Assembly (NCBI GenBank): GCA_011620315.1
Contig: WOZO01000179.1
Location: 1 to 40,556, forward strand
Direction of reading: 5' to 3'
DNA length: 40,556 nt
Source of the DNA: Sideroxydans sp.
Lineage (GTDB): Bacteria; Pseudomonadota; Gammaproteobacteria; Burkholderiales; Gallionellaceae
Each line of letters starts with the position of its first letter. Positions within the stretch are counted from its first letter, which is position 1. A program made the position numbers and the translations under genes. The notes beneath the pieces were generated by a model that had not been told where the DNA came from, ran no database searches, and worked only from the letters and a program-made list of their open reading frames with translations. Below are positions 1 through 40,556 of the stretch, piece after piece.

Positions 1-19
1 AGTTGTGTATAAGCGACAG
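1..19. other. Probable Tn5/Nextera mosaic-end adapter remnant at contig edge
   Basis: Bases 1-19 read AGTTGTGTATAAGCGACAG. The 19-bp Tn5 mosaic end used in tagmentation libraries is AGATGTGTATAAGAGACAG, so 17 of 19 positions agree, with mismatches at 3 and 14. The match sits exactly at the window edge, and CcoG-like protein sequence begins immediately after it. It is best read as untrimmed adapter on a contig end, not genomic sequence. The two mismatches leave some doubt. Confidence 0.75.
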
Positions 20-1019
20 GCGCAAGCTGGACGATGCACCGTGGAGTCTGGACAAGCTCAAAAAGAAAGTCGTCAAACATGCGCTGTGGTTATTGATCGC
101 GCTGCTGACCGGCATCAGTTATTCCATCTGGTTCGTCGACGCCTACACTTACTGGGACGACCTGCTGCATTTCAACCTGCCCACGGTCGGCTGGGTGGTG
201 CTGGTGCTGTTCATCGCGGGCACCTACATCCTCGCCGGTTTGATGCGCGAGCAGACCTGCTTCTGGCTTTGCCCTTATGCCCGCCTGCAGGGTGTGATGA
301 CCGATGCGCAGACCATCCTGCCAGCCTACGACGTCACACGCGGCGAGCCGCGCGGCAAGCTGCGGCGCAACGGCAAAGTCGTCGCGCCGCAGGGCGATTG
401 CATCGACTGCTACCAGTGCGTGCAAGTGTGCCCCACCGGCGTGGATATCCGCGAGGGCCAGCAGTTCGGCTGCATCACCTGCGGCCTGTGCATCGACGCC
501 TGCGATGCGGTGATGGACAAGATCGACAAGCCGCGCGGCCTGATCCGCTACGCCTCGCTGGACGAGTTGTCCGGCAAACCGGTCAAGCCGCTGTACCAGC
601 ATCCGCGCACGCTGGTCTATCTCACCATCATCCTGCTCGCCATCGGCGGCATCGTGTACGGCCTGACCCATCTCGGTGCCATGACGCTGAAGGTATTGCC
701 GGAACGCCAGCCATTGTTCGTGCAGATGAGCGACGGATCGATCCAGAACAAGTACGCCTTCAAGGTGCTCAACAAAACGCCCAACGACCTGCACGTAAAA
801 ATCAGCGCCGAGAGCGACATCCCCGGGCTGGCGCTCATCGATGCCGAGCGTCAACCGCTGACCCCGCAGCGTCGCGGCACCACCTTCACCGTCTTTGTCA
901 GGGCACCCGGCTACAACATCACGCAGGCGGTAACACCGATCAAATTCCGCGTGGAAGGCATGGAAGACCCCGCTGTCTTCGCCGAGTATTCCAGCAAGTT
1001 CAACGCGCCCGCGCGCTGA
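3..1019 (+). CDS. ccoG: Cytochrome c oxidase accessory protein CcoG (FixG/RdxA family), 5'-truncated
   Basis: This is the C-terminal two thirds of a CcoG/FixG protein, an inner-membrane iron-sulfur protein that handles copper (Cu2+ to Cu+) during cbb3 oxidase assembly. About 333 of the usual 460-480 residues are present. Visible are membrane helices around residues 25-45 and 62-80, the conserved TCFWLCPYARLQG motif after the second helix, two [4Fe-4S] clusters (CIDCYQCVQVCP and CITCGLCIDACD), another helix (WVYLTIILLAIGG-like, bases about 610-670), and a C-terminal Ig-like FixG domain ending at the TGA. Reading from base 3 gives a start only inside the adapter-like bases 1-19, so the true start is outside the window. 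No ccoNOP genes are visible. Downstream lie cytochrome genes, so its client here could be cbb3 oxidase encoded elsewhere or the neighbouring respiratory module. Confidence 0.93.
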   Translation: MCISDRRKLDDAPWSLDKLKKKVVKHALWLLIALLTGISYSIWFVDAYTYWDDLLHFNLPTVGWVVLVLFIAGTYILAGLMREQTCFWLCPYARLQGVMTDAQTILPAYDVTRGEPRGKLRRNGKVVAPQGDCIDCYQCVQVCPTGVDIREGQQFGCITCGLCIDACDAVMDKIDKPRGLIRYASLDELSGKPVKPLYQHPRTLVYLTIILLAIGGIVYGLTHLGAMTLKVLPERQPLFVQMSDGSIQNKYAFKVLNKTPNDLHVKISAESDIPGLALIDAERQPLTPQRRGTTFTVFVRAPGYNITQAVTPIKFRVEGMEDPAVFAEYSSKFNAPAR

Positions 1020-1069
1020 GAAATCAAGCCAGCAGATTCAGAACAACGTTCACTAAGGAGGAAGGCAAC

Positions 1070-1615
1070 ATGCTGAAAGTCGTCACAGGTTTTCTCGTCG
1101 GAATGGCGATTGCCGCTCTGCTCATCTACAAACTCGCGGCAGGCATGATGTTCCGCGAAGTGCCCAGCCAGTTCGGCATGGAAGAGACGGTCGCCCGCAT
1201 CCAGCAGAACGTGCTGCATGCCGGTAACGGTTGGACGCTGTCCGGCCTGCGCAATGCCGCCAAACCGATCGAGGCGAGCGGCGGCAACGTGCTACCGGTG
1301 ATGATGATCGAAGCGTGCAGCACGAACTACTCCGCGCCCATCCTCAAGGACGACTCGCTGCGCTTCCTCTCCAACCTGATGCCGTGCAAGATCTCGGTGT
1401 ACAAGAAGAACGACGGCAAGACCTACATCGGCCTGATGAATGCCGAACTGATCGGCGGCCTGTTCGGCAGCAGGGTGGGCGACATCATGGCGAAAGTCGC
1501 GGCGGACCAGGCGAAGTTCATCCAGTTCGACGCCAGCCAGCCCGCGCCCGCGATGATCAAGAACGCGCCCGCTGCCAGTGGCGGTTCCGGCGCGGCTGCA
1601 GACGGTGGTTGCTGA
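1070..1615 (+). CDS. Membrane-anchored DUF302 family protein
   Basis: A 181-residue protein with one N-terminal membrane helix (about residues 4-23) followed by a DUF302-like domain, recognisable from the MMIEACSTNYSAPILKDDSLRFLSNLMPCKISVYKK type of block, and a low-complexity Ala/Gly tail ending in GGC. The biochemical role of DUF302 is not established; members often sit beside sulfur-oxidation or respiratory genes. The start at ATG 1070 is set by a strong Shine-Dalgarno (AAGGAGGAA, 1055-1063). The gene lies between ccoG and the octaheme cytochrome, whose ATG follows the stop by one base, so the three are probably cotranscribed. A periplasmic accessory or electron-carrier-associated role is inference from position only. 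Confidence 0.8.
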   Translation: MLKVVTGFLVGMAIAALLIYKLAAGMMFREVPSQFGMEETVARIQQNVLHAGNGWTLSGLRNAAKPIEASGGNVLPVMMIEACSTNYSAPILKDDSLRFLSNLMPCKISVYKKNDGKTYIGLMNAELIGGLFGSRVGDIMAKVAADQAKFIQFDASQPAPAMIKNAPAASGGSGAAADGGC

Positions 1616-1616
1616 T

Positions 1617-3263
1617 ATGCGCGCCCCTCAGTCCATGATGTCGAGCCGATTCAGATACGTGCTGCCGCTGCTGGCCGCAGTCAGTCTGCTGGCCGCAGTC
1701 AGTCTGCTGGCCGCGTCGACCGCGCATGCGGCCAATGCCAAGCTGGAGCAGATCATCGCGCCAGCCCCCCATTCCACCGCCGACCACAGCAAGTTCAAGG
1801 AACTGAACCGCGAATTCATGAATGGCCCGGAGGTCACAAAAGCCTGCCTGAGCTGCCACACCGAAGCCGCCAAGCAGGTGCAGCACACCAAGCACTGGAC
1901 CTGGGAATCGACCGACCCCAAGACCGGCAAAATGCGCGGCAAGAAGAACATCATCAACAACTATTGCACCTCGCCCGTCTCCAACGAGAACGACTGCATG
2001 GCCTGTCATGCGGGCTACGGCTGGAAGGACGACAAGTTCGATTTCAAAGCCGAACAGAACGTCGACTGTCTGGTCTGCCACGACCAAACCGGCACCTACC
2101 GCAAATTGCCGGGCTTCGCCGGGCATCCGGTGTACAAGCGCGTGGAGTTCCCGCACGGCTCGGGCAAGTTCGTCGAAGCGGTCGACCTGAAGAAAGTGGC
2201 GCAAAGCATCGGCATGCCCACGCGCAGCAACTGCGGCTCTTGCCACTTCTTCGGCGCGGGCGGCAACGGTGCAAAGCATGGCGACTTGGATAGTTCCTTG
2301 AAGCATCCGGGCAAATATCTAGATGTGCACATGGATGAGAAAGGTTTGGATTTCTCGTGCACCACCTGCCATGTCACCTCACATCACGAAGTCTCCGGCA
2401 GCCGTTACGATGCAGCCGCAGCTGTGAAAGGCCCGGCGCACATACGCGGCAAGAAAGATGAATCACCCGCGTCGTGCCAGTCTTGCCATAGCAACAAACC
2501 GCACCACGAGGCCATGCTGAATCAGCACACCGAGAAGCTGGCCTGCCAGACCTGCCACATCCCGGAATACGCGCGCAACCAGATCGGCACCGAGTCGAGT
2601 TGGGACTGGTCGCTCGCCACACAAATGGGGCCGGACGGCAAGCCGATGGCCTACAAGGACAGCGCCGGACGTCGTTCCTTCGATTCCAAAAAAGGTAAGT
2701 GGGAATGGGACTCCTACGTCATTCCCGAATACCGCTGGTACAACGGCTACTCCGACTACAAAGTGATCGGCGACAAGATCGACCCGAGCCAGACCGTACA
2801 CATCAACGAAGTGGGCGGCAGTGCCAACGATCCCGACTCGCGCATCTGGCCCGTCAAAGTGCATCGCGGCAAACAGCCCTACGACAAGGTGAACAACTAC
2901 CTCACCGTGCAACACACCGCAGGCGAAGACGCCACCGCGCTATGGCACAACTATGACTGGCAGAAGGCGATCGCCGCCGGCATGAAAGCAGCAAATCTTC
3001 CATACAGCGGTGAGTACGCTTTCGTCGACACCGCGATGACTTGGCCGATCACCCACATGGTCGCGCCGAAAGGTGACGCACTTTCCTGCGCACAGTGCCA
3101 CAGCAAGCACGGACGCCTGCAAGGCATCGAAGGTATCTACATGCCCGCGCGCGACAGCAATCGCTGGCTCGATCTGATCGGCTGGACGCTGGTCGTGCTG
3201 ACACTGTTCGGCGTGCTGCTGCACGGCGCGCTACGCCTCTACGCCAGCAAGAAGAAAGGATAA
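1617..3263 (+). CDS. Octaheme c-type cytochrome, tetrathionate reductase (OTR) family, membrane-anchored
   Basis: A 548-residue secreted multiheme protein with eight CxxCH sites, at residues 77, 127, 151, 206, 248, 287, 310 and 491, which is the octaheme count and spacing of the Shewanella OTR-like family. OTR can reduce tetrathionate, nitrite and hydroxylamine in vitro; the physiological substrate here is unknown. A signal peptide spans residues about 12-38 (cut near AHA) and a C-terminal membrane helix spans about 517-540 followed by KKK, so the heme domain faces the periplasm. The start is ATG 1617, one base after the DUF302 stop; ATG 1635 is an alternative. The cytochrome b immediately downstream suggests quinone-linked electron transfer. 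An 18-bp tandem repeat lies in the signal-peptide region. Confidence 0.88.
   Translation: MRAPQSMMSSRFRYVLPLLAAVSLLAAVSLLAASTAHAANAKLEQIIAPAPHSTADHSKFKELNREFMNGPEVTKACLSCHTEAAKQVQHTKHWTWESTDPKTGKMRGKKNIINNYCTSPVSNENDCMACHAGYGWKDDKFDFKAEQNVDCLVCHDQTGTYRKLPGFAGHPVYKRVEFPHGSGKFVEAVDLKKVAQSIGMPTRSNCGSCHFFGAGGNGAKHGDLDSSLKHPGKYLDVHMDEKGLDFSCTTCHVTSHHEVSGSRYDAAAAVKGPAHIRGKKDESPASCQSCHSNKPHHEAMLNQHTEKLACQTCHIPEYARNQIGTESSWDWSLATQMGPDGKPMAYKDSAGRRSFDSKKGKWEWDSYVIPEYRWYNGYSDYKVIGDKIDPSQTVHINEVGGSANDPDSRIWPVKVHRGKQPYDKVNNYLTVQHTAGEDATALWHNYDWQKAIAAGMKAANLPYSGEYAFVDTAMTWPITHMVAPKGDALSCAQCHSKHGRLQGIEGIYMPARDSNRWLDLIGWTLVVLTLFGVLLHGALRLYASKKKG
1671..1706 (+). repeat. 18-bp tandem duplication in signal-peptide coding region
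   Basis: Two perfect copies of CTGGCCGCAGTCAGTCTG (1671-1688 and 1689-1706), followed by a partial third copy (CTGGCCGCG), encode the hydrophobic repeat LAAVSL-LAAVSL-LAAS of the octaheme cytochrome signal peptide. The unit is six codons, so a copy-number change would alter signal-peptide length without breaking the frame. Confidence 0.9.
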
Positions 3264-3267
3264 GCAA

Positions 3268-3873
3268 ATGAACACCGCGAACCGCATCTATTTGTACAAC
3301 CGCTATGAACGCTTCTGGCACTGGTCGCAGGCGCTGCTGGTCATCTCGATGCTGATCACCGGCTTCGAGGTGCACGGCAGCTTCGACCTGTTCGGTTTCG
3401 AGCAGGCGGTGAACCTGCACACCCTCAGCGCGTGGACCTTGCTGACGCTATGGGCCTTCACCATCTTCTGGCAGTTCACCACCGGCGAATGGCGGCAATA
3501 CATCCCGACGCTGAAGAAGGTGGACGCCATGGTGCGCTATTACGCCTTCGGCATCTTCCGCCACGCACCCAACCCGTTCCACAAGACCGCGGACAAGAAA
3601 CACAATCCGCTGCAACGTCTCGCCTATCTGGCGCTGCTGTCGATGTTATCGCCGATCATCTGGGGTTCGGGTCTGCTCTACCTGTTCTATGCAAGCTGGG
3701 CCAGCCTTGGTGTCGATGGCTATCTGAGCCTGGAGGCAGTGGCGCTGGTGCACACGGCGGGCGCGTTCCTGATGCTGGTATTCTTTATCGCCCACGTCTA
3801 CCTCGCCACCACCGGCCACACGCCGACCGCGCATATCAAGACGATGGTCACCGGCTGGGAAGAAGCGGATTAA
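3268..3873 (+). CDS. Cytochrome b561-type membrane subunit (quinone-linked)
   Basis: A 201-residue integral membrane protein of the bacterial cytochrome b561 / thiosulfate-reductase and hydrogenase cytochrome b type. Four helices are visible, around residues 20-38, 50-70, 117-140 and 158-180. Candidate heme b histidines are H18 (FWHWSQ), H51 (NLHTL), H162 (VHTAG) and H176 (IAHVY). The gene starts four bases after the octaheme cytochrome stop, with AAAGGA upstream. Pairing with a C-terminally anchored octaheme cytochrome fits a quinol:periplasmic-acceptor oxidoreductase, or the reverse direction in a lithotroph. The direction of electron flow cannot be read from sequence. Confidence 0.88.
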   Translation: MNTANRIYLYNRYERFWHWSQALLVISMLITGFEVHGSFDLFGFEQAVNLHTLSAWTLLTLWAFTIFWQFTTGEWRQYIPTLKKVDAMVRYYAFGIFRHAPNPFHKTADKKHNPLQRLAYLALLSMLSPIIWGSGLLYLFYASWASLGVDGYLSLEAVALVHTAGAFLMLVFFIAHVYLATTGHTPTAHIKTMVTGWEEAD

Positions 3874-3883
3874 AGGAAGAGTC

Positions 3884-3907
3884 GTAGGGTGCGCTTGCGT
3901 ACCCTAC
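3884..3907. terminator. Hairpin between convergent genes, possible bidirectional terminator
   Basis: The inverted repeat GTAGGGT (3884-3890) / ACCCTAC (3901-3907) extends inward through a G-T wobble and two GC pairs to a CTTG loop, giving a 10-bp stem. It lies in the 52-bp gap between the cytochrome b gene (+) and the TlpA-like gene (-). There is no long T-tract on either side, so termination is likely but not certain. Confidence 0.5.
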
Positions 3908-3925
3908 ATTTGGTAGGAGAACGCG

Positions 3926-4819
3926 CTATTTCCCCGAACGCTTCGCCACATCGCGCAGCAAAGGCAGATACTGCGCCCAGTGCGCGACCGGGCCGTGATT
4001 GGCGAACACCACGATGCCGTGTTTGTCCAGCACATAGGTGGTGGGGAAGACGGGCGCGATATAACGGTCATGCACGGTCTTGCCGTCGGCAAGCGAGAAG
4101 GTATCCGAGCTTGAATCCTGCGCGCCGGAATCGTAGACCGGCAGCCGGAATCCCTGCTGCTGCAACCAGCGCATCGCGGCCGGATGACTCTCCCTGACCT
4201 GCATGGTCACCAGACGGATGTTGGCAGTCTTACCCAGCGCCTTTTGCAAACGCTGCAACTCAGGGATCTCGTGCCGACACGGCGGACACCATGAGCCCCA
4301 GAAATGCAGCACCACCACCTTGCCGCGCCAAGCAGCAAGGTTCAGTTTTTTTCCCGCGGCATCACTGAACGCCAAATCAAAGAAGCGCTGCCCGAGCGCA
4401 TTGCCCACCTGTGCACGACCGACCGCCTCACGGTTCAGATACGGCCCCCACATGCGCGACCAGGCCTGCGCATCGAACACTACCTTGTCATCCACCGCAT
4501 ACAGCAGACACGCGCGGCCGCTGTCGTTCTCGCAAAGTTGCAGCGTGTCCTCGGCCACGGCATCCGCCGCACTGCCCTCGCCCATCCAGAACCACGTGCC
4601 GCCCGGCGCGATGGCAAAGGCGCGATGCTGCCGCGCCGCCAGGAACGCGCGATAGCCTTCCTGCCCGCCACGGTCAAGATGCGGGATCGCCTCCGCATCC
4701 CGCACATCCGCCGCATGACTCCACAACGGAAACGACAGCAGGAGCGCAAGGCAACTTGCGCAAAGTGATGCAACGCACAGGGTTTGGCGAAGCGGGCTAA
4801 CAGTCTCGACGATAGACAT
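3926..4819 (-). CDS. Secreted TlpA-like thioredoxin-fold protein with extra N-terminal domain
   Basis: A 297-residue periplasmic thiol-disulfide protein. A signal segment is at about residues 14-37 (cut near SHA). Residues about 50-118 form a separate domain with the pattern RAFAIAPGGTWFWMG, then two cysteines (C96, C104) and LYAVDD. The C-terminal part (about 140-297) is a TlpA/ResA-like thioredoxin fold with active site WCPPC at 177-181 and a cis-proline in FPTTYV. Such proteins reduce apocytochrome cysteines or handle thiol redox in the periplasm. It lies 12 bp downstream of the CobD/CbiB-family gene and tail-to-tail with the cytochrome b gene. A link to maturation of the eight-heme cytochrome next door is plausible but inferred. 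The function of the N-terminal domain is unknown to me. Confidence 0.85.
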   Translation of the reverse strand: MSIVETVSPLRQTLCVASLCASCLALLLSFPLWSHAADVRDAEAIPHLDRGGQEGYRAFLAARQHRAFAIAPGGTWFWMGEGSAADAVAEDTLQLCENDSGRACLLYAVDDKVVFDAQAWSRMWGPYLNREAVGRAQVGNALGQRFFDLAFSDAAGKKLNLAAWRGKVVVLHFWGSWCPPCRHEIPELQRLQKALGKTANIRLVTMQVRESHPAAMRWLQQQGFRLPVYDSGAQDSSSDTFSLADGKTVHDRYIAPVFPTTYVLDKHGIVVFANHGPVAHWAQYLPLLRDVAKRSGK

Positions 4820-4831
4820 GCTTCAGGACGC

Positions 4832-5761
4832 TTAACCGAGCAGGTTCGCGCCAGTGAGCAGCAACAACAGCAGCAGCCAGAACACCAGCGTGCGCCACAC
4901 CAGGCCGATGGCGCTTTGCATGTGGTCGATATCGACTTCGTCACCACTGCCCAGATCTGGGCGGTACACGGGCTGGTCGTCCAGAACCACGGTCTGGCCG
5001 AGTTTGATGCCGAGTGCACCGGCACCGCTGGCCAGCACGATGCCTTCGTCCGGCTCGGGCCATTCGGCGGCCTGCGTACGCCAACTGTAGATGGTGTCCT
5101 CGAAGTTTCCGACGATGGCGAAGCTGGCGGCGGTGAGGCGCAGCGGCAGCCATTCGAGCACGCTGCACATCTGCTGCGCGAAGGTGCCGAAATCGCTGCC
5201 TGCTTCCCGATCTTTCCAGCGTGCGCTGAAGAAGGTCGCCAGCCGGTACAGCATGGCACCGACCGGGCCCATGCCCAGCATCATGAAAATGACGAACCAG
5301 ACGATGACGCCGAACACATGGCGGTGCGAAGCCAACAGCGCTCGTTCGATGGTGAGCCGTGCGACTTCCTGCGGGTTGAGTTCGTTGCAGGATTTTCCCG
5401 TCCACTCGCTCAACAGGATACGCGCCTGATGCAGGTCGTTATCCTGCAGGGCGAGATTGATGTCGGTGAAGTAATGGCTGAACTGGCGGAAGCCCATGGT
5501 GAGGTAAAGCACCAGCACACTGAAGGCCCAGCCGAACACGGGGTGCTTGCCAAACAATATGCAATACACCGCCCAGATCAGCAGCAGCGGCAACAGCACC
5601 GCGAGCAGCCAGGCGATGCGCCCGTGCGAGCGTTCGCCCGCGTCGAAACGGTCACGAAAATATTGCGCGTAGTCGCCCAGCCAGGTGAGCAGATACTTGC
5701 GCGACGACAGCGGATGCAGCTGTTCCAGCAACAGGGCGGCGATCAGTGACAGCAGGCTCAT
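4832..5761 (-). CDS. CobD/CbiB (AmpE-like) family membrane protein
   Basis: A 309-residue inner-membrane protein with hydrophobic segments near residues 2-14, 49-70, 74-92, 147-170 and 287-306. The N-terminus (LIAALLLEQLHPLSS), the FGVIVWFVIFMMLGMGPVGAMLYRLA block and the LEWLPLRLTAASFAIVGNFE block match the CobD/CbiB superfamily as found in betaproteobacteria, where it occurs without other cobalamin genes and also resembles AmpE. True CobD makes adenosylcobinamide phosphate, but with no cobalamin genes nearby that activity should not be assumed. It is first in a two-gene minus-strand unit with the TlpA-like gene. ATG 5761 is the natural start. Confidence 0.82.
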   Translation of the reverse strand: MSLLSLIAALLLEQLHPLSSRKYLLTWLGDYAQYFRDRFDAGERSHGRIAWLLAVLLPLLLIWAVYCILFGKHPVFGWAFSVLVLYLTMGFRQFSHYFTDINLALQDNDLHQARILLSEWTGKSCNELNPQEVARLTIERALLASHRHVFGVIVWFVIFMMLGMGPVGAMLYRLATFFSARWKDREAGSDFGTFAQQMCSVLEWLPLRLTAASFAIVGNFEDTIYSWRTQAAEWPEPDEGIVLASGAGALGIKLGQTVVLDDQPVYRPDLGSGDEVDIDHMQSAIGLVWRTLVFWLLLLLLLTGANLLG

Positions 5762-5839
5762 GGCTCAGATGGGGCATCCGTTTCGAATGTGGGCAAAGAT
5801 ACCACAGGCATGGCTATCTTTGGGTTGCCTGCAAATATG

Positions 5840-5873
5840 CAAAGGCCCGGTTCGATCACTCGAATCGGGCCTT
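5840..5873 (-). terminator. Rho-independent-type hairpin downstream of cysN
   Basis: A 15-bp stem (AAAGGCCCGGTTCGA, 5840-5854, with TCGAATCGGGCCTTT, 5859-5873, one G-T wobble) closes on a TCAC loop. It lies 25 bp after the cysN stop on the minus strand and before the CobD/CbiB-family gene. The stem ends in AAA/TTT, giving a short T-run on either strand, so it may work both ways. Confidence 0.7.
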
Positions 5874-5898
5874 TGATCGTCGCAGCCGCAGGGTGCGT

Positions 5899-7152
5899 TT
5901 ATGAAATCATCCCCGCCGCCACCGTGTTGTTGCTGGCCTCGTCGATGACGATGAAGCTGCCGGTCGCGCGGTCGATGTCGTAGCTATCGAACACCAGCGG
6001 CTGCTGGATCTTGAGCGCGACGCGGGCGATGTCGTTCATGTTCAGCTTCTCGACGGCGTGCTGCTCCAGCGTGTTCACGTCGACGCGGTAGTCGAGGCGC
6101 GAGAACAGGCACTTGGCGGTGCGCGTGGTGTGCTTGACCAAGTACTTGCGGCCCTTGTCCAGCGGGGATTCGGACAGCCAGCACAGCGTGGCTTCGAATT
6201 CCTTTTCCACCCTGGGCGCATGCGCGCTGCTCTTGACCAGCATGTCGCCGCGCGAGATGTCGATCTCGTCTGCAAGCCGAAGCGTCACCGACTGCGGCGC
6301 GAACGCGGTGGCGAGATTGCCGTCGTAGGTAACGATCTCTTTCACGCGGCTGGTGCGTCCAGACGGCAGGATGGTGATCTCATCGCCCAGCGACACTTCA
6401 CCCGCTTCGATGCGACCGGCGAAGCCTCTGAAATCGTGATATTCGTTGGTCTGCGGACGGCACACCCATTGCACCGGGAAGCGGAAGTCGCTGGTGTTCA
6501 CGTCGCGGTCGATCACCACCTCTTCCAGGAATTCCAGCAAGGCCGGGCCTTTGTACCAGTCCAGATTCTCGCCTCTGTCCACCACCATGTCGCCGTTCAG
6601 TGCGGACAGCGGGATGCAGTGCACATCATGCAGATCGAGTTGCGCGGCGAATGCCTTGTACTCGTTCACGATCTCTTCGAAGCGCGCTTGCGAGTAGTCG
6701 ACCATGTCCATCTTGTTCACGGCCAGCACCACGTGCGGCACGTTGAGCAGGCTGGCCAGATAGGAATGGCGCTTGGTCTGCGTCAGCACGCCTTTGCGCG
6801 CGTCGATCAGGATGATGGCGAGGTTGGCCGTCGAGGCGGCAGTCACCATGTTGCGCGTGTACTGTTCATGCCCCGGCGTGTCGCCGATGATGAACTTGCG
6901 CTTGGGCGTGGCGAAATAACGGTAGGCCACGTCGATGGTGATGCCCTGCTCGCGCTCGGCCTGCAGTCCGTCGGTGAGCAAGGACAGGTCGACCGCGGCC
7001 ATGCCGCGCTTCTCGCTGGTCTTGGCGATGGCCGAGAACTGGTCTTCGAAGATGGACTTCGAGTCGTGCAGCAGGCGGCCGATCAAGGTGCTCTTGCCGT
7101 CGTCCACGGAACCGGCGGTGATGAAACGTAGCAGTTGTGTGTTGGTGTTCAT
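5899..7152 (-). CDS. cysN: Sulfate adenylyltransferase subunit 1 (CysN GTPase)
   Basis: A 417-residue regulatory GTPase subunit of ATP sulfurylase. With CysD it activates sulfate to adenosine 5'-phosphosulfate (APS). GTPase motifs are clear: GSVDDGKST (14-22), DTPGH (91-95) and NKMD (146-149), followed by EF-Tu-like beta-barrel domains 2 and 3. The length matches stand-alone CysN; there is no fused CysC kinase domain, consistent with the APS-reducing CysH upstream rather than a PAPS route. It follows cysD with a one-base gap and is last in the operon, before the hairpin at 5840-5873. Confidence 0.97.
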   Translation of the reverse strand: MNTNTQLLRFITAGSVDDGKSTLIGRLLHDSKSIFEDQFSAIAKTSEKRGMAAVDLSLLTDGLQAEREQGITIDVAYRYFATPKRKFIIGDTPGHEQYTRNMVTAASTANLAIILIDARKGVLTQTKRHSYLASLLNVPHVVLAVNKMDMVDYSQARFEEIVNEYKAFAAQLDLHDVHCIPLSALNGDMVVDRGENLDWYKGPALLEFLEEVVIDRDVNTSDFRFPVQWVCRPQTNEYHDFRGFAGRIEAGEVSLGDEITILPSGRTSRVKEIVTYDGNLATAFAPQSVTLRLADEIDISRGDMLVKSSAHAPRVEKEFEATLCWLSESPLDKGRKYLVKHTTRTAKCLFSRLDYRVDVNTLEQHAVEKLNMNDIARVALKIQQPLVFDSYDIDRATGSFIVIDEASNNTVAAGMIS

Positions 7153-7153
7153 T

Positions 7154-8080
7154 TTAGAAATACCCTTCTTTCTTTCTCAGTTCCATCGACGCGTCCGAAG
7201 TCTGATCGTCCATGCGTGTCGCGCCGCGTTCGGTGATGCGTGTGCTGGCGGTCTCGGCGATGATCTCGTCCACCGTGCGCGCGGTGGATTCCACCGGCGC
7301 GGTGCAGGTCATGTCGCCCACGGTACGGAAACGCACCGAGACGACTTCCACCTTCTCGCCCGGCTTGGGCTGCACCAGATGCGACACCGGGATCACGTTG
7401 TCGCCTCGGCGGATCACTTCGCGCTCATGCGCGAAATAGATGTCCGGGATATGCAGCTTCTCGCGGCCGATGTATTCCCAGATGTCCGTCTCTGTCCAGT
7501 TGCTGATCGGGAACACGCGGATGTTCTCGCCGGGATTCACGCGGGTGTTGTAGGTGTCCCACAGCTCCGGGCGCTGGTTCTTCGGGTCCCATTGTCCGAA
7601 CTCGTCGCGGAAAGAGAAGATGCGTTCCTTGGCGCGCGCCTTCTCTTCATCGCGGCGCGCACCGCCCAGGCAGGCATCGAAACCGAACTCTTCGATGGTC
7701 TCCAGCAGCGTCACCGACTGGTACGGGTTGCGCGGCTTGCTCTCATCCTTGATGACGATGCTGCCGCGCTTGATGGAATCTTCCAGCGAACGCACGATCA
7801 GCCGCTCGCCCAAGTCGCTCGCCAGTTTGTCGCGGCACGCGATCACCTCCGGGAAGTTGTGCTCGGTGTCGATATGCACCAGCGGGAACGGGAACTTCGC
7901 CGGGCGGAACGCCTTCTCCGCCAGACGCAGCATCACGATGGAATCCTTGCCGCCCGAGAACAGCAGCGCAGGATTCTTACATTCCGCCGCGACCTCGCGC
8001 ATGATGTGGATGGATTCGCTCTCCAGTGCATCCAGATGGGTGAAAGTGTGTTTGCTCATATTGTGTTCGACCAGTTTCAT
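7154..8080 (-). CDS. cysD: Sulfate adenylyltransferase subunit 2 (CysD)
   Basis: A 308-residue catalytic subunit of ATP sulfurylase, of the ATP-pyrophosphatase (PP-loop) family. The PP-loop is SGGKDS at 42-47; other family blocks are GGARRDEEKARAKERIFSFRD, WDPKNQRPELW and VRFRTVGDMTCTAPVES, and the C-terminus is MELRKKEGYF. It forms the CysDN complex with the next gene. ATG 8080 is the longest start; ATG 8059 (MSKHTFTHL) fits the E. coli N-terminus about as well, and neither has a strong Shine-Dalgarno. The 139-bp gap to cysH upstream is filled by an inverted-repeat element. Confidence 0.97.
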   Translation of the reverse strand: MKLVEHNMSKHTFTHLDALESESIHIMREVAAECKNPALLFSGGKDSIVMLRLAEKAFRPAKFPFPLVHIDTEHNFPEVIACRDKLASDLGERLIVRSLEDSIKRGSIVIKDESKPRNPYQSVTLLETIEEFGFDACLGGARRDEEKARAKERIFSFRDEFGQWDPKNQRPELWDTYNTRVNPGENIRVFPISNWTETDIWEYIGREKLHIPDIYFAHEREVIRRGDNVIPVSHLVQPKPGEKVEVVSVRFRTVGDMTCTAPVESTARTVDEIIAETASTRITERGATRMDDQTSDASMELRKKEGYF

Positions 8081-8116
8081 AGTGATAACTCAAATAAAAA
8101 ATCTCAAAAGCTAACT

Positions 8117-8210
8117 GTCCACGAAAAACACGAAACCCACGAAAAGTTGTCCGATTGAAAAGCTATCCAGACCTGAACCATTTCCTGTTTTGTTCGTGCT
8201 TTTCGTGGAC
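8117..8210. repeat. Dispersed inverted-repeat element, copy A (94 bp)
   Basis: The left end GTCCACGAAAAACACGAA (8117-8134) and right end TTCGTGCTTTTCGTGGAC (8193-8210) are inverted repeats matching at 17 of 18 positions. The middle is not conserved with the other copies. The right end continues as CAACGTTTTT. The element lies between cysH and cysD, inside the cys operon. The same left end occurs at 21580 and 31424. Confidence 0.85.
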
Positions 8211-8219
8211 CAACGTTTT

Positions 8220-9113
8220 TCAGACCGTCTGCTCCTGCTTTGCAACGGGCCGTGCTGCGATCTCGATGATACGTGCGCGGCTGGCTTGTAACGAGGTGCT
8301 GCTCGCCACATGCAAGCCGCACTCCTTGTTCTCCGGGTTGTGGCTACGGCTAACGTCGTGCGCTTCGCGCTCGACATTAGCCTCCACCGAAACCCCGAAA
8401 CCGTGGGCTACGCCCCCTCCGTTAGGCCTGTGGCTTACATGTAAGCCACATTCCTTGTTTTCGGGGTTTTCCCACCACCAACGTCCAGCGCGGATGTCTT
8501 CGCCGGGCGTGACGGAACGTGTGCACGGTGCGCAACCGAGGCTGGGATAGAACTGGTCGTGCAGTTTGTTGTACGGCACATCGTGCTGGCGGATGTAAGC
8601 CCACACGTCCTTGTTGCTCCACTCCAGCAGCGGGTTGAATTTCTGCAGACCGTTGTCCGCATCGAAGCTGGATACTTCCAGCGTGCCGCGCGTCACGGCC
8701 TGATCGCGGCGCATGCCGGTGATCCACGCACCCTTGTCTTTCAAGGCGCGGCGCAGCGGTTCCACCTTGCGTGCAAAGCAGCAGCCTTTGCGGTTCTCGA
8801 CGCTGTCATAGAAACCGTTGATGCCGTGCTGCACCACGTACTGTTCGACCAGTTCATGATTCGGGAAGTACACCGTCAGCGGCACGCTGTAACGCTGGCG
8901 CACTTCCTGGATCAGGTCATAAGTCTCTTTCGGCAAACGACCGGTATCCAGACTGAACATCGCGATGTCAGGTGCATGCTTGGCAATGAGGTCGGTCAGC
9001 ACCATGTCTTCCGCGCCCAGACTGTTGGCGAACACGACCGGCGTGAATTCGGCAGCGGCCTGTTTCAGCACGGCCACGGTGGCATCTATCTTGTTTTGTA
9101 AATCACTCATCAT
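8220..9113 (-). CDS. cysH: Fe-S adenylylsulfate (APS) reductase CysH with duplicated catalytic tail
   Basis: A 297-residue assimilatory APS reductase, which makes sulfite from APS with thioredoxin. The cluster-ligand pattern CC (111-112) plus CAPC (194-197) identifies the [4Fe-4S] APS type rather than the cluster-free PAPS type. The catalytic ECGLH at 221-225 lies 25 residues after the last ligand (C197 to C222), the same distance as in the Pseudomonas enzyme. Unusually, the protein continues: NPENKECGLHV at 216-226 is repeated exactly at 259-269 after 32 inserted residues, and then comes a 28-residue tail. The insert contains a palindromic DNA element (8348-8382). The start overlaps the DUF934 stop (ATGATG over TGA). 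An in-frame repetitive element seems to have extended the C-terminus; activity of the second tail is unknown. Confidence 0.93.
   Translation of the reverse strand: MMSDLQNKIDATVAVLKQAAAEFTPVVFANSLGAEDMVLTDLIAKHAPDIAMFSLDTGRLPKETYDLIQEVRQRYSVPLTVYFPNHELVEQYVVQHGINGFYDSVENRKGCCFARKVEPLRRALKDKGAWITGMRRDQAVTRGTLEVSSFDADNGLQKFNPLLEWSNKDVWAYIRQHDVPYNKLHDQFYPSLGCAPCTRSVTPGEDIRAGRWWWENPENKECGLHVSHRPNGGGVAHGFGVSVEANVEREAHDVSRSHNPENKECGLHVASSTSLQASRARIIEIAARPVAKQEQTV
8308..8469 (-). repeat. Partial tandem duplication within cysH with 129-bp period
   Basis: Segments 8308-8340 and 8437-8469 are diverged direct repeats that both encode NPENKECGLHV on the minus strand. Most of their differences are synonymous C/T or G/A changes. 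The 129-bp offset equals 43 codons, so the reading frame is kept. Confidence 0.85.
8348..8382. repeat. REP-like palindrome inside cysH coding sequence
   Basis: GGCTAACGTCG (8348-8358) pairs with CGACATTAGCC (8372-8382) with one mismatch, and the stem continues through GCGC/GCGC around a TTC loop. A second, perfect 18-nt palindrome, TGGCTTACATGTAAGCCA, lies at 8431-8448 at the edge of the duplicated segment. Both are translated within the extended CysH C-terminus. Confidence 0.8.
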
Positions 9114-9622
9114 GCGACTCCTCTTGCTACGCGATTGAACAATGGCGTTTCGATATCCACCGACGCCTGGTATTTCACAGAGAACGTTTCGAAACCGGAC
9201 AGCGCCCGCTGCAGATCCTGATCCGCGCGCATGGCAAAACTGTCGAAGCCCACGCGTTTCAGATAGAACAACTGGTCCTGCAACACATCACCCATGGCGC
9301 GCAGCTCGCCGCGGTAGCCGTATTGCTTGCGCAGGCGGTAGGCCAGCGTGTAGCCGCGACCGTCGGTGTACTTGTGGATATCGATGGCGATCAACGGGAA
9401 GCGGTTCACGTCATCCGGAATGTCCTCGGCACGCTCCAGCCCGCCCAGCCACAAGCCAAGTTCCTTGCGTGCACGCAGGGTTTCCCATTGGCAATTCCAC
9501 ACCGGCAGCGGCACCAGGTAATCGCCTTGCGGCAAAGCGATACTGTCGGCGGCATCGCCTTCGTGCAGACGCAGCACTTGCCATGCGTCGTTCACCACTT
9601 GTTTGTCTTTGATGATTTCCAT
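9110..9622 (-). CDS. DUF934 family protein of the sulfite-reductase operon
   Basis: A 170-residue DUF934 (COG3749) protein. The recognisable core is LGLWLGGLERAEDIPDDVNRFPLIAIDIHKYTDGRGYTLAYRLRKQYGYRGELRAMGDVLQDQLFYLKRVGFDSFAMR. Members are found almost always next to cysI and cysH in beta- and alphaproteobacteria, which points to sulfite reduction, but no catalytic role is established. The ATG immediately follows the cysI stop (TAA then ATG), and its own stop overlaps the cysH start, so translation of all three genes is probably coupled. Confidence 0.92.
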   Translation of the reverse strand: MEIIKDKQVVNDAWQVLRLHEGDAADSIALPQGDYLVPLPVWNCQWETLRARKELGLWLGGLERAEDIPDDVNRFPLIAIDIHKYTDGRGYTLAYRLRKQYGYRGELRAMGDVLQDQLFYLKRVGFDSFAMRADQDLQRALSGFETFSVKYQASVDIETPLFNRVARGVA

Positions 9623-11368
9623 TTAAAACCTCGGCGAAAAATACGGCAGCTCGTACGGCACAGCGGCCTGCAATGCTTCGTAGTCCGGCAACAACAGCTT
9701 CGCTTCTTCCTTCACCTGTTCTGCATAAACGTAGGTCTTGAACGGCTCATGGCCGATGCGACGCAGCGTGTCGATGAAACGCTCGCCTTCGTCACGTTCA
9801 GTTACATACACGTGCAACAAGCGGGAGATCACTTCCGGGACCTGCGCGAACGAGAACGAGCGACCGATGATCTTTCCGATAGCTGCCGGCGTGCCGGGAT
9901 TGCCGCCGATCGTCACCTGGTACCACTCCTCGCCCGACTTATCCACGCCCAAGATGCCGATGTGCGCCACATGGTGGTGACCGCAGGCATTCACGCAACC
10001 CGAGATGTTCAGGTCGATGTCGCCGATGTCGTGCAGATAGTCGTAATCCTCGAAACGCTCGGTGATGGCTTTGGCCAGCGAGATGGAGCGCGCGTTGGCC
10101 AGCGTGCAGAAATCCGCGCCCGGGCAGCACACGATGTCGGTCAGCAGGCCGATGTTGGGCGTCGCCAGTCCGGCCGCTTTTGCTTCCTGCCACAACGCGT
10201 ACAGGTCGGACTGTTTCACGTCGGCCAGCACCAGGTTCTGCAAATGCGAGACACGCAGTTCGCCGAAGCTGTAGTGGTCGGCCAGTGCCGCCACCACGTC
10301 GAGCTGGTCGGCACTGATGTCGCCGGGTGCCCGACCGGGATGCTTGAGCGACAGCCACACGGCGGCGTAGCCATCCACCTTGTGCGCGGTAACGTTGCGC
10401 TGCACCCAGTTGGCGAATGCCCTGTCATCGCGCTGCGCCGCTTCGAAAGAGGCGTCGAGCTGCGGCAAGGTTTCGTAAGCGGGTGCCGTGAACGCTGCAC
10501 TCACGCGCGCCACTTCCGCTTCGGTCAATGTCGAAGGGCCGTCCTTGTGCAACAGCCATTCCGTTTCCACCTGACGGCGGAACTCGCCGATGCCGATGGC
10601 CTGCACCAATATCTTGATGCGCGCCTTGTACAGATTGTCGCGGCGGCCGAATTCGTTATACACACGCACGATGGATTCCATATAGGTCAGCAGATGCTGC
10701 CAGGGCAGGAAGGCGACCAGCTCCTGACCGATGATGGGCGTGCGGCCCAGACCGCCGCCGACCAGGATGCGGAAACCCAATTCGCCCTGTGCGCTCTGCA
10801 CCACTTGCACGCCGACATCGTTGATCTCGATCGCGGCACGATCCTCGCTCGCACCGCTGACCGACACCTTGAACTTGCGCGGCAGGAAAGCGAACTCCGG
10901 ATGGAAGGTGCTCCACTGGCGCAGGATCTCGGCAAACGGACGCGGGTCGATGAGTTCGTCACGCGCCACACCGGCCAACTCGTCCGAAGTGATGCTGCGG
11001 ATGCAACTGCCCGATGTCTGGTTGGCATGCATCTCGACCTCAGCCAGCTCGGCCAGTATCTTCGGCGTGTCTTCCAGCTTGAGCCAGTTGAACTGGATGT
11101 TCTGGCGCGTACTCAGATGGCCGTAACCGCGGTCATAGGTGCGCGCGATGTGCGCCAGCTGGTGCACCTGTGCGCTGCTCGCCAGACCGTAGGGGATGGC
11201 GATGCGCATCATGTAACCGTGCACCTGCATGTAGATGCCGTTCTGCAAACGCAGCACGCGGAAATCGTCTTCCTTCAGTTCGCCGTTCAGGCGACGACGC
11301 ACTTGGTCGCTGTATTGCGCGACGCGCTCGGCGGTCAGCTGATGATCGAATTTGTCGTATTGGTACAT
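9623..11368 (-). CDS. cysI: Sulfite reductase hemoprotein (nitrite/sulfite reductase family, CysI type)
   Basis: A 581-residue siroheme-[4Fe-4S] enzyme that carries out the six-electron reduction of sulfite to sulfide. The cluster/siroheme cysteines are C415, C421 (CPGADFC) and C458, C462 (CVNAC), the C-x5-C...C-x3-C signature. The family duplication of ferredoxin-like half domains is visible (RTYDRGYGHLSTRQNIQFNW; CIRSITSDELAG). ATG 11368 is chosen over the in-frame GTG one codon upstream because it overlaps the upstream stop as TGATG. No flavoprotein subunit (CysJ) is encoded here, so electrons must come from a ferredoxin or a reductase elsewhere. The cysH and DUF934 partners argue for sulfite rather than nitrite as substrate. 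Confidence 0.95.
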   Translation of the reverse strand: MYQYDKFDHQLTAERVAQYSDQVRRRLNGELKEDDFRVLRLQNGIYMQVHGYMMRIAIPYGLASSAQVHQLAHIARTYDRGYGHLSTRQNIQFNWLKLEDTPKILAELAEVEMHANQTSGSCIRSITSDELAGVARDELIDPRPFAEILRQWSTFHPEFAFLPRKFKVSVSGASEDRAAIEINDVGVQVVQSAQGELGFRILVGGGLGRTPIIGQELVAFLPWQHLLTYMESIVRVYNEFGRRDNLYKARIKILVQAIGIGEFRRQVETEWLLHKDGPSTLTEAEVARVSAAFTAPAYETLPQLDASFEAAQRDDRAFANWVQRNVTAHKVDGYAAVWLSLKHPGRAPGDISADQLDVVAALADHYSFGELRVSHLQNLVLADVKQSDLYALWQEAKAAGLATPNIGLLTDIVCCPGADFCTLANARSISLAKAITERFEDYDYLHDIGDIDLNISGCVNACGHHHVAHIGILGVDKSGEEWYQVTIGGNPGTPAAIGKIIGRSFSFAQVPEVISRLLHVYVTERDEGERFIDTLRRIGHEPFKTYVYAEQVKEEAKLLLPDYEALQAAVPYELPYFSPRF

Positions 11369-11598
11369 CACTGTGCCTCGTCTGGATAGTGTTTGGATAC
11401 CGGCAATTTCAGCGCAGCTTCCAGCGGAAACTTCGCACCAAAAGCCATGATGTGCGCCACATCGTCATCCTCGTCATGGCGCAGGGCCTGACCGATATAG
11501 GCATGCTCGCCCTCGTAGCCCACCACCACGCCGACGCGTCCGCCGCAGCCGTTGAACCAGCTCACTTGCCTGGGTTTGTTGGGTGCGTTCTTGCTCAT
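11368..11598 (-). CDS. Small conserved-looking protein in the cys operon, function unknown
   Basis: A 76-residue soluble protein, not recognised. It has a motif SWFNGCGGRVGVVVGYEGEHAYIGQALRHDEDD, a single cysteine, an acidic patch (DEDDD) and no membrane segment or signal. Its stop overlaps the cysI ATG (TGATG), and it follows the tauE-like gene by 19 bp, so it is embedded in the sulfate-assimilation operon. Translational coupling to the sulfite reductase suggests a role with that enzyme, but this is inference from position. Confidence 0.75.
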   Translation of the reverse strand: MSKNAPNKPRQVSWFNGCGGRVGVVVGYEGEHAYIGQALRHDEDDDVAHIMAFGAKFPLEAALKLPVSKHYPDEAQ

Positions 11599-11617
11599 TT
11601 CTTTTCCTTCACTCGAG

Positions 11618-12400
11618 TCAATTCAAAACCAGTCGTGTACCGATGATCAGCAACATCGTCGCCAATATTGGGCGCAATACTTTTTCCGGTACTTTCGCGG
11701 ACAGATGGCTGCCGATGTAAATGCCCGGCAGGGAACCCAGCAGCAGACTGCCCAGCAACACCAAGTCCACCGTGCCCAGCGTCATGTGCCCCAGACCGGC
11801 AACGGCGGTCAGCGGCACGGCATGGGCGATGTCGGTGCCCACCACTTTCACGGTGCTCAGGCGCGGATAGAGGAACAGCAGCGCCACCGTGCCCAGCACA
11901 CCGGCACCGATGGAGGAGATGGTGACCAGCACGCCGACGATGGCACCGGTAACGATGGTGGCTGCCGGCAGATGACGGTGATGCAGTTCGTACACCGTGC
12001 CGTCTTCACGTTGCCCCAGCTTTCTGATCTGATCCTTGAACAGCAGGGCAACCGCCGTGAGCAACAAGGCGATGCTGAGCACGCCGGTCACCAGCCCCTT
12101 CAGCGTCTTCTCATCCAGCCCCAACAGTTTGAAAGTCAGGATGGTGAGCAGCGCGGCCGGCAGGCTGCCCAGACTGAGCCAGCCGACGATCTTCCAGTCC
12201 ACGGCACTGTTGCGGCTGTGCACCCACGCGCCGAGCGACTTGGTGATCGCCGCGTATAGCAGATCGGTCCCCACGGCCTTGGCGGGCGAGATGCCGAAGA
12301 ACAACACCAGCAGCGGCGTCATCAGCGAGCCGCCGCCGACACCGGTCACCCCGACGATCAGCCCGACCAGAAACCCAGAAATTGTGTACAACCAGTCCAT
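11618..12400 (-). CDS. TauE/SafE (DUF81) family sulfite/sulfonate transporter-like protein
   Basis: A 260-residue membrane protein with about eight hydrophobic helices in two repeated halves. The first begins GFLVGLIVGVTGVGGGSLMTPLLVL and the second TGAIVGVLVTISSIGAGVLGTVALLFLYP, the internal duplication typical of TauE/SafE proteins. The family exports or imports sulfite, sulfoacetate and other sulfur anions. As first gene of the cys operon it most likely moves a sulfur oxyanion; direction and substrate cannot be read from sequence. It is transcribed divergently from cysB. Confidence 0.92.
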   Translation of the reverse strand: MDWLYTISGFLVGLIVGVTGVGGGSLMTPLLVLFFGISPAKAVGTDLLYAAITKSLGAWVHSRNSAVDWKIVGWLSLGSLPAALLTILTFKLLGLDEKTLKGLVTGVLSIALLLTAVALLFKDQIRKLGQREDGTVYELHHRHLPAATIVTGAIVGVLVTISSIGAGVLGTVALLFLYPRLSTVKVVGTDIAHAVPLTAVAGLGHMTLGTVDLVLLGSLLLGSLPGIYIGSHLSAKVPEKVLRPILATMLLIIGTRLVLN

Positions 12401-12511
12401 CTCGCCACACCCCGTTCATTGAATATGGAGCGCATTCTAGGTGCCGATCCTTATGTCATTAAATACTTTTATGTTAGTATCTTATAACCCAATCACATAT
12501 AAGGTCCAGCC
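12401..12511. promoter_or_regulatory. Divergent control region between the cys operon and cysB
   Basis: This 111-bp gap contains a strikingly AT-rich block (about 12451-12500) in a GC-rich neighbourhood. It holds TTATGT direct repeats (12451-12456, 12469-12474), the interrupted inverted repeat ATACT (12463-12467) / AGTAT (12476-12480) and CTTATAA (12481-12487), as expected of a LysR/CysB binding region. On the minus strand TAGAAT (12434-12439) is a good -10, with only a weak TTAATG 17 bp upstream, suggesting an activator-dependent promoter for the tauE-cysI-cysH-cysDN operon. Promoter assignment is by eye. Confidence 0.6.
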
Positions 12512-13438
12512 ATGAACCTGCAGCAATTGCGTTACCTGAACGAGATCGTGCGCCGCGAACTGAACATCTCGGATGCCGCCAGCGCGCTGTACACCTCGCA
12601 ACCCGGCGTGAGCAAACAGATCAAACTGCTGGAAGAAGAGCTCGGCATCGACATCTTCGTGCGCAACGGCAAGCGCATCGTCGCCATCACCGACCCGGGC
12701 AAGGCGGTGCTGGAGATCGCCCAGCGCGTGCTGCTCGAAACCAACAACCTGAAGCAGGTAGGACAGGAATTCAAACGGCAGGACAGCGGCAGCCTGACCA
12801 TCGCCACCACCCACACGCAGGCGCGCTATGCATTGCCGCAGGTGGTCAAGGCGTTCACTCAGGCTTATCCGGAAGTCAAACTCGGCCTGCACCAGGGCAG
12901 CCCGACCCAGATCGCCGAGCAAGTATTGAGCGGCGAAGTGGACATCGGTATCGCCACCGAGAGCCTGGCGCTATACGACGAACTGGTCACCCTGCCCTGT
13001 TATGAGTGGCATCACTGCGTGGTGGTACCGCCCAAGCATCCGCTGCTATTGGAAAAGAAACTGACGCTGAGGAAGCTGGCGCAATATCCCATCATCACCT
13101 ACGACTTCGCCTTCACCGGCCGCAACAAAATCAACCAGGCGTTCAGCGAAGCGGGACTGGAACCCAACATCGCGCTCACCGCCATCGACGCCGACGTGAT
13201 CAAGACCTATGTCGAACTGGGGATGGGCGTGGGCATCGTGGCGCAGATGGCCTTCATCCCGGACCGCGACCGCCATCTGCGCATGATCGATGCCGGCCAT
13301 CTGTTCCAGCCCAGCACCACGCGCATCGCCATCCGCCAGAACCAGTACCTGCGCGGCTTCGGCTACCATTTCATCGAGCTGTTCGCCCCGCACCTGACGC
13401 GCGACGTGATCGCGCAGGCGCTGCATCAGACAAAATAA
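12512..13438 (+). CDS. cysB: LysR-type regulator CysB
   Basis: A 308-residue LysR-family regulator of the CysB/Cbl subgroup. The N-terminal winged helix-turn-helix (MNLQQLRYLNEIVRRELNISDAASALYTSQPGVSKQIKLLEEELG) is CysB-like, including the SQPGVSKQI recognition helix. The rest is a two-lobed periplasmic-binding-fold inducer domain with CysB blocks TIATTHTQARYALP, LHQGSPTQIAEQV and TYDFAFTGRNKINQAF. CysB senses O-acetylserine/N-acetylserine and sulfate or thiosulfate to activate sulfur assimilation genes. The divergent cys operon is its obvious target. Its stop lies two bases from the convergent hemolysin-III gene. Confidence 0.95.
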   Translation: MNLQQLRYLNEIVRRELNISDAASALYTSQPGVSKQIKLLEEELGIDIFVRNGKRIVAITDPGKAVLEIAQRVLLETNNLKQVGQEFKRQDSGSLTIATTHTQARYALPQVVKAFTQAYPEVKLGLHQGSPTQIAEQVLSGEVDIGIATESLALYDELVTLPCYEWHHCVVVPPKHPLLLEKKLTLRKLAQYPIITYDFAFTGRNKINQAFSEAGLEPNIALTAIDADVIKTYVELGMGVGIVAQMAFIPDRDRHLRMIDAGHLFQPSTTRIAIRQNQYLRGFGYHFIELFAPHLTRDVIAQALHQTK

Positions 13439-13440
13439 AC

Positions 13441-14061
13441 TCAGGCGACGTAGAGCAGGATCGCGCAGTAGTGCAGCACACTACCGGCCAGCACGAACAA
13501 ATGCCAGATGCCGTGACCATGTTTGAAATGCTGCTCGTAGAGAAAGAACAGGATGCCCAAGGTATAGACGATGCCGCCCGCCAGCAACCAGGAGAAGCCC
13601 GCCCAGGACAAAGCGGAAACCAGCGGTTTGACGGCGACCAGCGCAACCCAGCCCATGAGGATGTAAATCACCATCGACACCCGGCGCGCCTTGCCGGCCC
13701 GCCACAGTTCCTGGAATATCCCCAGCAGCGCCAGCCCCCACACCACGCCGAACAGCGACCATCCCCACGGCCCGCGCAGGCTGACCAGGGCGAACGGCGT
13801 GTAACTGCCGGCGATCAACAAGTAGATGGAATTGTGATCCAGCTTGCGCAGGATCAGCTTGAGTTTTCCCTTGCGCGCGTTGTGATACAGCGTGGAAGAG
13901 CTGTACAACATCACCAGCGTCGCGCCATAGATGGAAAAGCTGACGACCTTCCACGCATCACCGCCGAGCGCACCCAGCACGATGAGCACCACACCACCGA
14001 TCAGCGCAAGGATCGCGCCGACCAGATGGCTATAGGTATTGAACCGCTCGCCGAACTCCAT
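13441..14061 (-). CDS. Hemolysin III / PAQR-type membrane protein (TrhA family)
   Basis: A 206-residue seven-helix membrane protein of the hemolysin III (YqfA/TrhA, PAQR-related) family. Conserved parts are the N-terminal ERFNTYSHLVGAILALIG, LYSSSTLYHN, the LDHNSIYLLIAGSYTPF block with putative metal-site H and D, and the C-terminal HFKHGHGIWHLFVLAGSVLHY with clustered histidines. Family members affect membrane-lipid homeostasis; haemolytic activity should not be assumed. It is last in the DUF3579-murJ-thioredoxin-hlyIII unit, 15 bp after the thioredoxin gene. Confidence 0.93.
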   Translation of the reverse strand: MEFGERFNTYSHLVGAILALIGGVVLIVLGALGGDAWKVVSFSIYGATLVMLYSSSTLYHNARKGKLKLILRKLDHNSIYLLIAGSYTPFALVSLRGPWGWSLFGVVWGLALLGIFQELWRAGKARRVSMVIYILMGWVALVAVKPLVSALSWAGFSWLLAGGIVYTLGILFFLYEQHFKHGHGIWHLFVLAGSVLHYCAILLYVA

Positions 14062-14076
14062 CGCGCTTCGACCTCC

Positions 14077-14439
14077 TCACTGACCGGACACACCTGCCTG
14101 GTGACGCTCGATCACGCTGCCGATGAACTTGCGCAGAAAGCCTTCGGTCTGCGAACTGTGGAAGCGGTCGATCTCGACACCGTGGCTGTAGGCGACCACA
14201 GTGGGGAAGCCGCGCACTTTGTGCTTGCCGGCGATGCGCATGTTCTCGTCGGCATCGACCACGCCGAGGTAGAACTTGCCGTTATAGTCGAACACCAGTT
14301 TGTGCAGCAGCGGCGCCAGCACTTTGCACGGCGCGCACCATTCTGCGCTGATGTCCATCAACACCGGCAGTTGGTGCGAGCGCGCCACCACCAGTTCATC
14401 GAAGCTGTCTTCTTCCACGTTGTATGAATAGTCGCTCAT
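14077..14439 (-). CDS. Thioredoxin-family protein
   Basis: A 120-residue single thioredoxin domain without a signal peptide, so cytoplasmic. The active site is WCAPC at 34-38 and the cis-proline is in GFPTVV. The WCAPC variant and the long N-terminal strand resemble the thioredoxin domain of YbbN/CnoX, but the TPR extension of that family is missing. It lies 22 bp downstream of murJ and 15 bp upstream of the hlyIII gene. It is a second thioredoxin in the window besides the canonical TrxA at 24140; which protein reduces CysH or ArsC is not evident. Confidence 0.88.
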   Translation of the reverse strand: MSDYSYNVEEDSFDELVVARSHQLPVLMDISAEWCAPCKVLAPLLHKLVFDYNGKFYLGVVDADENMRIAGKHKVRGFPTVVAYSHGVEIDRFHSSQTEGFLRKFIGSVIERHQAGVSGQ

Positions 14440-14461
14440 TACTTCCCCTTCAGATTTCCAA

Positions 14462-16006
14462 TCAATTCGCGCCGCGTATGTAAAAGTCGCGCGGACGGAA
14501 TCCCAGCACGATCAGCACGATGAAATACACCGTCGCGCCGCCTACTACCAGTGCAGTCAGATGCAGGATGCGCGCCCAGCCCTGCGCTTGCAGCCAGTGC
14601 GCTTCGCTGCCCATGCCAAACCACAGGCTCGCGGCCAATGCAGTCACGGCCAGCAGCAGCTTGAGCATGAACTTGAGCCAGCCCGGCTCCGGCTGGTAGA
14701 TGCCGCGCTTGCGCAGGAAATAGAACAGGATGGCGGAGTTGAGACAGGCGGCCAGACCGATGGACAGGGCAAGGCCCGCATGCGCCAGATCGAGGCCGAA
14801 CACGAACCATACGTTCATCGCCTGCGTCGCCAGCAGCGTGACGATGCCGATCTTGACCGGCGTTCTGATGTCCTGTTTGGCATAGAAACCGGGCGCCAAT
14901 ATCTTCACCAGGATCAAACCCAACAAGCCCACGCTGTAGCCGATCAATGCATTGCGCGACATCAGCACGTCGTGCGCGCTGAATTCTCCGTGCTGGAAGA
15001 AAGTCGCCAGCAGCGGCGTGGCGATCATGCCCAGCGCCAGCGCGGCGGGCAGCGCCAGCAGCAAAGTCAGACGCAAGCCCCAATCCAGCAGCTTCGAGTA
15101 TTCCTCAATATTGCCATCGGCATGACAACGCGACAGCGACGGCAACAGGATGGTGCCCAGCGCCACGCCCAGCAAGCCGGTGGGGAATTCCATCAGGCGG
15201 TCGGCGTAGTACAACCAGGACACGCTGCCCGCCACCAGAAAGGAAGCGAAGATGGTGTTGAGGATGAGGCTGATCTGCGCGATGGAGACACCGAACACCG
15301 CGGGCCCCATCTGCTTGATGACGCGCCACATGCCCGCATCCTTCAGGCTGAAGCGGATGTTGGGCAGCATGCCGATCTTTTTCAGGAATGGCAGCTGGAA
15401 GCCCAACTGCACGATGCCCGCCACGAACACTGCCCAGGCCAGTGCGAGGATGGGCGGATCGAAATACGGTGCCGCCCACAGTGCGCCGCCGATGAAGCAC
15501 ACGTTGAGCAGGATGGGCGCGAAGGCCGGCACCCAGAATTTGTTGTAGGTATTGAGGATGCCCGCCGCCACGGCGACCAGCGAGATGAAGAAGATGTATG
15601 GCGAGGTGATGCGCAGCAATTGCACGGTCAGGTCGAACTTCTGCGGATCGTCGGCAAAACCCGGCGCACTTATATATACGAGGACGGGCGCGGCGATGAT
15701 GCCGAGCAGCGTCACCACGAACAGGATCAGCGCCAGCATGGTGGTGACATGATCGACCAGCAGCTTGGTCTCTTCCTGTCCGCGCCGACTCTTGAATTCG
15801 CCGAAGATGGGCACGAAGGCCTGCGAGAACGCGCCCTCGGCGAACAAGCGGCGCAACAGGTTGGGGAGTTTGAAGGCAACGAAGAAGGCATCCGTCGCGG
15901 CACCGGCACCGAACACGCGCGCGATCAGCACATCGCGCACGAAAGCCAGGATGCGCGAGACCAGTGTCAGACTGCTGATCGCAGCAAGAGCCTTAAGCAG
16001 GTTCAT
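14462..16006 (-). CDS. murJ: Lipid II flippase MurJ (MviN)
   Basis: A 514-residue polytopic membrane protein of the MOP superfamily that flips lipid II across the inner membrane for peptidoglycan synthesis. It starts with the typical [35 protein letters not shown], followed by the [24 protein letters not shown] block and about 14 helices, and it has the family's usual length. The start is ATG 16006, three bases after the DUF3579 stop, so the two are cotranscribed. It runs divergently from rpsT, an order common in betaproteobacteria. Confidence 0.96.
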
Positions 16007-16009
16007 GCC

Positions 16010-16393
16010 TTACCAGCCATTTTTCTCGGGATCTCTGCGTTCCATGCCGAGCGTCGGGTAGAGGCCGGTCGCGCCTGCAACATCGCGACTGCGCCCCGCC
16101 CGCACTTGCAAATGGTTGCTGACCACAAACTGGCGCACCTGCTCGAATCCTTTGGGATCGACACTTTCCAGCGAAAAGCGCACCGCCACGGAAGGCACGC
16201 CCTGGATCGTGGCCGGATGCACATATGAGGAGTAGACGGTGCGGCCATCCTTGCCAGTGGTCGCCAGCATATCGCTCAGGCGCTCGTTCCAGTTGGAAGG
16301 GCGGAAGGTGACTCCTTCCTTGTCCACCCCCTGGATCACGAACTCGGCCAGGTCGGGCGAACGTTTGATATTTTCAAGCAATTTGAGTCGCAT
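16010..16393 (-). CDS. DUF3579 family protein
   Basis: About 127 residues from ATG 16393; an in-frame ATG at 16417 would add eight. The DUF3579 core is [26 protein letters not shown]...[48 protein letters not shown]. The family is largely betaproteobacterial and of unknown function, often located beside rpsT/murJ or argF. It leads the murJ unit. The reading frame stays open upstream to 16609, but that extension runs through the rpsT promoter and is not credible as protein. Confidence 0.85.
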
Positions 16394-16478
16394 CCGTGGG
16401 AATATAACGGCGCGCATTGTAGCACCGCCCCCATAAGCCCCTCTGCCCGAGGACTTCCTGCCGGAAAAAAACAATATC

Positions 16479-16507
16479 TTGCAAAAGGCCGAAGTCGTAC
16501 CTATAAT
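16479..16507 (+). promoter_or_regulatory. Sigma-70 promoter of rpsT
   Basis: TTGCAA (16479-16484), a 17-bp spacer, then a perfect TATAAT (16502-16507). A Shine-Dalgarno TAGGAG follows 10-15 bases before the rpsT ATG at 16550. It is one of the two best promoters visible in the window. Confidence 0.85.
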
Positions 16508-16549
16508 GCGCGCCTTTTTACGCAAGCCGAATCCTTTAGGAGTCATTAC

Positions 16550-16813
16550 ATGGCCAACACTGCACAAGCGAGAAAACGCGCACGCCAAGCTGAAAAACAG
16601 CACGCACACAACTCAACACTGCGCTCTGAAATGCGCACTGCGATCAAGAAAGTGATCAAAGCGGTCGCCGTCGGCGACAAGGCTGCCGCGCAAGCTGTTT
16701 ACCAGGCTTCCACCGGCGTGGTCGACTCCATCGCCGACAAGAAGATCATCCACAAGAACAAGGCAGCCCGCCATAAGAGTCGCCTGTCCGCTGCCATCAA
16801 GGCAATGGCCTGA
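16550..16813 (+). CDS. rpsT: 30S ribosomal protein S20
   Basis: An 87-residue basic protein of normal S20 length. [35 protein letters not shown] is the family N-terminus, and the C-terminus ([21 protein letters not shown]) also matches. It binds 16S rRNA early in 30S assembly. It is monocistronic, with its own promoter (16479-16507) and a strong terminator (16843-16870), and is divergent from DUF3579-murJ. Confidence 0.98.
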
Positions 16814-16842
16814 TCTATCGCAGATAAGTTCTGCGACCAATC

Positions 16843-16870
16843 AAGGCCGACAGCGCTGTCGGCCTTTTTT
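16843..16870 (+). terminator. Rho-independent terminator of rpsT
   Basis: A perfect inverted repeat, AAGGCCGACAGC/GCTGTCGGCCTT, folds to an 8-10-bp GC-rich stem with a small loop and ends in TTTTTT. It lies 30 bp after the rpsT stop. Confidence 0.93.
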
Positions 16871-16917
16871 GTTTATAGTTCCAGCATCAGAGAAGCAACA
16901 AGACCGGAGAGCTTGTC

Positions 16918-18093
16918 ATGTCACATTTGATGAATACTTATGCACGGCAACCCGTCGCTTTCACCCACGGTGAAGGCGTTTGGCTTTTCGACAGCAACGG
17001 CAAGCGCTATCTGGATGCGCTGGCCGGCATCGCCGTCAACACCCTGGGCCACGCCCATCCTGAATTCACCGCAGCACTGACCGCACAGATCGGCAGGCTG
17101 ATCCACGTTTCCAACGTCTATCAGATCCCCGAGCAGGAACGCATCGCCGACAAACTGTGCGAACTGTCCGGCATGCAGGAAGCCTTTCTGTGCAACTCCG
17201 GCTGCGAGGCGAACGAGGCCGCCATCAAGCTGGCGCGCATGTACGGCCACAGCAAGGGCATAGCCATCCCCAACATCATCGTGATGGAGAAATCCTTCCA
17301 CGGACGGACACTGGCCACGCTCTCCGCCACCGGAAACCGCAAGGTGCAGGCCGGATTCGAGCCGCTGGTGAAAGGCTTTGTGCGCGTGCCGTACGACGAT
17401 CTCACCGCCGTCGAGCAGGTCGCGGCCAATAATCCCGACGTCGTCGCCATCCTGGTCGAACCGATCCAGGGCGAAGGCGGCATCCGCATTCCGGACGCGG
17501 CTTATCTGCAGGGGCTGCGCAAGATATGCGACGCCAACGGCTGGCTGCTGATGCTGGACGAAGTGCAGAGCGGCATCGGCCGCACTGGCAAGTGGTTCGC
17601 CCACCAGCACACCGGCATTACACCGGACGTGATGACGCTGGCCAAAGGTCTGGGATCGGGCGTGCCGGTGGGTGCCTGCCTGACGGCGGGCAAGGCGACC
17701 GGTACATTCAAGCCGGGCAACCACGGTTCCACTTTCGGCGGCAATCCGCTGGCTTGCACCGCCGCGCTGACCACTTTGAGCATCATGGAAAAGCAGAACT
17801 TGCCAGCCCATGCCGCCACACTGGGCGCCTGGATCAAGCAGCAATTCCAGACGCGGCTGGGAAGCGTAAAGGGCGTAGTCGCCGTGCGCGGACTGGGCCT
17901 GATGATCGGCATCGAGCTGGACAAGCCCTGCGCCGAGCTGGTCCGCAAGGCGCTCGATAACGGCCTGCTGATCAACGTCACCTCCGACAATGTGGTGCGT
18001 CTTGTCCCCTCTTTGATCTACACGCAAACCGAAGCCCAGCAACTTGTGGACATGCTGTGTCCGCTGATCGAATCGTTGCTGATGCAGGAGTAA
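16918..18093 (+). CDS. argD: Acetylornithine aminotransferase
   Basis: A 391-residue class-III PLP aminotransferase that converts N-acetylglutamate semialdehyde to N-acetylornithine in arginine synthesis; it may also serve as succinyldiaminopimelate aminotransferase. Visible are the phosphate-binding NSGCEANEAAIKLAR, LDEVQSGIGRTGK with the pyridine-N aspartate D214, and the Schiff-base lysine K243 in LAKGLGSGVP. Length and N-terminus (MSHLMNTYARQPVAF) fit ArgD. The gene heads an arginine operon: argF begins two bases after its stop, using AGGAG within the last argD codons as ribosome-binding site. Confidence 0.96.
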   Translation: MSHLMNTYARQPVAFTHGEGVWLFDSNGKRYLDALAGIAVNTLGHAHPEFTAALTAQIGRLIHVSNVYQIPEQERIADKLCELSGMQEAFLCNSGCEANEAAIKLARMYGHSKGIAIPNIIVMEKSFHGRTLATLSATGNRKVQAGFEPLVKGFVRVPYDDLTAVEQVAANNPDVVAILVEPIQGEGGIRIPDAAYLQGLRKICDANGWLLMLDEVQSGIGRTGKWFAHQHTGITPDVMTLAKGLGSGVPVGACLTAGKATGTFKPGNHGSTFGGNPLACTAALTTLSIMEKQNLPAHAATLGAWIKQQFQTRLGSVKGVVAVRGLGLMIGIELDKPCAELVRKALDNGLLINVTSDNVVRLVPSLIYTQTEAQQLVDMLCPLIESLLMQE

Positions 18094-18095
18094 AC

Positions 18096-19019
18096 ATGAG
18101 CGAGCTCAAGCATTTCCTGCAATTCAAGGACCTCACCCGCGAAGAGTTCGAATACCTGTTCGAGCGCACCCGCATCATCAAGGAACGATTCAAGGGTTAT
18201 CAAAAATACTGGCCGCTGGAGGACCGCACGCTGGTGATGATCTTCGAAAAAGCCAGCACCCGCACCCGCCTGTCGTTCGAGGCGGGCATGCACCAGCTCG
18301 GCGGCTCGGCCATCTACCTGAACACGCGCGACTCGCAGCTCGGGCGCGGCGAACCGGTGGAAGACGCCGGCCAGGTGATCTCGCGCATGAGCGACATCGT
18401 GATGATCCGCACCTTCGAGCAGGACATCATCGAGCGTTTCGCCGCCAACTCGCGCGTGCCGGTGATCAACGGTTTGACCAACGAATACCACCCCTGCCAG
18501 GTGCTGGCCGACATCTATAGCTACATCGAGCATCGCGGCTCGATCAAGGGCAAGACCGTGGCGTGGATCGGCGACTCCAACAATATGTGCAACACCTGGC
18601 TGCAGGCGGCGGAGATCCTCGATTTCAACGTGCACGTCTCCACCCCGCCGGGCTACGAAGTCGAACCCGAGCGCGCGGGCCTGTTCGGCGCAGATCATTA
18701 CGAGGAGTTCAAAGACCCGATGGCGGCCGCACGCGGTGCCGATCTGGTCACCACCGACGTGTGGACCTCGATGGGCTGGGAAGCCGAGAACGAAGAACGC
18801 ATGAAGGACTTCGCCGACTGGCAGGTGGATGAGGACATGATGCGCGTCGCCGCCAAGGATGCGCTGTTCATGCACTGCCTGCCCGCGCACCGCGGTGAGG
18901 AAGTGAGCGCGGAAGTCATCGACGGCCCGCAATCTGTGGTGTGGGACGAAGCAGAGAATCGTTTGCATGTGCAGAAGGCACTGATGGAATACCTGTTGTT
19001 GGGGAAACTCGACAAATAA
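18096..19019 (+). CDS. argF: Ornithine carbamoyltransferase
   Basis: A 307-residue enzyme that makes citrulline from ornithine and carbamoyl phosphate. Signature motifs are STRTR (54-58) for carbamoyl phosphate, HPCQ (132-135) and HCLPAHRGEE (260-269) with the catalytic cysteine, plus DVWTSMGWE near 221-229 for ornithine. ATG 18096 is preferred over earlier in-frame starts because these would lie within argD and because AGGAG sits just upstream. It lies between argD and the small thioesterase gene in the arg operon. Confidence 0.97.
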   Translation: MSELKHFLQFKDLTREEFEYLFERTRIIKERFKGYQKYWPLEDRTLVMIFEKASTRTRLSFEAGMHQLGGSAIYLNTRDSQLGRGEPVEDAGQVISRMSDIVMIRTFEQDIIERFAANSRVPVINGLTNEYHPCQVLADIYSYIEHRGSIKGKTVAWIGDSNNMCNTWLQAAEILDFNVHVSTPPGYEVEPERAGLFGADHYEEFKDPMAAARGADLVTTDVWTSMGWEAENEERMKDFADWQVDEDMMRVAAKDALFMHCLPAHRGEEVSAEVIDGPQSVVWDEAENRLHVQKALMEYLLLGKLDK

Positions 19020-19028
19020 GGTGGCACC

Positions 19029-19451
19029 GTGAAAGACACCCTGAAGCCCGGCATTCGTTACGAACACCGCTTCGTCATTCCGCCGACGAAGACGGTTCCG
19101 GCGCTTTACCCCGAATCCCCCGAGTTCCAGGCCATGCCGGAAGTGTTCGCCACCGGCTTCATGGTCGGCTTTCTGGAGTGGACGTGCATCATGTGCCTCA
19201 TGCCGCATCTGGACTGGCCGACCGAACAATCGCTGGGCACCCACATCAACGTCAGCCACGAGGCCGCGACACCGCCCGGACTGGAAGTCACCGCCACCGT
19301 CGAACTGACCGCCGTGGAAGGCAGGCGTCTGACGTTTGCCGTATCGGCGCATGACGGCGTAGACCTGATCGCGCGCGGCACACACGAACGCTTCGTGATC
19401 GACAGGGCGCGCTTCGATAGCAAGTTGCAAAGCAAACGCAAAGATACTTAA
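19029..19451 (+). CDS. FlK-like hotdog thioesterase family protein
   Basis: A 140-residue protein with the hotdog-fold pattern of the fluoroacetyl-CoA thioesterase (FlK)-like family: [23 protein letters not shown] (central helix with the candidate catalytic E), then [56 protein letters not shown]. The family includes real thioesterases and many unknowns; the substrate is not evident. The start is GTG 19029, nine bases after argF. It is wedged between argF and argG, so it is probably expressed with arginine synthesis, but a metabolic link is unclear. Confidence 0.78.
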
Positions 19452-19480
19452 ACGAATCAACCCACATTGACAGGAACATC

Positions 19481-20707
<1,227 letters not shown>

Positions 20708-20727
20708 AACCACAGCAGGAGGAGATC

Positions 20728-21216
20728 ATGCTGTACGAACTGACCGGAGACATATTGCTGAGCGAGGCCCGCGCCATTGCGCACGGCGTCGCACCCAATG
20801 ACGATTTCCACCAAGGACTGGCACTGCAGTTGCGCGAGCGCATGCCGGCCTTGTACAAGGATTTCCGCCACTACTGCCAGACCCAGCACCCGAAGTCCGG
20901 CAGCAAGTGGGGGTGGATGAGTACCGATGGCCGTTTCATCGTCAACCTGTTCACCCAGGACGGAGCCTACGCACACGGCAGCAAGCCCGGCCACGCCTCG
21001 CTGTCGCACGTCAACCATGCGCTGCACGCCCTGCGCGGATTTGCTCAGAAAGAGAAGTTGACCAGCATGGCACTGCCGCGCCTCGCTTGCGGCGTGGGCG
21101 GACTGGACTGGGATGACGTGAAACCGCTGATCGAAAACCAGCTAGGCGATCTAGGCATCCCCGTCTATGTGTATGTGAATTATCAACAAGGCGTCAAAGC
21201 CAACGAACCCAAGTAG
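20728..21216 (+). CDS. Macro-domain protein (ADP-ribose binding/hydrolase-like)
   Basis: A 162-residue stand-alone macro domain. The opening ELTGDILLSEARAIAHGVAPND is a diverged form of the TGDI...VN.VN motif; later come LALQLRERMP, FIVNLFTQDG and MALPRLACGVGGLDWDDVKPLIE, the second ADP-ribose loop typical of the TARG1/Poa1p-like branch. Such proteins remove ADP-ribose from proteins or nucleic acid, or act on ADP-ribose phosphates. No partner ADP-ribosyltransferase (such as DarT) is adjacent, so a toxin-antitoxin role is unsupported. ATG 20728 follows AGGAGGAG; the gene begins 20 bp after argG. Confidence 0.88.
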   Translation: MLYELTGDILLSEARAIAHGVAPNDDFHQGLALQLRERMPALYKDFRHYCQTQHPKSGSKWGWMSTDGRFIVNLFTQDGAYAHGSKPGHASLSHVNHALHALRGFAQKEKLTSMALPRLACGVGGLDWDDVKPLIENQLGDLGIPVYVYVNYQQGVKANEPK

Positions 21217-21241
21217 TCATCAACAGAAAAAGGAAGCCAGC

Positions 21242-21562
21242 ATGTCGGACAATTTCGATAACGTCAGCGTCGGTAAAAAATCCAACGTATTCTTCGACGG
21301 CAAGTGTGTATCGCACTCGGTGTTTTTCCCCGACGGATCACGCAAGACCGTGGGCGTGGTGCTGCCCAACAGCCAGCTCACCTTCAACGTCGGCGCGCCG
21401 GAACTGATGGAAATCACCGCAGGCGAATGCTCGGTGAGGATCGTCGGCGAGTCCGCGTTCAAGACTTACGCCGCAGGCAGCAGCTTCAAGGTGGCCGAGA
21501 ACGGCAGCTTCAACATCCATACCGGCGCGGACGCTGTCGATTACGTTTGCAGCTTCGGTTGA
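21242..21562 (+). CDS. ppnP: Pyrimidine/purine nucleoside phosphorylase PpnP (DUF1255)
   Basis: A 106-residue small cupin-like protein. NVFFDGKCVSHSVFFPDGSRKTVGVVLPNSQLTFNVGAPELMEITAGECSVRI and the end FKVAENGSFNIHTGADAVDYVCSF match YaiE/PpnP, which phosphorolyses several nucleosides. The length is the family norm. It follows the macro-domain gene by 25 bp, with AAAGGAAG upstream. Both neighbours touch nucleoside or ribose chemistry, but a shared pathway is only a guess. An inverted-repeat element follows. Confidence 0.9.
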   Translation: MSDNFDNVSVGKKSNVFFDGKCVSHSVFFPDGSRKTVGVVLPNSQLTFNVGAPELMEITAGECSVRIVGESAFKTYAAGSSFKVAENGSFNIHTGADAVDYVCSFG

Positions 21563-21579
21563 TCACGAAGCCATATTCA

Positions 21580-21658
21580 GTCCACGAAAAACACGAAAGA
21601 GAACAATTAACTGCATGGTCTTTTGAATAAGTTCGTGTTTTGGGTGACTTTCGTGGAC
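21580..21658. repeat. Dispersed inverted-repeat element, copy B (79 bp)
   Basis: The left end GTCCACGAAAAACACGAA (21580-21597) is identical to copies A and C. The right end runs TTCGTG (21632-21637) to TTTCGTGGAC (21649-21658), the reverse complement of the left end with an insertion. It is followed by a small hairpin, CAACTG (21658-21663) / CAGTTG (21669-21674), just before the yajQ ribosome-binding site. Confidence 0.85.
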
Positions 21659-21694
21659 AACTGTTTTGCAGTTGAATTTATTTAAGGAAGAACC

Positions 21695-22183
21695 ATGCCA
21701 TCTTTCGATATCGTTTCCGAAGTAGAGAAGACCGAAGTCAAGAACGCGGTCGAACAGACCAACAAGGAAGTCGGCACGCGTTTCGACTTCAAGGGCAGTG
21801 ACGCGCGCGTGGAACAGGCGGAGCTGGTGCTGACCGTGCATGCCGACAACGAGTTCCAGATGAACCAGGTGCAGGACATCCTGAACGGCAAACTGGCCAA
21901 GCGCGGCGTGGACATCAAGTGCTTGGACATCAGCGACAAGATCGAGAAAGTCAGCGGCAACAAGGTCAAGCGCGCCTGCACCGTCAAGGTCGGCGTGGAG
22001 ATCGAACTGGCGAAGAAGATCGTCAAACTGTTCAAGGACAGCAAGATGAAGGTGCAAGCCAGCATCCAGGGCGACACCGTGCGCGTGACCGGCAAGAACC
22101 GCGACGACCTGCAGGACGCCATCGCCTTCATCAAGAAATCCATCACCGACTTCCCGCTGCAATACCAGAACTTCCGCGACTGA
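21695..22183 (+). CDS. yajQ: YajQ family nucleotide-binding protein (DUF520)
   Basis: A 162-residue YajQ protein with two ferredoxin-like halves. It begins [40 protein letters not shown] and ends [25 protein letters not shown], both highly conserved. Members bind nucleotides or RNA, and a Xanthomonas homologue binds cyclic di-GMP; the role here is unknown. AAGGAAG precedes ATG 21695. The inverted-repeat copy B forms most of its upstream region. The next gene starts five bases after its stop. Confidence 0.95.
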
Positions 22184-22188
22184 TCGTC

Positions 22189-22605
22189 ATGGCAAACACC
22201 ATCGACGCGTACATCGAGTTCTCGTTCAAGGGCGAGGATTACGAGCTGCACTCCACGCTCGATCTGGACCAGCAACTGGAGCGGCACATGTCGCTCGAAT
22301 CCATGCACCACGCGCTGGCGGTGGAACACGGTATCGACACCTATTCCTACCTGTTCGAGGTGATGCAGGTCGCCGACATCCACTACTCCAATCCGCAGGG
22401 GTGCGCCGCCGACTATCTCTGCGACGGCGAGTTCGACTTCGAGGCTTATGCCGAAGAAAACTTGACCGACGCCCTGCTCGCCCCGCTGCAAGCCATCGCC
22501 CTGCGCGAGATGGGCGTGGATAACCTGGAGCAGCAACCACAACTCAAACAGGCGTTGCTGCGCGCCTATAGACTCGGGCTGGCGCAAAGCAGCCACAAAC
22601 GCTGA
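22189..22605 (+). CDS. Hypothetical acidic protein downstream of yajQ
   Basis: A 138-residue soluble, acidic protein, not recognised. It begins MANTIDAYIEFSFKGEDYEL and contains LDLDQQLERHMSLESMHHALAVEHGIDTYSYLFEVMQVADIHYSNPQGCAADYLCDGEFDFEAYAEEN; there are two cysteines and no signal or membrane segment. ATG 22189 is the first start after yajQ, with a five-base gap, so cotranslation is likely. A hairpin at 22608-22638 follows. Codon pattern and protein composition look like a real gene. Confidence 0.8.
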   Translation: MANTIDAYIEFSFKGEDYELHSTLDLDQQLERHMSLESMHHALAVEHGIDTYSYLFEVMQVADIHYSNPQGCAADYLCDGEFDFEAYAEENLTDALLAPLQAIALREMGVDNLEQQPQLKQALLRAYRLGLAQSSHKR

Positions 22606-22607
22606 AT

Positions 22608-22638
22608 CCGGCGTGGCGCTCCGAGCGGCGCACGCCGG
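22608..22638. terminator. GC-rich hairpin after the yajQ pair, without T-tract
   Basis: CCGGCGTG (22608-22615) pairs with CACGCCGG (22631-22638), with an inner CGC/GCG pairing. It starts two bases after the stop of the unknown gene and lies before the DJ-1 gene. No run of T follows, so termination strength is uncertain. Confidence 0.45.
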
Positions 22639-22668
22639 GTGGCACTAGCATCTCAACGGAGGACTATC

Positions 22669-23211
22669 ATGCATTCAGTATTGGTTTTATTCGCCAACGG
22701 CAGTGAAGAGCTGGAAACCGTATCCATTGTCGACATCCTGCGCCGCGGCGGCGTGAACGTGACGCTGGCCGGACTGCAGGCAGGCCCTTTGCGCGGCAGC
22801 CGCCAGACCGTGTTGCTACCCGACTGCACGCTGGATGAAGCCCTGACGCAGCACTTCGACATGCTGGTGCTGCCCGGCGGGCAACCCGGCACCAATCATC
22901 TCAAAGCCGATGTACGCGTGTTGAAACTGGCTCAGCAGATGTATCACGCAGAGCGCTTCGTCTGCGCCATCTGCGCCGCGCCTTCGGTACTCGCCACGGC
23001 GGGGCTGCTCGACGGCAAGCAAGCCGCCAGTTTTCCCGGCGCACTCGATCCATTCCCGCAAGTGCGGCGCCTGCCGCAGGCCATCGTCGAAGACGGCAAA
23101 CTGATCACTTCGCGCGGCCCGGGCACCGCGATGGATTTCGCGCTGACGCTGGTCGATCATCTGTGCGGCCATGCCAAACGCGCTGAAGTGGAAGCCGGGC
23201 TGGTGCGCTGA
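22669..23211 (+). CDS. DJ-1/PfpI superfamily protein (YajL/ThiJ type)
   Basis: A 180-residue class-I glutamine-amidotransferase-fold protein of the DJ-1 clade. The nucleophile-elbow cysteine is C102 in CAICAAP, and the partner glutamate is E14 in NGSEELET, as in human DJ-1 (E18/C106). Family members act as glyoxalase/deglycase-like enzymes or oxidative-stress chaperones; the exact activity is disputed and not decided here. GGAGG precedes ATG 22669. Its stop overlaps the next start (TGATG). Confidence 0.92.
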   Translation: MHSVLVLFANGSEELETVSIVDILRRGGVNVTLAGLQAGPLRGSRQTVLLPDCTLDEALTQHFDMLVLPGGQPGTNHLKADVRVLKLAQQMYHAERFVCAICAAPSVLATAGLLDGKQAASFPGALDPFPQVRRLPQAIVEDGKLITSRGPGTAMDFALTLVDHLCGHAKRAEVEAGLVR

Positions 23212-23990
23212 TGCCGGATACCCGCGCTCGGCCGCTGCGGATGCGCAAACTGCCGCCGGTCATTCTTGCCTTGCTGTTGCAATTCGCGTCTTTCTTGACA
23301 GTGATCTTCGGCGCGAACCTGTTTGCACTCTCCCCGTCCCCCTTCGTGTTTGCCATCGCCTGCGGCGTGCTCGCCGCCGCATTCAGTCATCTGGCAAAAC
23401 AGGCACGCTGGTGGCCGCCCATTCAATTACTGTTCATACCCTCACTGGCAATCACGCTCAACACGAACATTCCGCCCGTCGTTTTCCTGCTCGCCTTCCT
23501 GCTCATGTTGCTGTTGTACTGGAGCACGTTCCGCACGCAGGTGCCGCTCTATCTTTCCAGCAACAAGGTGCGGCAGGCACTGGAGACGCAACTGCCTGTC
23601 GAACAGCAGTTCGACTTCATCGACCTCGGATCGGGCATGGGCGGTGTGCTGACGCATCTGTCGCACACCCATCCGCAAGGGACGTTCCACGGCGTGGAAA
23701 CCGCTCCGCTGCCTTTTATATGGAGCTGGCTGCGCATCAGGTTCGGCGGATATCGCAACTGCCGTGTGTACTGGCGCAGTCTGTGGGATTGCGACCTTGC
23801 AAAATACGATGTGGCATTCGCCTATCTGTCGCCCGTGCCGATGGCCGCGCTGTGGGAAAAAGTACGGAACGAGATGCGACCGGACAGCTTGTTCATCAGC
23901 AACACCTTTGCGGTCGAGAATCAACCGCCGCAAAAAATCCTGCAAACAGACGACCTGCATCACTCCGAACTCTATGTGTGGCGCAAATGA
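23211..23990 (+). CDS. Membrane protein with SAM-methyltransferase-like domain
   Basis: A 259-residue protein with three to four hydrophobic segments in the first half (about residues 14-39, 43-60, 70-86 and 88-104). A Rossmann methyltransferase-like domain follows with motif I DLGSGMGG (138-145), an acidic motif II position (HGVETAPLP) and a later strand KYDVAFAYLSPVPMAALWEKV. Class I S-adenosylmethionine methyltransferase is the natural reading; the substrate is unknown. The start is coupled to the DJ-1 stop (TGATG), so the two are expressed together. The end overlaps a possible 23-codon ORF (ATGA). Confidence 0.8.
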   Translation: MPDTRARPLRMRKLPPVILALLLQFASFLTVIFGANLFALSPSPFVFAIACGVLAAAFSHLAKQARWWPPIQLLFIPSLAITLNTNIPPVVFLLAFLLMLLLYWSTFRTQVPLYLSSNKVRQALETQLPVEQQFDFIDLGSGMGGVLTHLSHTHPQGTFHGVETAPLPFIWSWLRIRFGGYRNCRVYWRSLWDCDLAKYDVAFAYLSPVPMAALWEKVRNEMRPDSLFISNTFAVENQPPQKILQTDDLHHSELYVWRK

Positions 23991-24058
23991 AACGCTTTAT
24001 TTCAGGTGCTTACGAGGCACTCGGCAAAATGCTTCCCAAGCCTGAATTTTTTCGCTAG
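23987..24058 (+). CDS. Possible 23-residue microprotein, translationally coupled
   Basis: A short ORF, MKRFISGAYEALGKMLPKPEFFR, whose ATG overlaps the methyltransferase-like gene's stop as ATGA, the coupling pattern used elsewhere in this window. It is basic and could form a short amphipathic helix. There is no Shine-Dalgarno of its own and no homology that I recognise; it may be chance. Confidence 0.25.
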   Translation: MKRFISGAYEALGKMLPKPEFFR

Positions 24059-24139
24059 GATGCCTTCCGTCCAAGTTGCACTTCAAAGCGCCATAGCGCG
24101 CGCTGACATAAAAACCCTTCCATAACGACGAGAAAAAAC

Positions 24140-24466
24140 ATGAGCGAGCACATCCGTTACATTACCGACGACACATTCACCGCTGAAGTTCTGCAATCTC
24201 CGTTGCCAGTATTGGTGGACTACTGGGCTGAATGGTGCGGCCCCTGCCGCATGATCGCCCCCATCCTGGACGAAGTCTCCCAGGAATATGCGGGTCGCCT
24301 GAACGTCGCCAAACTGAACGTGGACGAGAATCAGCAGACTCCCCAGAAGTACGGTGTGCGCGGCATCCCCACTCTGATGCTGTTCAAGAACGGCAACATC
24401 GAAGCTACCAAAGTCGGCGCACTATCCAAGTCGCAATTGACCGCGTTCATTGACAGCCACATCTAA
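24140..24466 (+). CDS. trxA: Thioredoxin 1 (TrxA)
   Basis: A 108-residue canonical thioredoxin with WCGPC active site at 32-36, preceded by [20 protein letters not shown], and the cis-proline in GIPTLMLF. It is a general cytoplasmic disulfide reductant and the expected electron donor of APS reductase and of the thioredoxin-type ArsC encoded in this window. Gene order trxA-rho is widespread in proteobacteria. The gene has its own upstream gap; no clear promoter was identified by eye. Confidence 0.97.
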
Positions 24467-24627
24467 ACGCTTTAGTCTCCCGCCCGAACTTGCCTGTTTC
24501 GTCCTGAAACGCTGATACAAAACCAAGAAAAGACAAACACGGCAATTCGGCGCGGGAACATCCGCAACCTGTAACCCACCTCCAGCCAGACTCCTTAAAC
24601 TTTGCGTTCATTCGCAACATCCTGATC

Positions 24628-25884
24628 ATGCATCTATCCGATATCAAGACCAAACACATCACCGAACTGGTGGAAATGGCTGTTGCCAACCAGATCGACA
24701 ACGCCAACCGCATGCGCAAGCAGGACCTGATCTTCGCCCTGCTGAAGAACCAGGCCAAAAAAGGCGAAAGCATCTTCGGCGAAGGCACGCTGGAAGTGCT
24801 GCCGGACGGCTTCGGCTTCCTGCGCTCGCCGGACACTTCTTACCTGGCCGGCCCTGACGACATCTACGTCAGCCCCAGCCAGGTAAGACGCTTCAATCTG
24901 CACACCGGCGATTCCATCGAGGGCGAGATCCGCACGCCCAAGGAAGGCGAGCGTTATGTGGCACTGGTCAAGGTAGACAAGGTCAACGGCGAACCGCCGG
25001 AGAATGCCAAGAACAAGATCCTGTTCGAGAACCTGACACCGCTGTTCCCGACCAAACAAATGTGTCTGGAGCGCGACATCCGCGCCGAAGAGAATATGAC
25101 CGGCCGCATCATCGACATCGTCGCCCCCATCGGCAAAGGCCAGCGCGGCCTGCTGGTGGCTTCGCCCAAGTCCGGCAAGACCGTGATGCTGCAACATATC
25201 GCACACTCGATCTCGGCCAACAATCCGGATGCGACATTGATCGTGCTGCTGATCGACGAGCGCCCGGAAGAAGTGACCGAGATGAGCCGCACCGTGCGCG
25301 GCGAAGTGGTCGCCTCCACCTTCGACGAACCGGCCACGCGCCACGTGCAGGTCGCCGAGATGGTGCTGGAAAAAGCCAAGCGCCTGGTCGAGCACAAGAA
25401 GGACGTGGTCATCCTGCTCGACTCCATCACCCGTCTGGCACGCGCCTACAACACGGTGATCCCCTCTTCCGGCAAGGTATTGACCGGCGGTGTGGATGCC
25501 AACGCGCTGCAGCGCCCCAAGCGCTTCTTCGGCGCGGCACGCAACATCGAGGAAGGCGGCTCGCTGACCATCATCGCCACGGCACTGGTCGATACCGGCA
25601 GCCGCATGGACGATGTGATCTACGAAGAATTCAAGGGCACAGGCAATATGGAGATCCATCTGGATCGCCGCATGGCCGAGAAACGCATCTACCCGGCGAT
25701 CAACGTCAACCGCTCCGGCACCCGCAAGGAAGAGTTGCTGATCAAGCCGGACCTGCTGCAGCGTATCTGGCTGCTGCGCAAGCTGATCTATCCCATGGAC
25801 GAGCTCGAAGCCATGGAATTCCTGCTGGACAAGGTCAAAGCGACCAAGAACAACGCGGAATTCTTTGATTCCATGAAGCGTTGA
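24628..25884 (+). CDS. rho: Transcription termination factor Rho
   Basis: A 418-residue hexameric RNA helicase. N-terminal helix bundle, then a cold-shock-like RNA-binding domain with GFGFLR at 61-66. The ATPase core has the Walker [13 protein letters not shown] (about 174-185), [12 protein letters not shown], and [15 protein letters not shown] (Walker B/Q-loop region), ending with the R-loop and C-terminus [19 protein letters not shown]. Full length. The 161-bp leader after trxA holds no recognisable gene; rho leaders are often sites of autoregulation, though none is demonstrable here. Confidence 0.98.
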
Positions 25885-25901
25885 TTCACAAATAAAAGGT
25901 T

Positions 25902-25929
25902 TTGACGCGAAAGGCGATTTGGGTATAAT
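25902..25929 (+). promoter_or_regulatory. Sigma-70 promoter of rplU-rpmA
   Basis: TTGACG (25902-25907), a 16-bp spacer and TATAAT (25924-25929), in the 132-bp gap between rho and rplU. A leader of about 80 bases follows before ATG 26017, in which GCGAGGTAG provides the ribosome-binding site. Confidence 0.85.
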
Positions 25930-26016
25930 GCGCGCCTTTCGGAAAAACCAAGTTTCAGGCGAAGGCATCTCTTCAGGTTTTTACCGTACCGAATAACCGC
26001 AGCTAGCGAGGTAGTC

Positions 26017-26328
26017 ATGTACGCAGTAATCAAGACCGGTGGCAAGCAGTACCGTGTTGTCCAAGGTGAAACACTCAAGATCGAAACCGTGGCCGGTGAA
26101 GTCGGCGGCGAAATCGTGCTGGACAAAGTGCTGGCAGTCGGCGACGGCGCAGGCATCAAGATCGGCAAGCCGATGCTGGAGGGCGCCACAGTCAAGGCGA
26201 CCATCATCTCCAACGGTCGTCACGACAAAGTGACCATCTTCAAGATGCGTCGCCGCAAGCACTACCAGAAGCATCAGGGACATCGTCAAAACTACACCGA
26301 GATCCGCATCGACGGCATCTCCGCTTAA
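26017..26328 (+). CDS. rplU: 50S ribosomal protein L21
   Basis: A 103-residue protein of standard L21 length, beginning [24 protein letters not shown]. The C-terminal [27 protein letters not shown] contains the L21 signature that contacts 23S rRNA. It is first in rplU-rpmA, driven by the promoter at 25902-25929; rpmA follows 15 bp later. Confidence 0.98.
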
Positions 26329-26343
26329 TAAAGGAGCTATAAC

Positions 26344-26601
26344 ATGGCATCGAAAAAAGGCGGCGGCAGTACCAGCAACGGCCGCGACTCGCACTCGAAA
26401 CGACTCGGCGTTAAACGCTACGGCGGCGAACTGATCAGCGCGGGCAGCATCATCATCCGTCAGCGCGGCACCCAGGTTCACGCGGGCGACAACGTCGGCA
26501 TGGGCAAGGACCACACCCTGTTCGCAAAGACCACCGGCACGGTGCAATTCGCGACCAAGGGCGCCCTGAAGCGCAAGACGGTCAGCATCGTTCCCGCTTG
26601 A
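26344..26601 (+). CDS. rpmA: 50S ribosomal protein L27
   Basis: An 85-residue protein starting [29 protein letters not shown], the conserved glycine-rich N-terminus that reaches toward the peptidyl-transferase centre. No cleavable N-terminal extension is present. Preceded by AAAGGAG and followed by a strong terminator at 26623-26649, placed before obg. Confidence 0.98.
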
Positions 26602-26622
26602 TACCGGCGAACAGCTAGAATG

Positions 26623-27768
<1,146 letters not shown>

Positions 27769-27771
27769 GAG

Positions 27772-28889
27772 ATGAGAAACGTACTGACCCAAGCCAAACG
27801 TATCGTCGTCAAAGTCGGCAGTAGTCTGGTCACCAACAGCGGTGCCGGTCTGGACCTGAATGCCCTGAACAACTGGGCCGGACAGATTGCCGGCTTGCGC
27901 GCGAATGGTTGTGAAGTGGTACTCGTCTCATCCGGTGCCATCGCCGAGGGCATGCAGCGCCTGGGCTGGAAACAACGCCCCAGCGCCGTACACGAATTGC
28001 AGGCCGCCGCCGCCGTCGGACAGATGGGGCTGGTGCAAGCCTACGAAAGTTGTTTCCGCCAGCATGGTCTGCATGCGGCACAAGTGCTGCTCACCCATGC
28101 CGATCTGGCCGACCGCGAGCGCTATCTGAACGCCCGCTCGACCCTGCGCAGCCTGCTCAACCTGCGCGTCATTCCCATCATCAACGAGAACGACACCGTG
28201 GTCACCGACGAGATCAATTCGGCGACAACGACACGCTGGGCGCACTGGTGGCCAACCTGATCGAAGCCGACGCGCTGATCATCCTCACCGACCAGACCGG
28301 CATGTACACCGCCGATCCGCGCAAGGATACGAACGCCACGCTCATCAGTGAAGCGGCGGCAGGAAAACCCGAACTGGAAGCGATGGCCGGCGGCGCAGGC
28401 TCTGCCATCGGACGCGGCGGCATGCTCACCAAGATATTGGCTGCCAAACGCGCGGCGCGCAGCGGCGCGCACACCGTCATCGCCTCCGGACATGAGCCGG
28501 ACGTATTGCCGCGCCTGTTGCAGGGCGAATCCATCGGCACCCTGCTCACCGCCAGCGAACTGGCGCTGGATGCGCGCAAACAATGGCTGGCCGACCATCT
28601 GCAGGTCAGCGGAAGGATCACGCTGGATGCCGGTGCGGTGCGCGCGCTGTGTCAGGACAAGAAAAGCCTGCTGCCCATCGGCGTCACGCAGGTCAGTGGC
28701 GAATTCAACCGCGGCGAGGTTGTGGCCGTGCTGGATGTTGAAGGCCGCGACATCGCGCGCGGTCTGGTCAACTACAATGCCGACGAGGCGCGCCTTATCG
28801 CCAAAAAAGCCAGCAACGAGATCGAAAAGATTCTGGGCTATGTGGACGAACCGGAGTTGATACATCGGGACAATCTCGTTCTGCTTTGA
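27772..28889 (+). pseudogene. proB: Glutamate 5-kinase, interrupted by an apparent one-base deletion
   Basis: ProB phosphorylates glutamate in proline synthesis. Frame 1 from ATG 27772 gives the N-terminal kinase part ([38 protein letters not shown]) and would stop at 28260 after an unrelated tail. From about 28218 the next frame carries on exactly where ProB should ([26 protein letters not shown]), through [13 protein letters not shown] and a C-terminal PUA domain to TGA 28889. One base is missing in ATCAATTCGG around 28213-28222: family members read EI(K/N)-x-GDND. Everything else is intact, so this is either a recent inactivating mutation or an assembly error. The site is not a slippery heptamer, so programmed frameshifting is unlikely. 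Confidence 0.9.
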
Positions 28890-28907
28890 AAAAGCAGAAC
28901 GAGATTG
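28871..28907. terminator. Perfect 17-bp inverted repeat over the proB stop codon
   Basis: CAATCTCGTTCTGCTTT (28871-28887) and its exact reverse complement (28891-28907) flank a 3-base loop GAA. The left arm encodes the last codons and first stop base of proB. On the minus strand it lies 47 bp past the CDF exporter stop. There is no T-run after it on the + side, but both arms end in TTT/AAA at the loop, so a two-way terminator for convergent genes is the simplest reading. Confidence 0.7.
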
Positions 28908-28953
28908 CGGGGTAGGCTCCACTTGCGCAGCAAATTGAGCGCAGCCCGCAGTA

Positions 28954-29841
28954 TCACGCGTGATGCGTCAAAGCACACAAATCGCTGTTAGCTTCGATCT
29001 GGATCGTGGCATGTTCGATGCCGAAGTCATCATGCAATGCCTGCGTCACCTTGCACAGAAATTCATCCCCCGCATGTCCCCGCGGCATCACCAGATGCGC
29101 GGTCAGCGCGACTTCCGAAGTGCTCATCGCCCACACATGCAAGTCGTGCACGGCACTTACGTCAGGCAATCCAGCTAGATAGTCTCGCACTTGTTCCAGT
29201 TCGACCGATAAAGGCACACCGTCCAGCGACAGGTGCAGCCCTTGCCGCAACAAACCCCAAGTCCCCATCAGGATCACCAGCGCGATGACCAGACTGATGA
29301 GCGGATCGAGCCAGTACCAGCCCGTCCACAAGAACAACGCCCCAGCGGCCACCACGCCGACCGACACCAGCGCATCTGCCACCATGTGCAGGAACGCCCC
29401 GCGCAGATTCAGATCGTGATGGTTGCCGGACATGAACAGCCACGCGGTCACGCCGTTGACCAGCACGCCGATCGCCGCGACGACGATGACCGTCATCCCC
29501 TGTATCGCCACCGGGTGTGTAAACCGGTCGAACGCTTCCCATGCGATGCCGCCGACGGCGACCAGCAACAGCAGCGCGTTGAACAGCGCCGCCATGATGG
29601 TGGCGCGGCCGAAACCGTAGGTGTGGCTGCTGCTCGGGCGCAGTCTTGCCAGATAGTAGCCGCCCCAGGCCAGCAGCAACCCCAGCACATCGCTCAGGTT
29701 GTGTCCGGCATCGGACAGCAGTGCCAGCGAATCCGCCATCCAGCCATAGAACGCCTCGACCAGCACGAACAGCACATTGAGTGCGATGCCTATCGCAAAG
29801 GCGCGGTCGTAATGCTCGGTATGGTGGGGGGCGTGACTCAT
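28954..29841 (-). CDS. Cation diffusion facilitator (CDF, CzcD/ZitB-like) metal exporter
   Basis: A 295-residue six-helix proton-coupled exporter, probably for zinc or related divalent ions. Transport-site residues are H47 and D51 (SDAGHNLSD, helix 2) and H152 and D156 (HMVADAL, helix 5), the HD-HD zinc-type arrangement. The N-terminus is His-rich (HAPHHTEH), and a cytoplasmic ferredoxin-like C-terminal domain contains VHDLHVWAMSTSEVALTAHLV. It is the last gene of the minus-strand metal cluster, six bases after the GCANC thioredoxin-like gene. Metal specificity is inferred from the residues. Confidence 0.92.
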   Translation of the reverse strand: MSHAPHHTEHYDRAFAIGIALNVLFVLVEAFYGWMADSLALLSDAGHNLSDVLGLLLAWGGYYLARLRPSSSHTYGFGRATIMAALFNALLLLVAVGGIAWEAFDRFTHPVAIQGMTVIVVAAIGVLVNGVTAWLFMSGNHHDLNLRGAFLHMVADALVSVGVVAAGALFLWTGWYWLDPLISLVIALVILMGTWGLLRQGLHLSLDGVPLSVELEQVRDYLAGLPDVSAVHDLHVWAMSTSEVALTAHLVMPRGHAGDEFLCKVTQALHDDFGIEHATIQIEANSDLCALTHHA

Positions 29842-29847
29842 CTCCGA

Positions 29848-30081
29848 CTACGCCAGCCAGCCTTCTATCTTGCGGCGGTCCGGCACGCCGCCGGCATGCA
29901 CCACCTTGCCGTCGATGACCACGCCCGGCGTGGACATGACGCCGTAGCCCATGATGGCGGCGATGTCTTCCACCTTTTCCAGTTCGACTTCCAAACCTTT
30001 CTCCCTGGCGACCGCGTCGATCAGCTTCAGCGTGTTCTTGCAATTGGCACAGCCGGTGCCGAGCACCTTGATGTTCTTCAT
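29848..30081 (-). CDS. GCANC thioredoxin-fold small protein (redox-active disulfide protein 2 family)
   Basis: A 77-residue protein with a thioredoxin-like fold, MKNIKVLGTGCANCKNTLKLIDAV, active motif CANC, and a cis-proline STPGVVIDGKVVHAGGVP, as in the MTH895/TM0996 family. ATG 30081 is chosen because AGGAGG lies seven bases upstream; an in-frame start at 30108 lacks this. Such proteins often sit with COG0701 (ArsP-like) permeases, as here, and may reduce or pass a metal(loid) or thiol. Substrate unknown. Confidence 0.88.
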   Translation of the reverse strand: MKNIKVLGTGCANCKNTLKLIDAVAREKGLEVELEKVEDIAAIMGYGVMSTPGVVIDGKVVHAGGVPDRRKIEGWLA

Positions 30082-30108
30082 GTCACGCTCCTCCTGTAGT
30101 GCCGTCAA

Positions 30109-30414
30109 CTAACAACATGCCTGACCGGATGCGGTCGGGCTGCAACATGCAGCTTGCTCCGGCTGCGCCTTGGCGGGCGTTGTATCGCCCAGACGCTCGG
30201 CCAGCGCCAGATCGAAACTGGCATCGAGCTTCTGTGCAGCCTCGTCGCGTATATGGCGTGCGATCTCGATCACGGTCTCGATATGTTGGTGCGGCACACC
30301 GTATTGCTTGAGCCGGTCGATCTTGCACAGCCCCTGTTTGGGGTGGTTGGACGCGATGTCAGCGGCCAGCGACACCAGCGCCACAATGGATGGATGCAAC
30401 TCCGCTTCATTCAT
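30109..30414 (-). CDS. Small Cys-tailed protein of the arsenic cluster, function unknown
   Basis: A 101-residue protein. Residues about 7-65 are predicted helical (HPSIVALVSLAADIASNHPKQGLCKIDRLKQYGVPHQHIETVIEIARHIRDEA) and are faintly reminiscent of the AhpD/carboxymuconolactone-decarboxylase helix pattern, but without the CxxC site. A linker rich in A, P and Q leads to a C-terminal tail with two vicinal cysteine pairs, C90-C91 and C100-C101 (CC-x8-CC). The pairs resemble soft-metal or arsenite binding sites; this is inference. It lies 27 bp from both the ArsP-like permease and the GCANC protein, same strand. Confidence 0.8.
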   Translation of the reverse strand: MNEAELHPSIVALVSLAADIASNHPKQGLCKIDRLKQYGVPHQHIETVIEIARHIRDEAAQKLDASFDLALAERLGDTTPAKAQPEQAACCSPTASGQACC

Positions 30415-30441
30415 ATTAATTCTCCAGTTTGAAACACCGGT

Positions 30442-31401
30442 TCACAACAAGCCTTCAAGATTATTGAACAGCATGCCGGTCACCACAAAAGCCGTCGCAA
30501 GGTAGGCCGCGAACAGCGCCAGCAGCGGCCACTTCACCACTTTGCGCAGGATCAGCATCTCCGGCAAAGACAGCGCGACCACGGCCATCATGAACGCCAG
30601 CACCGTGCCCAGCGGCACCCCCTTCTGCAGCAACACCTCGGCAACCGGGATGATGCCGACCGCATCCGAATAGAGCGGCACGCCCACCAGCACCGCAGCG
30701 ATGACCGAAAGCAGACCGCCATCACCCGCAAGATCCGCGATGAATTCCCTCGGCACATAACCGTGCATCAGCGCGCCGACACCCACGCCGATCAGCACAT
30801 ATTTCCAGATACGGCCGACGATCTCCTTGACCTGCGCGCAGGCATACTCATGACGCAGCCCGAGCGTCATCACTTCCGTTTCAAGTTGTGCATCGCCCAT
30901 CTTGATCTGCCACACATAGTCCTCCACCCAGCGCTCCGGCTGGAAACGCTCCAGCACGAAGCCGCCGATCAGCGCCACGCTCAATCCGCTGACCACATAG
31001 ATCAGCGTCATCTTCCAGCCGATGACGGTGGCCAGCACGATGATCGCCACTTCATTCACCATCGGGCTGGCAATCAGGAAAGACAACGTGACAGCCAAAG
31101 GGATGCCCGCCTCGACGAAACCGATGAACAGCGGCACCGATGAACAGGAGCAGAACGGTGTGACCGCCCCCAATCCCACCGCCATGAAGCGCGAGCTGAT
31201 ATTGCCGCGCTGGCGGATGAATTCGCGCACCCGCTCAGGCCGGAGTAACGCACGCAGCAGCCCCATCACATAGATGACCAGCGTGAGCAACACCATGATC
31301 TTGCTGACATCCATCACGAAGAAATGCGCGGCATCGCCGAGCTGGCTACCGCGCATGCCTGCCAGATCGTAGACCAGCCAGTCGGCCATCAGCTCGAACA
31401 T
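30442..31401 (-). CDS. ArsP-like / COG0701 permease (DUF318)
   Basis: A 319-residue membrane protein with about eight helices and the conserved TPFCSCSSVPLFIGF motif (C84, C86) and a second half repeat LVGVPLYSDAVGIIPVAEVLLQKG. This is the COG0701 permease family, which includes ArsP, an exporter of trivalent organoarsenicals. A middle soluble loop (about 150-200) contains acidic and His residues. Neighbours (arsR-arsC-acr3 upstream and the GCANC protein downstream) fit arsenic or metal(loid) export, but the substrate may differ from ArsP. Inverted-repeat copy C separates it from acr3. Confidence 0.87.
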   Translation of the reverse strand: MFELMADWLVYDLAGMRGSQLGDAAHFFVMDVSKIMVLLTLVIYVMGLLRALLRPERVREFIRQRGNISSRFMAVGLGAVTPFCSCSSVPLFIGFVEAGIPLAVTLSFLIASPMVNEVAIIVLATVIGWKMTLIYVVSGLSVALIGGFVLERFQPERWVEDYVWQIKMGDAQLETEVMTLGLRHEYACAQVKEIVGRIWKYVLIGVGVGALMHGYVPREFIADLAGDGGLLSVIAAVLVGVPLYSDAVGIIPVAEVLLQKGVPLGTVLAFMMAVVALSLPEMLILRKVVKWPLLALFAAYLATAFVVTGMLFNNLEGLL

Positions 31402-31423
31402 ATCAACCTAAAGCCCCCATCTA

Positions 31424-31549
31424 GTCCACGAAAAACACGAAATTCACGAAAGAAGTCAAAGCTGTTGCCCACATTGCAGTAGCACACCCGGTCGCCAAAA
31501 TTTCGCGCCAATGCGATTTATTTCGTGTCTTTTCGTGGATTTAGTGGAC
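31424..31549. repeat. Dispersed inverted-repeat element, copy C (126 bp)
   Basis: The left end GTCCACGAAAAACACGAA (31424-31441) is identical to copies A and B. The right end runs TTTCGTG (31521-31527) to TTTTCGTGGA and TAGTGGAC (to 31549), followed by AACTGATTTT as in copy B (AACTGTTTT). It occupies most of the 165-bp gap between acr3 and the ArsP-like permease gene; the interior of about 75 bp shows no ORF. Confidence 0.82.
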
Positions 31550-31566
31550 AACTGATTTTCCCAGGA

Positions 31567-32595
31567 TCAATGCTTTCCCGGCACTTCGTACCACCCCTGG
31601 CTGCGCTTCACCAGATATACCACCGACAGCATCACCGGCACTTCGATCAGCACTCCCACCACCGTCGCCAGCGCCGCCCCCGACTGAAAACCGAACAGGC
31701 TGATCGCGGCCGCGACGGCAAGCTCGAAGAAGTTGCTGGCACCGATCAGCGCCGAGGGGCCGGCCACACAATGCGCCTCGCCCGCACGCTTATTCAACCA
31801 GTAAGCCAATGCGGAATTGAAGTACACCTGAATGGTGATCGGCACCGCCAGCATGGCGATGATCAGCGGCTGCTCGACGATGGCTTTACCCTGAAACGCG
31901 AACAGCAGCACCAGTGTGAGTAACAAGGCAGAGATAGAGAGCGGCCCCAATGCCGCCAGCGTGCGTTGCAACGCGGCTTCACCGCGCGCCAGCAGCCACT
32001 TGCGCCACAGTTGCGCCAGCAGCACCGGAATCACGATGTACAGCACCACCGAAGTCAGCAAGGTGTCCCACGGCACGATGATGGAGGAGATGCCCAACAA
32101 CAGCGCCACCAGCGGTGCGAAAGCGAAGATCATGATGGTGTCGTTGAGCGCGACCTGCGACAGCGTGAACAGCGGTTCGCCGTTCACCAGCCGGCTCCAC
32201 ACGAACACCATCGCGGTACAGGGTGCGGCTGCCAGCAGGATGAGTCCGGCGATGTAACTATCCAGCTGTTCAGCGGGCAAGTACGGCGCGAACAGATGGC
32301 GGATGAACAGCCAGCCCAGCAGCGCCATGGAGAACGGTTTGACCGCCCAGTTCACGAACAGGGTGACACCGATGCCGCGCCAGTGTTTGCGCACCCCGTG
32401 CAACGCGCCGAAGTCGATGCGCAGCAGCATGGGGATGATCATCACCCAGATCAGCAAACCGACCGGGATATTGACCTTGGCGATCTCCAACCCGCCCAGC
32501 CACCGGAACGGCGCGGGCATGAACTGCCCCAGCAGCACGCCGACCACGATGCACAGAAAGACCCAGACGGTGAGGTAACGCTCGAAGATGCTCAT
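31567..32595 (-). CDS. acr3: Arsenite efflux permease ACR3
   Basis: A 342-residue, ten-helix transporter of the BART superfamily that exports arsenite. The functional cysteine is C126 in LLAAAPCTAMVFVWSRL, and the conserved glutamate is E318 in GVLIEVPVMLS. The family block NDTIMIFAFAPLVALLLG is also visible. It is distinct from the E. coli ArsB type. It lies four bases downstream of arsC in the arsR-arsC-acr3 operon. Confidence 0.96.
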   Translation of the reverse strand: MSIFERYLTVWVFLCIVVGVLLGQFMPAPFRWLGGLEIAKVNIPVGLLIWVMIIPMLLRIDFGALHGVRKHWRGIGVTLFVNWAVKPFSMALLGWLFIRHLFAPYLPAEQLDSYIAGLILLAAAPCTAMVFVWSRLVNGEPLFTLSQVALNDTIMIFAFAPLVALLLGISSIIVPWDTLLTSVVLYIVIPVLLAQLWRKWLLARGEAALQRTLAALGPLSISALLLTLVLLFAFQGKAIVEQPLIIAMLAVPITIQVYFNSALAYWLNKRAGEAHCVAGPSALIGASNFFELAVAAAISLFGFQSGAALATVVGVLIEVPVMLSVVYLVKRSQGWYEVPGKH

Positions 32596-32599
32596 GACA

Positions 32600-33097
32600 T
32601 CAGTCCTTGCTGCGCCCGATCTCGCTTATTTTCTCTTTCAGGGTCAGCTTGTCCAGCTTGTCGATGGGCAGACTAAGGAACAACTGGATGCGCCGCGTCA
32701 ACTGGTCGGCCGCTTTGTTGAATGCAGCGCGGCGTGCTTCGTCGCCTTCGACATGCGCCGGGTCGGGGATGCCCCAGTGCGCGGTCATCGGCGAGCCGTA
32801 CCAGACCGGGCAGACTTCGCCCGCGGCGTTGTCGCACACGGTGAACACGAAATCGAATTCCGGCGCGCCGGGTGCGGCGAACTCGTTCCAGCTCTTGCTG
32901 CGCAGGCCTTCGGTGCTGAAGTCGTTGGCGCGCATCCATTCCAGCGCGCCCGGATTGACCTGGCCTGCGGGTTTGCTGCCCGCGCTCCAGGCCTTGAATC
33001 GCCCCTTGCCCAGCTTGTTGAACAACACTTCACCGAGAATGCTGCGTGCGGAATTGCCGGTACACAGCACCAGCACGTTGTATGTCTTGTCGCTCAT
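32600..33097 (-). CDS. arsC: Arsenate reductase ArsC, thioredoxin-coupled low-MW phosphatase type
   Basis: A 165-residue arsenate reductase of the phosphatase fold. The P-loop is C-TGNSARS with nucleophile C12. The redox pair C88 and C96 (FTVCDNAAGEVCP) matches the three-cysteine mechanism of the Staphylococcus/Bacillus ArsC type, which is re-reduced by thioredoxin. It makes arsenite, exported by the ACR3 gene just downstream. The C-terminal extension beyond the usual 130-140 residues (IDKLDKLTLKEKISEIGRS) is modest and common in proteobacterial homologues. Confidence 0.96.
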   Translation of the reverse strand: MSDKTYNVLVLCTGNSARSILGEVLFNKLGKGRFKAWSAGSKPAGQVNPGALEWMRANDFSTEGLRSKSWNEFAAPGAPEFDFVFTVCDNAAGEVCPVWYGSPMTAHWGIPDPAHVEGDEARRAAFNKAADQLTRRIQLFLSLPIDKLDKLTLKEKISEIGRSKD

Positions 33098-33112
33098 TTC
33101 ATTTCCTTATAG

Positions 33113-33430
33113 TTAACAATTCTTGCCGCTCGTACTGCAATCTGCACCGCCGCAACAGTTCTCGGTCAGGTAATCGACCATGCCGTTCATCACCGCGAAG
33201 TTTGCCGCGTAATATACGAATCTCCCGTCCTGCCTGCTCTCCACCAGCCCGGCATGGCTCAGCGTCTTGAAGTGGAACGACAGCGTCGCGGGCGACACCT
33301 TGAGCTTCTTCGATATCTGTCCTGCAGCCATACCTTCCGGCCCGGCGCTCACCAGCAGGCGGAAGATCGCCAGCCGCGTTGTCTGCGCCAATGCCGCCAA
33401 GGCCTTAACAACCATTGCGGGCTTCATCAT
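33113..33430 (-). CDS. arsR: Arsenic-responsive repressor ArsR with C-terminal cysteine sensor
   Basis: A 105-residue ArsR/SmtB winged-helix repressor. The DNA-binding region is GQISKKLKVSPATLSFHFKTLSHAGLVESRQDGRFVYY. The classic ELCVCDL sensor in the recognition helix is absent; instead C92, C93, C98 and C105 lie at the C-terminus (NCCGGADC...NC), close to the Acidithiobacillus ferrooxidans type (C95, C96, C102). It heads arsR-arsC-acr3 and should derepress it on arsenite binding. Two adjacent ATGs (33430, 33427) are possible starts. Confidence 0.94.
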   Translation of the reverse strand: MMKPAMVVKALAALAQTTRLAIFRLLVSAGPEGMAAGQISKKLKVSPATLSFHFKTLSHAGLVESRQDGRFVYYAANFAVMNGMVDYLTENCCGGADCSTSGKNC

Positions 33431-33512
33431 TATTCATTTCCATTGTTAAAGGAATGTTAAAACGTTGACGCAATTTGAACAGAGGCGGCCGGATAAATCA
33501 AGTCCGCACCGC
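33431..33512 (-). promoter_or_regulatory. Probable arsR operator/promoter region after tamB
   Basis: An 82-bp gap between tamB and arsR. It contains two TGTTAAA repeats 11 bp apart (+ strand, about 33444-33461) in an AT-rich patch, a plausible ArsR operator, and an imperfect GC hairpin near 33485-33512 that may end the tamB transcript. No confident -35/-10 pair can be assigned by eye. Confidence 0.4.
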
Positions 33513-36500
33513 TCAGTAGAATCGGAAGGAATAGAACAGATCGATCGCATCCTCGGTGCCGGTACGGGTAACGATGGTGATGCGCGGGGTAAGCGTGTAA
33601 GTGAACTTGGTCAGTCCGCCGACATCCGACAGGCCCTGCTCATAGCTCAGATAGGCGCGCGATGACAATCGCTTGCCGACGGTGACCACCTGGCTCTGCA
33701 GCGCATCGCCCGTCTCGCGCTGCTGCAACGACAGTTCATCCACGCCGATGCTGCGTCCCAGTTGGCCGACCGACTGGCCGCCCAGCAGGTTGCCTGCCGC
33801 CGCAAGCAGCAACGAGGAATCGATGCTGCCGCTTTCTGGCACACGACCGAGCACGATCCAGGAGAGTTTCTCCGCCTCCGGCACGGAGGGTGTGGAAACC
33901 AGCCTGAACAAAGGGTGACGCGCAGTCCCCGTGACCTCGATGCCCGCCTCGACGCTCAGCCCTTTGCGCAGCGCAAGGATATTCAAACCGGGATCCTCAA
34001 GTGGCCCCTGGAAGTTCACCATCCCCCGCTCGACGGTCAACTGCTGTCCGTATGCATTGAACAAACCATCCTGCGTCGCGATGATGCCGGTAGCCTGCAC
34101 AGACGTGCCTGCCTCGCCTTCCAATCGCAATTGGCCGCTGAGGCGTGATTCCAATCCCGCCGTGCGCAGATAGAAATGGTCGCCCAGATCGAAACCGGCA
34201 TCGATGTCATAGGCAAGGCTGTTTTTGTCCTGCTCCGCCCGGCCCATGATCTTCACGTCATCCGACCAGCGCGGTTTGCCGGTCTCGATCTGCGTGATCA
34301 GACCGGCATCGGCACGCACTTGCCCGTGCAAACTCAGGGTGCGACTGGCGTAGCCGATATGCCCGTCGCCGGTAACGAGCAGCCAGCTGTCTGCCCTTTG
34401 CACCAAGGGCAGCGCTGCGGCCTGCACCTGCAGATCACTGCCGGTTCCCTCCAGATCGATACGCCCGCTCGCACTCAGCCGTCCCGCGCCGCCCGGCAAG
34501 CGGTAATCGTCCAGCATCTTGTCGTCGGGTTTTGGCAGATACGGCGCGACGAATTCCAGCTTCTCGATTTGCACATGGTTCGTTTCGAAACGGGCACGCA
34601 AGCTGCCCTGCTCCAGCTTCACCCCCTGGTCCAGCAGCGCCACGCGCAAGTCCTCACCCTGCACGGTACCCTGCAGGCGCGGCACGCCAAAGCTGCCGCG
34701 CAGGTCGGCATCCAGCGCCAAGCTGCCGCCGCTTTGCAGGTTGTCGTGCAACACCGGGCCGATCCATGTCAGATCTTCTCCGTGCAGCGACACATGGCCA
34801 TCAAGCGGAGCATCTCCCGCCACGGTCCAGCCGCCGTCCTGCTGGGACAACGGCAGTTTCACCTGCGCCGCCACCTCGCCCAGTCGCGTTCCCTTGCCCG
34901 CCAGTTGCAGCGACAACACATCCTGCACCACCTGCATCGACAGACTCAGCTCATTCAAACCGAGCTGCTGTCCGCTTTGCGCATCGACCAGCAGATCGCC
35001 GCTCTCGCGCCGGATGTTGGCATGCCCCCGCCAATGCGCGTCCGCAGTGATGTCCCAATCACCGCCGAAGCGCAAGGTGTCGAAAGCCGCCGACGGCGGC
35101 GTGATCTGCTGCAGATTCACCGCCCTGACACCCAGCCCGCCAAAACGCCCCGCGCTGTGCCAACCCTGTTGCGTCCACTGCGTTTCCTGCAAGGCGACCT
35201 CGCCGCCGCCGAGTGCCAGGCGTGCCGCACCGAGCGCGACCTTGCCCGGCGCAAGCGACAGTGTCGCGGGTGCCTGCAAACGCAGCGGCAGAACGCCGTC
35301 CGCATCCAACTCATCCAGACTGCCCAGCCATTGCCATGCCGCGTCCGTCTCGCTCAAACCGCCGCTTGCTGCAAAATGCCAGCGCCCAAGCGGCTGCTCG
35401 TTGCGCAGCAGATTGGCTGTGCCGCGCAGTTTGTGCCGCGCATCATCGCCGTCCGCTTCCAGATGCAACTCGGTCATGGCCATGCCGTTTGGCGAACGCA
35501 GCCCGGAGGCCGTCAGTTGCAGTGCCAGCGCCCGCTTGTCATAGCGGCCGCCCGCATCGATCTTCTCGATGCTGCCGCCATCCGGCAGCGCCAGGTTGAT
35601 ACCGCCCAGCGTGAAATTGATGGAAGGTTCGGCCAGGCTGCCCAGCAGTTCGGCCTGACCGGACAATTGTCCCCGCATGCCCCCGCCCAGTTGTTCCAGT
35701 TTGGGCGCATCCAGCATCAGCCTGAAATAATCGGCCGGTGTGCCGTAGGCCAGCTCGGCGTTGAGGGTGTTGTCGCCGATGCGCAGTTCGATCTCGCCGT
35801 CCGCCTTCTGTTTGCCGGTGAAGTGCAACTGCCCGTTGCCGTCGATGGCATAGCGCGAGATACGGCTCTGCTCCAATTCGAAATCGAGCGCCACGTCAGG
35901 TACCGGCATCAACGTGCCGGAAGCATGCAACACGGCATTCAGGTCAGTCGTCGCTCTGTCGGTGAATTCGTGAAGATTCAGCCGCTGCAGCCGGCTGTCG
36001 AAGCTGAACTTGTAAGCGTGATCGAGTTTCAATTCGCCCTCCCCGATCAGCTCGGTATCGCCCCGCGCGAAGCGCAGCGCATGCAAGGCGACCAGCTCTC
36101 CGCGACGGTGCAGGCTGCCGTCGATGGTGAGCGCGCCATCCGTCAGTGCGATGCGCGCCTGCTGTTCGCTGCCGGTACTGCCCAGTGCGATCTCGCCCTC
36201 CAGATTCAAGCGCGGTGCCCGGCTATCTATTTCGCCCGGATTGAAACTGCCCACCTGCAAACGCATCGCGCCCTGCCGCGTCTGCGGACGCCAGTCCAAC
36301 TCTCCGCTCACGCGTCCCGCCTTGCCGATGCGCGCATCCACGCCATAAAGCTGCCAGTAACTTTCCGACCAGCGCAAGCGCGATTGCAGACTGCGCAACG
36401 GCAAGCCCGCTTTATCCAGCGGCGCTGCATGCCGGTTCCGAATGGACAACACCCCCTCGAGTTGCGCTTTCTTTGTGCCGCGCAATTCAAGTTCGCCGTC

Positions 36501-37331
36501 GAGCCGCGCCAGCGGCGCATCCGCATCCAGCCAATTCGTCGCGAGGCCGTTAAAAGCAAGTTGCGCATGCGCCAACGGCACCTCCGCCAGCGGCAGCAGT
36601 TGTGCCGTGCCATGTAAATCCATCCCTTCGCCCGCGCCGTTCAGCGCCACCTCCAGATGTTGCAAGTCGCCGCCGACCTCAAGTTGGTAGCCCGCGCTCA
36701 TCGGCACTGTGGTCTGCAGCGACGCTGTCGCCTGCACGGCAAACGGCGATTGCGGCGCGATGCTCAGCGTGCCGACGAGATCTCCGTAAGGCAAATGCGC
36801 GGCCGCCACCTGCACGCGGTGACCGGCCGAATCCGCCGTGAAACGCGCCCGCAGTGCATCCGCTTGCAGGCCGACCGCCCCGTCTTCGCTGCTCGACACG
36901 CGCAACACCCCGACATCGAGCTGCTCCAGCTTGATGTCCAGCGGCAACGACAGATTCTCCGGCATGGCAGCCGCCGTATCCGAAGCCAGCGTCAACACAT
37001 CCACGCGCCGCGCTTGCAGTTGCAGCACATGCAGCTCCCCGTGCAAGAACGAAACCGGACGCCAGCGCACTTCCACATCTTCCGCAGAGATGCGCCAGCC
37101 TTCCCCGCGCAGCAGCAGATGCCGCATGCCGAAGCGTCCCATCAGCGCGCCATGCTCACCCTCAATCTCCAGTGCATCGCCGCCATATTGCCGCAAGGCG
37201 CTGGCGACCCAGACCAAGCCCGACTGCGTGCCCAGCAGCCAACTCCCTCCTGCAGCAACCATCGCCAGCGGCGTGAGCAAAGCCAGCCACAATAGCTGGC
37301 GGCGCGAAGGCGTGATGCGTTGGATGACCAT
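33513..37331 (-). CDS. tamB: Translocation and assembly module subunit TamB
   Basis: A 1272-residue inner-membrane-anchored protein that spans the periplasm and works with TamA in outer-membrane protein and phospholipid traffic. One membrane helix at about 13-34 (LLWLALLTPLAMVAAGGSWLLG) is followed by a long repetitive beta-rich stretch with alternating hydrophobic residues and a C-terminal DUF490/TamB domain (about 930-1272), with GYASRTLSLHGQVRADAGLI, QDGLFNAYGQQLTVERGMVNFQGPLEDPGLNILA and the terminal FYSFRFY. The frame is open far upstream through tamA, but ATG 37331 is correct: it overlaps the tamA stop as TGATG and gives the signal-anchor N-terminus. Confidence 0.95.
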   Translation of the reverse strand: MVIQRITPSRRQLLWLALLTPLAMVAAGGSWLLGTQSGLVWVASALRQYGGDALEIEGEHGALMGRFGMRHLLLRGEGWRISAEDVEVRWRPVSFLHGELHVLQLQARRVDVLTLASDTAAAMPENLSLPLDIKLEQLDVGVLRVSSSEDGAVGLQADALRARFTADSAGHRVQVAAAHLPYGDLVGTLSIAPQSPFAVQATASLQTTVPMSAGYQLEVGGDLQHLEVALNGAGEGMDLHGTAQLLPLAEVPLAHAQLAFNGLATNWLDADAPLARLDGELELRGTKKAQLEGVLSIRNRHAAPLDKAGLPLRSLQSRLRWSESYWQLYGVDARIGKAGRVSGELDWRPQTRQGAMRLQVGSFNPGEIDSRAPRLNLEGEIALGSTGSEQQARIALTDGALTIDGSLHRRGELVALHALRFARGDTELIGEGELKLDHAYKFSFDSRLQRLNLHEFTDRATTDLNAVLHASGTLMPVPDVALDFELEQSRISRYAIDGNGQLHFTGKQKADGEIELRIGDNTLNAELAYGTPADYFRLMLDAPKLEQLGGGMRGQLSGQAELLGSLAEPSINFTLGGINLALPDGGSIEKIDAGGRYDKRALALQLTASGLRSPNGMAMTELHLEADGDDARHKLRGTANLLRNEQPLGRWHFAASGGLSETDAAWQWLGSLDELDADGVLPLRLQAPATLSLAPGKVALGAARLALGGGEVALQETQWTQQGWHSAGRFGGLGVRAVNLQQITPPSAAFDTLRFGGDWDITADAHWRGHANIRRESGDLLVDAQSGQQLGLNELSLSMQVVQDVLSLQLAGKGTRLGEVAAQVKLPLSQQDGGWTVAGDAPLDGHVSLHGEDLTWIGPVLHDNLQSGGSLALDADLRGSFGVPRLQGTVQGEDLRVALLDQGVKLEQGSLRARFETNHVQIEKLEFVAPYLPKPDDKMLDDYRLPGGAGRLSASGRIDLEGTGSDLQVQAAALPLVQRADSWLLVTGDGHIGYASRTLSLHGQVRADAGLITQIETGKPRWSDDVKIMGRAEQDKNSLAYDIDAGFDLGDHFYLRTAGLESRLSGQLRLEGEAGTSVQATGIIATQDGLFNAYGQQLTVERGMVNFQGPLEDPGLNILALRKGLSVEAGIEVTGTARHPLFRLVSTPSVPEAEKLSWIVLGRVPESGSIDSSLLLAAAGNLLGGQSVGQLGRSIGVDELSLQQRETGDALQSQVVTVGKRLSSRAYLSYEQGLSDVGGLTKFTYTLTPRITIVTRTGTEDAIDLFYSFRFY

Positions 37332-39100
37332 CAAAATGCCACCGCCACGGCAAAGTGCACGCGCGTGCCCGGCTCGCCCTGGCCGCGCGCCGCATCCAGC
37401 GCCAGCGGCCCGACCGGACTGCGCCAGCGGGCACCGAAGCCGTGACCGCGATACCACTTCAATGTCGGCGCGGTATCCGCCGCCGCACCCGCGTCGACGA
37501 ACATCGCCGCCCCCCAATTGCCGAACCAATGGGTGTATTCGGTGCTCAGCGTGCTCATCGCGCGTCCGCCCACGATCGCGCCGCCTTCCAGAAAACCGAT
37601 ACTTTGGTAGGCGAAACCGCGCACGGTCTGCGTGCCGCCGACACGGAACAGATATTCCTGCGGGATACCAAGGCGCGATGTGGACGCGGTGTAGCCCGCC
37701 TCGGCGCGCAGACTCAGCACGTCTTGCGCAGTCAGGGGAAACCATGACTGGTGGCGCGCATAGCTGCGCACGAAGTCCTGATCGGAGGCGAAGGATTTGC
37801 TGGCACTGCCAATCCTGATCTCGGTCAAATTGCCGTCCATCGGGGCCAGCGGGTCGTCCACCATGCGCCGATACCAGTGCCAGTCCAGTACCAGCGCCTG
37901 GTCGGTCTCGCTGATACCGCCGGTCGGGTTGCGGCGTTCCTGCTGCCAGTTGAGGCTGACACCGGTCTCGATACCAAACAGGTTGCGCGTGCGCGTCACG
38001 CCGAACTTGTCGCGACGGGTGACCAGCTCCTGGATGTCGGTGCGCTCGCCGCTGGCGCGCCACAGCAAGCGATACCCCAGCGGGTTCGGGGGCGTATCCA
38101 GTGCCAGCGCGATATTCTGCCGGTTCTGCTCCACCACGGCGGCGCTGTTCAGCGTCCATGCCTGGTTGAGGAAGTTGTAACTCTGGTAATTCACCTCGTT
38201 GCGCACCCCGTTGTTGGTGCTGTAACCGACACCGAAAGAAATCTTGCGTGACTTCGCTTCCACCACCTGCACCTGGACGGGGGCAACGCGTGCCGTCTGC
38301 GCGCCATTCTCTTGCGCGGCAGCCGTATCCAGATTCACGATGATGGAGCTGAACTGGGGAAGTTTCTGCAACTGCGCCTGGAACTCCAGCAACAGACTGC
38401 GCCGGTATGGCTGGCCGGGCTTGAAAGTGGCATGACGTTCGATCAACAAAGGCTCATAGCGCTCCAGTCCGCGCACCTTCAGCGCCCCGAACCGGTAGCG
38501 CGGGCCGGAGTCGATCACCACGCGCAAGTTGGCGACTGCATGTTCGGCATCGACCTCGGCCGCGCTGCTGACCATGCGTGCGGCGGCAAAATCCTCAGCC
38601 GCCACATGTGCCAGCAACTCCGCCTTGGCGCGCGCCCACGATTCCGAGCGGAAGGGCTGTCCTATCTGCAACGGCCAGGCATCACGAATCTGTCTGGCAC
38701 GCTGCGTTGCAATTTGCTGCAGGTCACCACGAAACTCGATTTCCAGCGCACCCACAGTGGTGCGTGCCCCGGGCAGCACCTGCAAATTCACGACACCGGC
38801 ACCGCTCACCGAAACCGGTTGCACCCGCGCAGAAAAGTAACCCTCCGTTGCCAGCAACTCCGGAATCTCGCGTTGCGCACGACGCACAAACACACCGCGC
38901 TCCGCTTCGGATGCCGGCAATTCTTCGGGCAGTTTGAAATGTTCCCGCAACAACGGTCGCAGTTCATCCGGCGCATCGATGAAGGCAGCCGGAATACTGT
39001 TGGCGGCGAACAGCGGAGTCCCCCATGCAACGATAGACAGGGCAATGAGCCATCGTTGCCGGGGCAGTTTGTACCGGCGCGGGGGAAACTCACACCCCAT
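37331..39100 (-). CDS. tamA: Translocation and assembly module subunit TamA (Omp85 family)
   Basis: A 589-residue outer-membrane protein. A basic N-terminus and hydrophobic signal (WLIALSIVAWGTPLFAA) precede POTRA-like domains (about 40-280), then an Omp85 beta-barrel (about 290-589) with the conserved loop-6 VRGF (GGTQTVRGFAYQ) and a terminal phenylalanine, as expected for BAM-dependent assembly. It forms the TAM complex with TamB encoded next. ATG 39100 overlaps the nhaD stop (TGATG), and its own stop overlaps tamB, so all three are translationally coupled. Confidence 0.94.
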   Translation of the reverse strand: MGCEFPPRRYKLPRQRWLIALSIVAWGTPLFAANSIPAAFIDAPDELRPLLREHFKLPEELPASEAERGVFVRRAQREIPELLATEGYFSARVQPVSVSGAGVVNLQVLPGARTTVGALEIEFRGDLQQIATQRARQIRDAWPLQIGQPFRSESWARAKAELLAHVAAEDFAAARMVSSAAEVDAEHAVANLRVVIDSGPRYRFGALKVRGLERYEPLLIERHATFKPGQPYRRSLLLEFQAQLQKLPQFSSIIVNLDTAAAQENGAQTARVAPVQVQVVEAKSRKISFGVGYSTNNGVRNEVNYQSYNFLNQAWTLNSAAVVEQNRQNIALALDTPPNPLGYRLLWRASGERTDIQELVTRRDKFGVTRTRNLFGIETGVSLNWQQERRNPTGGISETDQALVLDWHWYRRMVDDPLAPMDGNLTEIRIGSASKSFASDQDFVRSYARHQSWFPLTAQDVLSLRAEAGYTASTSRLGIPQEYLFRVGGTQTVRGFAYQSIGFLEGGAIVGGRAMSTLSTEYTHWFGNWGAAMFVDAGAAADTAPTLKWYRGHGFGARWRSPVGPLALDAARGQGEPGTRVHFAVAVAF

Positions 39101-40509
39101 CAGAACAGGGCGTGATTAAAGGCCAGATGGGTCGCGATACTGCCGGCATAACCGAGAGCGATCACGGGTGTCCACTTGAGGTGGGCGAAGAAGGTATACA
39201 CGCCGCGCGCCTGCCCCATCAGCGCGACGCCCGCCGCCGAGCCGATGGACAGCAGCGAACCGCCCACACCGGCAGTCATTGTGACCAGCAGCCACTGGCC
39301 GACGGACATGTCGGGCTGCATGGTGAGCACGGCGAACATGACCGGGATGTTGTCCACCACGGCGGAGATCACACCCACCGCGATGTTGGCGTTGGTCGCC
39401 CCCCATGAGCCGTACATCACCTCGGAGATCATGGACAGATAACCGATAAAACCCAGACCGCCCACGCACATCACCACGCCGTAGAAGAAGAACAGCGTAT
39501 CCCATTCGCTGCGCGCCACTTCGCGATAGATGTCGAACGCGGCCGGGCTGCCGATCTCGCCGACCTCTTTCTGCGCGCGACCGCTGGTGGTCTTGCGCAG
39601 GTAGAAGGCGTAAAACTTGAGCACGGCCATGCCGGTCAGCATGCCGATCACCGGCGGCAGACTCAGCATGCTGTGAAAGCTCACCGCGAGCGCGATGGTG
39701 AACAGGAACAACAGCGCGATCGGGATCGCGCCGCGCTTCATCGGCACCATCTTGCCGCCGCCTTCCGGCTTGGCATTCGGCAGGAACAGGTGCATGACGA
39801 TGGCCGGGATCAGCCAGTTGATCAGCGACGGCAGGAACAGGTTGAAGAAGGTCCAGAAACCGATCTGGCCGTTGCTGGCCATGATGTTCTTCTGCCACAC
39901 CATCAGCGTGGTGATGTCGCCGAACGGCGAGAACGCGCCGCCCGCGTTGGCCGCGACCACCACGTTGATCAGCGCCAGCACCACGAACTTCGGATTGTCC
40001 TTGCCCACGGCTGTCACCACGGCCCCCATCAACAGCGCTGTGGTCAGATTGTCGGCGACAGCGGAGATGAAGAAAGACAGCACGCCGGTCACCCAGAATA
40101 ACGCGCGATAGCTGAAGCCCTTGCGGATCAGCCAGGAACGCAGCGCCTCGAACACATTGCGTTCGTCCATCGCGTTGATATATGTCATCGCCACGATCAG
40201 GAACAGCATCAGTTCGGCATACTCTTCCAGATTGTGGCGCAGCGCGGTTTCCACCACATGCGGGATGTCGTGTCCCTGGTAATACCAGGCGATCAATCCC
40301 CAGATGATGCCCGCCGCCAGCATCACCGGCTTGGATTTGCGCAGATGGGTGAACTCTTCCGCCATCACCGCCAGATAAGCGACGAAGAACAACAGCAAGG
40401 CGGCGATCCCCACCCACTGTCCGGTCAGATCAAGGCGCATGCCGTCGCCGGAAGCGTGGGCAAATAAAGGGGTGAGCGCGAGTACGAACAGGGCTGGCAG
40501 GCGATTCAT
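39100..40509 (-). CDS. nhaD: Na+/H+ antiporter NhaD
   Basis: A 469-residue polytopic membrane protein of the NhaD/ion-transporter superfamily exchanging sodium or lithium for protons. Typical blocks are EEFTHLRKSKPVMLAAGIIWGLIA, NLEEYAELMLFLIVAMTYINAMDERNVFEALR, SAVADNLTTALLMGAVV, AANAGGAFSPFGDITTLMVW and NIPVMFAVLTM. ATG 40509 is chosen because GGAGG lies eight to twelve bases upstream; an upstream in-frame start at 40539 has none. A possible signal-like segment (LPALFVLALTPLFAHA) precedes the first core helix. It is first in the overlapping nhaD-tamA-tamB unit. Confidence 0.95.
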   Translation of the reverse strand: MNRLPALFVLALTPLFAHASGDGMRLDLTGQWVGIAALLLFFVAYLAVMAEEFTHLRKSKPVMLAAGIIWGLIAWYYQGHDIPHVVETALRHNLEEYAELMLFLIVAMTYINAMDERNVFEALRSWLIRKGFSYRALFWVTGVLSFFISAVADNLTTALLMGAVVTAVGKDNPKFVVLALINVVVAANAGGAFSPFGDITTLMVWQKNIMASNGQIGFWTFFNLFLPSLINWLIPAIVMHLFLPNAKPEGGGKMVPMKRGAIPIALLFLFTIALAVSFHSMLSLPPVIGMLTGMAVLKFYAFYLRKTTSGRAQKEVGEIGSPAAFDIYREVARSEWDTLFFFYGVVMCVGGLGFIGYLSMISEVMYGSWGATNANIAVGVISAVVDNIPVMFAVLTMQPDMSVGQWLLVTMTAGVGGSLLSIGSAAGVALMGQARGVYTFFAHLKWTPVIALGYAGSIATHLAFNHALF

Positions 40510-40533
40510 GAAATTCCTCCGACAATGTGCTGA

Positions 40534-40551
40534 CGACAAAATTTTTTGTCG
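40534..40551. promoter_or_regulatory. Palindrome upstream of nhaD
   Basis: CGACAAAATTTTTTGTCG is an inverted repeat with 8-bp arms around TT, located 25 bp before the nhaD ATG, beyond its Shine-Dalgarno. It could be an operator or the tail of a terminator from a gene beyond the window; the sequence does not decide. Confidence 0.35.
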
Positions 40552-40556
40552 CGGAA

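Follow-up and report, generated by a model that had tools for sequence, protein, structure and literature searches.

The cysH gene in the window, the 40,556-nucleotide stretch of Sideroxydans sp. DNA analysed here, raises the question of why an APS reductase should carry its catalytic C-terminal tail twice, and of what separates the two copies. The answer proposed below is that the element found between the tails, and not the enzyme, is the interesting part of this locus.

The two tails of CysH

The gene (8220..9113, minus strand) starts with ATG, and its open reading frame codes for a thioredoxin-dependent APS reductase of 297 amino acids. The identity given by the original prediction holds, with 258.3 bits against TIGR02055, above the cut-off of 235.3; the cut-off of NF002537 is exceeded as well, and PDB 2goy, an APS reductase, is the closest solved relative both by sequence and by fold. 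On one side, the gene is flanked by an open reading frame of 170 amino acids without an NCBIfam match, and on the other side by cysD-cysN, followed by an open reading frame resembling sulfite/nitrite reductases.

The duplication of the peptide NPENKECGLHV, reported in that prediction, is real. The first copy occupies residues 216-226 (8436..8468, minus strand) and contains C222; the second occupies residues 259-269 (8307..8339, minus strand) and contains C265. The copies lie 129 nt apart in the same frame, with 32 residues between them and a tail of 28 residues after the second. The alignment with 2goy stops at residue 228 of CysH and includes the ECGLH of the first tail only, which makes this tail the canonical one, as had been proposed from the distance of 25 residues between C197 and C222. 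CysH and 2goy are alike in fold, in the cysteine motifs and in the first ECGLH tail, but CysH has 71 additional residues past that tail, the second tail among them. Residues C111, C112, C194, C197 and C222, which make up the CC, CxxC and C-terminal ECGLH motifs, are invariant in 20 aligned CysH sequences. C222 is most likely the residue that performs catalysis. The AlphaFold2 model of CysH is poor past residue 188, the first tail included, and places neither of the two tails.

At the nucleotide level, the two tail copies show five differences in 32 locally aligned bases, all of them at third codon positions, and the valine codon adds a sixth, also synonymous (GTA/GTG). The repeat between the two flanks scores 40, compared with 33.4 for the 99th percentile of permuted flanks.

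A dispersed palindrome between the tails

The segment between the tails is occupied by a palindromic element that has spread to other genes, which is an addition to what had been predicted for this locus. Its unit is ordered as GAAAA, gene end, an inverted copy of the first bases of that gene end, TTTCGG, hairpin A, CC, AAAA and gene end again. In the window, the GAAAA motif (8467..8471, minus strand), which covers Glu-Asn codons and was evaluated by its count among cysH loci, stands where the left gene-end copy begins. Folding and arm pairing define a stem-loop, S1 (8390..8470, minus strand), which encloses the first tail copy between the arms AAAACCCCGAAA and TTTCGGGGTTT; its 3' arm repeats codons of the gene itself in inverted orientation. 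Inside it, an inverted-repeat search and the folds identify the palindrome TGTGGCTTACATGTAAGCCACA (8429..8450, minus strand), which lies over the codons C222-G-L-H-V-S-H. Hairpin A (8338..8393, minus strand) follows and is translated in frame as VSVEANVEREAHDVSRSH. The 138 nt from the GAAAAC before the first tail to the first bases of the second fold into two stem-loops, with z values of -6.47 as RNA and -7.01 as DNA, and none of 200 shuffled sequences was equally stable. An Rfam search of the window returned no family at its gathering score. Elsewhere, at L056:5013-5160, a match to RF02625 was obtained at 37.6 bits, below the gathering score of 65.3.

Hairpin A was searched with R1, a covariance model built from 25 of its copies, the one in the window included, which scores 65.2 bits (E 2.2e-22). 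This model was needed to find the family; BLAST of the insert against its own genome returned, besides the locus itself, only nine weak places, and the five that were inspected (L002, L003, L004, L007 and L008) are ordinary-looking sequence. With R1, hairpin A is found at 11 places in the genome of the window (E<1e-3), in 75 of the 100 family genomes sampled (E<=0.01), the family being probably Gallionellaceae, and in 46 of the 150 order genomes sampled (E<=0.001). An 18-nt inverted repeat between cysH and cysD (8117-8134 and 8193-8210, 94% complementary, 58 nt apart) has no R1 match.

Among the copies listed for the genome of the window, the one in cysH is alone in lying clearly within a long conserved open reading frame, the others being mainly at or between gene ends. 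In-frame copies within proteins are found in cysH, glyQ, cysN, Mpl and an RND efflux pump, which has several of them (L263); those in Mpl, from genomes of two families (L206 and L271), occupy equivalent places. In cysN (L054:3518-3565, also L190:1501-1548), the insertion reads VCR-VHGSDFGSDITRQSGLVSTETVGEYAN-GFRGFAG, at a point where the CysN of the window has the shorter PQTNEYHD. At the start of glyQ (near position 1000 in L149, L150 and L151), hairpin A is read in frame between MLTF and QQVIL, with two copies in L151; these sites have no flank repeat above the threshold used. Some copies stand at gene starts in the opposite orientation. At five loci (L188, L203, L227, L233 and L247, four of which cluster as one gene context), hairpin A lies directly past the start codon, ahead of a signal-peptide-like stretch, as in the AmtB of L188, which begins MKTK..VSVKANAS..GYAVTKK.

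The pairing of S1, taken as that between the bases following the upstream AAA and those preceding the hairpin A TTT, was evaluated in 138 distinct elements, kept after pooling 97 elements, 29 of the 53 from outside the family and 15 from cysH loci. At least four extra complementary bases are present in 70 of the 138, compared with a mean of 3.6 and a maximum of 10 in 200 permutations; in 51 elements the extra pairing amounts to no more than one base pair, and four lack the upstream AAA. The S1 arm matches the host gene of each element, and the two arms co-vary among cysH orthologs. GAAAA is found at this place in 18 of the 19 cysH loci with the element versus 10 of the 27 without it (Fisher p 6e-5), a comparison that is confounded by relatedness; outside the family, 25 of 34 cysH loci have GAAAA and lack the element.

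Copied gene ends and the cysH genes of relatives

The repetition of a gene end on both sides of hairpin A is frequent and not general. Of 125 hits, 97 entered the flank analysis and 96 of these passed the flank filter; the 28 left out are in part the same element in overlapping loci and otherwise weaker neighbours, and the loci are mostly the best-scoring places in the family and order genomes, which makes them a non-random sample. A direct repeat between left and right flanks that exceeds 33.4, the 99th percentile among 3,561 permuted pairs, is present in 30 of the 96 elements, with the worst pair of the permuted control reaching 93 as a result of imperfect context clustering. At this threshold, 66 of the 96 show no flank duplication, the glyQ and amtB sites included. 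Duplicated flanks occur in at least 17 of 42 gene contexts, which are approximate, with one merging several genes. The repeats measure from about 30 to more than 100 nt, and in most single insertions only a few bases separate their start from the CC-AAAA end.

By NCBIfam, the genes concerned include acs, with the repeated end NPAILEQLKEVIK followed by a stop codon, recA (NRVRESLGVNA, in the genome of the window), ftsW (NRRVARGLPI and stop, in the same genome), accB for the biotin carrier protein (GQPLFIIG and stop) and an aminotransferase, together with murG and dTDP-glucose dehydratase, in which it is the gene start that is repeated. In murG, a partial open reading frame with an NCBIfam score below the cut-off, this is an exact 39-nt copy. 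A Dps-like protein of the window's genome, also scoring below its NCBIfam cut-off, has a repeated end too, and outside the family serS and typA were found. There, 43 of 53 hits were used for the analysis of arrays, and near-exact tandem arrays of gene end plus hairpin were observed, in which the last copy has sometimes diverged, mostly synonymously (acs, L266). Arrays are present in the genomes G148 (one contig) and G056 (three contigs), among others.

The original prediction took the predominance of synonymous differences between the two cysH copies as a sign of selection on the second tail at the protein level, or else of gene conversion. It is no evidence for such selection, given that gene-end copies of which the right one lies outside the reading frame, past the stop codon or before the start, are also mostly synonymous. 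In 14 such rows, the differences fall 22, 5 and 92 times at codon positions 1, 2 and 3 (77% third), and 91 of the changed codons are synonymous versus 12 that are not. When each gene is represented by a single row (eight rows), 53 are synonymous and 3 non-synonymous (p 2e-8), where the neutral expectation was set at three in eight on the assumption that half of the changes fell in the unconstrained copy. For 21 rows the counts are 101 and 18 (p 7e-8), a weaker contrast than that of the eight rows; five of the copies among the rows are of acs and thus non-independent, and for acs in L218 and some array rows the left copy also lies outside the gene. Rows were excluded where the start codon could not be placed (L245), where the alignment was gapped (L160) and where no clear gene frame was found (L215, L231, L232 and L238). 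Judging from these codon patterns, the two copies appear to have been under the constraints of a functional gene end while most of their differences accumulated. This fits an upstream end that was already divergent on arrival, a history that would also explain the cysH copies without a function for the second tail.

Among the cysH genes compared, hairpin A is found at the end of the gene in 19 of 46 family loci (L009, L013, L039-L080, L083 and L086, some labelled only Nitrosomonadales or Proteobacteria, with L081 and L082 left out of all cysH counts for a gene truncated by the contig end) and in none of the 34 loci outside the family. A stop codon precedes hairpin A in 12 of the 19, and in five (L009, L013, L042, L043 and L050) the hairpin is read through in frame; in L048 the cysH frame ends within the hairpin, and in L060 the tail is blurred by masked bases. 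Two or more in-frame tails are present in four of 88 distinct CysH tails, those of the window, L042, L043 and L050, and no second tail was found among the 34 outside loci. An assembly artefact is an unlikely source of the doubled tail, since L042, L043 and L050, with two or three in-frame tails, come from other assemblies. The decay that had been named as the mark of neutrality is largely what is seen in this group. The second tail is intact in L050, and the three tails of L042 all have the cysteine; L043 has ECSLH, L013 has kept the hairpin peptide and lost the second cysteine, and the tail is absent elsewhere. The left-flank peptide is present in 18 tails, 14 of which have a single ECGLH. 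Our reading is that the element may have been in frame in the ancestor of this cysH group and was then mostly lost.

The relative age of the two ends is suggested by L063, in which the downstream copy has the tail VGKTSALKFTAAK, similar to the native tails of L031 (VGKSSALKFTAK) and L033 (VGKTSLLKFSAKK). Neither L031 nor L033 has an R1 match, and for this reason it is the displaced end that looks native and the upstream end that looks new.

Origin of the doubled tail and known systems

Taken together, the evidence makes it probable that the doubled tail of CysH is a trace, read in frame, of a dispersed palindromic mini-element, composed of S1 and hairpin A, which sits at the GAAAA of cysH together with a copy of the 3' end of the gene, with C222 catalytic and C265 tolerated. 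The upstream gene-end copy, which is the first tail, closes the catalytic domain at its normal place, with hairpin A next; the displaced gene end, which is the second tail, comes after the hairpin together with the old C-terminal extension. The frame stays open in the window and in a few relatives, the stop before hairpin A being the commoner state. The upstream end would have come with the element, already diverged, through transfer between lineages or a homing-like event. The chances are about even that the element represents a novel class of bacterial mini-elements which enters conserved genes at GAAAA by bringing or making a replacement gene end, with the direct copy, the inverted arm and the hairpin as one unit. 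If true, this would explain how recA, acs, ftsW, accB and cysH can be colonised without being inactivated, and how re-insertion at the same site gives rise to tandem arrays.

Three fates had been offered for the second tail, namely that it competes with the first, that it is a sulfonate acceptor or that it is inert. The last of these is favoured, with C265 probably a functionally inert remnant. A second catalytic tail, with C265 competing with C222 or taking the sulfonate from it, would agree with the intact tails of the window and L050, with the three cysteines of L042 and with the synonymous differences, and selection could explain why four CysH proteins keep two or three tails in frame. Nonetheless, the out-of-frame copies of other genes are equally synonymous, and the decay in relatives (the cysteine lost in L013, the motif changed in L043, one ECGLH in most tails with the left-flank peptide), along with the lack of any second tail in the 34 outside loci, rules it out as the main reading and leaves it very improbable. 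Even less credible is an assembly chimera or a local tandem duplication independent of the element. The source is a metagenome-assembled genome of 233 contigs, which would allow for such an event, but the same architecture recurs in other assemblies, and arrays are present in G148 and G056, assemblies of one and three contigs. The palindromes could also be kept as RNA or DNA structure at gene ends, as a terminator or an mRNA stabiliser, with the gene-end copies as a side effect. The strong fold and the concerted change of the S1 arms among cysH orthologs are what such a role would predict; the in-frame copies within cysN (L190), Mpl (L206, L271) and the RND efflux pump (L263), the oppositely oriented copies at gene starts and the absence of an Rfam family at gathering score in the window are not, and we consider this role improbable.

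How the element moves bears on two further explanations. In IS200/IS605 elements, a guide sequence pairs with the cleavage site, and a single-strand mini-transposon of this kind would carry as cargo the gene end lying between an upstream AAAA and the hairpin, with the NTTT ahead of the hairpin foot as guide and AAAAN' as its partner at the left cleavage site. Such pairing is present in many elements (GTTT/AAAAC, ATTT/AAAAT, CTTT/AAAAG) and extends further, and a short form, in which AAAAC stands three bases ahead of GTTT, accounts for 12 of the 138 elements. On the other hand, a gene-specific inverted arm is unexpected for a transposon end, and Y1_Tnp does not track the element: by hand tally it occurs in 77 of the 100 family genomes, 56 of 75 carriers and 21 of 25 non-carriers, and in G095, a genome of one contig, 13 elements coexist with zero Y1_Tnp matches. 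This origin is thus unlikely. Somewhat less doubtful, and still tentative, is an insertion akin to target-primed synthesis, in which template switching and a target-site duplication of long and variable extent would produce the copies locally, to diverge later. The long copies, both direct and inverted, are reminiscent of synthesis that is target-primed or switches templates, and the right junction usually after AAAA, the length of the repeats, the inverted arm taken from the host gene and the exact murG copy all speak for it. However, the mostly synonymous differences outside the frame (53 versus 3, and 101 versus 18) are unlike neutral decay, and this codon-phase result weakens a plain target-site duplication followed by such decay; reverse transcriptase genes (RVT_1) do not track the element either, with 36 of 75 carriers and 13 of 25 non-carriers by hand tally. 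Among the 100 family genomes, no mobilising enzyme of the three considered (Y1_Tnp, reverse transcriptase and integron integrase) is commoner in carriers. Integron integrase above the curated cut-off is found in 55 of these genomes, that of the window included (G000:C93).

If the mini-element reading is true, a small palindromic repeat can establish itself in a conserved gene by restoring that gene's end, and new C- and N-termini, as well as homing-like spread from one lineage to another, could arise in this way. The case is also a warning that a repeated catalytic motif with synonymous differences is not in itself a sign of function.

Among known systems, integron cassettes resemble the present case in forming arrays of cargo plus hairpin. 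The attC core is GTTRRRY, and the ends of hairpin A do not fit it; nor is there an association with integron integrase (42 of 75 carriers versus 13 of 25 non-carriers). GTAG- and CGTC-tagged REP sequences are described, in the part of the account considered, as palindromes mostly 3' of coding regions, with some within open reading frames (PMC3733652), whereas hairpin A ends in GTTTCGG and CCAAAA and has no terminal GTAG or CGTC tag; the main text of that account names none of Gallionella, Sideroxydans, Burkholderia or Betaproteobacteria. As to mobilisation by a RAYT transposase, which marks such REP sequences, Y1_Tnp is present in 77 of the 100 family genomes and does not follow the distribution of hairpin A. 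The YPAL/RU-2 repeat of Yersinia is likewise palindromic, and its target-site duplications vary from 3 to 26 bp according to the excerpt considered (PMC2229807), whereas here the repeats run from about 30 to more than 100 nt and are typically a gene end. In the open-licence literature on repeats and on APS reductase, no description of the hairpin A element was found, which is weak evidence of novelty. The Rickettsia palindromic elements are, in the portions of the accounts considered, dispersed sequences of 105-146 or about 150 bp, found between genes and in frame within genes for conserved proteins, where they leave the frame open (PMC10969869, PMC2229807). Neither gene-end copies nor a gene-specific inverted arm appears in the excerpts on these elements and on the tagged REP (PMC2229807, PMC10969869, PMC3733652), and the unit found here differs in that its hairpin measures only about 50 nt and is accompanied by a gene-specific inverted arm and by a gene-end copy. 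Nonetheless, going by the excerpts, this unit and the Rickettsia elements are alike small dispersed palindromes that occur in several unrelated genes, with insertions in frame as well, and the Rickettsia palindromic elements, together with other in-frame MITE/REP insertions, are the closest known kinds to the element that separates the two tails of CysH.
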